From a virus, in IMG/VR virus record IMGVR_UViG_3300032304_000554, positions 1 to 43,960 of that record: a stretch of 43,960 nucleotides of DNA. One strand, written 5' to 3'. A program made the position numbers and the translations under genes. Under the pieces are notes generated by a model, which searched no databases, was not told where the DNA came from, and was given only the letters and a program-made list of their open reading frames with translations. Numbering within the stretch: position 1 is the stretch's first letter; each line of letters opens with the position of its first letter. This document shows, in pieces, positions 1-43,960 of the stretch.

Positions 1-65
1 TAGGCCAATCTATCATAGTCTATAGATTCGTGCTTTGATACTATTATTAGATATCCAAAATTCAT
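1..65 (-). CDS. Partial glycosyltransferase-like protein (N-terminus only)
   Basis: Seen: an ATG at 63-65 on the minus strand overlaps the TGA of the preceding 287-aa gene (ATGA). The frame stays open to the window edge, about 21 codons. The translation contains GYLIIVSKHESIDYDRLA, which lines up with the start of the upstream neighbour (GLIIYAHNSRDLDYAKLA): a short hydrophobic strand, a small polar turn, then a D-Y-x-K/R-L-A helix. Inference: this is a second, tandem paralogue of the neighbouring glycosyltransferase-like gene, translationally coupled to it. Only the N-terminus is visible, so the family call rests on this short match and on context. Confidence 0.6.
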   Translation of the reverse strand, partial: MNFGYLIIVSKHESIDYDRLA

Positions 66-925
66 ATTAATTTTAAAAGGTTGTCGTAGTTTCGGATAAT
101 GCTTTGTTTGTTCATTACATGTATGTCAGAATTTTTAAAACTTCCTAGTACAAAATTACTTTCATTGTTTACAGAAAACAACACAGAAAGCATGCCATTA
201 TTGTTAACCGACGACAGCATATCTTTGTCAGTACAGCTTAGTACTGGTGGAAGGTCTTCAGTTTCTTCTGCTTGAAATCCGTACAAAATATGTCGAGCAA
301 TACTAAATGCAATATCATTCCTATACGTGCCTGGATGAAATCTAAATAGGTCCGAATAATATTGATAATGATCTTTGATGTATGCCACTAAATCAAACAA
401 CATTTTTGATTCTTTGGTTTTATTAAACATCAGAGTTGTGGCCCAATATAATTTAACTCCGGTATCAGAAGTATACCTGTCATGATACCCTCGTCTGTCA
501 ACATCACATGCATCTTTAAATGCTGACGATATCAAAGGCAATGTGTTGTCTGACCAATAATTGTTTAAATTATTTGAAAAAATTAAAAAATCTGAATCAA
601 TCAATAAAGTTTGATCATACGGGCTAAGATCATATGCCGACGATCTATTGGTATTAAGAAATGCTATAGAAGATTTTTCTGTACCATCATGCAAATTTCT
701 TCTATTGGTTGTACTGGGTTTTTCAGTTAGTATAATTTTATCAAATATACTGTCTGCTAATTTGTATGAATCGGATTCTTTCATCCATGCAACTGTGCTG
801 TCATCAGTAATCAATGATACTGGACGAGCTAGATTTTTTTTAGCTAGGCCGCCGGCGATTACGGCAAGTTTGGCATAATCAAGATCTCGGCTGTTGTGTG
901 CGTAAATTATCAGACCCTGTGTCAT
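62..925 (-). CDS. Glycosyltransferase-like protein (GT-A type fold)
   Basis: 287 aa. Seen: an N-terminal strand-helix unit (GLIIYAHNSRDLDYAKLA) and a Leu-Leu-Ile-Asp-Ser-Asp stretch with DSD at residues 110-112. DSD resembles the metal- and nucleotide-binding DxD of GT-A glycosyltransferases such as family GT8. A C-terminal half rich in aromatic and polar residues follows (residues 140-230). There is no signal peptide or membrane segment. Its ATG overlaps the TGA of the 116-aa gene (ATGA) and its own TGA overlaps the ATG of the next, apparently paralogous gene, so the three are probably translated in series. Lying at the end of the fibre block, it could glycosylate a virion or host surface molecule; donor and acceptor cannot be read from sequence. 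It might also be a fold relative without activity. Confidence 0.55.
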   Translation of the reverse strand: MTQGLIIYAHNSRDLDYAKLAVIAGGLAKKNLARPVSLITDDSTVAWMKESDSYKLADSIFDKIILTEKPSTTNRRNLHDGTEKSSIAFLNTNRSSAYDLSPYDQTLLIDSDFLIFSNNLNNYWSDNTLPLISSAFKDACDVDRRGYHDRYTSDTGVKLYWATTLMFNKTKESKMLFDLVAYIKDHYQYYSDLFRFHPGTYRNDIAFSIARHILYGFQAEETEDLPPVLSCTDKDMLSSVNNNGMLSVLFSVNNESNFVLGSFKNSDIHVMNKQSIIRNYDNLLKLI

Positions 926-1272
926 ACGTCTAATAATTTCTCTACACTTCTGCTAGATTTGATCTTTTGATACTTTTCATAATACTCTAATGTAACTGAA
1001 AAGTATCTATCAAAAATTTCATCTTTGAATTTTTCCAAATCTTCTATTAAGATTGGATTTTCGTTTTGATCAAGTAAAACTACTCCGGCGTTTCTTCCTT
1101 GATCTATGAGTAATTGAACAAAGTTAATTAGCACTCTATCAACTTTGAATATGCCGCCGTTGACAGCATAGGTTAATTTACCAGCCATCTGCTCTTTGAG
1201 AGTCTTACGCTGGATAGCTAGTGTTTGTCTATAATTGGAAAAATCTAGTGCTTGTTGTAAAATAGGATCCAT
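922..1272 (-). CDS. Conserved small tail-region protein of unknown function
   Basis: 116 aa, not recognised as a named family. Seen: no signal peptide or membrane segment. The protein is mostly helical in composition, with a short central strand section (residues 35-75, ending VVLLDQNENPILIEDL). It closes with a charged, tyrosine-rich helix (FDRYFSVTLEYYEKYQKIKSS). A late-promoter-like GTAAATA lies about 19 nt before its ATG, so it may begin a short late transcript with the two glycosyltransferase-like genes downstream. It overlaps the next gene by ATGA. A chaperone or accessory role for the neighbouring adhesins is possible from position only. Confidence 0.6.
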   Translation of the reverse strand: MDPILQQALDFSNYRQTLAIQRKTLKEQMAGKLTYAVNGGIFKVDRVLINFVQLLIDQGRNAGVVLLDQNENPILIEDLEKFKDEIFDRYFSVTLEYYEKYQKIKSSRSVEKLLDV

Positions 1273-1290
1273 ATATACCTCGCTGTAGGG

Positions 1291-1297
1291 TATTTAC
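1291..1297 (-). promoter_or_regulatory. Late-promoter-like GTAAATA before the 116-aa gene
   Basis: The minus strand reads CGTAAATA about 19 nt upstream of the ATG at 1272. It resembles the T4 late promoter TATAAATA and matches the GTAAATA boxes at 3401-3407 and 30812-30818. No -35 box is expected for this promoter class. The call rests on motif and position only. Confidence 0.45.
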
Positions 1298-1333
1298 GAA
1301 TCCTATCCAATAAGTTTTAAGAAACTGAAACTG

Positions 1334-3373
1334 TTAATTAGTTCCTGCTGTAGCCTGTGTATTCCCGCTCCTAGTACCGGCTACGATTGTACTTATTAGG
1401 TTAGTTCCAACTATCGAAAGACCAGCAATTGAACCGGAACCACCTGAACTAGCTGCCCTATTTGGTCTATTTCCAGATCCGGTTGAGCCGTCTTGACCCA
1501 TACTTCCGCCTCGTCCGCCTTTTGAGAATCCGCCGTCGGTGTTGCCACCGTCACCGCTACCGTAAAAAGTTGCAGCAGCGCCAGCGTAGCTGTTGAAAAC
1601 GCCTCCACTGCCACCACGACCAAACGGAGCTCCGCCGCCACCACCGCCGCCACTATCAACGTCGCTGGCATATCCGCCGCCACCGCCGCCACCGCCACCA
1701 CCAGTAATAGCACCATAATTCCACAGCTGAAAGAATGAGCCGCTATAAGAGTTAGTTACTACTAATCCAGGATTACCTGGAAATCCCCCATTTCCGTTAC
1801 CGCCAAATCCGCCATCGCCCCCGGCACCGCCACGGCCGCTAATATGTCCTTTATTAATGAGTATTAGGCCATTAGGAAAACTACCTTCAACAACTAACCC
1901 TGCAACATCTCTATGTTTTACTGTCTGATCGTATCCAAGGTAACCAAGATTTTCTGTTCCAACCATATAGTAGCCCTGCTCAATTGTAAATTGTAATCTA
2001 GAATTTTGATCCCATCCCTGGGCAACTGCAAGGGCTCTCACTGTTTGAGTTGAAGTGTAAAATGTTGTAACTGATACTAATTGTGTAACGGTAGAATCGT
2101 TGACAGCAACAGCGGGACTGGTAGCAACGATCTGTCCACCAACTGAATTTATTCTTATTTCTAAGATAAAAAATTCTGGGCCTTCAGTTACGTAGTCTGC
2201 AAATAATCCTCTAACAATTGATCCGGTATTATTGTTGATTAAGAAAGAGCCTGAACCCGCACCGTCTGAAAAATCAGCAGCAGTAAATCCCGGTCCGCCT
2301 GCTACGGTCCAATAAAGTTGAGTACCATTAGGAATGTTAGTTGTATTAACTGTAAATGTTACATTTTGATTTTCATTCAACGTTGCAAAATTACTTGAAA
2401 CACTAAATGTACTATTGGCTGGAACTCCTGCAGGCTCTATTCTACCAATATTAACGTTGGCAGTTTCAATGGTGAAGTCGCCGGCGGCACGTAATTCCGA
2501 AACGTTTAATGTTAGTGTGCCGTCAACTCCGTCAGGGCCGCCGCTGACTCCCACGTGATCATCAATCCACTCAACTAAAAATTCTACGGTGGTTGCACCG
2601 CCGCTAGAATTGTTGGCAATGTCAACTGATCTAGCCCATATTCTAAAAGTGCTGAGGCTGTAGGCTCCGCCTGCTGTAGCAGAATACCATGGGTTTGTGT
2701 AGGTATTGGCCAGTCTATAAAAGTTTGTGCCTGTTAATGAACCTGTACCGGTTACTGGTTTATTACCACCGAATGCTCTAGTTTGTACAGTGTTGGTTAA
2801 AAAGTTTGTCCACTCATTGTTTTGTGCAGAAATAGTTCCAGCACCGCCTGCTACAGTTCCGCCGGATCTTGAAGAACTGAACCGTAATTCTCCACCAGAA
2901 TTAAAAAAGTGTCTAGCAGCATCGCCGGTGGGCCACGATACAGTAACCACAGATTGTAAAGTGCTTTTCCATGTATCGCCAAATCCACCAGGCCACAGTC
3001 GACTAACAGTGCCTTTGGCTGTTACTATGTTATTAGGAGGTGTTTGAAATCTGTTGTTTGTAATGTCGTTAGCAAGAGTTTGATATTGCGTGTACGGCGA
3101 AGTAGTTGCATTCGAACGTATCGTTTCATTAACAACAGCGGTTGTTATTGAAGGCGGAGATGTGTTGTAAATGTGTCTCCAGCAGGTAGAAATATCTGCC
3201 TTGAGTCGATTCCATTCTGCAATAGATACTCGTGTGCTTTCAGAAACTGTGGAACTGGTTACCAACGAAGTTTGTCCGTACCCAGAATTACCCAAGCCGG
3301 CACCTAATACAAGATTAACTTGATTTCTGATTGTATTATAATCTACCGCTCGAATTTTGGCATTAACTGTCAT
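1334..3373 (-). CDS. Adhesin-like tail protein with Calx-beta-like domain and polyglycine tip
   Basis: 679 aa. Seen: residues 1-230 are related to the 316-aa neighbour (both have a D-[YF]-N-T-I-x-N-x-[IV] start, a GYGQ turn, and later a F-F-N-S-G and W-T-N-[FL]-L pattern). Residues about 324-431 resemble a Calx-beta domain (Y-W-T, A-D-F, T-E-G-P-E-F-F and a final V-N-D). Residues about 500-665 are extremely glycine-rich, starting with a L-I-N-K-G-H-I-S-G-R-G-G pattern. Known: T-even gp38-type adhesins and similar fibre tips use glycine-rich strands packed as polyglycine-II helices with variable loops that bind the host receptor. Inference: a receptor-binding tip protein. A late-promoter-like box lies about 28 nt upstream. 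The GGC/GGT runs make this DNA prone to slippage and recombination. Confidence 0.7.
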   Translation of the reverse strand: MTVNAKIRAVDYNTIRNQVNLVLGAGLGNSGYGQTSLVTSSTVSESTRVSIAEWNRLKADISTCWRHIYNTSPPSITTAVVNETIRSNATTSPYTQYQTLANDITNNRFQTPPNNIVTAKGTVSRLWPGGFGDTWKSTLQSVVTVSWPTGDAARHFFNSGGELRFSSSRSGGTVAGGAGTISAQNNEWTNFLTNTVQTRAFGGNKPVTGTGSLTGTNFYRLANTYTNPWYSATAGGAYSLSTFRIWARSVDIANNSSGGATTVEFLVEWIDDHVGVSGGPDGVDGTLTLNVSELRAAGDFTIETANVNIGRIEPAGVPANSTFSVSSNFATLNENQNVTFTVNTTNIPNGTQLYWTVAGGPGFTAADFSDGAGSGSFLINNNTGSIVRGLFADYVTEGPEFFILEIRINSVGGQIVATSPAVAVNDSTVTQLVSVTTFYTSTQTVRALAVAQGWDQNSRLQFTIEQGYYMVGTENLGYLGYDQTVKHRDVAGLVVEGSFPNGLILINKGHISGRGGAGGDGGFGGNGNGGFPGNPGLVVTNSYSGSFFQLWNYGAITGGGGGGGGGGYASDVDSGGGGGGGAPFGRGGSGGVFNSYAGAAATFYGSGDGGNTDGGFSKGGRGGSMGQDGSTGSGNRPNRAASSGGSGSIAGLSIVGTNLISTIVAGTRSGNTQATAGTN

Positions 3374-3400
3374 GTCTACCTGGTTTCCTTAAATTCGTTC

Positions 3401-3407
3401 TATTTAC
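3401..3407 (-). promoter_or_regulatory. Late-promoter-like GTAAATA before the 679-aa gene
   Basis: The minus strand reads AGTAAATA about 28 nt upstream of the ATG at 3373. It overlaps the last codon region of the preceding 316-aa gene. It is the same GTAAATA core as at 1291 and 30812. The call rests on motif and spacing. Confidence 0.45.
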
Positions 3408-4357
3408 TAGGTAGAGGCAATGGTTATCGACGAAAGCGAAACTGTGTCATATCCTGTTACAGTAAAAGGGTTACTACCTGGGGGAACGTCTGGCACTAGT
3501 GAGCCAACAGCTCTAATTTCGTCAATTGCCACTGTTATCGTTCCGTCTACTACACCTGTGGTGTTGGGCAGGTCTCCTGGAGTATTGCCCGGGTCTATAT
3601 AACCGTCAACTAACGAAATTTTTATCCATAACTCGTTGGCTAATCCTGTAGAATTACTAGAAACATTACATCTAGCTTCTAGTCTATACACGTTGGCGCT
3701 GTACGGTGTACTAGCAGACAAGGTGTAAAATGTTTGATAAGAATTAGTTAATGAATACCAATTTATCAACGAAGGAATATTGCCTCCAAACTGCTGAGTT
3801 CCTGCTGCAGATAATAAATTGGTCCATGCGTTGTTTTGCGCAGTAGCTGATCCGCCTGATCTAGTTGTTACTATGCGGAATTTACAACCACTGTTAAAAA
3901 AGTATCTGGCATCGTTGTTGTTTAAAAATAAAACATTCAAAGTAGTCGATGCTACTCTGGTTGACGGAGTACCTCCCCATGTTGATGTATAGGTTTTTGT
4001 ATCAACAGACGATATGGTAAATTGACCGGTTCCTAAATTGAATCTGTTGTTATCGGCAATAGTTGCAATCTGATCATAATCTACTTTAGCGTCTCCGGCT
4101 TCGTTACCTATTGGAGTTCCCAGAGTCACTGAAACTATTGTTGGATCGTTGCCTTCTTGATGACGTCTAGCACTGATTAAATCATTTCTTAAATTATTCC
4201 ATTGATCTCTAGTGATATCTTGACCGCTAGATACTGGAGAACTTTGTAAGATTTGACCATACCCCCTAGAGCCTACTCCGTTGCCCAAAACAAAGGCAAT
4301 TTTATTATAGATTGTATTGAAATCTAATGCAGTTATGTCGGGTTTAACGATTGACAT
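3407..4357 (-). CDS. Tail adhesin-like protein, short paralogue of the 679-aa protein
   Basis: 316 aa. Seen: it shares the organisation of the first 230-300 residues of the next gene: an N-terminal D-F-N-T-I-Y-N-K-I helix, a GYGQ turn, W-N-N-L-R, an F-F-N-S-G segment and W-T-N-L-L. It then ends with G-T-I-T-V and a short Ser/Thr-rich tail. It lacks the Calx-beta-like domain and the polyglycine tip. Its ATG overlaps the stop of the upstream fibre gene (TAATG), so translation is probably coupled. Inference: a virion surface protein that arose by duplication with its neighbour; it may be the base on which the longer protein's tip is displayed, or an independent fibre subunit. The exact role is unknown. 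Confidence 0.6.
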   Translation of the reverse strand: MSIVKPDITALDFNTIYNKIAFVLGNGVGSRGYGQILQSSPVSSGQDITRDQWNNLRNDLISARRHQEGNDPTIVSVTLGTPIGNEAGDAKVDYDQIATIADNNRFNLGTGQFTISSVDTKTYTSTWGGTPSTRVASTTLNVLFLNNNDARYFFNSGCKFRIVTTRSGGSATAQNNAWTNLLSAAGTQQFGGNIPSLINWYSLTNSYQTFYTLSASTPYSANVYRLEARCNVSSNSTGLANELWIKISLVDGYIDPGNTPGDLPNTTGVVDGTITVAIDEIRAVGSLVPDVPPGSNPFTVTGYDTVSLSSITIAST

Positions 4358-6144
4358 TATAAAATTACAGCCTCAATTAGTCTAACTTCGATGCCAGCAT
4401 CTGATTCCAACGCAATGGCAAACGCATCTGAGTGAGTATGGTGTGTGGATCTAATTGCATGACCAGTATTTGTAGAAATTAGTCTATCACCTTTTCTAAC
4501 AGCACCTACTACTTTCACTGGAACACGACCTTTTAGAGCAACATATGTGCCACCTTCTAGCTCGCTGTTCATCATATAAGCTGGATTTCCAGAAACAACA
4601 CCCAATGCTCTTTCACCTAATTTTGCAGCAGTAACTTCTTTTTCGCCACCTACAGCAACCACTGTTCCTATTTCGTATTCAGCATCAGCTAGATATTTTT
4701 CTGCTAGGTCAGCATAACGTGCTGTAGTAGCTGTTCCTTGGAAAAGATTAGCTAGAATGTCGCCGTCGCCGTTTCTAGCCACTATCGTAGTACCGATTGG
4801 CTGAACTTTGGCAGACCTATAGTTGGGATCAGTGTCTACGGCTGTGTCGTCAATCTTCATTCTGTCAGCTTTGTCTGTGGTTCCCACAAACTGAACTGCA
4901 TACATGTTTCCTAAATTATCTCTAACTGGTACTGATGTTTTGTTTGATATCGAAGGAACCGTAATCGACGGTGTAAAATCATTTAACTTACTGGCATTTG
5001 ATGCAGTTCCATCAACGTTTCCAACCAATGAGCCTGTTAACACACCAACTAAGTTTGCAGCAGTGTAACCAATTTGTTTGGTAGTTCCGTCTATGAGTTT
5101 CTGTCCGTCTGGTGCTGCTAACAAATCGCCTCTAGCATTACCTGTGACATTACCTATAACATTACCTGTAACATTACCAAAAATGCTACCGGCGTGTACC
5201 TGTCTCCACTTGAATACTGTGGTTCCTAAATCAAATGCTAGACTATCTCCAGGTCTAAGTCCTGTGTTTGTGAATACGCCAACGTCATAGTCTGTTGTGC
5301 CACTATCGCTGATTCTAATCGTGATAGGATTGTTTAGTCTATTTTCAATAATTACTTCGTCGTTGTTTTCAACTTTAACCAATAGATCATTTCCGTTTCC
5401 TACTTGGAAACCGTCGTCGTTGAAAAATACTGTGGATTGAAACGGTTGAAGAACGTCGCTTCTTAAAAATAAATTTGCAGCGACTCCGCCTAGTTTGTCT
5501 GCGTTACTTGATGTTCCCCAGAAATAGAAATTATCAGTAGTAACACCAGAAGAGTTTGTTTTTGCAAGAGTAATACCTTTCTTGATTAAGCTAAAATCTT
5601 CAATAGGTGTTTGTGAAGAGTTAAGTGTAAACTCGTCATCTTGATTTAAAATCGCTATGGTTTTTCCACCTGCTAGCAACTTCAATACTGTGTGATTGTT
5701 GTTTAAGGTATCTTTTACTACCTGAGGAACTGCGCCAGCTGCGCCTAGAGTTGGGCTAGCTTCAGGGCCTATCAAAATGTAATCGGTGCCTGTCCAGGTA
5801 TACAATTGTTTTGCAGAAGTATCGAACCAAAATTCACCGACTGCTAGACCCGATGGAGCAGTGGATCCAATTTCGGCGCCGCCTGCTAGTCTGAATCGTG
5901 TGCCATCATAATACTTTAATTTTTTTTCTGCGCTGTCGAACCAAATCTGTCCGCTGATAACCTTTGGCGGAGGAGTTGTATTCGCGAAATTTTCTAGCAT
6001 ATGTAAGAAATTTTCATTTTGAACTTCGCCGTAGCCGGCATAGTTTTTACCTACAAAACGTAGATCACTCACGTTCGACTCTATCGAGCCATCTTCTACG
6101 TTTACTAGAAACGTTCCATTAAATCTGTCAATTTGATAAGCCAT
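4357..6144 (-). CDS. Tail fibre paralogue 4, with Peptidase_G2-like C-terminus
   Basis: 595 aa. Seen: residues 1-128 are the shared anchor of the four fibres: an M-[AP]-Y-x-[IV] start, G-K-N-Y-A-G-Y-G-E, E-N-F-L-x-[ML]-L-E-N-F, and two W-[FY]-D/Y-x-G repeats. The middle has many short G-N-V-x-G-N strands typical of trimeric beta-fibres. The last about 125 residues (Y-A-D-L-A-E-K-Y..., G-V-V-S-G-N-P-A-Y, G-R-V-P-V-K-V-V-G, H-H-T-H) resemble the Peptidase_G2/intramolecular-chaperone type of fibre end. Inference: a trimeric tail fibre whose C-terminal domain helps folding and may be cleaved off. A late promoter (AATAAATA) sits about 22 nt upstream, so this gene may start its own late transcript. 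Confidence 0.7.
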   Translation of the reverse strand: MAYQIDRFNGTFLVNVEDGSIESNVSDLRFVGKNYAGYGEVQNENFLHMLENFANTTPPPKVISGQIWFDSAEKKLKYYDGTRFRLAGGAEIGSTAPSGLAVGEFWFDTSAKQLYTWTGTDYILIGPEASPTLGAAGAVPQVVKDTLNNNHTVLKLLAGGKTIAILNQDDEFTLNSSQTPIEDFSLIKKGITLAKTNSSGVTTDNFYFWGTSSNADKLGGVAANLFLRSDVLQPFQSTVFFNDDGFQVGNGNDLLVKVENNDEVIIENRLNNPITIRISDSGTTDYDVGVFTNTGLRPGDSLAFDLGTTVFKWRQVHAGSIFGNVTGNVIGNVTGNARGDLLAAPDGQKLIDGTTKQIGYTAANLVGVLTGSLVGNVDGTASNASKLNDFTPSITVPSISNKTSVPVRDNLGNMYAVQFVGTTDKADRMKIDDTAVDTDPNYRSAKVQPIGTTIVARNGDGDILANLFQGTATTARYADLAEKYLADAEYEIGTVVAVGGEKEVTAAKLGERALGVVSGNPAYMMNSELEGGTYVALKGRVPVKVVGAVRKGDRLISTNTGHAIRSTHHTHSDAFAIALESDAGIEVRLIEAVIL

Positions 6145-6165
6145 CTTTATACCCCGGTGATTTCA

Positions 6166-6173
6166 TATTTATT
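6166..6173 (-). promoter_or_regulatory. Late promoter AATAAATA before the 595-aa fibre gene
   Basis: The minus strand reads CAAATAAATATG here, about 22 nt before the ATG at 6144 and just beyond the stop of the 124-aa gene. It matches the T4 late consensus TATAAATA at seven of eight positions and is identical to the boxes at 13601, 36859 and 41793. Confidence 0.6.
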
Positions 6174-6175
6174 TG

Positions 6176-6538
6176 TTATGCGCTGACTATTCTATTTGCA
6201 GCAGCATTTCTCTTTTGTTCTAAATCGATATACTCTGCGTTGGTCAACGAAGTAGGTATACCTAGTGCCTTTTGACGGATGTGTCTTAATATCATCCAGT
6301 CTGTGCTGTTTAGATATTCTCGTTCAATGCCGTTTTTTACTTCTAGCTGTTTTTTATCCAGTGTGCTCTTAGGAACAGGTTGCACTGTGTTTGATACAAC
6401 ATCAAAAAAATGAGTTTGATCTTTGATGCTTTCAGCCGCTTGATCTGAAATTTCAGTTATACGCACCGTATTTGGCACGTTCGGAGCATAATTTAATATG
6501 CTTACAATTTTATTATTTTCTATACAAACGTAGTGCAT
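6176..6538 (-). CDS. Tail fibre assembly-like chaperone
   Basis: 120 aa from the chosen ATG at 6538; an in-frame ATG four codons earlier (6550) lies inside the preceding gene. The 6538 start is preferred because GGAG sits 6 nt before it and it overlaps the upstream stop as TAATAATG. Seen: a short beta N-terminus (V-C-I-E-N-N-K-I-V), a variable middle, and a C-terminal helix pattern Y-L-N-S-T-D-W-M-I-L-R-H...L-T-N-A-E-Y-I-D-L-E-Q-K-R-N-A-A-A-N-R-I. This S-T-D-W...R ending is typical of phage tail-fibre assembly (Tfa/gp38-like) proteins. Inference: it helps fold or caps the C-terminus of the 704-aa fibre encoded just upstream. Confidence 0.6.
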   Translation of the reverse strand: MHYVCIENNKIVSILNYAPNVPNTVRITEISDQAAESIKDQTHFFDVVSNTVQPVPKSTLDKKQLEVKNGIEREYLNSTDWMILRHIRQKALGIPTSLTNAEYIDLEQKRNAAANRIVSA

Positions 6539-6540
6539 TA

Positions 6541-8655
6541 TTAGCTCCAAATTGCCATGTAATTAGCTGCTGGTGTAGAACGTTGTTCTGTGTTCTGCAC
6601 ATAAACTCTAATTCTGTCGCCTAGATTACTCCAGGTACATCTCAAAGAGTCGTTTCCGTCTACCCCGCCTGCATAATGTATTACCGCTATACTAGGAATA
6701 AATGCCACTAGATTACCCATTGTTTTGCCACTAGGCGGAAACACATCAAAATAATTTGCACCATCATTCCACGATCCTACTTGGTTAGTGAATCCCGATA
6801 TACTATAGATAGTATTTCCAGAAGTTATTGTAAAGGAAGAACTATCCACATAAGACTTAGTAACTGCATGGTTAGCCGCAGTTGGTGCAGCAGTTAATGT
6901 TATACGTGCTGTAGAAAAATCGCCGTTGCCGTCTCTGGCTACAATTTTATTGGCAGTGTTTACCGAAGTTGCATCAATGTTCCACGTTCTGTCAATTGAT
7001 GCATTGTAGGAATTTCCTACAATATATGACCCCGGAATTAAATTACTAAATGCAACAGTTTCCCAATACGGAGCACTTGCGGTTCCTCCGCTTTTTAATA
7101 GCTGACCGGGTGCGCCTGCAGGCAGCAAGGCTGTTGTTCCAGTAGAGGTTTGATAAGGTAACGATCCGCTGGCACCACCTACTAGATTAGTTGCCGCTGA
7201 TGATAACGAAGCAGTATCTGCATTGCCTTTTAATGCTCCATAAAATTCAGTTGAATATGTTTTTCTATATCGATAAACTGGGTGGCCAAGATTAACTTGA
7301 TTGTTTACTATGGGCGTAACTGCCGGGGCTGATTCTCCTCCGTTGGCCAATGAGATAGAGGAAGGAATCAACATTTGACCAGTCGATCCTCCGGAAATAG
7401 AGCTGTCAGTAATTTCAAATTTAATAGGAAGATTCGATGAATTATTTTTAATAGTAGGAACCATCGATTGTATTGATATCGATAATTGATTTCCATTACC
7501 TACTGTAATTCCTGCATCAGTTACTGCCAAAGAAGATAATATACCTAGCGATGTCAAACTAGAAAATCTCACAGTACTGTTTAAAATTGTGCCTGTTAAG
7601 GAATCTGCTGCCGATGATACAACAATATTAGCAGTACCGTCGAACGATACGCCATTAATGGTTCTCGCTGTTTGTAATCTCGTGGCAGTAAACGCATTAC
7701 CGGACAGTGTTGCACCGACAAACTGATTAGCTCGAACTATGTTAAATTGACTAGTTCCTGTTGCAGCAGAAACGTTACCTGTCACATCTCCGACTAAATT
7801 TGCAGTAATTGTGTTGGCAGAAAAATCACCGCTGCTGTTTCGTGCAACAATTTTTCCTATCGTGTTTGACGATGTGGCATCTACTGCCCATGTAACTTCG
7901 GCGGCTCCGTCAAAGTCCGAGCCTACAATATACGAACCTTTTCTAAGTTTAGATGGTGTCTTTGATGTAATTGTTACATCCGACGATCCGTCAAAAGGGA
8001 ATCCGTTAATATTGCGCGGTGTTTGAAATCGTTGTGCTGTTTGAGCTGTGCCAGTAACGTTGCCATACATAGAAATCAAATTCGATAGTGTGATACCTGA
8101 CCCTATGTTGTTAAATCCAGCAATCGGAGTTGTAACACTCAACGTAAAATCTCTCGAAGAAGCAATAGCAATTACTACATCATTTACTGTTAACAATATT
8201 GCAGGCACCAACGTGCCTAACGAATCAGTTAACAATGTTGATCTAGCTCTTGTAATGCCAAATCCTTCAGCGGCTTCTGGGCCTACAAAACTCCAGGCGG
8301 AACCGTTCCAAATATACAAAACTCCTGTGGGAGTTTTATACCAAAACGATCCCAATGCAGGATTTTCTGGTGCAACGTCTGCTGATGTAGCTGATCCTAT
8401 TCTTTCCCAGCGTTCACCATTATACGCACTAAGAATGTTAGTTGTGCTGTTGTACCAAGTTTGGCCTACTATTGGCCTAGAAGGAGCACTAGGGCTAGCA
8501 AAATTTTCTAAGAGATGTAGAAAGTTTTCATTCTGAACTTCTCCGTAGCCGGTATAGTTCTTACCCAAAAGTCCAACACTGGTGGTAACGTCTAAGGCAC
8601 CGTCTTCCAGTGTTACTAACGGATTACCGTCCGACTTGTTAATGATATAAGGCAT
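6541..8655 (-). CDS. Tail fibre paralogue 3
   Basis: 704 aa. Seen: residues 1-128 are the shared anchor (G-K-N-Y-T-G-Y-G-E-V-Q-N-E-N-F-L-H-L-L-E-N-F, then two W-Y repeats). There follow repeated strand-turn units with the pattern T-I-N-G-x-x-F-D-G-[ST] and G-S-Y-I-V-G-[SN], each occurring two or three times, as in trimeric beta-helical shafts. Near residue 600 is A-V-T-K-S-Y-V-D, a common fibre hinge motif. A unique end of about 90 residues follows, finishing A-N-Y-M-A-I-W-S. An AGGAG ribosome site precedes the ATG. Immediately downstream is the Tfa-like gene. Inference: a receptor-binding fibre whose unique C-terminus needs the neighbouring chaperone. Confidence 0.7.
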   Translation of the reverse strand: MPYIINKSDGNPLVTLEDGALDVTTSVGLLGKNYTGYGEVQNENFLHLLENFASPSAPSRPIVGQTWYNSTTNILSAYNGERWERIGSATSADVAPENPALGSFWYKTPTGVLYIWNGSAWSFVGPEAAEGFGITRARSTLLTDSLGTLVPAILLTVNDVVIAIASSRDFTLSVTTPIAGFNNIGSGITLSNLISMYGNVTGTAQTAQRFQTPRNINGFPFDGSSDVTITSKTPSKLRKGSYIVGSDFDGAAEVTWAVDATSSNTIGKIVARNSSGDFSANTITANLVGDVTGNVSAATGTSQFNIVRANQFVGATLSGNAFTATRLQTARTINGVSFDGTANIVVSSAADSLTGTILNSTVRFSSLTSLGILSSLAVTDAGITVGNGNQLSISIQSMVPTIKNNSSNLPIKFEITDSSISGGSTGQMLIPSSISLANGGESAPAVTPIVNNQVNLGHPVYRYRKTYSTEFYGALKGNADTASLSSAATNLVGGASGSLPYQTSTGTTALLPAGAPGQLLKSGGTASAPYWETVAFSNLIPGSYIVGNSYNASIDRTWNIDATSVNTANKIVARDGNGDFSTARITLTAAPTAANHAVTKSYVDSSSFTITSGNTIYSISGFTNQVGSWNDGANYFDVFPPSGKTMGNLVAFIPSIAVIHYAGGVDGNDSLRCTWSNLGDRIRVYVQNTEQRSTPAANYMAIWS

Positions 8656-8675
8656 TTGTTAATTCGCTCCTTGAA

Positions 8676-10583
8676 TTATGACGCCAATGGAATTGTTTGA
8701 TCCCAATCCCAACCGCCAGTTTTTAATATAAAAACTCTAACTTCTCTAGTTACGTTGATTGGCTGACCTGCAATCGCTGCTGTATCAAATGCAAGGCCTG
8801 TTAGTCCCGACTGACTAGATCCTGAAATATCTGTTAAGAAGTTAGCAGACGTTGGATTTCTCAAAGCATTGATATTCAATGAGGTTCCTGCGTTTGATAA
8901 AATATTACACAAAATCCTAGCTTCTGTAAGTAATTCAAAATTCCCCGGAGGTGCAAGATTATTCAATATTTCGTTGATAATATAAACATTTGGCTTACCG
9001 TCTGATAAATCTATCGAGAAAACCAACGTTCTAGATCTAACATAGGTGTCAACATAATTCTTAGTAGCAGCGTCCTGCGCATCCGTAGGATCAGCAATGG
9101 ATTTGATCTTGGCTGTGCCGTTGAGAACAACGTTACGAATTGGATCTAATTCTAGATCCTGATCTACTAAATTTGTAGAGATTCTGTTATCTTCAATGGT
9201 GATATACGGAGTATCTAGAAGAGCGCCGGGGCCAATGTTAATCTCTGTTTGTTTACCAAAAGAACTAACACCTGCAATCTGCGTAACTGCGGCAGTTAGT
9301 CTAAACGTTTTGTCAGGAGAGGTTGTTAGCTGTTCTAAAAGAGGAACTCCGTCGATGGCATAATATTTGTTTTGTTTTAGATTAATATGTTCTGTGCTGT
9401 TCCATGCAGATCCTAATAATGCAGGAATACTATTATCGTAGCCTATCGCTGTATTGGTCTGTGCTGATTCTCCTGCAGGTTTAGCCCATACAAATGCATG
9501 AGAAGTACTACCCTGCACTATAACTCCGCCCGATGATGCAGTGTCGTCTGTAGGGGATGAACCGTCTGTAAGACCCAGAACAATATTTTTATCTTCTATG
9601 GTTACATTTGAAGTGTTAATTGTAGTAGTTGTACCTTGTACAGTTAAATCTCCTATAACTGTTAGAGATCCACCTATATTAACTTGACTGTCTGCAAAGG
9701 TTGGATCGTTGTACAGATCTATTGTTCTAGTTGTACTGAAAATTCTAACTGCATCTTCTTGGTTAATACCTTTTCTTACGTTGAGAATTAAATCTCGATC
9801 TGTTGATGTGTTTTGTAAAACTACATTTCCATTGTTAACTACAAATCCGCCGTTACCTGCATCGCCAACAACTAGGCCCAAATCTCTGGTAATTCTAACC
9901 TGGCCGTCAATGGTGTTGGATGTATCGCGACGAACATATGTAGTTGCATCGGCTCCACCTAATTTTTCTGAATTGGTTACTGTTGCCTTGAATTTTAAAT
10001 TAGACAATGTGCCTGAATTAAATCCTGGATCAATGTTTCCGGAAAATCCGTCAATGGCATTTTTAGGAGTAAACGAATCTTTGGCAAATATACCTAGCAA
10101 AATACCGTTGTTATATAACAAGGTTATAACTCGTGTTTGGTTTAACGTATCAAGTATGCTTCTAACCTGTAGGCCACTAATGCCTTGTATTGCAGAATAC
10201 AATGGTGCCAATAATATAGGATCAGTTCCGTCAAAAAAGAACAGTTGTTTTTCAACATCGTTAAACCATAAGTCACCGATGCCTAATGTCGACGGTCGTG
10301 TGCTAGAAATGGTTGCAGAACTTACCGGAACAAATTGTGTTCCGTTATATACCTTTACTTTTGATTCTGTTGAATCAAACCAAATCTGTCCTCTGATTGG
10401 TCGAACCGGTGCAGAAACTGAAGAAAAGTTTTCCAGCAGTTTGATAAAATTTTCGTTCAGCGTTTCGCCAAACCCGCTATAATTTTTGCCTATTAAGGTC
10501 AAGTCGGTAGAGTTAGAATCAATTTGGCCATCTGCCACTGTTGAAACTATAGTACCGTCTGTTTTATTAATTTGATATGCCAT
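8676..10583 (-). CDS. Tail fibre paralogue 2
   Basis: 635 aa. Seen: the shared N-terminal anchor at residues 1-128 (G-K-N-Y-S-G-F-G-E-T-L-N-E-N-F, two W-F-D/N repeats). Then a shaft containing L-T-V-Q-G-T-T-T-T-I-N and V-T-I-E-D-K-N-I-V-L-G, a motif often seen in marine phage fibres. A-A-T-K-N-Y-V-D lies before the last about 130 residues. The C-terminal part (residues 510-635) is a compact domain ending in a short Trp-rich segment (G-G-W-D-W-D). No assembly chaperone follows directly. Inference: a trimeric tail or baseplate fibre with its own host-contact end. Confidence 0.68.
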   Translation of the reverse strand: MAYQINKTDGTIVSTVADGQIDSNSTDLTLIGKNYSGFGETLNENFIKLLENFSSVSAPVRPIRGQIWFDSTESKVKVYNGTQFVPVSSATISSTRPSTLGIGDLWFNDVEKQLFFFDGTDPILLAPLYSAIQGISGLQVRSILDTLNQTRVITLLYNNGILLGIFAKDSFTPKNAIDGFSGNIDPGFNSGTLSNLKFKATVTNSEKLGGADATTYVRRDTSNTIDGQVRITRDLGLVVGDAGNGGFVVNNGNVVLQNTSTDRDLILNVRKGINQEDAVRIFSTTRTIDLYNDPTFADSQVNIGGSLTVIGDLTVQGTTTTINTSNVTIEDKNIVLGLTDGSSPTDDTASSGGVIVQGSTSHAFVWAKPAGESAQTNTAIGYDNSIPALLGSAWNSTEHINLKQNKYYAIDGVPLLEQLTTSPDKTFRLTAAVTQIAGVSSFGKQTEINIGPGALLDTPYITIEDNRISTNLVDQDLELDPIRNVVLNGTAKIKSIADPTDAQDAATKNYVDTYVRSRTLVFSIDLSDGKPNVYIINEILNNLAPPGNFELLTEARILCNILSNAGTSLNINALRNPTSANFLTDISGSSQSGLTGLAFDTAAIAGQPINVTREVRVFILKTGGWDWDQTIPLAS

Positions 10584-10600
10584 TTTTTATCCCGAATACT

Positions 10601-12937
10601 TTAGAATCTAGGTGGTCCAGATCTAATAATGTAGTTAATAGTTAGATACGGATTCATTATACCGATCGGTGTTGACAACGTAAAATCTGAACTAGGTTTC
10701 TTAATTGGACCAGATTCATCTAGGTATTGAGCCTGACCTGGTGCTGTTGGACCTAGGCCTGTTCTACCCGGAGCATTGATAGTGGTATCAATTCTAACAG
10801 CCGAATACTGAATGTTATTGACAATCATGTTGTGACTGTGGTCTGGAAGATTACCTAGTGTCAGTGTTACTGAGCTTTGACCTGCATTGCCGCCCACATT
10901 ATCTGCGTTGGTATCGTTTACTCTATCAGCATTTCCGCCGCCGGCATCAACAATAATACCAGCACCTGTCGGAACTGTAAGATTATTGTCCATGTTATCT
11001 CGGCCTAGGGGAAATCTTCCTCTAAGGTCCGGAAGTTTAAATGTACCAAACCCTATCGATGCAGTTCCGTAGATATTACCAATAGTGTCATATAAATCTA
11101 GATACTTAACTTGTTCTATTTCTGATCCGTCGCATAGTAGATATCCGTAAGGAACATTTTGTCCAGCAAACGGAAGGATAGAACCAATTGGTACTCCTAG
11201 GTCTCCGATAAACGTATCTCTAGACTCTTTAATAAGACCTGCCGTGGCAGATCCTTTTCTTCCTGGAATGTTAAGACTTGTTCCAGCTGCAAGCGGCAAC
11301 ACTGCACCGCCAGAAAATACTGATATTCTAAATCTAGTCGAACTTGGTACTGCAATTACATAATATGAGCCGCCTGCTGTAAGACCATTGGCGCTGACAT
11401 TAGGTGTGAACAAATCACCAATGTTTAAATTGTGATTTACGTCGGTAACACTAGTATAGTCAACGTCTATTTGAATAATTCTAAATTCGGTAGATATCGA
11501 CGGTGTTGATAAACTCGGACGATACACTAATATTTGATCTTGCGCTTGCGATCTGTTAGGAAAGGGTTCGCTTTTTCCGCTGATAATATTTGCAGTCAAA
11601 GTGGTATTAAAGATCTTTGTATAACTTCCTATTTGTCCATCGAACTGAATCGCCGGGGCTGTAATATCTCCTGCTATTCTAAAAGTAGTTACGTCTTTTA
11701 AATTGGTTGCAGTATTGGCATTACCGCTGATATTACCCTGCAATACACCCTGAATTTCATCTGCAATAACTGTTTTAGCTCTAACTGTATTCCATCGTTT
11801 AGATAGAGATCCAACATTAAATGTATCGGTGGTCTTGGGTAAGAGGTTTCGAACTTGGGTAGTTCCAGACACATCAAGATCTTGTCCGATGATTAAATTT
11901 TTATTGATGCCTACGCCACCAGCAACTCGAAGAGCACCGTTTAAAGAATTAGTGCTGTCTGCGATGTTGGTTATATTAACTATACCGGTGGTCTGTATGT
12001 TACCAACAACGTCCAATGCTTCGTCCGGAACTGCTTTGTTAATACCAACATTATCATCTAAAATTCTTAAAATAGTATTAGGAATGCCGGCTCGGTTAAT
12101 CTGTAAATCTATACTGCTACCCGATGTAGAGTTATAAATTTTAGCTGCTGTAGATGTTGTAGAAATATTAAAATTGTTATCCGGTCCTAGAGTAAGACCG
12201 CCTGATCCTCGAATATTAAAATTTTGTTCTACGGTGTTAGTGATGTCGGATCGTAGGAATCGTCCTGCTGGTACATTAGTTCCAGCAACCACCAACGAGT
12301 CAGCACTAGATGCAGTTCCATAAAATTTACTAAAAATTCCCTCTACTGCTCTGTTGGTTAAATTTATACCTGTTCGTATAATATCAAAACCTTCAATAAT
12401 GATCTTTGGTGTAAATGTATCTTTACTAATAATCTGGATCGGAATATCAGCAATATAGAATACTAAAATTGATCGATTGTTGTTGTCTGAGTCGGAAAGA
12501 GATTCTACCACCGGGCCGTATCTCAAACCATCTATAGTGCTTTCTGTAGGACCAACTAAAATCCATCGATTGCCGGTGTAGATTCTCAACTGTTGATTGG
12601 TAGTATCTACCCATAATTCTCCAACACTAGAGGTTTCAGTTGGAGGCTCTACTGCACCTTTTTGTATACTACTAGCTGCCTTCCAAACTCCACCGTCGTA
12701 TATTTTTAAAATTTTATCTGAGGTGTCATACCACAATTGTCCCTCAGTAGGGTTGACTGGCTGATCTGTGCTGGCAAAATTTTCTAGTAGTGCTAAAAAA
12801 TTTTCAGCAATTAATTGTCCATATCCTGCAACATTTCTTCCGGGGAAAGTCAAACTGGTATCAGTGCTTGACGTGTTGTCAAATACCGTTAAAGGACTTT
12901 TGTTATTTCTGTCTGTATAGTTAACAATATATGGCAT
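10601..12937 (-). CDS. Tail fibre paralogue 1 with gp12-type tail collar domain
   Basis: 778 aa. Seen: a divergent version of the shared anchor (residues 1-130; G-R-N-V-A-G-Y-G-Q-L-I-A-E-N-F). A long shaft with G-G-V-G-I-N-K-N-L-I repeats follows. At residues about 580-660 is a phage Tail Collar domain: P-I-G-S-I-L-P-F-A-G, Y-G-Y-L-L-C-D-G-S, then F-K-L-P-D-L-R-G-R-F. An H-S-H pair (L-P-D-H-S-H-N) follows and the protein ends with N-Y-I-I-R-S. Known: T4 gp12, the short tail fibre, carries this collar and uses HxH histidines to hold metal ions in its receptor-binding tip. Inference: this is the functional counterpart of the short tail fibre, though its N-terminus belongs to the local fibre family rather than to gp12. 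Confidence 0.75.
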   Translation of the reverse strand: MPYIVNYTDRNNKSPLTVFDNTSSTDTSLTFPGRNVAGYGQLIAENFLALLENFASTDQPVNPTEGQLWYDTSDKILKIYDGGVWKAASSIQKGAVEPPTETSSVGELWVDTTNQQLRIYTGNRWILVGPTESTIDGLRYGPVVESLSDSDNNNRSILVFYIADIPIQIISKDTFTPKIIIEGFDIIRTGINLTNRAVEGIFSKFYGTASSADSLVVAGTNVPAGRFLRSDITNTVEQNFNIRGSGGLTLGPDNNFNISTTSTAAKIYNSTSGSSIDLQINRAGIPNTILRILDDNVGINKAVPDEALDVVGNIQTTGIVNITNIADSTNSLNGALRVAGGVGINKNLIIGQDLDVSGTTQVRNLLPKTTDTFNVGSLSKRWNTVRAKTVIADEIQGVLQGNISGNANTATNLKDVTTFRIAGDITAPAIQFDGQIGSYTKIFNTTLTANIISGKSEPFPNRSQAQDQILVYRPSLSTPSISTEFRIIQIDVDYTSVTDVNHNLNIGDLFTPNVSANGLTAGGSYYVIAVPSSTRFRISVFSGGAVLPLAAGTSLNIPGRKGSATAGLIKESRDTFIGDLGVPIGSILPFAGQNVPYGYLLCDGSEIEQVKYLDLYDTIGNIYGTASIGFGTFKLPDLRGRFPLGRDNMDNNLTVPTGAGIIVDAGGGNADRVNDTNADNVGGNAGQSSVTLTLGNLPDHSHNMIVNNIQYSAVRIDTTINAPGRTGLGPTAPGQAQYLDESGPIKKPSSDFTLSTPIGIMNPYLTINYIIRSGPPRF

Positions 12938-12939
12938 GT

Positions 12940-13599
12940 TTAGACCTCAGTGAAACCAGTTAAACTTTGTACACGCACTGTGTAATCAATTTGCAACAGT
13001 CTGTTTAAAGATTTTTGTACAGGATGGAAAATAACATGAGTTAATAATTTTCCTTCTCCGTCTGGATTGTAACTTTTTAATCCCAACTCATCGAAAACAA
13101 ACGTGCCACTTAAATCTCTGCTGTTATCAAATGCTTCTTGGCCAACTGGCTCGCCAAAATCTAACAAGCATGTTATAAAAATGTCGCTGTAGGTAGCTCC
13201 GCTAAGATGCCTAATTTCCATTTTATTTCTAGAAGGATCAATATTTTCTACAGAATTTTGATCAACTACTTTTCTATAAGTTTGATTATATAAGCTGGAA
13301 TTAACTCCGATTGTGTTAGTGGTCAAATATGTAATTAACCCGGTCGGATCAACTGAAGTTCCGCCGTTCCCAAATGCCATCTCATATACAGTACCTCGAC
13401 CTTGATTACTCAAGCTCTGTACCATGGCCACTGACATGTTTTCATAGTGAATTGCGTTACGTTTATCTTGAAAGACTTCGCCGGTTTGAGGATCCCAAAT
13501 CTTTATGTGTCCTTCAAAGTGAAATCCTCCCAGCTCATTTACACCGCTAGGCGATGGTTGATTATTTTGATTTTTTGGCATGTTTTCTTGTTCCATCAT
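12940..13599 (-). CDS. Tail/baseplate-associated structural protein, unknown role
   Basis: 219 aa if started at 13599, 213 aa from the ATG at 13581. The later start is plausible because the late promoter AATAAATA ends one base before the first ATG, so a transcript starting a few bases downstream would leave no leader for it. Seen: a G-x-I-K-I-W-D-P-x-T-G-E-V strand segment, then R-N-A-I-H-Y-E-N-M-S and a globular beta-rich body (F-V-F-D-E-L-G-L near residue 175). No signal peptide. The motif set looks like a conserved structural protein of marine T4-like phages, but I cannot name a T4 equivalent. Its place between the giant protein and the fibres suggests a connector or adaptor on the baseplate. 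Confidence 0.6.
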   Translation of the reverse strand: MMEQENMPKNQNNQPSPSGVNELGGFHFEGHIKIWDPQTGEVFQDKRNAIHYENMSVAMVQSLSNQGRGTVYEMAFGNGGTSVDPTGLITYLTTNTIGVNSSLYNQTYRKVVDQNSVENIDPSRNKMEIRHLSGATYSDIFITCLLDFGEPVGQEAFDNSRDLSGTFVFDELGLKSYNPDGEGKLLTHVIFHPVQKSLNRLLQIDYTVRVQSLTGFTEV

Positions 13600-13600
13600 G

Positions 13601-13608
13601 TATTTATT
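13601..13608 (-). promoter_or_regulatory. Late promoter AATAAATA before the 219-aa gene
   Basis: The minus strand reads GAATAAATACATGATGG, so the box almost touches the first possible ATG. It sits in the gap between the giant gene and the 219-aa gene. It would start a transcript covering the adaptor and fibre genes and argues for the ATG at 13581 as the working start. Confidence 0.6.
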
Positions 13609-16600
13609 CGGGCAATCTAGTAGACTTTTTAGCTATGAAAGTTGGTATAGCGCCGGTATTTTCTAGGAAGGTAGCACCAGCAGATGCAGTATCTAATCCC
13701 TTATCATACCAAGTTTTACCTATTCTACGAATTATGGTTATTCTAGTTCCTGCGGGTGCAGCTTCGGATAGTCTAATATATGCTGTTTCTCCGTCTACTG
13801 AAAATTCAGCTTGTATTAATTCGTCGGCTGCAGGGCTTACAGTACCTTGCAATTCGTTGTAAACGCTAATTGGATCTTTTCTTAATCTGCGTCCGCCTAC
13901 GAAAACTTCTAATTCATAGCAAGGACCAAACTCCTCAGGAATTGCAGTTTGACTATCAGTTCCTCTAAACCAACTAGTTTTGTTGACTTTGTTAGGAACA
14001 AAGGCCAACGGTCCTATTGAAGTAGTACTGCCGTCGCCAACGAAGTCTGTTCTTTCCTGGGATTCAGTATAAGGAATTGATTCCTGAGGTCCGCAATCAA
14101 CTATTCTTGATTCAATTAAATGATTTTCAGGAATAGAAGTTCCAAAAATTCCACGTCTTAGTTTTGATAATGTGGTAGCTGTTTTTTCAAAATACGAAAT
14201 ACGTTCTCCATTGATCAATACAATTCCAGGCAAGTTTCTAGAGGCATCAGGCACAGTAAGACCGCTAGTATCGCTGACATACATCACTGTATCATAATAA
14301 GTGAGATCTTTTGTCAACACAACATCGTCTGATTCTGAATGACGCTTGTACTGATAGATATTCAACATGTCTTTGTGTATTTCGTATGCAACCGGGTCTG
14401 TAAATACCGACGATCCAAATTGTAAAATTTTAATTTTATCAGTTGAATGATTGTTGTTGTAATCATATGGATCCACATCTACATTAGTGGTCAAGTACAC
14501 CACACCTCGAGGAACTGATACTTTAAAATCCACATCTCTGGTCAATCGAACACCGTTTTTGTATACCCATACATAGCTGATATCTAAAGGCACTGCTCTT
14601 AATTTATAAGCAGTTTGACCTCCGGTGTACTCGTCCTGGATGATATCCATTGTAGGATACTCTGAGAACCAAGTAATTGTTATTTCATCATCCTCAACCA
14701 TAGTAACTGACGGGTTGATTATTAAGTCGTTGTTGACAAATGTATATTCTGCATCAAGATCAACTTCTATTTTAATTCGATCGCCTAAAGAAAGATTTTC
14801 TTCATTGATTATTAATTCTTTGGCCACTCCGTCATAGTCATAGTCTTGAATAAATGTTTGTAATTCCTGATTAATAAAAACTTGAATGTTAGATGGCAAT
14901 ATTGCGCCGGCTAATTTTTCTGGGTCTCTACCTAACAATATTGTATTGTTGGTGCCATCATAGATTACTACTTCTGAATCTACTCCTGTTAGTGCTAGTC
15001 CATTTACCTCAACAATAACACTTGATTTTACCGATCCTCTTGCCAATGAAACAAAATTATCTAATGCAAAATTTCTAGTGCTACCATCATATGTGGCTGT
15101 CTGCTGATTGATTCTAATTATAGAATATCCTGCAGAATCAGTATCAGTGCCGCCACCAAGACATATTATTTTAATCACAGAGGCTCTATCCGGATTATTA
15201 CCAAATCTTACTAATGTTCTTCCAATAGCGTCTACAAATTCTTCACTAGAAATAAACTCAACATCAGCAACAATACCGTTTACTGTGACCAGCACCTGCG
15301 ATGTTTCTTGAAAACTTGCATCGGTCAAGAATAAATTAGTTTCGCCGTCAGCAATAAACTCTTGATAATCACGTATAGCAAGTCCACCAACACCTACTGA
15401 GAAAATTTCAATATAAGAAGTTTCAGCAGGCTCTGTTACAAATTGGATTTGATTGTTTACATAATCAATATCGTAATGAACGCCTATTTGTTGTTTGATT
15501 TTATCAACATACACTATCACCGATGATGCTTCAAAAATTCTTAGTCCTATATCAAAATTTCGTGTGCTGCCGTCTGATATTGTAATCTTGTTTTGAATTG
15601 GCGCAGTTCCTGTGCTCGGAGCATCAAATACTGTTATGCTGAGACTGTCTAGCACTTGTCCAGGAATTATTTCCTCGGGTGCAGGTACTTGATCAGGGTT
15701 AATAAACTGACCACCATCTATTGATATTTCTTCTGCTGTGATACCGTTGGCTGTAGAATATGCTCCCCCAGTATTTGACAATACACCGCCACTGACTAGA
15801 GTATCAAGGATGGTAGGATCTGTAATTGTAACTGAGCCGTCACTTTCCTCTGGTCTAAAAATCAACGTGTCGCCGGCATTGGTCTGAATATAAATTCCTA
15901 CTGGAATAACTCTAGTAGATCCGTCTCCGATAAATGTAGGCATTTGAGCGTTGGGGTTTGTGGCTGAAGTAGAATCCCAATTTTCATTAAAGTTCGGATC
16001 GTCTATTCTAATAGTTGGTTGTTCTGGAATTTCTGCTTCGTACTGAAGGTTAAGAATATCCCTATCTCTAGAAAAACCAGCTCTCTTTAGATATACGTTA
16101 ATTTTTTGCCCTTCTGTTGGAGTAAATGGCAATACAACATCTGTAGTGCTTCCGTCAACTATAACATAATAGTCCGAATTGGCTTCTACAGAATCCCAGG
16201 TGTCTGTAAACCACGGTAATGCATCCCAACCGCCAGTGACGTCAAATGTTGTGCCTTGTATCTTAACTCCACCAAAGTCAATTCCGGTCATCAGTTGATT
16301 TAGATCTTTAGATCGCATACCTGCATCTGGTGAGTAGTATCGATTAATTCTGTTTACACTGTCTAAGATGTCGTCATTGATTTCGTAACTAATGCTCACG
16401 CTGGATCTAAACGAAGGCGCTTGATTAAAGATTAATTTTCCTTTTAACTGTTCAGCTGAGTCAACTATAGTTTTATACAAACTAATTGAATATTCATTTT
16501 TAAGAACTATTTCGTCGTTGAGAATCACAGTAATTTTAGATTTATCTCTAGTCGGTGGATACTTTAAATCAAATACACTGCTTGATCCTGATGCAACAAA

Positions 16601-19600
16601 TTCTTCAGATCTTGCAAATGTACCATAAACGCCGTCTTTGGTAATTCTGTCAAATTTTATTCCTAATCTAAGAGCTCGTATTTTTGAATCGCCTATTACA
16701 GCCGATGCCGTGGCAGTGTCTTGTGAAGTGCCGTTACCTCCTACTAATAGTACAGTAGGTGCTTTGGTATAACCAGTACCGGGATTGTTTACTTGTATAG
16801 AAACAACTCTACCGCTGGAAATAAATGCTGTGGCCGATGCTCCTGTTCCGTCCCCTTCTATTGACACTTTCGGAACGGAACTGTAATTAGATCCACTAGC
16901 TGTCACAGCGATTGCAACTACAGAGAACGAATTGTTATCTTTCCACCACTTCCACGGGTACATATCTAACTCGCCGCCGGAGTTAGAATTAACTGGTAAT
17001 ATCTGATTGTCAATTGTAGAATATATCGGCGGAAGATCAAAGTCCGTTACCGCAGCACCGTATCTATCTATTGATTCATAGGCGCTGGTATAATTTCGTA
17101 TAGTGGTTCTATAAGGTTTTACTTCATTAATATAATCAACATAAGATTCTAAGTTGTCATTTCTATAATTTAATTTTTGTTTTAGCAGTCCGACATTATG
17201 TGTAGCTCTTAATAAACTGGTTTTAAATGCCCAGTCTACATATTGTTGTTCAGCAAATACATATCTGATGCTGTTAAAGAATAATCGATTCCATTCAACT
17301 TTATTCTCGCCAATTAGAATATCATTCTTGACAGTTTGTAGAATGATCCTTAATTCTTTTGTATTTTCAATATCATACAAATCTGTGTCAAAGGACTTGA
17401 CATTGTCAAACCCTACTCCCGATACAGTAGGATCGTATAATGTATCTAAAAATTCAAAAGTTCCGTTTTCTCGACCAACTAGACGATACTTGTCAAAGAA
17501 CTGGTCTCCCTGGTCGGATATTTTTTCTAAGACAGCCCACCCACCATTGCCGTATTCCTTGACACGAATTAAGTCGCCTAGTTCTGTTTGAATTTCTGGT
17601 TCTTCGTAGGTAGCAACAAGTTCTGCGATTACTCTTGTTGTAGGTGTAAATCCGTCTTTCCACCAATCAATATATCTCCAAAATCTCGAAACATCATATG
17701 CTTGAGTTCTTGTTCTAAAGAAAACTCGTCTACCGTCGTCCCACGAATAAATGCTCCATAGTCCGTTTTGTTCTTCATCTGATGATACAAGAACGGAAAA
17801 TTTTCTAATTGAAGCAGATGCAACTGTGTATTTTCTTCCGCCTGTGACTACTGTAACTGATCCTAATCTGCCTTGTTGATCAAAGTTACCAAATGCTTCG
17901 GCTCCTATACCGTCACCGTCGATAACAATCGGACAAGGAGATTTGTTTTTATATCCGAAACCAGGATCAACAACTTCTATAGATTCAATAGTACCATCAA
18001 CGATCACAGCTCTAATCACTGCTTGTTTGACTCTAATTGTACCAACAATACCTAAATCAAGCAAAGTATCTACTACCGCATCATATTGATTTAATTCTGG
18101 AACTGGTGCATCTTCGCTAGATGTTAATGCTGTAAAGTCTATGATATCACTAAACGGCTGTGCTGTTAATAGATTGTTTATATAGGTTATGGTATTCTTT
18201 AGAGCAGGCAATCTGTCAATAAACATACTCTGTCTTGGTCTAAAAGAAATACCGTATTTTTGTTTTTGCGGCAAGTTTACATCAGGTACACGATTACCTG
18301 CAGAATCAAATCCTATTAAACTGTCAATCCATTTTGTTTCTAAACTCTGAGACGGTATGTCATCTGCAACGTTTTCAGAAATTATTTGATATTCGTTGTG
18401 TATTTCATTGAGATTTTTATCTCCCTTTGAAAACAATATGTTGAGTAATGCTGTGTTATCAACTAGTTGTGTATCAAAATTAAAAGTTAAAATAGTATCG
18501 CTACCGGCAAGTCCGATAAAGGATAGCCCAGCGGCAGCTGGATCTCTTATTAATATTTCAACTTCGGCTCCGGATAATTTTCTTTTCTTTGTGCTAGTTG
18601 GAATAGTTGTCTTGGTTTTGACCCAATAATAGTATACGGTGCCTGTGGGCTCACCGGTAACTGTGTTAAACAAAGTTCTAAAAGAGTAAACATCATCGTT
18701 AGGATGTAAAGGTTGTCCACTAATACCAAGTGACAATCCTTCAGTGGTATCAGCTATTCCGGCCCACTCCGATGGCAACAGCAACGACTCAACCCACTCG
18801 CAAACTTGGATCACTGCGCCTTCTGCTAATTTGCCCCAGTTGGATGAGATATAAGCTGTATCGCCTTGTTCATAATATAGCCACTTTGCCTTTGAGATAT
18901 CCCACCATAATTCACCTACATGTTTTTCTGCCCATGCAAGGTCCGCATCTGTAACTACACCTTCTACTCCTACGCTATAAATTGCAGGATCGTATTCGGT
19001 TTTGAATTTTAATTCTTGATCTGCTAGACCAAGTATCTTGTACTTGGCGGGGTCTACAATATCTAGATCGGACACTTTAAAATTAGATACATTATTGTAT
19101 AGTGCTACTCCTCTAGCTTTAGATATATCAGCTGTAGGCAGTTGAAGCGCAATTGTTTCCCAAGAATTGACTGCTGGATTTTTCTTAAACAGTCTTACGT
19201 TTCCAATTTTTGAACCTTCGTACAATTCAAATCCGGATGATGTTATTCCGCTAGGCTCAATGTAATCAGGAGAGCCAACTACAATCACAGACCCTGCACA
19301 GTCAATGCTATAGCCAAAAGATTCAAACGGACTTAGGTCTGTTTGTAATTTTTCTGTTAGGAAGAACACACCATCTTTTTTCTCAAATACATAAACTCCG
19401 CCGGCATATCCTTTCTTGTCAAAGAACGTAGTCGTACCATCGTCGAACGTAGTTGCAGGAAAATCAAAAGTTACCGCTGATTCAAACGGGAAGTTTTTGG
19501 CTCCTACTATAATCTGTTGTCCGCCTGGATTAACACAAACACTCTGACCAAACCATTCGTTGGGATTGTCTTCGTAAGTTTCTAATTTTTGTTTAATCCT

Positions 19601-22600
19601 GAAGAAGTTACTGTTAACTTCTTTTTCCATAACGTATACCACGCCTGGATTTTCAAACGTGATATCTGTCTCAGGAGCAGACACTACTAAAACATTCCCC
19701 GACGGATCTAATTCCATTGCGTAACCAAATCTATCGCCTGTTCCGAATGTGGTTCCTGATTCTAAATCACTATAGTCTTCTAACGACGATGCAGTTAGTG
19801 TTTGCACTAACTCAAAAATTTCACTGTCGTTTCTTTTGTAAACAAAAACTTTTCCAGAGTTATCAGGAGATACAGTTGAAACTATTTCCCAAGGATCGCC
19901 AAAGTCCGGACGTTGATTGTAACTTCTTAATGCTGAATCTATTACAGCAATGCTGACTAACTTGTAGTAGATGTCATTGTATCTTACAGTGTCATTTTCA
20001 ATATATTCGTAATCTGGTCTCCAGAATCCCCTATAGTTGGAAATAAAATCACCGTCGCAGTCAGGAGCACCAACAACCAAAGTGCGGCCGTCAACACTCA
20101 TAGTTAGACTTGTACCAAATCGATCATCTTCCTTGATCAGTTCTGCTACTTGGTTAGGACTTAGTATTCCCGAAGCCAAGGTAGACCCGTCATCTTCAAT
20201 GGCAATATTTTGCGGCAGAGAGCAATGAGTTGTAATAGGATCTACTTTTACCCAATCGTGTGATTCGAATAATGCCTGAGTACTACCGTCGCCGTAGGTG
20301 TCGATAACTGCCTTGTAAAGATCTCCTCGGAACCAAACTATACTGTTTGTAGGATAAAACGTACCTACAGAATTGTCATAAATTCCTTTGTAGTTTATAT
20401 TTTCAAGAATAGACCACGAACCGCTGACGGTGTACGAAAATAGGTAAACTCTACCTTTGTTATTCAGTGAACCTGGCGCTGAAACTGCTAGGTAATATGT
20501 ACCCGAGGCCCCGCCAATAGAAATCGCTGATCCGAAATATTCTTGATTTGACGGTCTAGGACTCAATATAGTTTTTGTTAAATTCCATTGTTCTTGAACA
20601 AATTCGTATATTGAAATAAATCCTTGTTCTGTACGTCCTGGATCAGTACCGGTTGCCGACGCATCAATTAGCGATGCCGGTTCCCAATCTCCGGAATATA
20701 TGTTTATAGTACTGCCGTCGATAGATACTACATTACGCACTGCCTTCCATAACTTACCTTCGTATAGAACTATGTCTCCTTCATTGTAACCCAATGCAGG
20801 ATTATAATCTCCTTGATAGTAAGAAGTCATTGCGCTAGCGAAAGGAGAACCAATAATTAACCATCTTGAGTCGAAACTCAAAGTCATTTGTTCGCCCCAC
20901 GATCCCAAGGTATTATTTGCAAAACCCTGCGGCGGTCCAATAATTTGTCTTAGGCTAAGACCTGTTGGTGTTTCAATATACACCATCACATAGCCCGAGC
21001 CAGGTATGCTAGCTATAATGCGTTTGTTTTTGTCGTCATACAGAACTTTAGCTCCTGTTCTACTAGGATCCGAAACACCGTAATCGCTAATAGACTTGGC
21101 GCTGTATTGTTTTTTCTTCTGTACAACTTCCCATAGATTATTTTGATCTTTATCAATCCATAGTTTAGCATTGTCTGGCAATAGCGCCGCATCCGGACGA
21201 TTAAGAAGTTCATAGTCACTGTGTCTTGCAGACACTAGACTCCACACGTTGGCAAAAGAACTAGCTTCAAATTCTGGATCTTCAGCGTCCTCAGCTATGG
21301 TAATTGTTATAGTTGATGTACTGTCTTCTGGAATAGTTGTTACTTCATATAATCCAGTTAACTTGGAAATCTTAAATCCTACAACATCGCCTACTTCAAA
21401 TGAATGCGGTCTATTAAAGGAGATAACTAATTCTGTTTCGTTTCTTTCGATCCCCACTACAAATAAAATCGAAGACTGTGTAAATCTATATACATTCCAA
21501 GAAATACCTTCGAATGTGATCCATATATTTTCGTTGACAACTAAATTTTCAATGTCTAATGCTAACAGTGCTTCACGAGATCCAACCACTCGTTCTACTT
21601 GATCTGCTTTAACATATCCTGCTGTTAAAAAAGGCAATGATTCATAAGACGTAGGAATCATTCCTTGAGAAATAGTCTGAGGCAATATTGTAAAATCTGG
21701 AGTAGATATTCTATAGAATCGATCTGCTGGATCTGAAGGAATGTTATTAACGTAAAGTATCGGCTGCGGATCGATTAAAAAGTTATCTTTAAAAACTTGA
21801 ATTTCTAATTCTTGTAGCTGATCGTAACCACCAATTTTACCTACACGGAATGCCCATTCTTCATTTAGTACAATACTTGACTTATCTGTTTCGCTGAGCT
21901 TGTCAAAGATTTTTACTATTGAATTGTTTGTGCCTTTTTCTCTAATAAATCCTCTGTAGAGTCTTAACTGTGTTACTGGATCTTCGGCAAGATTTTGTAG
22001 GTATGTTCGTGTTTGATATCCAATCGTATGACGTGCTAGTTCACGTTGAGTTATTCCTACTCCGTCTGTATCAACTTCGAAGTAGTCTTCGAATAAGTTA
22101 ATTCTATAATCAAAATTGGGAACTAGTGATTTTGTTGGGGTGGAATCTAGCCTACTCCAGCTTGCATCATCAAACTCCTCAACACCTTGTTGTGTGAACT
22201 GGCTTACCCAATAGTAAGATTTATATTGTACAATGTCGCCTAGTTTATAGTCAGCAAATGGCACCCATGCATCAATAGCAACGTTATCAAACAAGAAGCC
22301 TGGACTTGTATAATCGCCATCCCAGTCTGTGGTGCGGAATCCCTGCACCTTAATTCTATCTTGTCTGTAACCTGTGGTCTTTTCATAAACAACGTCATTG
22401 AACACTGTTCTGTCGCTGAATACAACTACGTTTTCTTTTAATACATAAAATGCTTTTAGATAATAGATACCTTCAGTGGTATCGGTTATAGAGATTTCAA
22501 TTGTTTGAAAATCTCTATTCACATTAATATATTCTGGGCGTAGCGGTGTTCCGTTACTTTTTAATATTTGATAATCATAAAAACTATCTAAGAAACTTTC

Positions 22601-25600
22601 TGCAACGCCAACTGGCAGCTTGATTGTTATTTTTTCTGCTAGCGGACTTAGCGTGATTAAAGAACCAACGTCCCAGTTATGACGTGTCCAGAACATAAAT
22701 TCTTTAGCAGACGTTGTCCAATTTTTTGATACCTTAAGTACTTTGTCATATTGATCAAAAGAAAATCCTATTGATTTAAGATAGGCTTCATAGCCTAACA
22801 TAAAATCAACTACCTGCTGTATAGTAGTTAACTCCTCGCCGTAGGAAAGTTTTTTTAGATTAAAAAAGTTGAAACTTCTTCTTTGAAATGCTTCAGCTGC
22901 GCCTCTTAGGGGCAACTTTGGTAATCTAGTCCAGCTGTTTTTATCAAACTCGTCGGATTGATTTGTTTTTAAGGCTCGATAATAATCACCTCTGAAAAGA
23001 ACAATTTCTCCGTTGTTAAATGCTCTGTCAGGATTCCAATTAGTAAATGGCGAGCTAACTCCGCCCACACTGATCACCGGATCAGTTTGTGTCGAAATCG
23101 ATTCGTAATAGTAAAAGAACGGATTAATAGCATCGTAGCCGGTAATTTGCCAACCGCGATTGGTTTTCTCAATCAACACACCGCTGTAGCCTATCGAAGC
23201 AATTGGCACACTAACATTAAAAATTATGTCGTAGTTTTCTGGAGGAATAAAAATACTGCTAGACGTTGACCGCGGGCTCTTAGAATCTAACAAATATTTT
23301 TGTTGAGCCTTGTCTACAAATCCTGAAATTCTCGACGTAAGTGCAACATCAATGCTTGATATTTTTTCTCTAATGGTATCTAAATTTAATCCTAGATATT
23401 TTACATATGCAACTAGATAATTTACCAGTCCAGAAGAAAGTTCTTCTCCAACGTCAGGTATAACAATGTCGCTGAGAGTGAAAAATTTATTTGACGATGT
23501 ATCAATTAATTGGCCTAATCTATTTGTAGTCTTTCTTGATAGATCAAATCCTTTATTGATAAAGTCAAATGGCTTCAATAACATCAATGCTATTGTTACA
23601 GCAAATGGCCATTCTGAGCTAGATCTCCAAGCATACTCCACTGGTCCGATATCGCCAAACACAAAACTGCCTTTGTTGTTTACTAAGGTGAAATTTAATG
23701 CTAGGCCTGAATCTAATGGGCTCAATAGTTTTCCGTCGGCATCTACCGGAATGTGTTGTAAAATTGTAGATCTTTTGTATCTGTCGTAGATTCCTGCTGT
23801 TGTGCCTTGTCGAATAATTCCGTCTCGCAGATCTTCCCAAAGAATTAAGTTATTACTGGTATACGGTGCCGGACCATATTCGTCTTCCCACCACACTGGC
23901 TGTTCTGAAAATCCCAACATTTCCCAAGGGCAGCGATGCGGACGATCTGTGTCATAGAAGTGTTTATACACGCCTCTCCAATAGCCAGGTAGATTAATTC
24001 CACCTGTTTGGTCTGTCATAGAGCTGTATGTATAAGTGAAACTATTTTCTGAATCAAAATACTCGTTGAGAGTGTAGCCAATATTAGAATTAGAAATCCA
24101 TTTTAAAAATTCTTGACTTACAATGTTGTTGATTTGAGATTTAGAAAATTCGGCCGCTCCAAAATAGCCGCCCAGTACAGCATCAATATTAAACACTGCC
24201 TCGTCGTACGGCTGTTTAATGTTGTTGTAGATTCTTAATTCTAATTCTAATAACAAGTCGTCTCGATAATCACCGTAGCAAACTGTAATACTTCCGTCGT
24301 GACCTTGTATAACTTCCTGTGGTACAGAATAGGTATCGTCGATGAATTTTTTAGGAAGATATTTCTTGTACAATCCTAACTTGGTAGGTGTAGGCGGAAT
24401 ATAACTAAAGCTGGTAGAAACATATTCTCTAATTTCAACTACATCACCTTCTTGAAGATCGATATTCAAAACAACAAAGCCAAAATTAGAATTAAAACTA
24501 TAATCTGTATTAACAATCAACTGTTGTTGATTTATGTAGACATACACTGCTCGTCTACTCAATTCTTCTAAATTAAATTTCTGAGAAAGTGCAAATGTCT
24601 TAATACCGATATCTTCAACTTCGTAAGTTATAGTAGTGTACGCACCCGATCCTATCATGTCTGAATCAGCAAACGGGCTAACTGATGTTTTTGTTTTAGA
24701 TAAAAAATTTACGATGTCATCTACAAATTCAGGAATATTATCATTAGATAAAAATTCTGTTGATTTTACAAGAAAACTATTTTTAAATTCTGAATAAGAT
24801 TTTTTTGCAAACTGTATAGATTTAATAGCATTGAATTTTTTATCGCACAACAAATACATTGACAACGGAGAAATTCCAGAATGCTTTAAAAAACGTTTTC
24901 CGTATTTTCTATAATCAAACAGATTTCGAAGATTCGAATCTCCAGGAATTGATCCAACAAATTTTTTGTCCCACTCTACCGCTGTTAACAAATGGTCAAG
25001 TGCTTCGCCAAAGGTAAAGGATTGTAAATTTTGATTCAACGGATTTTTTTCTAGCCCAACTGGGATTTCGTAATATCCTAGCTTTGGCTCTACCGTTGAA
25101 ACAATTTTGAGAGATAGAACATCACCTGCGGCAAAAGTTCGATTAAATGTAAATTCATCGTTGAATCGTGTGTAAGTTACGTCAATCTTAAATCCATTAA
25201 GATAAAAATTGATTTCTGATCCTATAGAATTATCAAAGTCAGTCCACTCTACAGATTGTAAAATTACCTTATTAGTAGCAGCATCAATAGTTACTGAATC
25301 AATTATCGGTTGAACAAATTGTCCTTCGAGTAATTGCCATCCGTTTTGATACCCTTTGTTGTCATTGAATAGATAAAATCCAGTAGAAATATCTATTTTT
25401 TTATTTCTTTTTTCTTCTAAGTAAGACACAGAGTCTGTATCCCACGGCCATTCGAATTGTATATCTCCAACGTTATCAATATTAAGATAGCTTAGGCTAA
25501 ATCCCAATTCTGGATCCGGAACACTGGTGCCTATTTTGTAAGAAAACAATTTTGTTCCTGTAAAAGAACTAACCGGATATTTTTCTAGATTACTAAAACT

Positions 25601-27421
25601 TACTCCGTCTTGGTCAAAGGCGTCAAACAACGGTGCTTGATTTGTCTTGATTTTTTCTTGGCTGGCGACCCAGTTGGTTCCGTTAAAATGATACATTTTT
25701 CCGAAATTCGCTGCGCCTCTTTTAATCAGCACTCCATCTCCGAGGTTAGACACTCCGTCGGCTTCTAGTCTAAGATGTATTTGACGTCTGTTATTATGAG
25801 TAATAAATTCTACTCGATAAATTTTATTATTTGTTAAAACATCAGTGTCAGCTACAACTAAAACTCTTGCACCTTCAAACAAAAATTCACCGTCAACGTT
25901 GTAACCTGTGCTGCCTTCAATTTTACTAAAAACATCCGATGTAAATGTGTCAACATAGTCAACACTGGCTTTGGCTAAAGATCCGTGATTAATTAATTGT
26001 AGATCTGCTTGAAATTCAATAATAGGACGTTTAGCACGTTGTGATTCGTTCGCAGGAAAATCTTGTCCTCGACTTTTAAATGCAAATTCTAAAACAGATC
26101 TGTGGAACCATCTGTTATAACGACTCCACGGATTTCCATCTTTAGATGTTCTACCAATGACTATATAATCTTTTTCACCGGGAAATGCTGTGGCATCGTC
26201 GAACGGTTCCGAATCGAATCCTGCATTATCAAACAGCACTTCTGGTGCGTTGGTATCAATGGGTGGGGCCACGAGATCATTAAAGCGTATCAACGCAATG
26301 GCTTCACCTACTCCTTCTACCAACCAAGTGTCTGAAGCATATTTTTGAGGAGTTACTTTTCCTCTAAAAGAAACAACCAGACCGTTAGTAAACTCGATAC
26401 CGTTACTGCTGGTATACTCAGTCTTGCCGAGTATTTCTTTTTCTATATCTATTTTTGTGTTATCTTCAATATCTGATATAATGAATCGTCCGAATCGATC
26501 AGGTGTAATTGACGATTGATAAAACAACACATCTGGAGCATCTAGCGGCACCTCAAACACAACATCACCTATTTCGGCACCGTTGTTTGTAACACCGATG
26601 TTGTAATTTAATACCGAACCAACTCCAACAGATTCTATAAACTCCCAATCTTCAGAATTTAGATTAATTGAACTTCCGTCAGTAGGACTAATGTCGACTT
26701 TGGCTCTCCATAGCTTTTCATCAAATGTTGCCAACTGTCCAGCTTGGTATGACAATATAGGATTATACAGCAAACTTCCTGTGTCATAATTTGTTTTAAT
26801 AGTAAACCCTTCTCTAGGAACGTTTACCTTAAAAGTATATTTTTGGCCTCTGTAAAGTGTTACTGATGGATTGTTAGTAAATCCGTCAGGAGAGAATATG
26901 TAAGTTGATCCAAATCCCAGTGTTACTTTATAAGTGCTTGTGATGCCTACATAATTTCCAAATACGTTAACTGAGGGGGGACCTAGCGGTTCCCAAAAAT
27001 ATTCTCGATAATTTGCAAACTTGTCCCAGTCAATGGGAGGATTCCACGTATAGTGTTTTTGTTCTGTGGTTTTATTATCATTGTCTTCATTATTTCCAAA
27101 GAATTTAATTTGATTCTTTAAATCAATGTAGTCAACAAAACTTTCAATTTTATCTGAGTTTCTAGTTATAACACCAGGCTCTAGCTGATACCTACTTCTA
27201 AGTGTTTGGTCGTCATCTAAATAGATATCTGAAGATCTAAATGTCTTTCCGTACCTGCGGCCGATATAGCCTGTGGTCTTTTCTAGTACCCCTGGTTGAA
27301 CCAACGGGTCTAACACTGCTCCCAAGAATTTAGAGTTGGTTTCTGTTCTAAATATCGAAGGCAGTAATTCTACTGTTCTTCTAATCGGTAGCTGACTCTT
27401 AGGAAAAATTTTATCTGTCAT
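13604..27421 (-). CDS. Giant (4605 aa) tail/baseplate structural protein with FG-GAP beta-propeller
   Basis: Seen, by approximate residue: 1-170, a conserved-looking head (L-P-I-R-R-T-V-E-L-L-P). 1145-1190, a Trp/Tyr-rich block (D-T-D-R-P-H-R-C-P-W-E-M-L-G-F). About 2105-2760, seven repeats with an F-G-x-[AS]-[IVML] start, a V-V-[GS]-[AS]-P core and a G-x-V-[YF]-[VL]-F end, matching an integrin-alpha-like FG-GAP propeller. Six segments (near 227, 1480, 1740, 2225, 2370 and 2490) have the G-D-x-V-x-Y-x-G-x-x-Y-x-A pattern of CBM5/12 chitin-binding-type modules. Near 3150-3200 and 3500-3565, G-x-G-Y...P-x-V repeats. From 3620 to the end, repeated D-G-S-T-x-x-F / V-x-V-N-G units like tail-fibre beta-sandwiches. 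By synteny it follows gp6, where T4 has gp7. Inference: a wedge-attached peripheral or adhesive protein, possibly standing in for gp7-gp10. No stops or frameshifts across 13.8 kb. Confidence 0.75.
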   Translation of the reverse strand: MTDKIFPKSQLPIRRTVELLPSIFRTETNSKFLGAVLDPLVQPGVLEKTTGYIGRRYGKTFRSSDIYLDDDQTLRSRYQLEPGVITRNSDKIESFVDYIDLKNQIKFFGNNEDNDNKTTEQKHYTWNPPIDWDKFANYREYFWEPLGPPSVNVFGNYVGITSTYKVTLGFGSTYIFSPDGFTNNPSVTLYRGQKYTFKVNVPREGFTIKTNYDTGSLLYNPILSYQAGQLATFDEKLWRAKVDISPTDGSSINLNSEDWEFIESVGVGSVLNYNIGVTNNGAEIGDVVFEVPLDAPDVLFYQSSITPDRFGRFIISDIEDNTKIDIEKEILGKTEYTSSNGIEFTNGLVVSFRGKVTPQKYASDTWLVEGVGEAIALIRFNDLVAPPIDTNAPEVLFDNAGFDSEPFDDATAFPGEKDYIVIGRTSKDGNPWSRYNRWFHRSVLEFAFKSRGQDFPANESQRAKRPIIEFQADLQLINHGSLAKASVDYVDTFTSDVFSKIEGSTGYNVDGEFLFEGARVLVVADTDVLTNNKIYRVEFITHNNRRQIHLRLEADGVSNLGDGVLIKRGAANFGKMYHFNGTNWVASQEKIKTNQAPLFDAFDQDGVSFSNLEKYPVSSFTGTKLFSYKIGTSVPDPELGFSLSYLNIDNVGDIQFEWPWDTDSVSYLEEKRNKKIDISTGFYLFNDNKGYQNGWQLLEGQFVQPIIDSVTIDAATNKVILQSVEWTDFDNSIGSEINFYLNGFKIDVTYTRFNDEFTFNRTFAAGDVLSLKIVSTVEPKLGYYEIPVGLEKNPLNQNLQSFTFGEALDHLLTAVEWDKKFVGSIPGDSNLRNLFDYRKYGKRFLKHSGISPLSMYLLCDKKFNAIKSIQFAKKSYSEFKNSFLVKSTEFLSNDNIPEFVDDIVNFLSKTKTSVSPFADSDMIGSGAYTTITYEVEDIGIKTFALSQKFNLEELSRRAVYVYINQQQLIVNTDYSFNSNFGFVVLNIDLQEGDVVEIREYVSTSFSYIPPTPTKLGLYKKYLPKKFIDDTYSVPQEVIQGHDGSITVCYGDYRDDLLLELELRIYNNIKQPYDEAVFNIDAVLGGYFGAAEFSKSQINNIVSQEFLKWISNSNIGYTLNEYFDSENSFTYTYSSMTDQTGGINLPGYWRGVYKHFYDTDRPHRCPWEMLGFSEQPVWWEDEYGPAPYTSNNLILWEDLRDGIIRQGTTAGIYDRYKRSTILQHIPVDADGKLLSPLDSGLALNFTLVNNKGSFVFGDIGPVEYAWRSSSEWPFAVTIALMLLKPFDFINKGFDLSRKTTNRLGQLIDTSSNKFFTLSDIVIPDVGEELSSGLVNYLVAYVKYLGLNLDTIREKISSIDVALTSRISGFVDKAQQKYLLDSKSPRSTSSSIFIPPENYDIIFNVSVPIASIGYSGVLIEKTNRGWQITGYDAINPFFYYYESISTQTDPVISVGGVSSPFTNWNPDRAFNNGEIVLFRGDYYRALKTNQSDEFDKNSWTRLPKLPLRGAAEAFQRRSFNFFNLKKLSYGEELTTIQQVVDFMLGYEAYLKSIGFSFDQYDKVLKVSKNWTTSAKEFMFWTRHNWDVGSLITLSPLAEKITIKLPVGVAESFLDSFYDYQILKSNGTPLRPEYINVNRDFQTIEISITDTTEGIYYLKAFYVLKENVVVFSDRTVFNDVVYEKTTGYRQDRIKVQGFRTTDWDGDYTSPGFLFDNVAIDAWVPFADYKLGDIVQYKSYYWVSQFTQQGVEEFDDASWSRLDSTPTKSLVPNFDYRINLFEDYFEVDTDGVGITQRELARHTIGYQTRTYLQNLAEDPVTQLRLYRGFIREKGTNNSIVKIFDKLSETDKSSIVLNEEWAFRVGKIGGYDQLQELEIQVFKDNFLIDPQPILYVNNIPSDPADRFYRISTPDFTILPQTISQGMIPTSYESLPFLTAGYVKADQVERVVGSREALLALDIENLVVNENIWITFEGISWNVYRFTQSSILFVVGIERNETELVISFNRPHSFEVGDVVGFKISKLTGLYEVTTIPEDSTSTITITIAEDAEDPEFEASSFANVWSLVSARHSDYELLNRPDAALLPDNAKLWIDKDQNNLWEVVQKKKQYSAKSISDYGVSDPSRTGAKVLYDDKNKRIIASIPGSGYVMVYIETPTGLSLRQIIGPPQGFANNTLGSWGEQMTLSFDSRWLIIGSPFASAMTSYYQGDYNPALGYNEGDIVLYEGKLWKAVRNVVSIDGSTINIYSGDWEPASLIDASATGTDPGRTEQGFISIYEFVQEQWNLTKTILSPRPSNQEYFGSAISIGGASGTYYLAVSAPGSLNNKGRVYLFSYTVSGSWSILENINYKGIYDNSVGTFYPTNSIVWFRGDLYKAVIDTYGDGSTQALFESHDWVKVDPITTHCSLPQNIAIEDDGSTLASGILSPNQVAELIKEDDRFGTSLTMSVDGRTLVVGAPDCDGDFISNYRGFWRPDYEYIENDTVRYNDIYYKLVSIAVIDSALRSYNQRPDFGDPWEIVSTVSPDNSGKVFVYKRNDSEIFELVQTLTASSLEDYSDLESGTTFGTGDRFGYAMELDPSGNVLVVSAPETDITFENPGVVYVMEKEVNSNFFRIKQKLETYEDNPNEWFGQSVCVNPGGQQIIVGAKNFPFESAVTFDFPATTFDDGTTTFFDKKGYAGGVYVFEKKDGVFFLTEKLQTDLSPFESFGYSIDCAGSVIVVGSPDYIEPSGITSSGFELYEGSKIGNVRLFKKNPAVNSWETIALQLPTADISKARGVALYNNVSNFKVSDLDIVDPAKYKILGLADQELKFKTEYDPAIYSVGVEGVVTDADLAWAEKHVGELWWDISKAKWLYYEQGDTAYISSNWGKLAEGAVIQVCEWVESLLLPSEWAGIADTTEGLSLGISGQPLHPNDDVYSFRTLFNTVTGEPTGTVYYYWVKTKTTIPTSTKKRKLSGAEVEILIRDPAAAGLSFIGLAGSDTILTFNFDTQLVDNTALLNILFSKGDKNLNEIHNEYQIISENVADDIPSQSLETKWIDSLIGFDSAGNRVPDVNLPQKQKYGISFRPRQSMFIDRLPALKNTITYINNLLTAQPFSDIIDFTALTSSEDAPVPELNQYDAVVDTLLDLGIVGTIRVKQAVIRAVIVDGTIESIEVVDPGFGYKNKSPCPIVIDGDGIGAEAFGNFDQQGRLGSVTVVTGGRKYTVASASIRKFSVLVSSDEEQNGLWSIYSWDDGRRVFFRTRTQAYDVSRFWRYIDWWKDGFTPTTRVIAELVATYEEPEIQTELGDLIRVKEYGNGGWAVLEKISDQGDQFFDKYRLVGRENGTFEFLDTLYDPTVSGVGFDNVKSFDTDLYDIENTKELRIILQTVKNDILIGENKVEWNRLFFNSIRYVFAEQQYVDWAFKTSLLRATHNVGLLKQKLNYRNDNLESYVDYINEVKPYRTTIRNYTSAYESIDRYGAAVTDFDLPPIYSTIDNQILPVNSNSGGELDMYPWKWWKDNNSFSVVAIAVTASGSNYSSVPKVSIEGDGTGASATAFISSGRVVSIQVNNPGTGYTKAPTVLLVGGNGTSQDTATASAVIGDSKIRALRLGIKFDRITKDGVYGTFARSEEFVASGSSSVFDLKYPPTRDKSKITVILNDEIVLKNEYSISLYKTIVDSAEQLKGKLIFNQAPSFRSSVSISYEINDDILDSVNRINRYYSPDAGMRSKDLNQLMTGIDFGGVKIQGTTFDVTGGWDALPWFTDTWDSVEANSDYYVIVDGSTTDVVLPFTPTEGQKINVYLKRAGFSRDRDILNLQYEAEIPEQPTIRIDDPNFNENWDSTSATNPNAQMPTFIGDGSTRVIPVGIYIQTNAGDTLIFRPEESDGSVTITDPTILDTLVSGGVLSNTGGAYSTANGITAEEISIDGGQFINPDQVPAPEEIIPGQVLDSLSITVFDAPSTGTAPIQNKITISDGSTRNFDIGLRIFEASSVIVYVDKIKQQIGVHYDIDYVNNQIQFVTEPAETSYIEIFSVGVGGLAIRDYQEFIADGETNLFLTDASFQETSQVLVTVNGIVADVEFISSEEFVDAIGRTLVRFGNNPDRASVIKIICLGGGTDTDSAGYSIIRINQQTATYDGSTRNFALDNFVSLARGSVKSSVIVEVNGLALTGVDSEVVIYDGTNNTILLGRDPEKLAGAILPSNIQVFINQELQTFIQDYDYDGVAKELIINEENLSLGDRIKIEVDLDAEYTFVNNDLIINPSVTMVEDDEITITWFSEYPTMDIIQDEYTGGQTAYKLRAVPLDISYVWVYKNGVRLTRDVDFKVSVPRGVVYLTTNVDVDPYDYNNNHSTDKIKILQFGSSVFTDPVAYEIHKDMLNIYQYKRHSESDDVVLTKDLTYYDTVMYVSDTSGLTVPDASRNLPGIVLINGERISYFEKTATTLSKLRRGIFGTSIPENHLIESRIVDCGPQESIPYTESQERTDFVGDGSTTSIGPLAFVPNKVNKTSWFRGTDSQTAIPEEFGPCYELEVFVGGRRLRKDPISVYNELQGTVSPAADELIQAEFSVDGETAYIRLSEAAPAGTRITIIRRIGKTWYDKGLDTASAGATFLENTGAIPTFIAKKSTRLPE

Positions 27422-27429
27422 TTTACGCT

Positions 27430-30400
27430 TTACTCTGTTGCAGTGCCAATTGTTGAAACTATTTCGATGTCGTCTACTCTAGCTCCACTAATAAAAATTT
27501 CGTCTGATCTTGATTGGATTTCAAATAAGCTGTTGATGCCTTGATCAACTTGTTTAGGAACAACGGTTAGATTACTAACATCCGGCGATACTGAATTTAT
27601 GATGTAAGTGGTTAGTTCGCTGAGATAAAACTTATCTCCAAAATCCCAATTGTTTACATCAAAGAAATCATTAATGGCCGATACTATTCTAACTTTTAAA
27701 TCATTGTCGTTGATTGTTTTGTTTGTGTTCTTTACAATTTTAAATGTTGCCTGTAGCTTATCTTCAGCAGAAGCACCAAATAAAATCTTATATCTCACAG
27801 GATGATATATTATTTCATCACTGATTGATTTTATAGCATCTAACTTGGAACCGAAATCTATTCTTAGAGTATCTATAGATGGAGGTTCCGGAAGCGTTGT
27901 GACATTTCCTAAGATGTAATTTCTAAAAATTATGTCATAGTTTCTTGTTAGTAGGTACACATCAATGATATTACTTGAGCTTGGATCTATTCTTCTATCT
28001 TCTGATGCATTATGTACATATTGAAACTTTAAGTTCTTTCTACCAAAGTTAGCTTTGTATGTAGGTTCTAGTACTAGAGAATTTGTTGCCTTGTTAACTC
28101 TTTTGATTCTATCTTCGTTAGTATCATAAAAATAAAATAACTGTCCGTCAGCATAGTCATTAACAGAAACTTGTACTTCACGCTGAAACACTAGAATATT
28201 TTCTACTGTTTCGTCAACTACTTCAAATGTAATATTGCCAGCAGTATCGGTTATTTCTTTAAAAAACAAAAACTTAAGCTCAGTATCTTCGCCTACAATT
28301 TCAGTAAACGCTTCGGGATCATCAATAACGCCATCGTCGTCTCGGTCCGAAAAGGCCACCTTTACTTCTGTAGAACTTTCATAGCCATCACTGAATTTAA
28401 TAGTATCGTCTATAGAAAATGCAATATCTTTCTTTAACGGGCTACTGTCGGCTCCTGCATTAATTCCTAATACTTTTACTTCATCTCGAACAATTTGACC
28501 TGTTTGAGAATCATAAACTTTCTTGTTTATGTCGATATAAAATCTATTTTGTCTTAGACTACCAAATACATAATCAATGCCGCGCACCCTAATTACATAT
28601 TGATCTGCACGTCTTACAAATGCTATGATCCAAGATGCATCTAAGTTATTTCTAGTATTGTCTCCTGTTTTACCAAGACCAAATGGTGTAACTAAATCAA
28701 TATTCGCTGCTATAATTAACTTCCACGAAGCTGTTGTATAGTCGTATCTTAAACCAAAATTTTGATTTTCGGTTAGCTGACTGATGATTTCTTGTTCGAT
28801 ACCTGTTGGAAGATTATTAATAAATTTAGGAACTATTCTTCTAGCAATAGATCCTGAAGGAATATTGTCGCTAAATGTTATCGGTCCAAGACCGTTAGAC
28901 AATGCGCCACGTCCTGCATTGGTACCATCACCAACTACACTTATTACCTTGGTCCAAATATATTTTCTTTGTTCAAGATCGTTGATATTAGTATCAACTA
29001 GTAGTCCGTTCTTAAATGATTTTCCTGCAGGCGGAACGAATTTTATTAGAGCATTAGTATACACATATTTTAAACTGCTGGTGCTGAACGAGCCAACTCC
29101 AAGCAACGAGTTATCAATAATGTTCTTGAAATAACCTGTGCTTTCGTTAATGCCGGAACTTAGACTTTGCCAAGTAATATTATCATCTACAAATAAAACT
29201 TTGTCAAATTTTGTAAAATAAAAATTATAAACATCGGTGGATGTAAACACTGGCTCAATTTTATTTCTAATAAAATTAATAATTTCTAGTCTATTAGTAA
29301 ATTTAAAATTCAATGTTCTTTCAACTTCTTCTCGGTAAACATATCCGTCGTCAGCAAACACTCGCACTGAACTGTACTTTCCGCTGGCATCTACAATTTC
29401 AAAATTTCTAGAAATACCGCTAGAAGTTCTATTAATTGATTTTACTTTTAAAATTTCTTGACTGCTTGACAACGGAGCCAACTGATAGTCTTCAGCTGTG
29501 ATCATTCTATTTTGTGTGTAGTATAACGCAGGTGCTACAGCTTTGATATTCTCAGTGGTTTCTGCGGAAGCCGCATTGATCACCGTGTAGTTCAGTCCGA
29601 GGTTGATTGTTAGTGTTTCTAAATTTCCTGTTCTGCTGATATATGGAACTGAAACATTTACGCCTCTCATTTCTGCTGGAGAAATGGTGTAACTTAAACC
29701 GTTAGAAACTCTATAATATGCTCTAAAAGTTCCTCTTGGGAGATTACCGTAGACACCATCGGCAAACACTAACTCAACAGTGTCGTTTTCTCTAGTCGAT
29801 ACTGCATAGATATTTCTTATATTATTTTCTAAACTATTGTAGGCAATGTTATTGCCGAGCAGACTGTTGACTTTAACCCATTGGTCAATCTGAGTTCCTA
29901 TTGAGTCTAACTGAAACAACCAAATATCTTCGTTGTTTATTCCTTCTGATTCAATACCAATCGTTTCGTTAGTAGTTGGCACATCGATTGTGAAATCTGC
30001 TAACTCTAAGTTTCCTTGTTTAAACATTAGGTAGAATCCAGTATTAGCACTCCCTGGACCGCGGCCGTCTTGTCTATAGATAAATCCTAGTTGATTTCCC
30101 GGAGTAGGTGGCTCTTCGTAGATGTACTCTTGCCCTTTAAAAGTTGTGCTGACTAATTCAAAGTTCATGCTACGACTGGCTACGCTTTTTGTAAATGCGA
30201 ACAAAGGAATATCTCGTAGAGCCGATCTAAATCTATATTGTTCTGTTTGAATTCCTTGTATGATTGCGGTTCCTTGACTGCGACCGAACTCTGTGTTGTT
30301 AGACATAGAGGCATTCATAATTAATAAAAACTGTTCGAGCCAATTTGTGTTTGTTGGATCATTCCAGCTGATAATTTGATCAGCTAAATTTCTTCCGTTA

Positions 30401-30795
30401 CTGTCAACGATTTCTTCAGTGGTGCTTACAGTACTAAATTTTAACAGTCCGGAAGCAGGTATATTTCGCTTGGCATTGTAGCCCAGCATTCTTGCAATAC
30501 GTAAAACGCTTTCTCTTCTATCTGCAAGTTCTAAAAAATTCTCACGACTAGCTAGATCAATTCTAAACGACAGACTCTGCCCTATAAATGCCACGGCATC
30601 TATCAATGCCATGTATTCCGAAGATTCTATGTAATCATTGAAATCCTCTGGATAATTTTCTCTAAGATATGCAATAATAACCCTACGAAGATTTTCAAAA
30701 TCGTAAGATTTAAAGTCAGCATTTTTAAAGGTCTGGTAGATTCTGGTCCAGTCCTGGTTTAAAATTAAGTTATTTTGTCTAGCAGTAGTGGTCAT
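27430..30795 (-). CDS. gp6: Baseplate wedge protein gp6
   Basis: 1121 aa against about 660 in T4. Seen: an N-terminal part typical of marine T4-like gp6 (residues 30-120: Y-L-R-E-N-Y-P-E-D-F-N-D-Y-I-E-S-S-E, then F-R-I-D-L-A-S-R-E-N-F and A-R-M-L-G-Y). The baseplate-J-like centre is marked by F-A-D-G-V-Y-G-N-L-P-R-G-T-F-R-A-Y-Y-R near residue 345 and by R-M-I-T-A-E-D-Y near residue 430. The C-terminal half holds extra beta-rich material. Known: gp6 dimers with gp7 and gp53 form the wedge, and gp6 makes the ring that opens during contraction. It follows gp25, with GGGAG before the ATG and a GTAAATA box about 17 nt upstream. The extra length is probably C-terminal decoration. Confidence 0.88.
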   Translation of the reverse strand: MTTTARQNNLILNQDWTRIYQTFKNADFKSYDFENLRRVIIAYLRENYPEDFNDYIESSEYMALIDAVAFIGQSLSFRIDLASRENFLELADRRESVLRIARMLGYNAKRNIPASGLLKFSTVSTTEEIVDSNGRNLADQIISWNDPTNTNWLEQFLLIMNASMSNNTEFGRSQGTAIIQGIQTEQYRFRSALRDIPLFAFTKSVASRSMNFELVSTTFKGQEYIYEEPPTPGNQLGFIYRQDGRGPGSANTGFYLMFKQGNLELADFTIDVPTTNETIGIESEGINNEDIWLFQLDSIGTQIDQWVKVNSLLGNNIAYNSLENNIRNIYAVSTRENDTVELVFADGVYGNLPRGTFRAYYRVSNGLSYTISPAEMRGVNVSVPYISRTGNLETLTINLGLNYTVINAASAETTENIKAVAPALYYTQNRMITAEDYQLAPLSSSQEILKVKSINRTSSGISRNFEIVDASGKYSSVRVFADDGYVYREEVERTLNFKFTNRLEIINFIRNKIEPVFTSTDVYNFYFTKFDKVLFVDDNITWQSLSSGINESTGYFKNIIDNSLLGVGSFSTSSLKYVYTNALIKFVPPAGKSFKNGLLVDTNINDLEQRKYIWTKVISVVGDGTNAGRGALSNGLGPITFSDNIPSGSIARRIVPKFINNLPTGIEQEIISQLTENQNFGLRYDYTTASWKLIIAANIDLVTPFGLGKTGDNTRNNLDASWIIAFVRRADQYVIRVRGIDYVFGSLRQNRFYIDINKKVYDSQTGQIVRDEVKVLGINAGADSSPLKKDIAFSIDDTIKFSDGYESSTEVKVAFSDRDDDGVIDDPEAFTEIVGEDTELKFLFFKEITDTAGNITFEVVDETVENILVFQREVQVSVNDYADGQLFYFYDTNEDRIKRVNKATNSLVLEPTYKANFGRKNLKFQYVHNASEDRRIDPSSSNIIDVYLLTRNYDIIFRNYILGNVTTLPEPPSIDTLRIDFGSKLDAIKSISDEIIYHPVRYKILFGASAEDKLQATFKIVKNTNKTINDNDLKVRIVSAINDFFDVNNWDFGDKFYLSELTTYIINSVSPDVSNLTVVPKQVDQGINSLFEIQSRSDEIFISGARVDDIEIVSTIGTATE

Positions 30796-30806
30796 TGTTA
30801 TTCTCT

Positions 30807-30836
30807 CCCAGTATTTACCTGGAAAAATTTACTGGG
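30807..30836. repeat. Inverted repeat flanking the late promoter before gp6
   Basis: CCCAGTA (30807-30813) and TACTGGG (30830-30836) form a 7-bp inverted repeat with a 16-nt loop. On the minus strand the loop side also holds a near-repeat, CCAG-TAAAT followed by CCAG-GTAAATA. It covers the late-promoter-like box at 30812-30818 in the gp25-gp6 gap. It could be a weak RNA hairpin at the end of the gp25 message or a protein-binding site. The size is small enough that chance is possible. Confidence 0.4.
30812..30818 (-). promoter_or_regulatory. Late-promoter-like GTAAATA before gp6
   Basis: The minus strand reads AGGTAAATACTGG here, about 17 nt upstream of the ATG at 30795, in the 45-nt gap between gp25 and gp6. 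It shares the GTAAATA core with the boxes at 1291 and 3401. Confidence 0.45.
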
Positions 30837-30840
30837 TATA

Positions 30841-31284
30841 TTATGTTGTTACTGTGTTGTTGTTTCTATCAAAGTTCAAAGACATGCGCTCGTTGATGTT
30901 AAAAGGCAAATAAGTCACATCTGCTTCTATTCTTAGCCCTTGATCAGTGCTGTCAACAATTACCGAATTTACAGTGATTCTAGGATCATAATTTAAAATA
31001 TCTTCAATATCCTGCGCAACCAGTGTCTTTACTTCTTCGGTAAAATTTTCAAATAACACATCCCATATAACTGTTCCAAAGCTGGGGTTTTCTAGTTTTT
31101 CGCCCTTGCGAATATAGAAGTGATTGAGCAGATCCTGTTTGACCAAATCTAAATCATACAGTTTGTAATTTTTTTTGTTGTTGTTACTGCTGAAACCTCT
31201 GTATGTAAAAGTTCCGCTGTTTGTAGTAACCTGAGCAAAATTACTAGCAACAACCTTTTGATTATATAATCGTGTAATGGCCAT
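30841..31284 (-). CDS. gp25: Baseplate wedge protein gp25
   Basis: 147 aa, close to the 132 aa of T4 gp25. Seen: the diagnostic core from residue 44: L-Y-D-L-D-L-V-K-Q-D-L-L-N-H-F-Y-I-R-K-G-E, then N-P-S-F-G-T-V-I-W-D-L/V-L-F-E, and D-P-R (the E/D-P-R motif of the gp25/lysozyme-like baseplate family) near residue 102. A basic, Asn-rich N-terminus precedes it. Known: gp25 is the widely conserved wedge component of contractile machines. It joins gp6 and gp53 at the inner baseplate and helps start sheath assembly. It lies 3 nt after the gp5-like gene, whose end supplies its ribosome site. Confidence 0.9.
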   Translation of the reverse strand: MAITRLYNQKVVASNFAQVTTNSGTFTYRGFSSNNNKKNYKLYDLDLVKQDLLNHFYIRKGEKLENPSFGTVIWDVLFENFTEEVKTLVAQDIEDILNYDPRITVNSVIVDSTDQGLRIEADVTYLPFNINERMSLNFDRNNNTVTT

Positions 31285-31286
31285 GT

Positions 31287-32900
31287 TTATGTTTCCCTAT
31301 CAGTTTTCGCTGGTGTAAGTGCGTCTGGAGCTATATTTTCATGAAACTTCCACGGCTCGTGCATAGGAACTCTTTTCATGATACTGCTAATCATGCCAGT
31401 TTTGTATTTGTTTTCGGACCAGCCGGCAGTGGTTGATGTTGCAACAGATTGATGCGTGGATAGTGGTGCAAGAGGAGTAGCTTCGTCTGCAAGAGCTGCT
31501 GACGGGCCGTTTAAATGAATCACTGCACCACTCTGTGTGATATTGCCGCCACTCTTAATATCAGTAGTTCCGCTGGCTGTAAATTTATTAGCACCGCCAG
31601 TTCTTAAATCATAACCTTGAGATGTGGTAAATTTTGCCGAGCCGCCGTTGATTTGTTCAAAGTTTTTACCGATGGTTATCTTGCCATCCTGTCCTGCTAT
31701 TACTTCCCAATTCTGTGCTGACTCCGTGCGTGTTCTTCCGGATACGGCTTTCATATTGATGTTTCTGCCTGCTTCCAAATTGATATCCCTATCGGCTCTA
31801 ATATTCAAATCAGTTTCAGTATGAATACTAATACTATCTTGTGCATAGATGTCAATCTTACCGTTACTGGTTAATTCTATCCACGTGGTGCCTCGAGCGT
31901 TTCCGATATAAATGAGGTCTTCGGAATTGTGCATCAACAGTTGATGTCCAGTTCTAGTTCTAACTCTAAAATATTCACTGTAAGGAATAGTAGGATCACC
32001 CTTCTTGCCCTTTAATATGTCAACGTAGGCGTTACCTTGTCCTAACTCGCCTGCAGGTGCAGTGCGTTGATATCTATCGTCACCGTCGTCCATCACTAAC
32101 TGTGTTCCACCTAATCTGCTCACCGGAACCGGTGTGTCTGACGGTCCTTGTAATTTTCCTATGGGTGATCTTTTAGCATTATTTCTTCTATCAACTGGTC
32201 CTGGGGTACTGATGCCAAACACTGCGCTAGGAACTTCTCTACGTGCTGACGTTGTGGTAATGCCTCTAATATCGTCTTCTAACAGACCTTGAGTTAAAAA
32301 TGCTTCTGCAATAGGATGTATAGGTTTCTTAATGCTGTCAACATCTGAACGTTGTTCTAATGAATTTAATTTCTTGTTAATCTCTGCCACAGGCATGGCT
32401 ATTCTAGAATTAAATCGTTTGTCGTCGGCTGTTGAAATATCTAGTGCTTCAGATGCTCCTATGGCTGGAACCATATGATTAGCAAACCTAGGCGGCACAC
32501 AAGCAAGCCAAAAGCCTTGACTAGGGTCGCCGTCTACAAACACACACAACACCGTAACTCCTACATCCGGTGGAACCATCCACATACCGTAGCTTTTTTG
32601 TGTGTCATTATAAGCTTCTGATGTTGTGGATCTAACATTTCCATCCTGGGTCGCAGTCGGCGAAGTAGTGTTTTTTCCTAAAAATTCATATGCTGTTGAA
32701 CCAAAAAATGGACTAGCATATCTGACCTGATACACTTGATTAGCGTCAGCAAGATCATTGCCCTGTTCTCTTAACAAGGTAATTTCTAGGCCGCCCATAA
32801 ATGTGGGATCGAGGTGGCTAATTACTCTACCAAGATAGACGCCGGTGCCTACATTACGTCTATTGGTTTGATTAGCTGGGGTTCTTTTTATCTGTGCCAT
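31287..32900 (-). CDS. gp5: gp5-like central spike protein (OB domain plus beta-helix, no lysozyme domain)
   Basis: 537 aa (T4 gp5: 575). Seen: residues 15-165 form the N-terminal OB domain (V-Y-L-G-R-V-I-S-H-L-D-P-T-F-M-G-G-L-E-I, then P-P-D-V-G-V-T-V-L-C-V-F-V-D-G-D, G-F-W-L-A). Residues about 320-460 carry the VgrG/gp5-type needle (W-I-E-L-T-S-N-G-K-I-D-I-Y followed by I-N-L-E-A-G-R-N-I-N-M-K and further octad-like repeats). After the needle there is a conserved-looking P-M-H-E-P-W-K-F-H-E-N segment. The stretch between OB domain and needle is a Pro/Arg-rich linker, with no recognisable T4-type lysozyme domain. Inference: it forms the trimeric membrane-piercing spike under the hub; wall digestion, if needed, must come from another protein. 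Confidence 0.82.
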   Translation of the reverse strand: MAQIKRTPANQTNRRNVGTGVYLGRVISHLDPTFMGGLEITLLREQGNDLADANQVYQVRYASPFFGSTAYEFLGKNTTSPTATQDGNVRSTTSEAYNDTQKSYGMWMVPPDVGVTVLCVFVDGDPSQGFWLACVPPRFANHMVPAIGASEALDISTADDKRFNSRIAMPVAEINKKLNSLEQRSDVDSIKKPIHPIAEAFLTQGLLEDDIRGITTTSARREVPSAVFGISTPGPVDRRNNAKRSPIGKLQGPSDTPVPVSRLGGTQLVMDDGDDRYQRTAPAGELGQGNAYVDILKGKKGDPTIPYSEYFRVRTRTGHQLLMHNSEDLIYIGNARGTTWIELTSNGKIDIYAQDSISIHTETDLNIRADRDINLEAGRNINMKAVSGRTRTESAQNWEVIAGQDGKITIGKNFEQINGGSAKFTTSQGYDLRTGGANKFTASGTTDIKSGGNITQSGAVIHLNGPSAALADEATPLAPLSTHQSVATSTTAGWSENKYKTGMISSIMKRVPMHEPWKFHENIAPDALTPAKTDRET

Positions 32901-32911
32901 TTATGTGTGTA

Positions 32912-35437
32912 TTATCCTAAATCTGATTGATTTATATCTATATTAGGTAGATTTAAATTAGTTCTTGAATTTGCAAGGCTGCTTATTTTAGATGTTGCAG
33001 ACTGTGCCTGTCCTCTAATAAAGTCAACTAAATTTCTTGATCGACTGTTCAATGCTACAATTTCTTGTTGCACTGGCACAGGAGGAGGTTTATCAAATGT
33101 AACCTCCGGCTGTGGCGGAGAATTTAAGCTACTTGGTTGTGGAATTTGTTCTTGTACATCAGACGCCAGTGCTTGGGCCTTATCAACCCTCGGTGTTTGC
33201 AGTCCTGCAAGGTCGCTGGTTTGCAACGGCATACGTATACATTTTAATTTTTGTTTAAAAAAGCCGTCATTAAATGAACTTTCAACAAGAGTCACTTTAT
33301 AGATACCTGTAAAGGGACTAGTTTTTCCGCTGTTAGGAAAACGATACTGGCCGGTTAACGTATCCACGTCTTGGGGGTTTTGAAATCTTATAAAAATATA
33401 ACAATCGCTACCTTCATAATTAGCTGTGCCGTCATCGGTTATCTGAGGAGTAGCTGCACTAGGTTTAGCAAAATAATTAGCTTGACCGCTATCAACAAGC
33501 CAAAAAGTATCTCCTACAACTTCAAGTTCGATTGTAACTAAGTCTGCGCTGCCGCCGGTGATAAACGAATTATGAAATGCTTCAGCAACTTTTTGTTCAG
33601 TGGTACTAGTACCTGCACCGCCTGGAGTTGTTTTTTTCAATGCAGTCGGATCTTTCATCATTCTTCTACGACCAGTATTTGATAGCTGTACCTGCGGACT
33701 ATTTCCTCTTCCGGTGACTACTTTTTTGCCTGGAACTGGAGCTGGTCCTTGTTGGTCTGGATTTGTTACTCGAGCGGACTGGGCTTCTGGTTTTGGATTA
33801 TTACCGGTAAAAAATAAATTGTTAATTTGAATATCGAATTTTAAAACATCAACATTCTTACCTGTGTAGATATAATTGTATTCTTTAACTATTTGTTTTT
33901 GTAGTGTATCATATCCTATTGCAGACGAATTAGGATTAGAAAATATTGTATGATGTACCAAGTATGGCACAACTCTAAATATTATAATTCTAGAAAATTC
34001 ACCTAGCAGTGTATCAAATTCCCCAAACTGCATTTGAACGTCTAGCTTAAACCAACGTATAAAACCGTCTACTAGTCTGTCGGGGTCAATGGCATCTTTA
34101 GCATACTTGGAGCTCAATATTAATTGAGTTATAATATCAGTCAATGACTGTGCTTGAGCAAATTGAAATTCTCTATTTTTTGGATCAATGATCACATTGT
34201 CTCGATTGACCTTGCCTGTCTTGGGATCAATTTTGTCACGTTCAAATCCAAAGCCAAACTTACCGCCGTTGGCTGCGGTGAATCCAAACAATGATGCTCC
34301 GATATCGTTGGGGTTAAAGTTTGCCGGATCAGGAACTCGAGGTTTAGGACTGCCGGTTGTTTTTTTCTTTTTTGGAGCAGCTGGATTTTCAGCAGCTGGT
34401 TTATCGTCTTCGGCTTTTTTAGATTCCCATATTTGAGATTTTTCGGCAGAGCTAGGAAAATCAATAATATATGTATCAGCAACTCCTATACGTTCTTCTT
34501 TGACTAATTTTTGTTCGTTTTCGTTTAAAATTTCTGTGAGATTGTTGCAGGCTTCGCCAACACTATCGCCTTTTAATTTTAAATCAGTATAAGTGATGTT
34601 ATGCTGATCAGAAAAACCTTGATGATTATACGGAACACCTTCGACGCGATACTTACTGCCCGATTCAGTAACTTCAAACTTGATACTGGTTAATTTCATA
34701 ACAAAGTATTTTGACTTGACGATCTTGAGATCGGTCATTTTTTCATCATAGCCTTTGAAATCAAGTTTTAAAACATACGGAGCATTGTCAAGATAGTTTG
34801 CATAGTTGTTGGCCAACGCTGCAACCTGCATACTTTGCAGTAACAGTCCCATGCTATAAGGTTCAATTATTTCAAAACTAAATTTAACAGCATTACTGTT
34901 GCCAGTTTTTACATTGGCTGCAATTACTGATTGCATGACGAAGTTGTTTACAAAATATTCTGGAACTCCGGATGCAGTCTTGGCTCGCTGACTGTCGTAT
35001 CGGCCGCCTGAACTAAACACTATCTGTGTTAGTGCCGCATCATTTTCTCTGTAAAGTTTAGGATTATTAAATTGATCTTTAGTTAAACAAGCCATCGTCC
35101 ACATTGGAGAATATGACGCAAACTGATGCAGCGGATTTGCAACTAGATTGATTAATGCTTTGCCGCCTGCCACAGTTATGGATTGTTGTTTTGTAGGACT
35201 AGGCTTGCCGTCTTTTATTGCATTAGTTGAACTTTCTTCGCGCTGATTTGTTACCCGTGATGCGGTACCCGAAGACACAGCAGAATTTGAAGGGGATGGT
35301 TGTTGGGGTGTGCCGTCTGGTTTCGTTCTTGGAGTAAATGCTGCCACAGCATTAAATGTTCCTGCTACTTGAGTAGCAGAACGTTTGAGCTCTTCGACTG
35401 TGCCTAATGTTGGTATTAATCGGTCCAGCAATCCCAT
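32912..35437 (-). CDS. Probable baseplate hub protein
   Basis: 841 aa. Seen: a Ser/Pro/Thr/Gln-rich N-terminus (residues 35-95). A folded part follows (100-335: Y-S-P-M-W-T-M-A-C-L-T, Y-F-V-N-N-F-V-M-Q-S, F-S-F-E-I-I-E-P-Y-S-M-G). Then a Lys/Pro-rich linker (340-380), a second folded part (385-560), another low-complexity linker (570-640), a third beta-rich domain (650-770) and a Pro/Gln/Ser-rich tail. No signal peptide. GGAG before its ATG lies in the last codons of gp53. Inference from position next to the gp5-like spike and from the I-I-E-P-Y-S-M-G-type tail-hub sequence: it plays the gp27-like hub role on which the spike sits. I cannot show homology to T4 gp27 by eye. Confidence 0.6.
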   Translation of the reverse strand: MGLLDRLIPTLGTVEELKRSATQVAGTFNAVAAFTPRTKPDGTPQQPSPSNSAVSSGTASRVTNQREESSTNAIKDGKPSPTKQQSITVAGGKALINLVANPLHQFASYSPMWTMACLTKDQFNNPKLYRENDAALTQIVFSSGGRYDSQRAKTASGVPEYFVNNFVMQSVIAANVKTGNSNAVKFSFEIIEPYSMGLLLQSMQVAALANNYANYLDNAPYVLKLDFKGYDEKMTDLKIVKSKYFVMKLTSIKFEVTESGSKYRVEGVPYNHQGFSDQHNITYTDLKLKGDSVGEACNNLTEILNENEQKLVKEERIGVADTYIIDFPSSAEKSQIWESKKAEDDKPAAENPAAPKKKKTTGSPKPRVPDPANFNPNDIGASLFGFTAANGGKFGFGFERDKIDPKTGKVNRDNVIIDPKNREFQFAQAQSLTDIITQLILSSKYAKDAIDPDRLVDGFIRWFKLDVQMQFGEFDTLLGEFSRIIIFRVVPYLVHHTIFSNPNSSAIGYDTLQKQIVKEYNYIYTGKNVDVLKFDIQINNLFFTGNNPKPEAQSARVTNPDQQGPAPVPGKKVVTGRGNSPQVQLSNTGRRRMMKDPTALKKTTPGGAGTSTTEQKVAEAFHNSFITGGSADLVTIELEVVGDTFWLVDSGQANYFAKPSAATPQITDDGTANYEGSDCYIFIRFQNPQDVDTLTGQYRFPNSGKTSPFTGIYKVTLVESSFNDGFFKQKLKCIRMPLQTSDLAGLQTPRVDKAQALASDVQEQIPQPSSLNSPPQPEVTFDKPPPVPVQQEIVALNSRSRNLVDFIRGQAQSATSKISSLANSRTNLNLPNIDINQSDLG

Positions 35438-35438
35438 T

Positions 35439-35738
35439 TTATACTCCTAGGTACTGTTCTAGATTAGTTTGTTTAGGTAGATATATTGTTCTGCCAGGTA
35501 CAAAATCATATATAGGATCTTTTAAAATGTCCATGTTTCGTTGTACAAACACCCACCAAAGTTTTGCATTTCCATAAACGTCGTACGCCAACAGATCCGG
35601 TCTATGTCTATATTGATTTTCAATGGTATATCTAAAATCGTCAGGCTCGGAAGGTATAGGTCTAATTCTCAAAGTTTCTAGATAGAAATTATTTTGAGGA
35701 GTTGATACCCACGGTGATGAGTTAGTGTATGTTGCCAT
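35439..35738 (-). CDS. gp53: Baseplate wedge protein gp53
   Basis: 99 aa, about half of T4 gp53 (196). Seen: the core of the gp53 family with LysM-like character, R-P-D-L-L-A-Y-D-V-Y-G-N-A-K-L-W-W-V-F-V-Q-R (residues about 47-68), then D-P-I-Y-D-F-V-P-G-R-T-I-Y-L-P and a final Y-L. Known: gp53 clamps neighbouring wedges together in the baseplate. Its ATG overlaps the upstream stop as TAATG, which implies coupled translation. The protein seems to keep only the minimal domain, with no C-terminal extension. Confidence 0.82.
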   Translation of the reverse strand: MATYTNSSPWVSTPQNNFYLETLRIRPIPSEPDDFRYTIENQYRHRPDLLAYDVYGNAKLWWVFVQRNMDILKDPIYDFVPGRTIYLPKQTNLEQYLGV

Positions 35739-36832
35739 TATAGATATCCTACTCCATCAGATCCAACCATTTTGCCGCTGGCATATGATTGTAAATTAAA
35801 CTTACGCAATGCCTCTCTACTGTAGATAGGAACGCAAGTAACAGAAACTGTACTAACTACAGGTACCCATGTGTTAGTTCCATGCAAGGTGCATCTTACA
35901 TAATTGACATCGTCTTTGAAGTCAACGGAAAATTGTGTGATGATGATAGGTATTTTATCAAACACGCTGGCGCCGTAACCATACAGATGACAGATGATTG
36001 GGGGGTTACCTGCATTGGCTCCTTGTCCGAAAAACATTTTGGTGGCTGTTTTAAAAAATGTTGTAGCTGCTATCCAATATGCTGCATCAGTTTCTGTTTC
36101 TGCTGTAAATTCTCCGCTGATCGATATGTCATCAACTGTGCTGCTCTTGTATGAGTAGTAGGGATAGTTACTGTGTACTAGGTCTACCTTCTGATAATCT
36201 GCTTTAGTCGAGACTGTGAGATTTGGCAAGTAAGGGAATACGACTCCGCCAGTTTCCGATAACATAGCAAACATCTTTGAATCAAATAGTTGCCACGGCG
36301 CATTTATTCGCACACGCCAATCATCTTTACTACCTGGATCTAATTTTATTGCGGATCCTTGATTTCTAAAAAGATCAGCACCCCTAGGAAGATTTACTCC
36401 TCGTTTTAGACTAAGGATATCATTTAATGTTCCAGCGGCTTTACTAATTGCACCTGCTGCACTCAATGCTCCGCTGCCAAGACTGCCGCCAGTTAGTTTA
36501 CTGAGGCTGTTGGTAATGTCTGCTGTAAATGCACTGGTGCTGCCTGCAAGACTCTGCAGCCCGGTCGAAGCTTGTCCTACAATGGAATTAAACTTTGCAG
36601 ACGCTGTGCCGAATGCGCTGCTGCCACCGAATCCATTTTTAATAGCAGAAGTGGCTCCGTTTAATGTGCTGCCTATTCCGCCAGCCGCATCTGATATTTT
36701 TTGATCCAGTGCTGCTTTGTTGATTTCGCTAGAGGCTGTCCTAAACGCAACTCCGGCAGTTTCAGATACTTCTTTAGTGGCGTCATTCGCAGCCTGTACG
36801 AATCTTGCATAAGGATTAGTTGGTAAAGTCAT
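35738..36832 (-). CDS. Tail-tube cap or initiator-like protein (gp48/gp54 type)
   Basis: 364 aa. Seen: residues 1-150 are rich in Ala, Ser and Gly and look helical and flexible. Residues 165-345 are a tube-protein-like domain: D-D-W-R-V-R-I-N-A-P, V-V-F-P-Y-L-P-N-L-T-V-S, a D-L-V-H-S-N-Y-P-Y-Y-S-Y-K segment, I-S-G-E-F-T-A-E-T, Y-W-I-A-A-T-T-F-F-K-T-A-T-K-M-F-F-G-Q and I-P-I-I-I-T-Q-F-S-V-D-F. Known: T4 gp48 (also 364 aa) and gp54 have tail-tube-like folds, cap the baseplate and nucleate the tube. Inference: this protein does that job; which of the two it matches is unclear. It is the first gene of the minus-strand block, behind a clear late promoter. Confidence 0.6.
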   Translation of the reverse strand: MTLPTNPYARFVQAANDATKEVSETAGVAFRTASSEINKAALDQKISDAAGGIGSTLNGATSAIKNGFGGSSAFGTASAKFNSIVGQASTGLQSLAGSTSAFTADITNSLSKLTGGSLGSGALSAAGAISKAAGTLNDILSLKRGVNLPRGADLFRNQGSAIKLDPGSKDDWRVRINAPWQLFDSKMFAMLSETGGVVFPYLPNLTVSTKADYQKVDLVHSNYPYYSYKSSTVDDISISGEFTAETETDAAYWIAATTFFKTATKMFFGQGANAGNPPIICHLYGYGASVFDKIPIIITQFSVDFKDDVNYVRCTLHGTNTWVPVVSTVSVTCVPIYSREALRKFNLQSYASGKMVGSDGVGYL

Positions 36833-36858
36833 TTGGTAAGATTAGTTCTCATTTACTC

Positions 36859-36866
36859 TATTTATT
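36859..36866 (-). promoter_or_regulatory. Late promoter AATAAATA for the tail block
   Basis: The minus strand reads TTAATAATAAATAGAG, with the box about 27 nt upstream of the ATG at 36832. It is identical in core to the boxes at 6166, 13601 and 41793, and heads the whole minus-strand structural block. Confidence 0.65.
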
Positions 36867-36890
36867 ATTAACGAAATGTGCTACTATTAT
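36862..36890 (+). promoter_or_regulatory. Possible sigma70-type promoter for gp55
   Basis: TTATTA (36862-36867) and TATTAT (36885-36890) are separated by 17 nt, which would start RNA a few bases before the AGGAGA ribosome site. The -35 box is weak and AT-rich DNA gives such pairs by chance, so confidence is low. Confidence 0.3.
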
Positions 36891-36913
36891 AAGTAGTAGG
36901 AGAACCTAAACTA

Positions 36914-37765
36914 ATGACCATTACAACAGTACCAAAGATAAAATATCTAACTAACAAAGATCTACTGAAAGAAATACACCTAAGCAAAAACACATACTGT
37001 GTGTTTACCAAGCCAGAATATCACGAATACGATATAATTCTGCCTAGCTTGGAAAAAATCAATATACGTACTGTAGCGGAAGCCAAACGAAGTCGAGCTG
37101 TTAAACTGGCCAAACGAGCTCACGAAGCATCAGACAAAAAAACTCCGCTAAAAGGATTTGAAATCGATTACAAAAAAATCGATAAAAAAGATCTAGTTTT
37201 TCGCATCATGACTTTTGAACATGTACCGCTAGCGCCGGGTCGTAAAAAGACTTTGAAAAATACTGCTGATAGTCACGAAAAAGTAAACTTCCCCCCATTC
37301 CAACATTGGAAATATGACGATAATAACAATCTTGTGTGTGTAGGCAAGAGTCATTGGAAAGGCACAATAGCTGTTGGAGAGTTTTGCAAGGAACACGGGC
37401 AAATGACTAATAATCTTGCGCGAATGTTTATCAAACTTTGTGAAAGATACGCTACTCGAGGCAATGTTAGAGGATACACATACAACGATGAAATGCGGGG
37501 TCAAGCAATTTTACAATTAACGCAAATTGGTCTTCAATTCGATGAATCTAAATCCGATAACCCTTTCGCTTATTATACTGCTGCTGTCACTAATTCATTC
37601 GTGCGCATCATCAACATCGAAAAACGCAATCAAAATATCAGAGACGATATACTGGAAATGAACGGAATGAACCCATCCTGGACTAGACAGAATTCAGGAG
37701 GCGGCGCTAACACCATGGCTGGCCCTGTGTCAAGTGGCACTGTAGATGGCGGCGACTCTGATTGA
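36914..37765 (+). CDS. gp55: Late transcription sigma factor gp55 with N-terminal extension
   Basis: 283 aa against 185 in T4. Seen: residues about 165-245 carry the gp55 core: C-E-R-Y-A-T-R-G-N-V-R-G-Y-T-Y-N-D-E-M-R-G-Q-A-I-L-Q, then S-D-N-P-F-A-Y-Y-T-A-A-V-T-N-S-F-V-R-I-I-N-I-E-K-R. This matches the sigma-region-2-like part that reads the late -10 box. Residues 1-150 are an extra basic N-terminal region I do not recognise. The tail after residue 255 is Gly/Ser-rich and ends in acidic residues; no hydrophobic sliding-clamp-binding end like that of T4 gp55 is obvious. Role: directs host RNA polymerase to AATAAATA late promoters, four of which are in this window. AGGAGA precedes the ATG. Confidence 0.82.
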   Translation: MTITTVPKIKYLTNKDLLKEIHLSKNTYCVFTKPEYHEYDIILPSLEKINIRTVAEAKRSRAVKLAKRAHEASDKKTPLKGFEIDYKKIDKKDLVFRIMTFEHVPLAPGRKKTLKNTADSHEKVNFPPFQHWKYDDNNNLVCVGKSHWKGTIAVGEFCKEHGQMTNNLARMFIKLCERYATRGNVRGYTYNDEMRGQAILQLTQIGLQFDESKSDNPFAYYTAAVTNSFVRIINIEKRNQNIRDDILEMNGMNPSWTRQNSGGGANTMAGPVSSGTVDGGDSD

Positions 37766-37790
37766 TCTTTTTAATTTAAGGTAGTACACT
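37763..37790 (+). promoter_or_regulatory. Possible sigma70-type promoter before gp47
   Basis: TTGATC (37763-37768) and TACACT (37785-37790) are spaced by exactly 17 nt in the short gap between gp55 and gp47. Initiation would fall at about 37796-37798, on the gp47 ATG itself, so a transcript from here would be essentially leaderless. It might instead be chance. AAGG at 37778-37781 is the only ribosome-site-like sequence, and it is rather far (15 nt) from the ATG. Confidence 0.35.
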
Positions 37791-37796
37791 AAATCT

Positions 37797-38807
37797 ATGA
37801 ATCTATTTAAAAAGGTTGCGGTTTTTACCGACATACATTTTGGACTAAAGACTGGTAGTAGAACTCATAATCAGGACTGTGAAGAGTTTGTGATTTGGTT
37901 CTGCGAAGAAGCCAAGCGTCAAGGATGTGAAACTGCCATGTTTCTTGGAGACTGGCATCACAATCGATCGACAACTGACGTTAGTACCATGAATTATACT
38001 GTTAGTAATCTAGAACGATTAAGTGCTAGCTTTGAAAAAGTATATTTTATTCTTGGCAATCACGATCTGTTCTATAAAGACAAGCGCGAAATCAACTCCA
38101 TAGAATTCATGCGATTGTTTCCTAATGTGATTCCGATTAAAGATCCGTTTACTGAAGGCGATGTAACTATACTTCCATGGCTGGTTGGTGACGAGTGGAC
38201 CAAAGTTCCAAAGATTAAAAGTCGTTATATCTTTGGTCACCTCGAACTGCCTAACTTTTTTATGAATGCCATGGTGCAGATGCCGGATCATGGACAATTA
38301 CAAAGCACTCACTTTGTCAATCAAGAATATGTTTTTTCGGGACACTTTCACAAAAGACAAACCAATCGAAATATAACCTATATCGGTAATGCATTCCCAC
38401 ACAACTATGCCGATGCTGGCGATGATGATCGAGGAATGATGACTTTAGAATGGGGTGGCAAGCCAGAATATCGCACTTGGCCGAATCAGCCTGTTTATCG
38501 AACATACAAATTAAGTCAAATTATCGATACTCCGGAAAAACTTCTACGAGAAAAAATGCATTGTCGTGTCACTATTGACTTGCCCATTTCATTTGAAGAA
38601 GCTAATTTTATTAGAGAAACATTTATACCGCAGTTTGACCTTCGCGAATTAATGCTTATTCCAGAAAAAGTAGAAATTGAAACTAACGCAGTACCAATTG
38701 ATATCAATTTTGAAAGTGTGGATACAATTGTCATGAATCAAATCAATGCAATTGATTCAGAAACCTACGACAAAAAAATGCTATTGGATATCTATAAAGA
38801 TCTATGA
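37797..38807 (+). CDS. gp47: Recombination nuclease subunit gp47 (Mre11/SbcD-like)
   Basis: 336 aa, as in T4 (339). Seen: the metallophosphoesterase motifs in order: D12-x-H14 (T-D-I-H-F-G), G51-D52-W-H-H-N, G87-N88-H89-D90, G-H-L near residue 147 and G-H-F-H-K-R near residue 182. These are the residues that bind two metal ions in Mre11 nucleases. Known: with gp46 it resects DNA double-strand ends to make 3' tails for UvsX-driven recombination, which starts recombination-dependent replication and contributes to host DNA breakdown. Its stop overlaps the gp46 start as ATGA, giving coupled synthesis of the two subunits. Confidence 0.92.
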   Translation: MNLFKKVAVFTDIHFGLKTGSRTHNQDCEEFVIWFCEEAKRQGCETAMFLGDWHHNRSTTDVSTMNYTVSNLERLSASFEKVYFILGNHDLFYKDKREINSIEFMRLFPNVIPIKDPFTEGDVTILPWLVGDEWTKVPKIKSRYIFGHLELPNFFMNAMVQMPDHGQLQSTHFVNQEYVFSGHFHKRQTNRNITYIGNAFPHNYADAGDDDRGMMTLEWGGKPEYRTWPNQPVYRTYKLSQIIDTPEKLLREKMHCRVTIDLPISFEEANFIRETFIPQFDLRELMLIPEKVEIETNAVPIDINFESVDTIVMNQINAIDSETYDKKMLLDIYKDL

Positions 38808-40582
38808 TCAAAATTAAAAATCTTACAGTTCGCAATTTTATGAGTGTGGGTAATCAGACCCAAGCCATTGACTTTGACAAAGGACAGTTAACACTAGTTC
38901 TAGGTGAGAATCTAGATCTGGGTGGTGACGACAGCGGTGCTCGTAACGGCACAGGTAAGACCACTATTATCAACGGTCTTAGCTATGCTATCTACGGCAC
39001 TGCATTGACCAATATCAAACGTGACAATTTGATCAACAAGATCAACGGCAAAGGCATGCTGTGTACAGTTACGTTTGAAAAAGACGGTGTTGAATATCAT
39101 ATCGAGCGAGGACGCAAGCCTAATCTTTTGAAGTTTTCAATTAATGGTCAAGAACAAGCTCTGGACAGTCTAGACGAATCTCAGGGCGACAGTCGAGAAA
39201 CACAAAAAGCTGTAGAAGAATGCTTCTCTATGAGTCACGAAATGTTTAAGCATCTTGTGGCTCTTAACACCTATACCGAACCGTTTCTTTCAATGAAGGC
39301 GGGCGAGCAACGTGCAATCATCGAACAACTGCTGGGCATTACGTTGTTGTCTGAAAAAGCTGAACAACTTAAAGATCAAATAAAAACTATCAAAGAATCG
39401 ATATCAACTGAAAACACCAGAATCGAAACTGTTAAGTCTTCCAACGATCGAATTCAACAAAGTATTGAATCTCTAGAAAGAAAACAGAAGTTATGGAATG
39501 AAACTAAAAATAAATCCATAGCTGATCTAAAAAACAGTATAGTAGTACTGAGTGATATTAACATCGAAGAAGAAATTATCAATCAACGTGCTCTTATCGA
39601 GTGGACCAAGAATAAAAAAGAACGAGACAGCCTTGTTAGCATGATTGCCAAACAGACTGCGGTTGCAGACAAAGATCAAAAGCAGTTTGAAAAAGTCAAA
39701 AAAGAACTTGAGTTACTTGCGGATCACAAATGTCATAGCTGCGGACAAGACCTGCACGACGAAAAACATGAATCTATGATGGATTCCAAGACTGCACAAC
39801 TCAACGAAAGCAACGAGTTGGTCGCAGAAGCAACATCTGAATTAAATGCGTTAAATCAAGCTCTAGAATTACTTGGAGATATTTCCGATAGTCCTAAAGT
39901 TATCTATGATAACTTAGAGGAAGCATTAAATCATCGCAACACTGTAGATTCTCTGTCCAAGGACCTTGTTTTAAAAGAAGCAGAATTTAATCCTTACATT
40001 GAACAGATAGAAGAATTAAAAAATACTGCCATGCAAGAAATTGATTGGAATCATATTAATGATTTAAATCGAATAAAAGACCATCAAGAATTTTTATACA
40101 AATTATTGACCAGTAAAGATTCGTTTGTTCGTAAAAAAATCATCGATCAAAACTTGGCATTTTTAAATCAACGTTTGACTTATTATCTAGATCGCATTGG
40201 ACTACCACATATTGTAGAATTTCAAAACGATCTCACTGTGATTATTACACAACTAGGTCAGGACTTAGATTTTGACAACCTAAGCCGCGGCGAACGTAAC
40301 AGACTGATACTGTCTATGAGTTGGGCATTCCGAGATGTTTGGGAAAATCTGTATCGACCAATTAACTTACTGTTCATTGACGAGTTGGTAGACAGCGGTA
40401 TGGATGCTAGCGGAGTTGAATCTAGTATTGCAGTACTTAAAAAGATGACTAGAGAACGCAGTAAAAATGTTTTCTTGATCAGTCACAGAGATGATCTAAC
40501 TAGTAGAGTAAATCATGTGCTCAAAGTAATCAAAGAAAATGGATTTACAAGTTATTCCAATGATGTGGAGATTGTAGCTTGA
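38804..40582 (+). CDS. gp46: Recombination ATPase subunit gp46 (Rad50/SbcC-like)
   Basis: 592 aa (T4: 560). Seen: Walker A G-A-R-N-G-T-G-K-T (45-53), preceded by an enlarged loop G-E-N-L-D-L-G-G-D-D. Two coiled-coil arms (about 180-305 and 320-440) flank a zinc hook C-H-S-C (about 310-313). Then come the ABC signature L-S-R-G-E-R (about 493), Walker B L-L-F-I-D-E (about 523) and the H-loop L-I-S-H-R-D-D. The coiled coils are short compared with cellular Rad50, as usual for T4-like gp46. Role: clamps DNA and powers gp47 in end resection. It starts within the gp47 stop (ATGA). Confidence 0.93.
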   Translation: MIKIKNLTVRNFMSVGNQTQAIDFDKGQLTLVLGENLDLGGDDSGARNGTGKTTIINGLSYAIYGTALTNIKRDNLINKINGKGMLCTVTFEKDGVEYHIERGRKPNLLKFSINGQEQALDSLDESQGDSRETQKAVEECFSMSHEMFKHLVALNTYTEPFLSMKAGEQRAIIEQLLGITLLSEKAEQLKDQIKTIKESISTENTRIETVKSSNDRIQQSIESLERKQKLWNETKNKSIADLKNSIVVLSDINIEEEIINQRALIEWTKNKKERDSLVSMIAKQTAVADKDQKQFEKVKKELELLADHKCHSCGQDLHDEKHESMMDSKTAQLNESNELVAEATSELNALNQALELLGDISDSPKVIYDNLEEALNHRNTVDSLSKDLVLKEAEFNPYIEQIEELKNTAMQEIDWNHINDLNRIKDHQEFLYKLLTSKDSFVRKKIIDQNLAFLNQRLTYYLDRIGLPHIVEFQNDLTVIITQLGQDLDFDNLSRGERNRLILSMSWAFRDVWENLYRPINLLFIDELVDSGMDASGVESSIAVLKKMTRERSKNVFLISHRDDLTSRVNHVLKVIKENGFTSYSNDVEIVA

Positions 40583-40821
40583 GTTTTGAAACACACGAAG
40601 CTATAATCAAAGCCTGCCAAGAATATTTTAAATGGCAGGATCGATTTGAACACAAAGGCTCAGACGAGGCAGGTATCAAGGCACGAAATGCGCTAGGAGA
40701 AATACGCAGGCTGTGTTTTCAAAGGCGCAAAGAAATACAAGATAAACGAGAACAAAGAAAAAAAGCCAGAAATTCCAAGAACGGTAGGCCATCAAACATA
40801 ACTAAGGACGAGTACAAATGA
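40579..40821 (+). CDS. Small basic protein of unknown function (TTG start)
   Basis: 80 aa, not recognised. The start is a TTG at 40579 overlapping the gp46 stop (TTGA). GGAG 8 nt before it and the absence of any ATG in the frame support this choice. Seen: an acidic/aromatic N-terminal helix (residues 8-25, with E-Y-F-K-W-Q-D-R-F), a second helix (30-60), then a strongly basic tail (K-R-E-Q-R-K-K-A-R). The pattern suggests a helical nucleic-acid or protein binder. Coupling to gp46 hints at a role in the recombination module, but that is only position. Confidence 0.65.
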   Translation: MSFETHEAIIKACQEYFKWQDRFEHKGSDEAGIKARNALGEIRRLCFQRRKEIQDKREQRKKARNSKNGRPSNITKDEYK

Positions 40822-40833
40822 GTAATCCTTCTT

Positions 40834-41277
40834 ATGACATGGTTCTATCAAGGTATCGAAGTCACTGATCTTCCAGAAGATTGTGTGGGCTTTGTATATC
40901 TAATCACAAACAACATCTCTGGGCGTAAGTACGTAGGCAAAAAACTTGCAAAGTTCGCTAAGACCACTTACAAAGTGGTTAGGCTAAAGAACGGCAACAA
41001 GAAAAAGAAGAAAATTAGAGGCAAGATAGATTCAGATTGGCGCGACTATTACGGTAGCAGCCCCAATTTAACCGCAGACATAGACGCACTAGGCAAAGAA
41101 AACTTCACCAGAGAAATCATCTATTACTGTAATTCTAAGGCAGAATGTAGCTACATCGAGGCAAGAGAACAGTTTGATCGCAAAGTATTAGAATCAACAG
41201 ACTATTACAACGGTCATATACAGGTTCGAGTTCACGGCTCTCACATTATAAAATCACTTCAAAAACCCAAAGTTTAA
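40834..41277 (+). CDS. GIY-YIG nuclease-like protein
   Basis: 147 aa. Seen: G-F-V-Y-L-I (19-24) and K-Y-V-G-K-K (32-37) are the GIY and YIG motifs. A lysine-rich insert (52-64), W-R-D-Y-Y-G-S-S (69-76), R93 and E109 (in Y-I-E-A-R-E) complete the usual catalytic set. There is no added DNA-recognition domain, unlike most homing endonucleases of the Seg/I-TevI kind. Start choice: ATG at 40834; an ATG at 40818 overlapping the previous stop opens only 16 codons in another frame. Inference: a small phage nuclease for DNA processing or host DNA attack rather than a mobile element, since it sits in a tight operon with gp46/47. It could also be a domesticated homing enzyme. Confidence 0.7.
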   Translation: MTWFYQGIEVTDLPEDCVGFVYLITNNISGRKYVGKKLAKFAKTTYKVVRLKNGNKKKKKIRGKIDSDWRDYYGSSPNLTADIDALGKENFTREIIYYCNSKAECSYIEAREQFDRKVLESTDYYNGHIQVRVHGSHIIKSLQKPKV

Positions 41278-41362
41278 CAGACACACAAGTACCGCAAGCA
41301 GTACATAGGCTCAACAATTCAAGGCAAAATAATGCGGTTTTTGGCTCGCGCAGGCTAATATC

Positions 41363-41455
41363 ATGCGCTCTATACCTGGTCAATCTTGGTCACAGGGACG
41401 GAATTCCTTGCCGCAAAGGTACTCAGCAACTACCCATTTGGATGAAGATCGCTAA
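41363..41455 (+). CDS. Doubtful 30-codon open frame
   Basis: ATG at 41363 to TAA at 41453-41455, a 30-residue peptide rich in Ser, Gln and Arg (starts MRSIPGQSWSQGRN, ends THLDEDR). There is no Shine-Dalgarno sequence before the ATG. It lies at the start of the structured stretch. It may be a leader peptide, or simply an open frame in non-coding DNA, which I find more likely. Confidence 0.15.
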   Translation: MRSIPGQSWSQGRNSLPQRYSATTHLDEDR

Positions 41456-41550
41456 CTAAGCCCTGCGATTGTGCTGTTTGAAGATAATAAAAAGGCAAAA
41501 AGAGAGGGGAGAACCCTCACGTAGACAAATATGATAGCGTATATTTGTTT

Positions 41551-41603
41551 ACCGCCGTTGTAATAAGACGGAGCTCGTGGTACCGGACAACCGCCACTGT
41601 AAT
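41551..41603 (+). repeat. Direct repeat pair ACCGCC-nn-TGTAAT
   Basis: ACCGCCGTTGTAAT (41551-41564) and ACCGCCACTGTAAT (41590-41603) match at 12 of 14 bases with a 39-nt period. Both GCC halves take part in predicted stems. Confidence 0.6.
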
Positions 41604-41614
41604 GCTCTAACGCT

Positions 41615-41700
41615 GTGTGATATTGTGCAACTCGGATAATATTCAATTTCTTAGCCCTTGTCTGGGCTAAGTGTGACTGAACAATCTGGATAATGTTAAA
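41615..41700 (+). repeat. Direct repeat pair GTGTGA...GGATAAT
   Basis: GTGTGA, 13 nt, GGATAATATTCAA (41615-41646) and GTGTGA, 11 nt, GGATAATGTTAAA (41671-41700). The two copies flank the strong CTTAGCCC hairpin. They could be protein-binding sites or parts of a folded RNA. Confidence 0.5.
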
Positions 41701-41745
41701 ACTGCTTCGCAGTTAATAGTTCCCTTATATTAAGAAAGAAGAAAA

Positions 41746-41772
41746 TTGCATTGAGCGTAAGCGAAAATGCAA
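41746..41772 (+). other. Hairpin TTGCATT/AATGCAA with GTAA inner loop
   Basis: A 7-bp stem (41746-41752 with 41766-41772) encloses GC-GTAA-GC, a possible GNRA-type tetraloop. Its last two bases (41771-41772) are also the first two of the next hairpin, so the two structures compete slightly. Confidence 0.4.
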
Positions 41773-41789
41773 GCGAGCTAGGCTCGCTT
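41771..41789 (+). terminator. Terminator-like hairpin before the late gene pair
   Basis: AAGCGAGC-TAG-GCTCGCTT is a perfect 8-bp, GC-rich stem with a 3-nt loop, followed by TCT; with the last stem bases the plus strand reads TTTCT. The T-tract is short for an efficient intrinsic terminator. Its place, directly before the late promoter box and after the early operon and structured stretch, fits a boundary between early and late transcription units. Confidence 0.55.
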
Positions 41790-41792
41790 TCT

Positions 41793-41800
41793 AATAAATA
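41793..41800 (+). promoter_or_regulatory. Late promoter AATAAATA for the 514-aa gene
   Basis: CTAATAAATA begins three bases after the terminator-like hairpin and ends 29 nt before the ATG at 41829. It is the only plus-strand copy noted of the box that precedes minus-strand structural genes, and it implies that the two following genes are late (virion or assembly) genes. Confidence 0.65.
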
Positions 41801-41828
41801 ACATGTATATCTTTGTCCCGGATTAAAA

Positions 41829-43373
41829 ATGAAATTACAAACAATATTAACAGAACAACATCTTGAATATTCAAGAACAATCCTCAGAGAGAGCTGTGAT
41901 GGGTTAACAACTTATCAAAGAACTATTGTAGAAGGAATTTACAAAGACTCTTTGCCTCTTATTGAGGCTACTCTAACAGCAGCACAAATAGAACAACTGT
42001 TTGGGGAAGTAGAAAAATCAGCAACTGCCGGCGGTGGTAATCGAACAGGGCTAGGTAAAGGTGTTGATGCAGCCAAAGCCGGCGTCGATGTGGTGAAAAA
42101 AGCCGACGAAACTATTAATAAAATTGGTAAGTGGCTACAAAATACAACTCCTGTTAAAGGGTTTGATCAGAAGTTCGAAGATTTAAAAACAAAGATAGGT
42201 ACAAAGTTTCCAGAATTAGACAAAAGACTCACAGCCATGGGCACATGGGCTAAAGAAAATCCAGGAAAAACTGCTGCCATTGTGGGTGTACTGACTACCA
42301 TAGCTTCATTTGCAGGCGGTCCAGTTGGCGGTGCTATCGCTGGTCAAATACTTAGAGGTGCAGTTGAATTACTCAAAGGCGAAAAACTTTCCACAGCTAT
42401 AGGCAAAGGTATTAAAACAGCAGCCTACGGTGCTATGGCAGGATGGTTACTTGATGGAATAGGCGATTGGTTAGAAGGATTGCGAGCCGAAGTTGTGCCG
42501 TATGACAAAGTCCCCGGACTTGTAGGCATTGATGTAGGGGTATCCAAAACTCTAAGCATGGGCGGCACCACTGTCAAGGATACCATATACAAAATTATTG
42601 TGCCCGAAGACCTATCCGGAACCATGATGGCAACTGTCAATGCAGCCAAAGGTGGAGATGTTGACGCATTTAATCAGCTACTTGATTTTTCAAGAAATTT
42701 TAGTCGAGCAGATTATCTAGCCGGTAAGGGCATAATGGATGCTGCTGCCAAGACACTTGCACTTCAGAATGATGCATTCTTACAAGGCATGACACAGGTC
42801 AACAATCTTATCACAGCCGCTGCACAGGGATCAATCGCAGGCAAGATGACTGCCAGCGATGTTAAAGTTGACGGCAAACCAGTTGAAGGCGAAAAAACGC
42901 CAGCAAAAGAAAGTTGGGAACCAAATTATTATGTTCAGACTAGACCATTAACAGAAGGTCAAGTTGGATACATGTTCAAGCAAATACAACTACTCAACGA
43001 AGGTCCAATGGATTGGATCAAAAAGAAAGCCACTAACCTAACTACCAAAGTCACCGCGGACAAGCTAATGAGTGCTTGGAAGAAAGCTGGATCACCAACT
43101 GACAGCAATGAAGTAGCAGAGTTTCTAAAAGGTCAAGGTATAGTAGATGATGCCGTGGCTCAAGTTTATCAAACAATGAAACTTCCAAGTCCAGGTACTG
43201 CCGAGCAGCCTGCTCCGGAAGCATTATCTTATAAACAAGTACTTGATCTAGTTAACAAATTACCAGTTGATCGAAAAGTTCGATTAATGAAGTTCATAGA
43301 AAAAACAAAAAACACTGAGCCTACAGCCAAAGGCACTGTAGATAACAGCAAAACAAAACCAACAACAGCATAA
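41829..43373 (+). CDS. Candidate capsid-packaged internal protein with protease sites
   Basis: 514 aa, family not recognised. Seen: the start M-K-L-Q-T-I-L-T-E ends in L-T-E, the I/L-x-E pattern cut by the T4 prohead protease gp21, and resembles the capsid-targeting peptide MKTYQEFIAE of T4 internal proteins. More such sites occur early (T-I-V-E, L-I-E) and near residues 374 and 390 (P-L-T-E-G, L-L-N-E-G-P). Residues about 147-175 are a Gly/Ala-rich hydrophobic segment that could enter a membrane, with a second near 197-212. A helical C-terminal module follows (A-W-K-K-A-G-S-P-T-D-S-N-E-V). Late promoter upstream; a similar gene follows at 43386. Inference: packaged, processed and possibly ejected with DNA. 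The ribosome site (GGAT) is weak. Confidence 0.55.
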   Translation: MKLQTILTEQHLEYSRTILRESCDGLTTYQRTIVEGIYKDSLPLIEATLTAAQIEQLFGEVEKSATAGGGNRTGLGKGVDAAKAGVDVVKKADETINKIGKWLQNTTPVKGFDQKFEDLKTKIGTKFPELDKRLTAMGTWAKENPGKTAAIVGVLTTIASFAGGPVGGAIAGQILRGAVELLKGEKLSTAIGKGIKTAAYGAMAGWLLDGIGDWLEGLRAEVVPYDKVPGLVGIDVGVSKTLSMGGTTVKDTIYKIIVPEDLSGTMMATVNAAKGGDVDAFNQLLDFSRNFSRADYLAGKGIMDAAAKTLALQNDAFLQGMTQVNNLITAAAQGSIAGKMTASDVKVDGKPVEGEKTPAKESWEPNYYVQTRPLTEGQVGYMFKQIQLLNEGPMDWIKKKATNLTTKVTADKLMSAWKKAGSPTDSNEVAEFLKGQGIVDDAVAQVYQTMKLPSPGTAEQPAPEALSYKQVLDLVNKLPVDRKVRLMKFIEKTKNTEPTAKGTVDNSKTKPTTA

Positions 43374-43385
43374 CAAGGACCAGAA

Positions 43386-43960
43386 ATGAAAATTCATGAA
43401 ATACTAGTAGAAAGCCAGGACCTTCAGGAAGGTCCTATCCTAAACAAGATTGGATCAGCAGTAGGCAAAGGTGTTGGCGCATTGGCCAAAGGTGTTGGCG
43501 CTGTAGCCGGCGGAGTAGCTGGACTTGGTGGTGCTATCAAGAGAGGTTTCCAAGCAGGTAAAGCAACGGTGGCGGGTGCAGGTGACGAGCCAGCAGCAGG
43601 TGGTACAACTCCGGCAGCAGGCGCAAAGCCAGGAGCAGCACCAGCAGCAGGTGGTACAACTCCGGCAGCAGGCGCAAAGCCAGGAGCAGCACCAGCAGCA
43701 GGTGGTACAGCACCGGCAGCAGATGATGCCGCAACAGCAGCAGCAGGTGGTACAACTCCAGCAGCAGGCGGTACAACTCCAGCAACTCCAGCACCAGCAG
43801 CAGGCGCGAAGCCAGGAGCAGCACCAGCAGCAGGCGCAAAGCCAGGAGCAGCACCAGCAGCAGGTGGTACAGCGCCGGCAGCAGCACCAGCAGCAGGAGC
43901 AGCAGCGGGTACAGCATATGCTCAAGCACAAAAAGCTATTCAATCGTTACAACCAAAAGA
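43386..43960 (+). CDS. Partial second capsid-targeted-looking protein with Ala/Pro/Gly repeats
   Basis: The frame is open from ATG 43386 to the window end (191 codons, no stop). AAGGA lies 6 nt before the start and 12 nt separate it from the 514-aa gene. Seen: M-K-I-H-E-I-L-V-E at residues 1-9, then L-Q-E-G-P at 13-17, both with the I/L-x-E form of prohead-protease sites. A glycine-zipper segment (residues about 20-62: G-K-G-V-G-A repeated) follows, then about 110 residues of low complexity built from P-A-A-G-G-T-T-P-A-A-G-A-K-P-G-A-A units. A helix begins at A-Y-A-Q-A-Q-K-A-I. It resembles its neighbour in N-terminus and hydrophobic Gly/Ala segment. Probable role: internal virion protein. 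The C-terminus lies outside the window. Confidence 0.6.
   Translation, partial: MKIHEILVESQDLQEGPILNKIGSAVGKGVGALAKGVGAVAGGVAGLGGAIKRGFQAGKATVAGAGDEPAAGGTTPAAGAKPGAAPAAGGTTPAAGAKPGAAPAAGGTAPAADDAATAAAGGTTPAAGGTTPATPAPAAGAKPGAAPAAGAKPGAAPAAGGTAPAAAPAAGAAAGTAYAQAQKAIQSLQPK
43590..43910 (+). repeat. Coding tandem repeat, 51-nt unit
   Basis: Two copies of a 51-nt (17-codon) unit lie at 43590-43640 and 43641-43691, as far as I can read identical. They are followed by partial and rearranged copies to about 43910. The unit encodes an Ala/Pro/Gly/Thr linker. The near-identity at DNA level suggests recent duplication or recombination, and length is likely to vary between relatives. Confidence 0.8.

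Follow-up and report, generated by a model that had tools for sequence, protein, structure and literature searches.

Two adjacent genes at the right end of a viral contig, which we call P1 and P2, probably encode late, head-packaged internal proteins of the T4 type, as judged from sequence and by analogy. The stretch of DNA analysed (the window) is an IMG/VR virus record of 43,960 bases. On the + strand at its right end, P1 and P2 come after two recombination genes of the T4 gp46/gp47 type, a GIY-YIG gene resembling SegE (a PF19835 match), a structured RNA and a late promoter. The gp46 gene has its nearest matches in three giant phages, Phosso, PA5oct and Atu_ph07. The initial annotation had described P1 and P2 as two late genes; P1 is complete, but the contig ends inside P2.

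41829..43373, + strand: P1, open reading frame of 514 amino acids, proposed head-packaged pro-protein
43386..43960, + strand: P2, basic Ala/Gly/Pro-rich protein, incomplete at the contig end

In the mechanism we favour, both proteins would be made late and be destined for the prohead core. An N-terminal peptide of 9-14 residues, M-[KR]-hydrophobic-x-E-[ILF]-[LI]-x-E, would direct them into the prohead during its assembly, in the manner of the CTS of T4 IPI, IPII and IPIII, and the phage's own gp21 protease would then cut them after (L/I)xE. The mature parts would stay with the DNA, and some would probably exit with it at infection and, by analogy, may be injected into the host.

P1 and P2 begin with short peptides that end in LxE

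41829..41855, + strand: P1 residues 1-9, MKLQTILTE, proposed capsid-targeting start; E9 kept in 40 of 43 aligned relatives
43386..43412, + strand: P2 residues 1-9, MKIHEILVE, proposed capsid-targeting start; family consensus M[RK]INEIL[TV]E(S)

An N-terminal peptide of ~10-19 amino acids that ends in (L/I)xE is a trait of T4-type internal (CTS) proteins, and it is present in both families. For P1 this is evident from the conservation of E9, and for P2 from the open reading frames that come next after P1, of which 43 of 47 begin with the start motif M[KR]x..[LIFM]xE and whose start consensus is near-invariant by position counts. In T4, IP propeptides of 10-19 residues target the proteins to the core, with CTS residues 4 and 7 serving targeting and residues 8 and 10 serving processing (PMC9026906). 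Among P1 relatives, which a profile search of IMG/VR detected at 325 loci, the tag glutamate stands at position 8, 9, 12 or 14. One 805-amino-acid relative (L131:5326-7743) has an extra N-terminal domain, with the tag MKVTEILVES still at its start.

Several features pointed out in the initial annotation are borne out here. The two starts read MKLQTILTE-Q at 41829 and MKIHEILVE-S at 43386, each of nine residues with a final LxE; further LxEG sites exist as LNEGP at residues 389-393 of P1 and LQEGP at residues 13-17 of P2; and Gly/Ala-rich hydrophobic segments occur in both proteins (KD maxima at residues 149-167 of P1 and 33-51 of P2). The late promoter that it placed before the pair is likewise real, as detailed below.

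Candidate gp21 sites are conserved and clustered

41883..41894, + strand: candidate gp21 cut LRE21/S22 in P1; LxE[AGS] in 39 of 43
41925..41936, + strand: candidate gp21 cut IVE35/G36 in P1; LxE in 36 of 43, LxE[AGS] in 32 of 43
41958..41969, + strand: main candidate propeptide cut LIE46/A47 in P1; LxE in 43 of 43, A in 41 of 43
42270..42473, + strand: P1 residues 148-215, hydrophobic Gly-zipper segment
42948..42959, + strand: candidate gp21 cut LTE376/G377 in P1; kept in 39 of 43
42993..43004, + strand: candidate gp21 cut LNE391/G392 in P1; 28 of 43; INE/GPLD aligned in the PA5oct relative
43047..43187, + strand: P1 C-terminal helical domain, residues 407-453, common to the PA5oct protein (profile match; pLDDT 87-89 over 410-449)
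43422..43436, + strand: candidate gp21 cut LQE15/G16-P17 in P2; LxEGP within the first 45 amino acids in 40 of 47
43431..43559, + strand: P2 residues 16-58, Gly-zipper amphipathic segment

T4 gp21 cuts after L/I-x-E, and its propeptides are 7-65 amino acids long (PMC9026906). Conservation was counted over 43 aligned P1 proteins, and a column was kept if [LIVMF]xE occurred in at least 15 rows. Just seven columns (E9, E21, E35, E46, E143, E376 and E391) pass this threshold, and that of E143 has LxE in 17 of 43 rows without a following A, G or S. Because the residue after the first LxE is Q, N or H in most of the 43 relatives, and not A, G or S, this site looks more like a targeting label than the main cut, which would be better placed at E46/A47.

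With such cuts P1 would behave as a polyprotein, releasing a start of ~46 residues, a hydrophobic, Gly-rich part of ~34 kDa (residues 47-376, predicted 34.4 kDa, with predicted Gly-zipper hydrophobic helices), a 15-amino-acid linker and a basic part of ~13 kDa (residues 392-514, predicted 13.4 kDa, pI 9.5). Cutting of P2 would release a basic, Gly-rich body with a pI of about 10 (10.0 in a full-length relative). Between 43587 and 43890, P2 is built of near-repeats of GAKPGAAPAAGGTTPAA; this low-complexity middle varies strongly among relatives, while both ends are conserved.

An AlphaFold model of P1 is poor (mean pLDDT 60, pTM 0.34), and Foldseek searches with it in PDB and BFVD brought up nothing meaningful, so we make no claim about its fold. 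Candidate cuts 376 and 391 lie within a very-low-confidence stretch predicted to be disordered (331-405) and cut 46 falls where a short linker of low confidence joins predicted helices, positions that in the model fit the expectation for accessible sites.

In a comparison of 127 gene families conserved among six large relatives, the scaffold has seven conserved sites of the LxE[AGS] type, and capsid protein, portal and P1 have four each; no other family reaches the count of P1. The portal is in this group although T4 gp20 is listed as uncleaved (PMC9026906). Relative to conserved glutamates P1 ranks highest of these four, with four of 11 at LxE[AGS] against a background of 5% (binomial p 0.0015, uncorrected for choosing the best). 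Applied to T4, the same scan ranks gp22 and gp23 high by LxE[AGS] and recovers IPII and IPIII through the start motif. LxE could also be kept for helix structure instead of cutting.

A late promoter and, in relatives, head genes adjoin the pair

41343..41790, + strand: structured RNA 5′ of the promoter; RF01718 covers 41343-41479
41793..41800, + strand: T4-type late promoter element AATAAATA, 5′ of P1

On the + strand of the window, position 41793 is the only one with the sequence NATAAATA; the - strand has three copies, each of them upstream of a structural gene. In 49 of 59 relatives this sequence lies within 150 nucleotides 5′ of P1, compared with 5.1 in shuffles (maximum 11). Late expression, another trait of T4-type internal proteins, is thus indicated for P1 by a promoter element. 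The structured RNA is a neighbour outside the P1/P2 protein system. It is the Polynucleobacter-1 RNA (RF01718), a phage-borne RNA kept 5′ of P1 (relatives L003-L012, alignment A4), whose conserved structured region extends to ~430 nucleotides; the late promoter follows closely on its terminal hairpin. Of the 57 predicted pairs, 31 have compensatory changes on both sides, and most of these lie 3′ of the portion that the Rfam model covers.

The window stops short of the gp20/gp21/gp23 cluster, and head-gene synteny was read from relatives. In a 152 kb relative (G003), P1 and P2 lie directly upstream, on the same strand, of a presumed tape measure gene, gp20, core-like genes, gp21, a scaffold gene and gp23; Pfam matches PF07068 and PF07230 correspond to gp23 and the gp20 portal, and the scaffold-like gene is in the same cluster. 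The gp21 gene (PF03420, Peptidase S77) is present in 12 of 15 large P1 contigs, ~8-11 kb from P1 in those where coordinates were compared, and the other three may be fragments. The combination of gp21 with a T4-type capsid and portal in one genome, characteristic of genomes with T4-type internal proteins, is thereby found in G003. None of the bacterial genome contigs searched held P1 relatives, and therefore they offer no clue to the host.

This neighbourhood, shared with portal, gp21, scaffold and capsid, might also suit prohead core (scaffold) proteins like T4 gp22, gp67 and gp68, which shape the head, are degraded by gp21 and mostly leave without being injected. Such proteins resemble P1 in their many conserved LxE[AGS] sites and their place in the same gene cluster; LxE density in P1 equals that of the scaffold, and a small portal-adjacent PA5oct protein also begins MKINDIITE. 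We nonetheless consider a core role unlikely. Whereas gp22-like scaffolds are acidic with cut sites along the whole chain (the scaffold here has seven), the conserved sites of P1 are confined to 9-46 and 376-391, leaving 330 residues uncut, its overall pI is 8.8, and the parts of P1 and P2 are neutral to basic. Moreover, a separate gp22-like scaffold and a core-like gene are present.

Adjacency to the presumed tape measure gene in G003, together with the Gly-zipper segments, could instead mark P1 and P2 as membrane-penetrating tail proteins related to tape measure or baseplate, their LxE likeness being structural. This is very unlikely, since tail proteins are not characterised by conserved LxE[AGS] sites or CTS-like starts, both of which the control families lack; a very weak tail-associated lysin profile match of P1 (E 0.09) was discarded as noise.

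A relative of P1 carries a mass spectrometry label in PA5oct

Head-packaged internal proteins should be found in virions, and one detectable relative of P1 exists in a cultured phage. Searching 406 PA5oct proteins with the 43-sequence P1 profile gave a sole match above threshold, QCG76108.1 (EST35_0227; E 3.8e-6, next best 0.09), in two collinear segments. By hhalign (82%), LLNEGPMDW of P1 is aligned with IINEGPLDF, and HMMER aligns pLiEasLtadqikqlF with TIIEAFISPGEIVNIF, a segment of only 2.8 bits; QCG76108.1 keeps INEGPLD and IIEAF. An earlier P1 HMM (11-sequence scale, filters on) had missed this protein, and hhalign with the 11-row alignment gave 15%.

The record labels QCG76108.1 a 'structural protein, ESI-MS/MS'. 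The adjacent QCG76107.1 and PA5oct proteins starting VKIKDILVES and MKINDIITEG bear the same label. Since the list includes enzymes such as ligase and FtsH, and contaminants are possible, detection alone is no proof of head location. The start motif is weakly and not significantly associated with detection (5/12 versus 89/406, Fisher p = 0.098). Elsewhere in PA5oct, two adjacent MS-annotated proteins (L178:678-2100, - strand; PA5oct 260677-262099) have the tag-like starts VRLNEINLIE and MKILEFNLTE and a HELxHALD metalloprotease-like motif.

Searches of Atu_ph07 and Phosso for P1 gave no match, nor did direct tblastn of P1 against 50,697 phage records, in agreement with the initial annotation's remark that no T4 sequence relative is recognisable.

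Related starts occur on other proteins

Within the 44 kb contig a degenerate start pattern matches the P1 and P2 starts only, with 0 reverse controls, and the further starts of this type that the initial annotation proposed to look for are carried by other families in relatives. The tag is common to at least four families besides P1 and P2. The conserved motif occurs in six of 180 orthologous families versus 0.77 expected (maximum 3 in 200 column permutations), an excess of ~8-fold; single-genome raw counts are less striking (14 versus 4.7, 11 versus 3.4 and 10 versus 2.6).

One such family joins the tag to a capsid sequence. In G011, MKIQEIIE-SATAGATSAAS... is the sequence of an 86-amino-acid protein, and the gp23 of this phage contains KYLSE-SATAGATSAGN...; the ten letters ESATAGATSA are identical in the two. 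Variants in G012 and G002 (81-86 amino acids) carry the gp23 stretch that follows LSE/LAE. Because the identical stretch follows gp23's own LSE/LAE, the tag glutamate sits at a capsid-type junction. By inspection, we take the gp23 LSE site to be at the position of the known T4 cut LTE/A; pairwise alignment places it differently. T4 gp23 is cut at LTE/A (PMC9026906). In G005, a small MKIRELLE-YASGGSTSAGS protein occupies the place of P2. Basic proteins of 81-86 amino acids with MKIxEIIE followed by (S/T)ATAG(A/S)T are encoded in G011 (L172:6294-6551, - strand) and also in G002, G012 and G005, and 94 IMG/VR loci encode relatives of the G011 protein.

The notion that the start motif is just a helical N-terminus often found in charged proteins with a short life, and has nothing to do with packaging, accounts for the few chance ORFs per genome that match its loose form, but it is highly improbable given the excess over column permutations, the near-invariant P2 consensus and the fusion of the tag to a gp23 junction.

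Not all tagged proteins in the wider list are conserved cases; some are chance matches. We trust P1, P2, MKTFKEYLTE, MKIxEIIE-SATAG and MKIxDIITEN, and a nucleotidyltransferase less so. Candidate head cargo in G011, all on the - strand and all with tag-like starts, comprises a DUF6267 protein (KWDGNP; L161:3055-4149), a 370-amino-acid protein of unknown function (L161:8449-9558), a nucleotidyltransferase (L163:11490-12206) and a cytidylyltransferase-like protein starting LELFEA (L172:8900-9943). A broader proposal is that one short N-terminal label on a set of unrelated proteins (P1, P2, MKTFKEYLTE, the nucleotidyltransferase, the gp23-junction mimic and others) marks head cargo genome-wide, and that P1 is a gp21-processed polyprotein giving membrane-active and basic parts in the head. 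We advance it tentatively, at somewhat less than even chances.

Comparison with known packaged proteins

P1 and P2 share with T4 IPI, IPII and IPIII a short start peptide with K2, a hydrophobic residue, E, a hydrophobic pair and xE, as well as (L/I)xE cutting sites, neutral to basic mature parts and gp21 in the genome. Their tag is usually one residue shorter, and P1 is much larger, has internal conserved sites and adjoins the head gene cluster. The mature parts are unrelated in sequence to those of the T4 IPs; such homology is not required, as T4 IP mature regions themselves diverge (PMC9026906). QCG76108.1 of PA5oct resembles P1 in its C-terminal domain, INE/GPLD and IIE/AF..EIV..F, but has 399 amino acids, only profile-level similarity and a gene that is not beside gp46. 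Like P1, the ejection proteins of the giant phages phiKZ and SPN3US are large and packaged, with propeptides cut by a gp21-type protease; their cut motif differs, being of the SxE/AxE type. T4 Alt, likewise large and packaged in the head, is reported to undergo processing by gp21 at its N and C termini (PMC9026906), whereas no ADP-ribosyltransferase or other domain was recognised in P1.

The initial annotation had read the pair as head-packaged, gp21-cut proteins that are injected into the host and are perhaps membrane-active or anti-defence. Targeting and cutting are well supported by conservation, gp21/22/23 synteny, the promoter and the MS-annotated PA5oct relative, from which we infer them. 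The suggested activities find no support beyond the Gly-rich hydrophobic segments; nothing significant emerged for P1 in Pfam or PHROGs, including any enzyme or anti-defence domain.

To judge from these sequence comparisons, additional proteins may be loaded into the head and trimmed there in hundreds of giant T4-like phages, most of them uncultured, perhaps for delivery to the host. If so, the packaged cargo of these phages would be readable from a start label and conserved protease sites. Many 'hypothetical' genes would then become candidates for proteins delivered at infection, and a cultured relative of the PA5oct type makes this testable.
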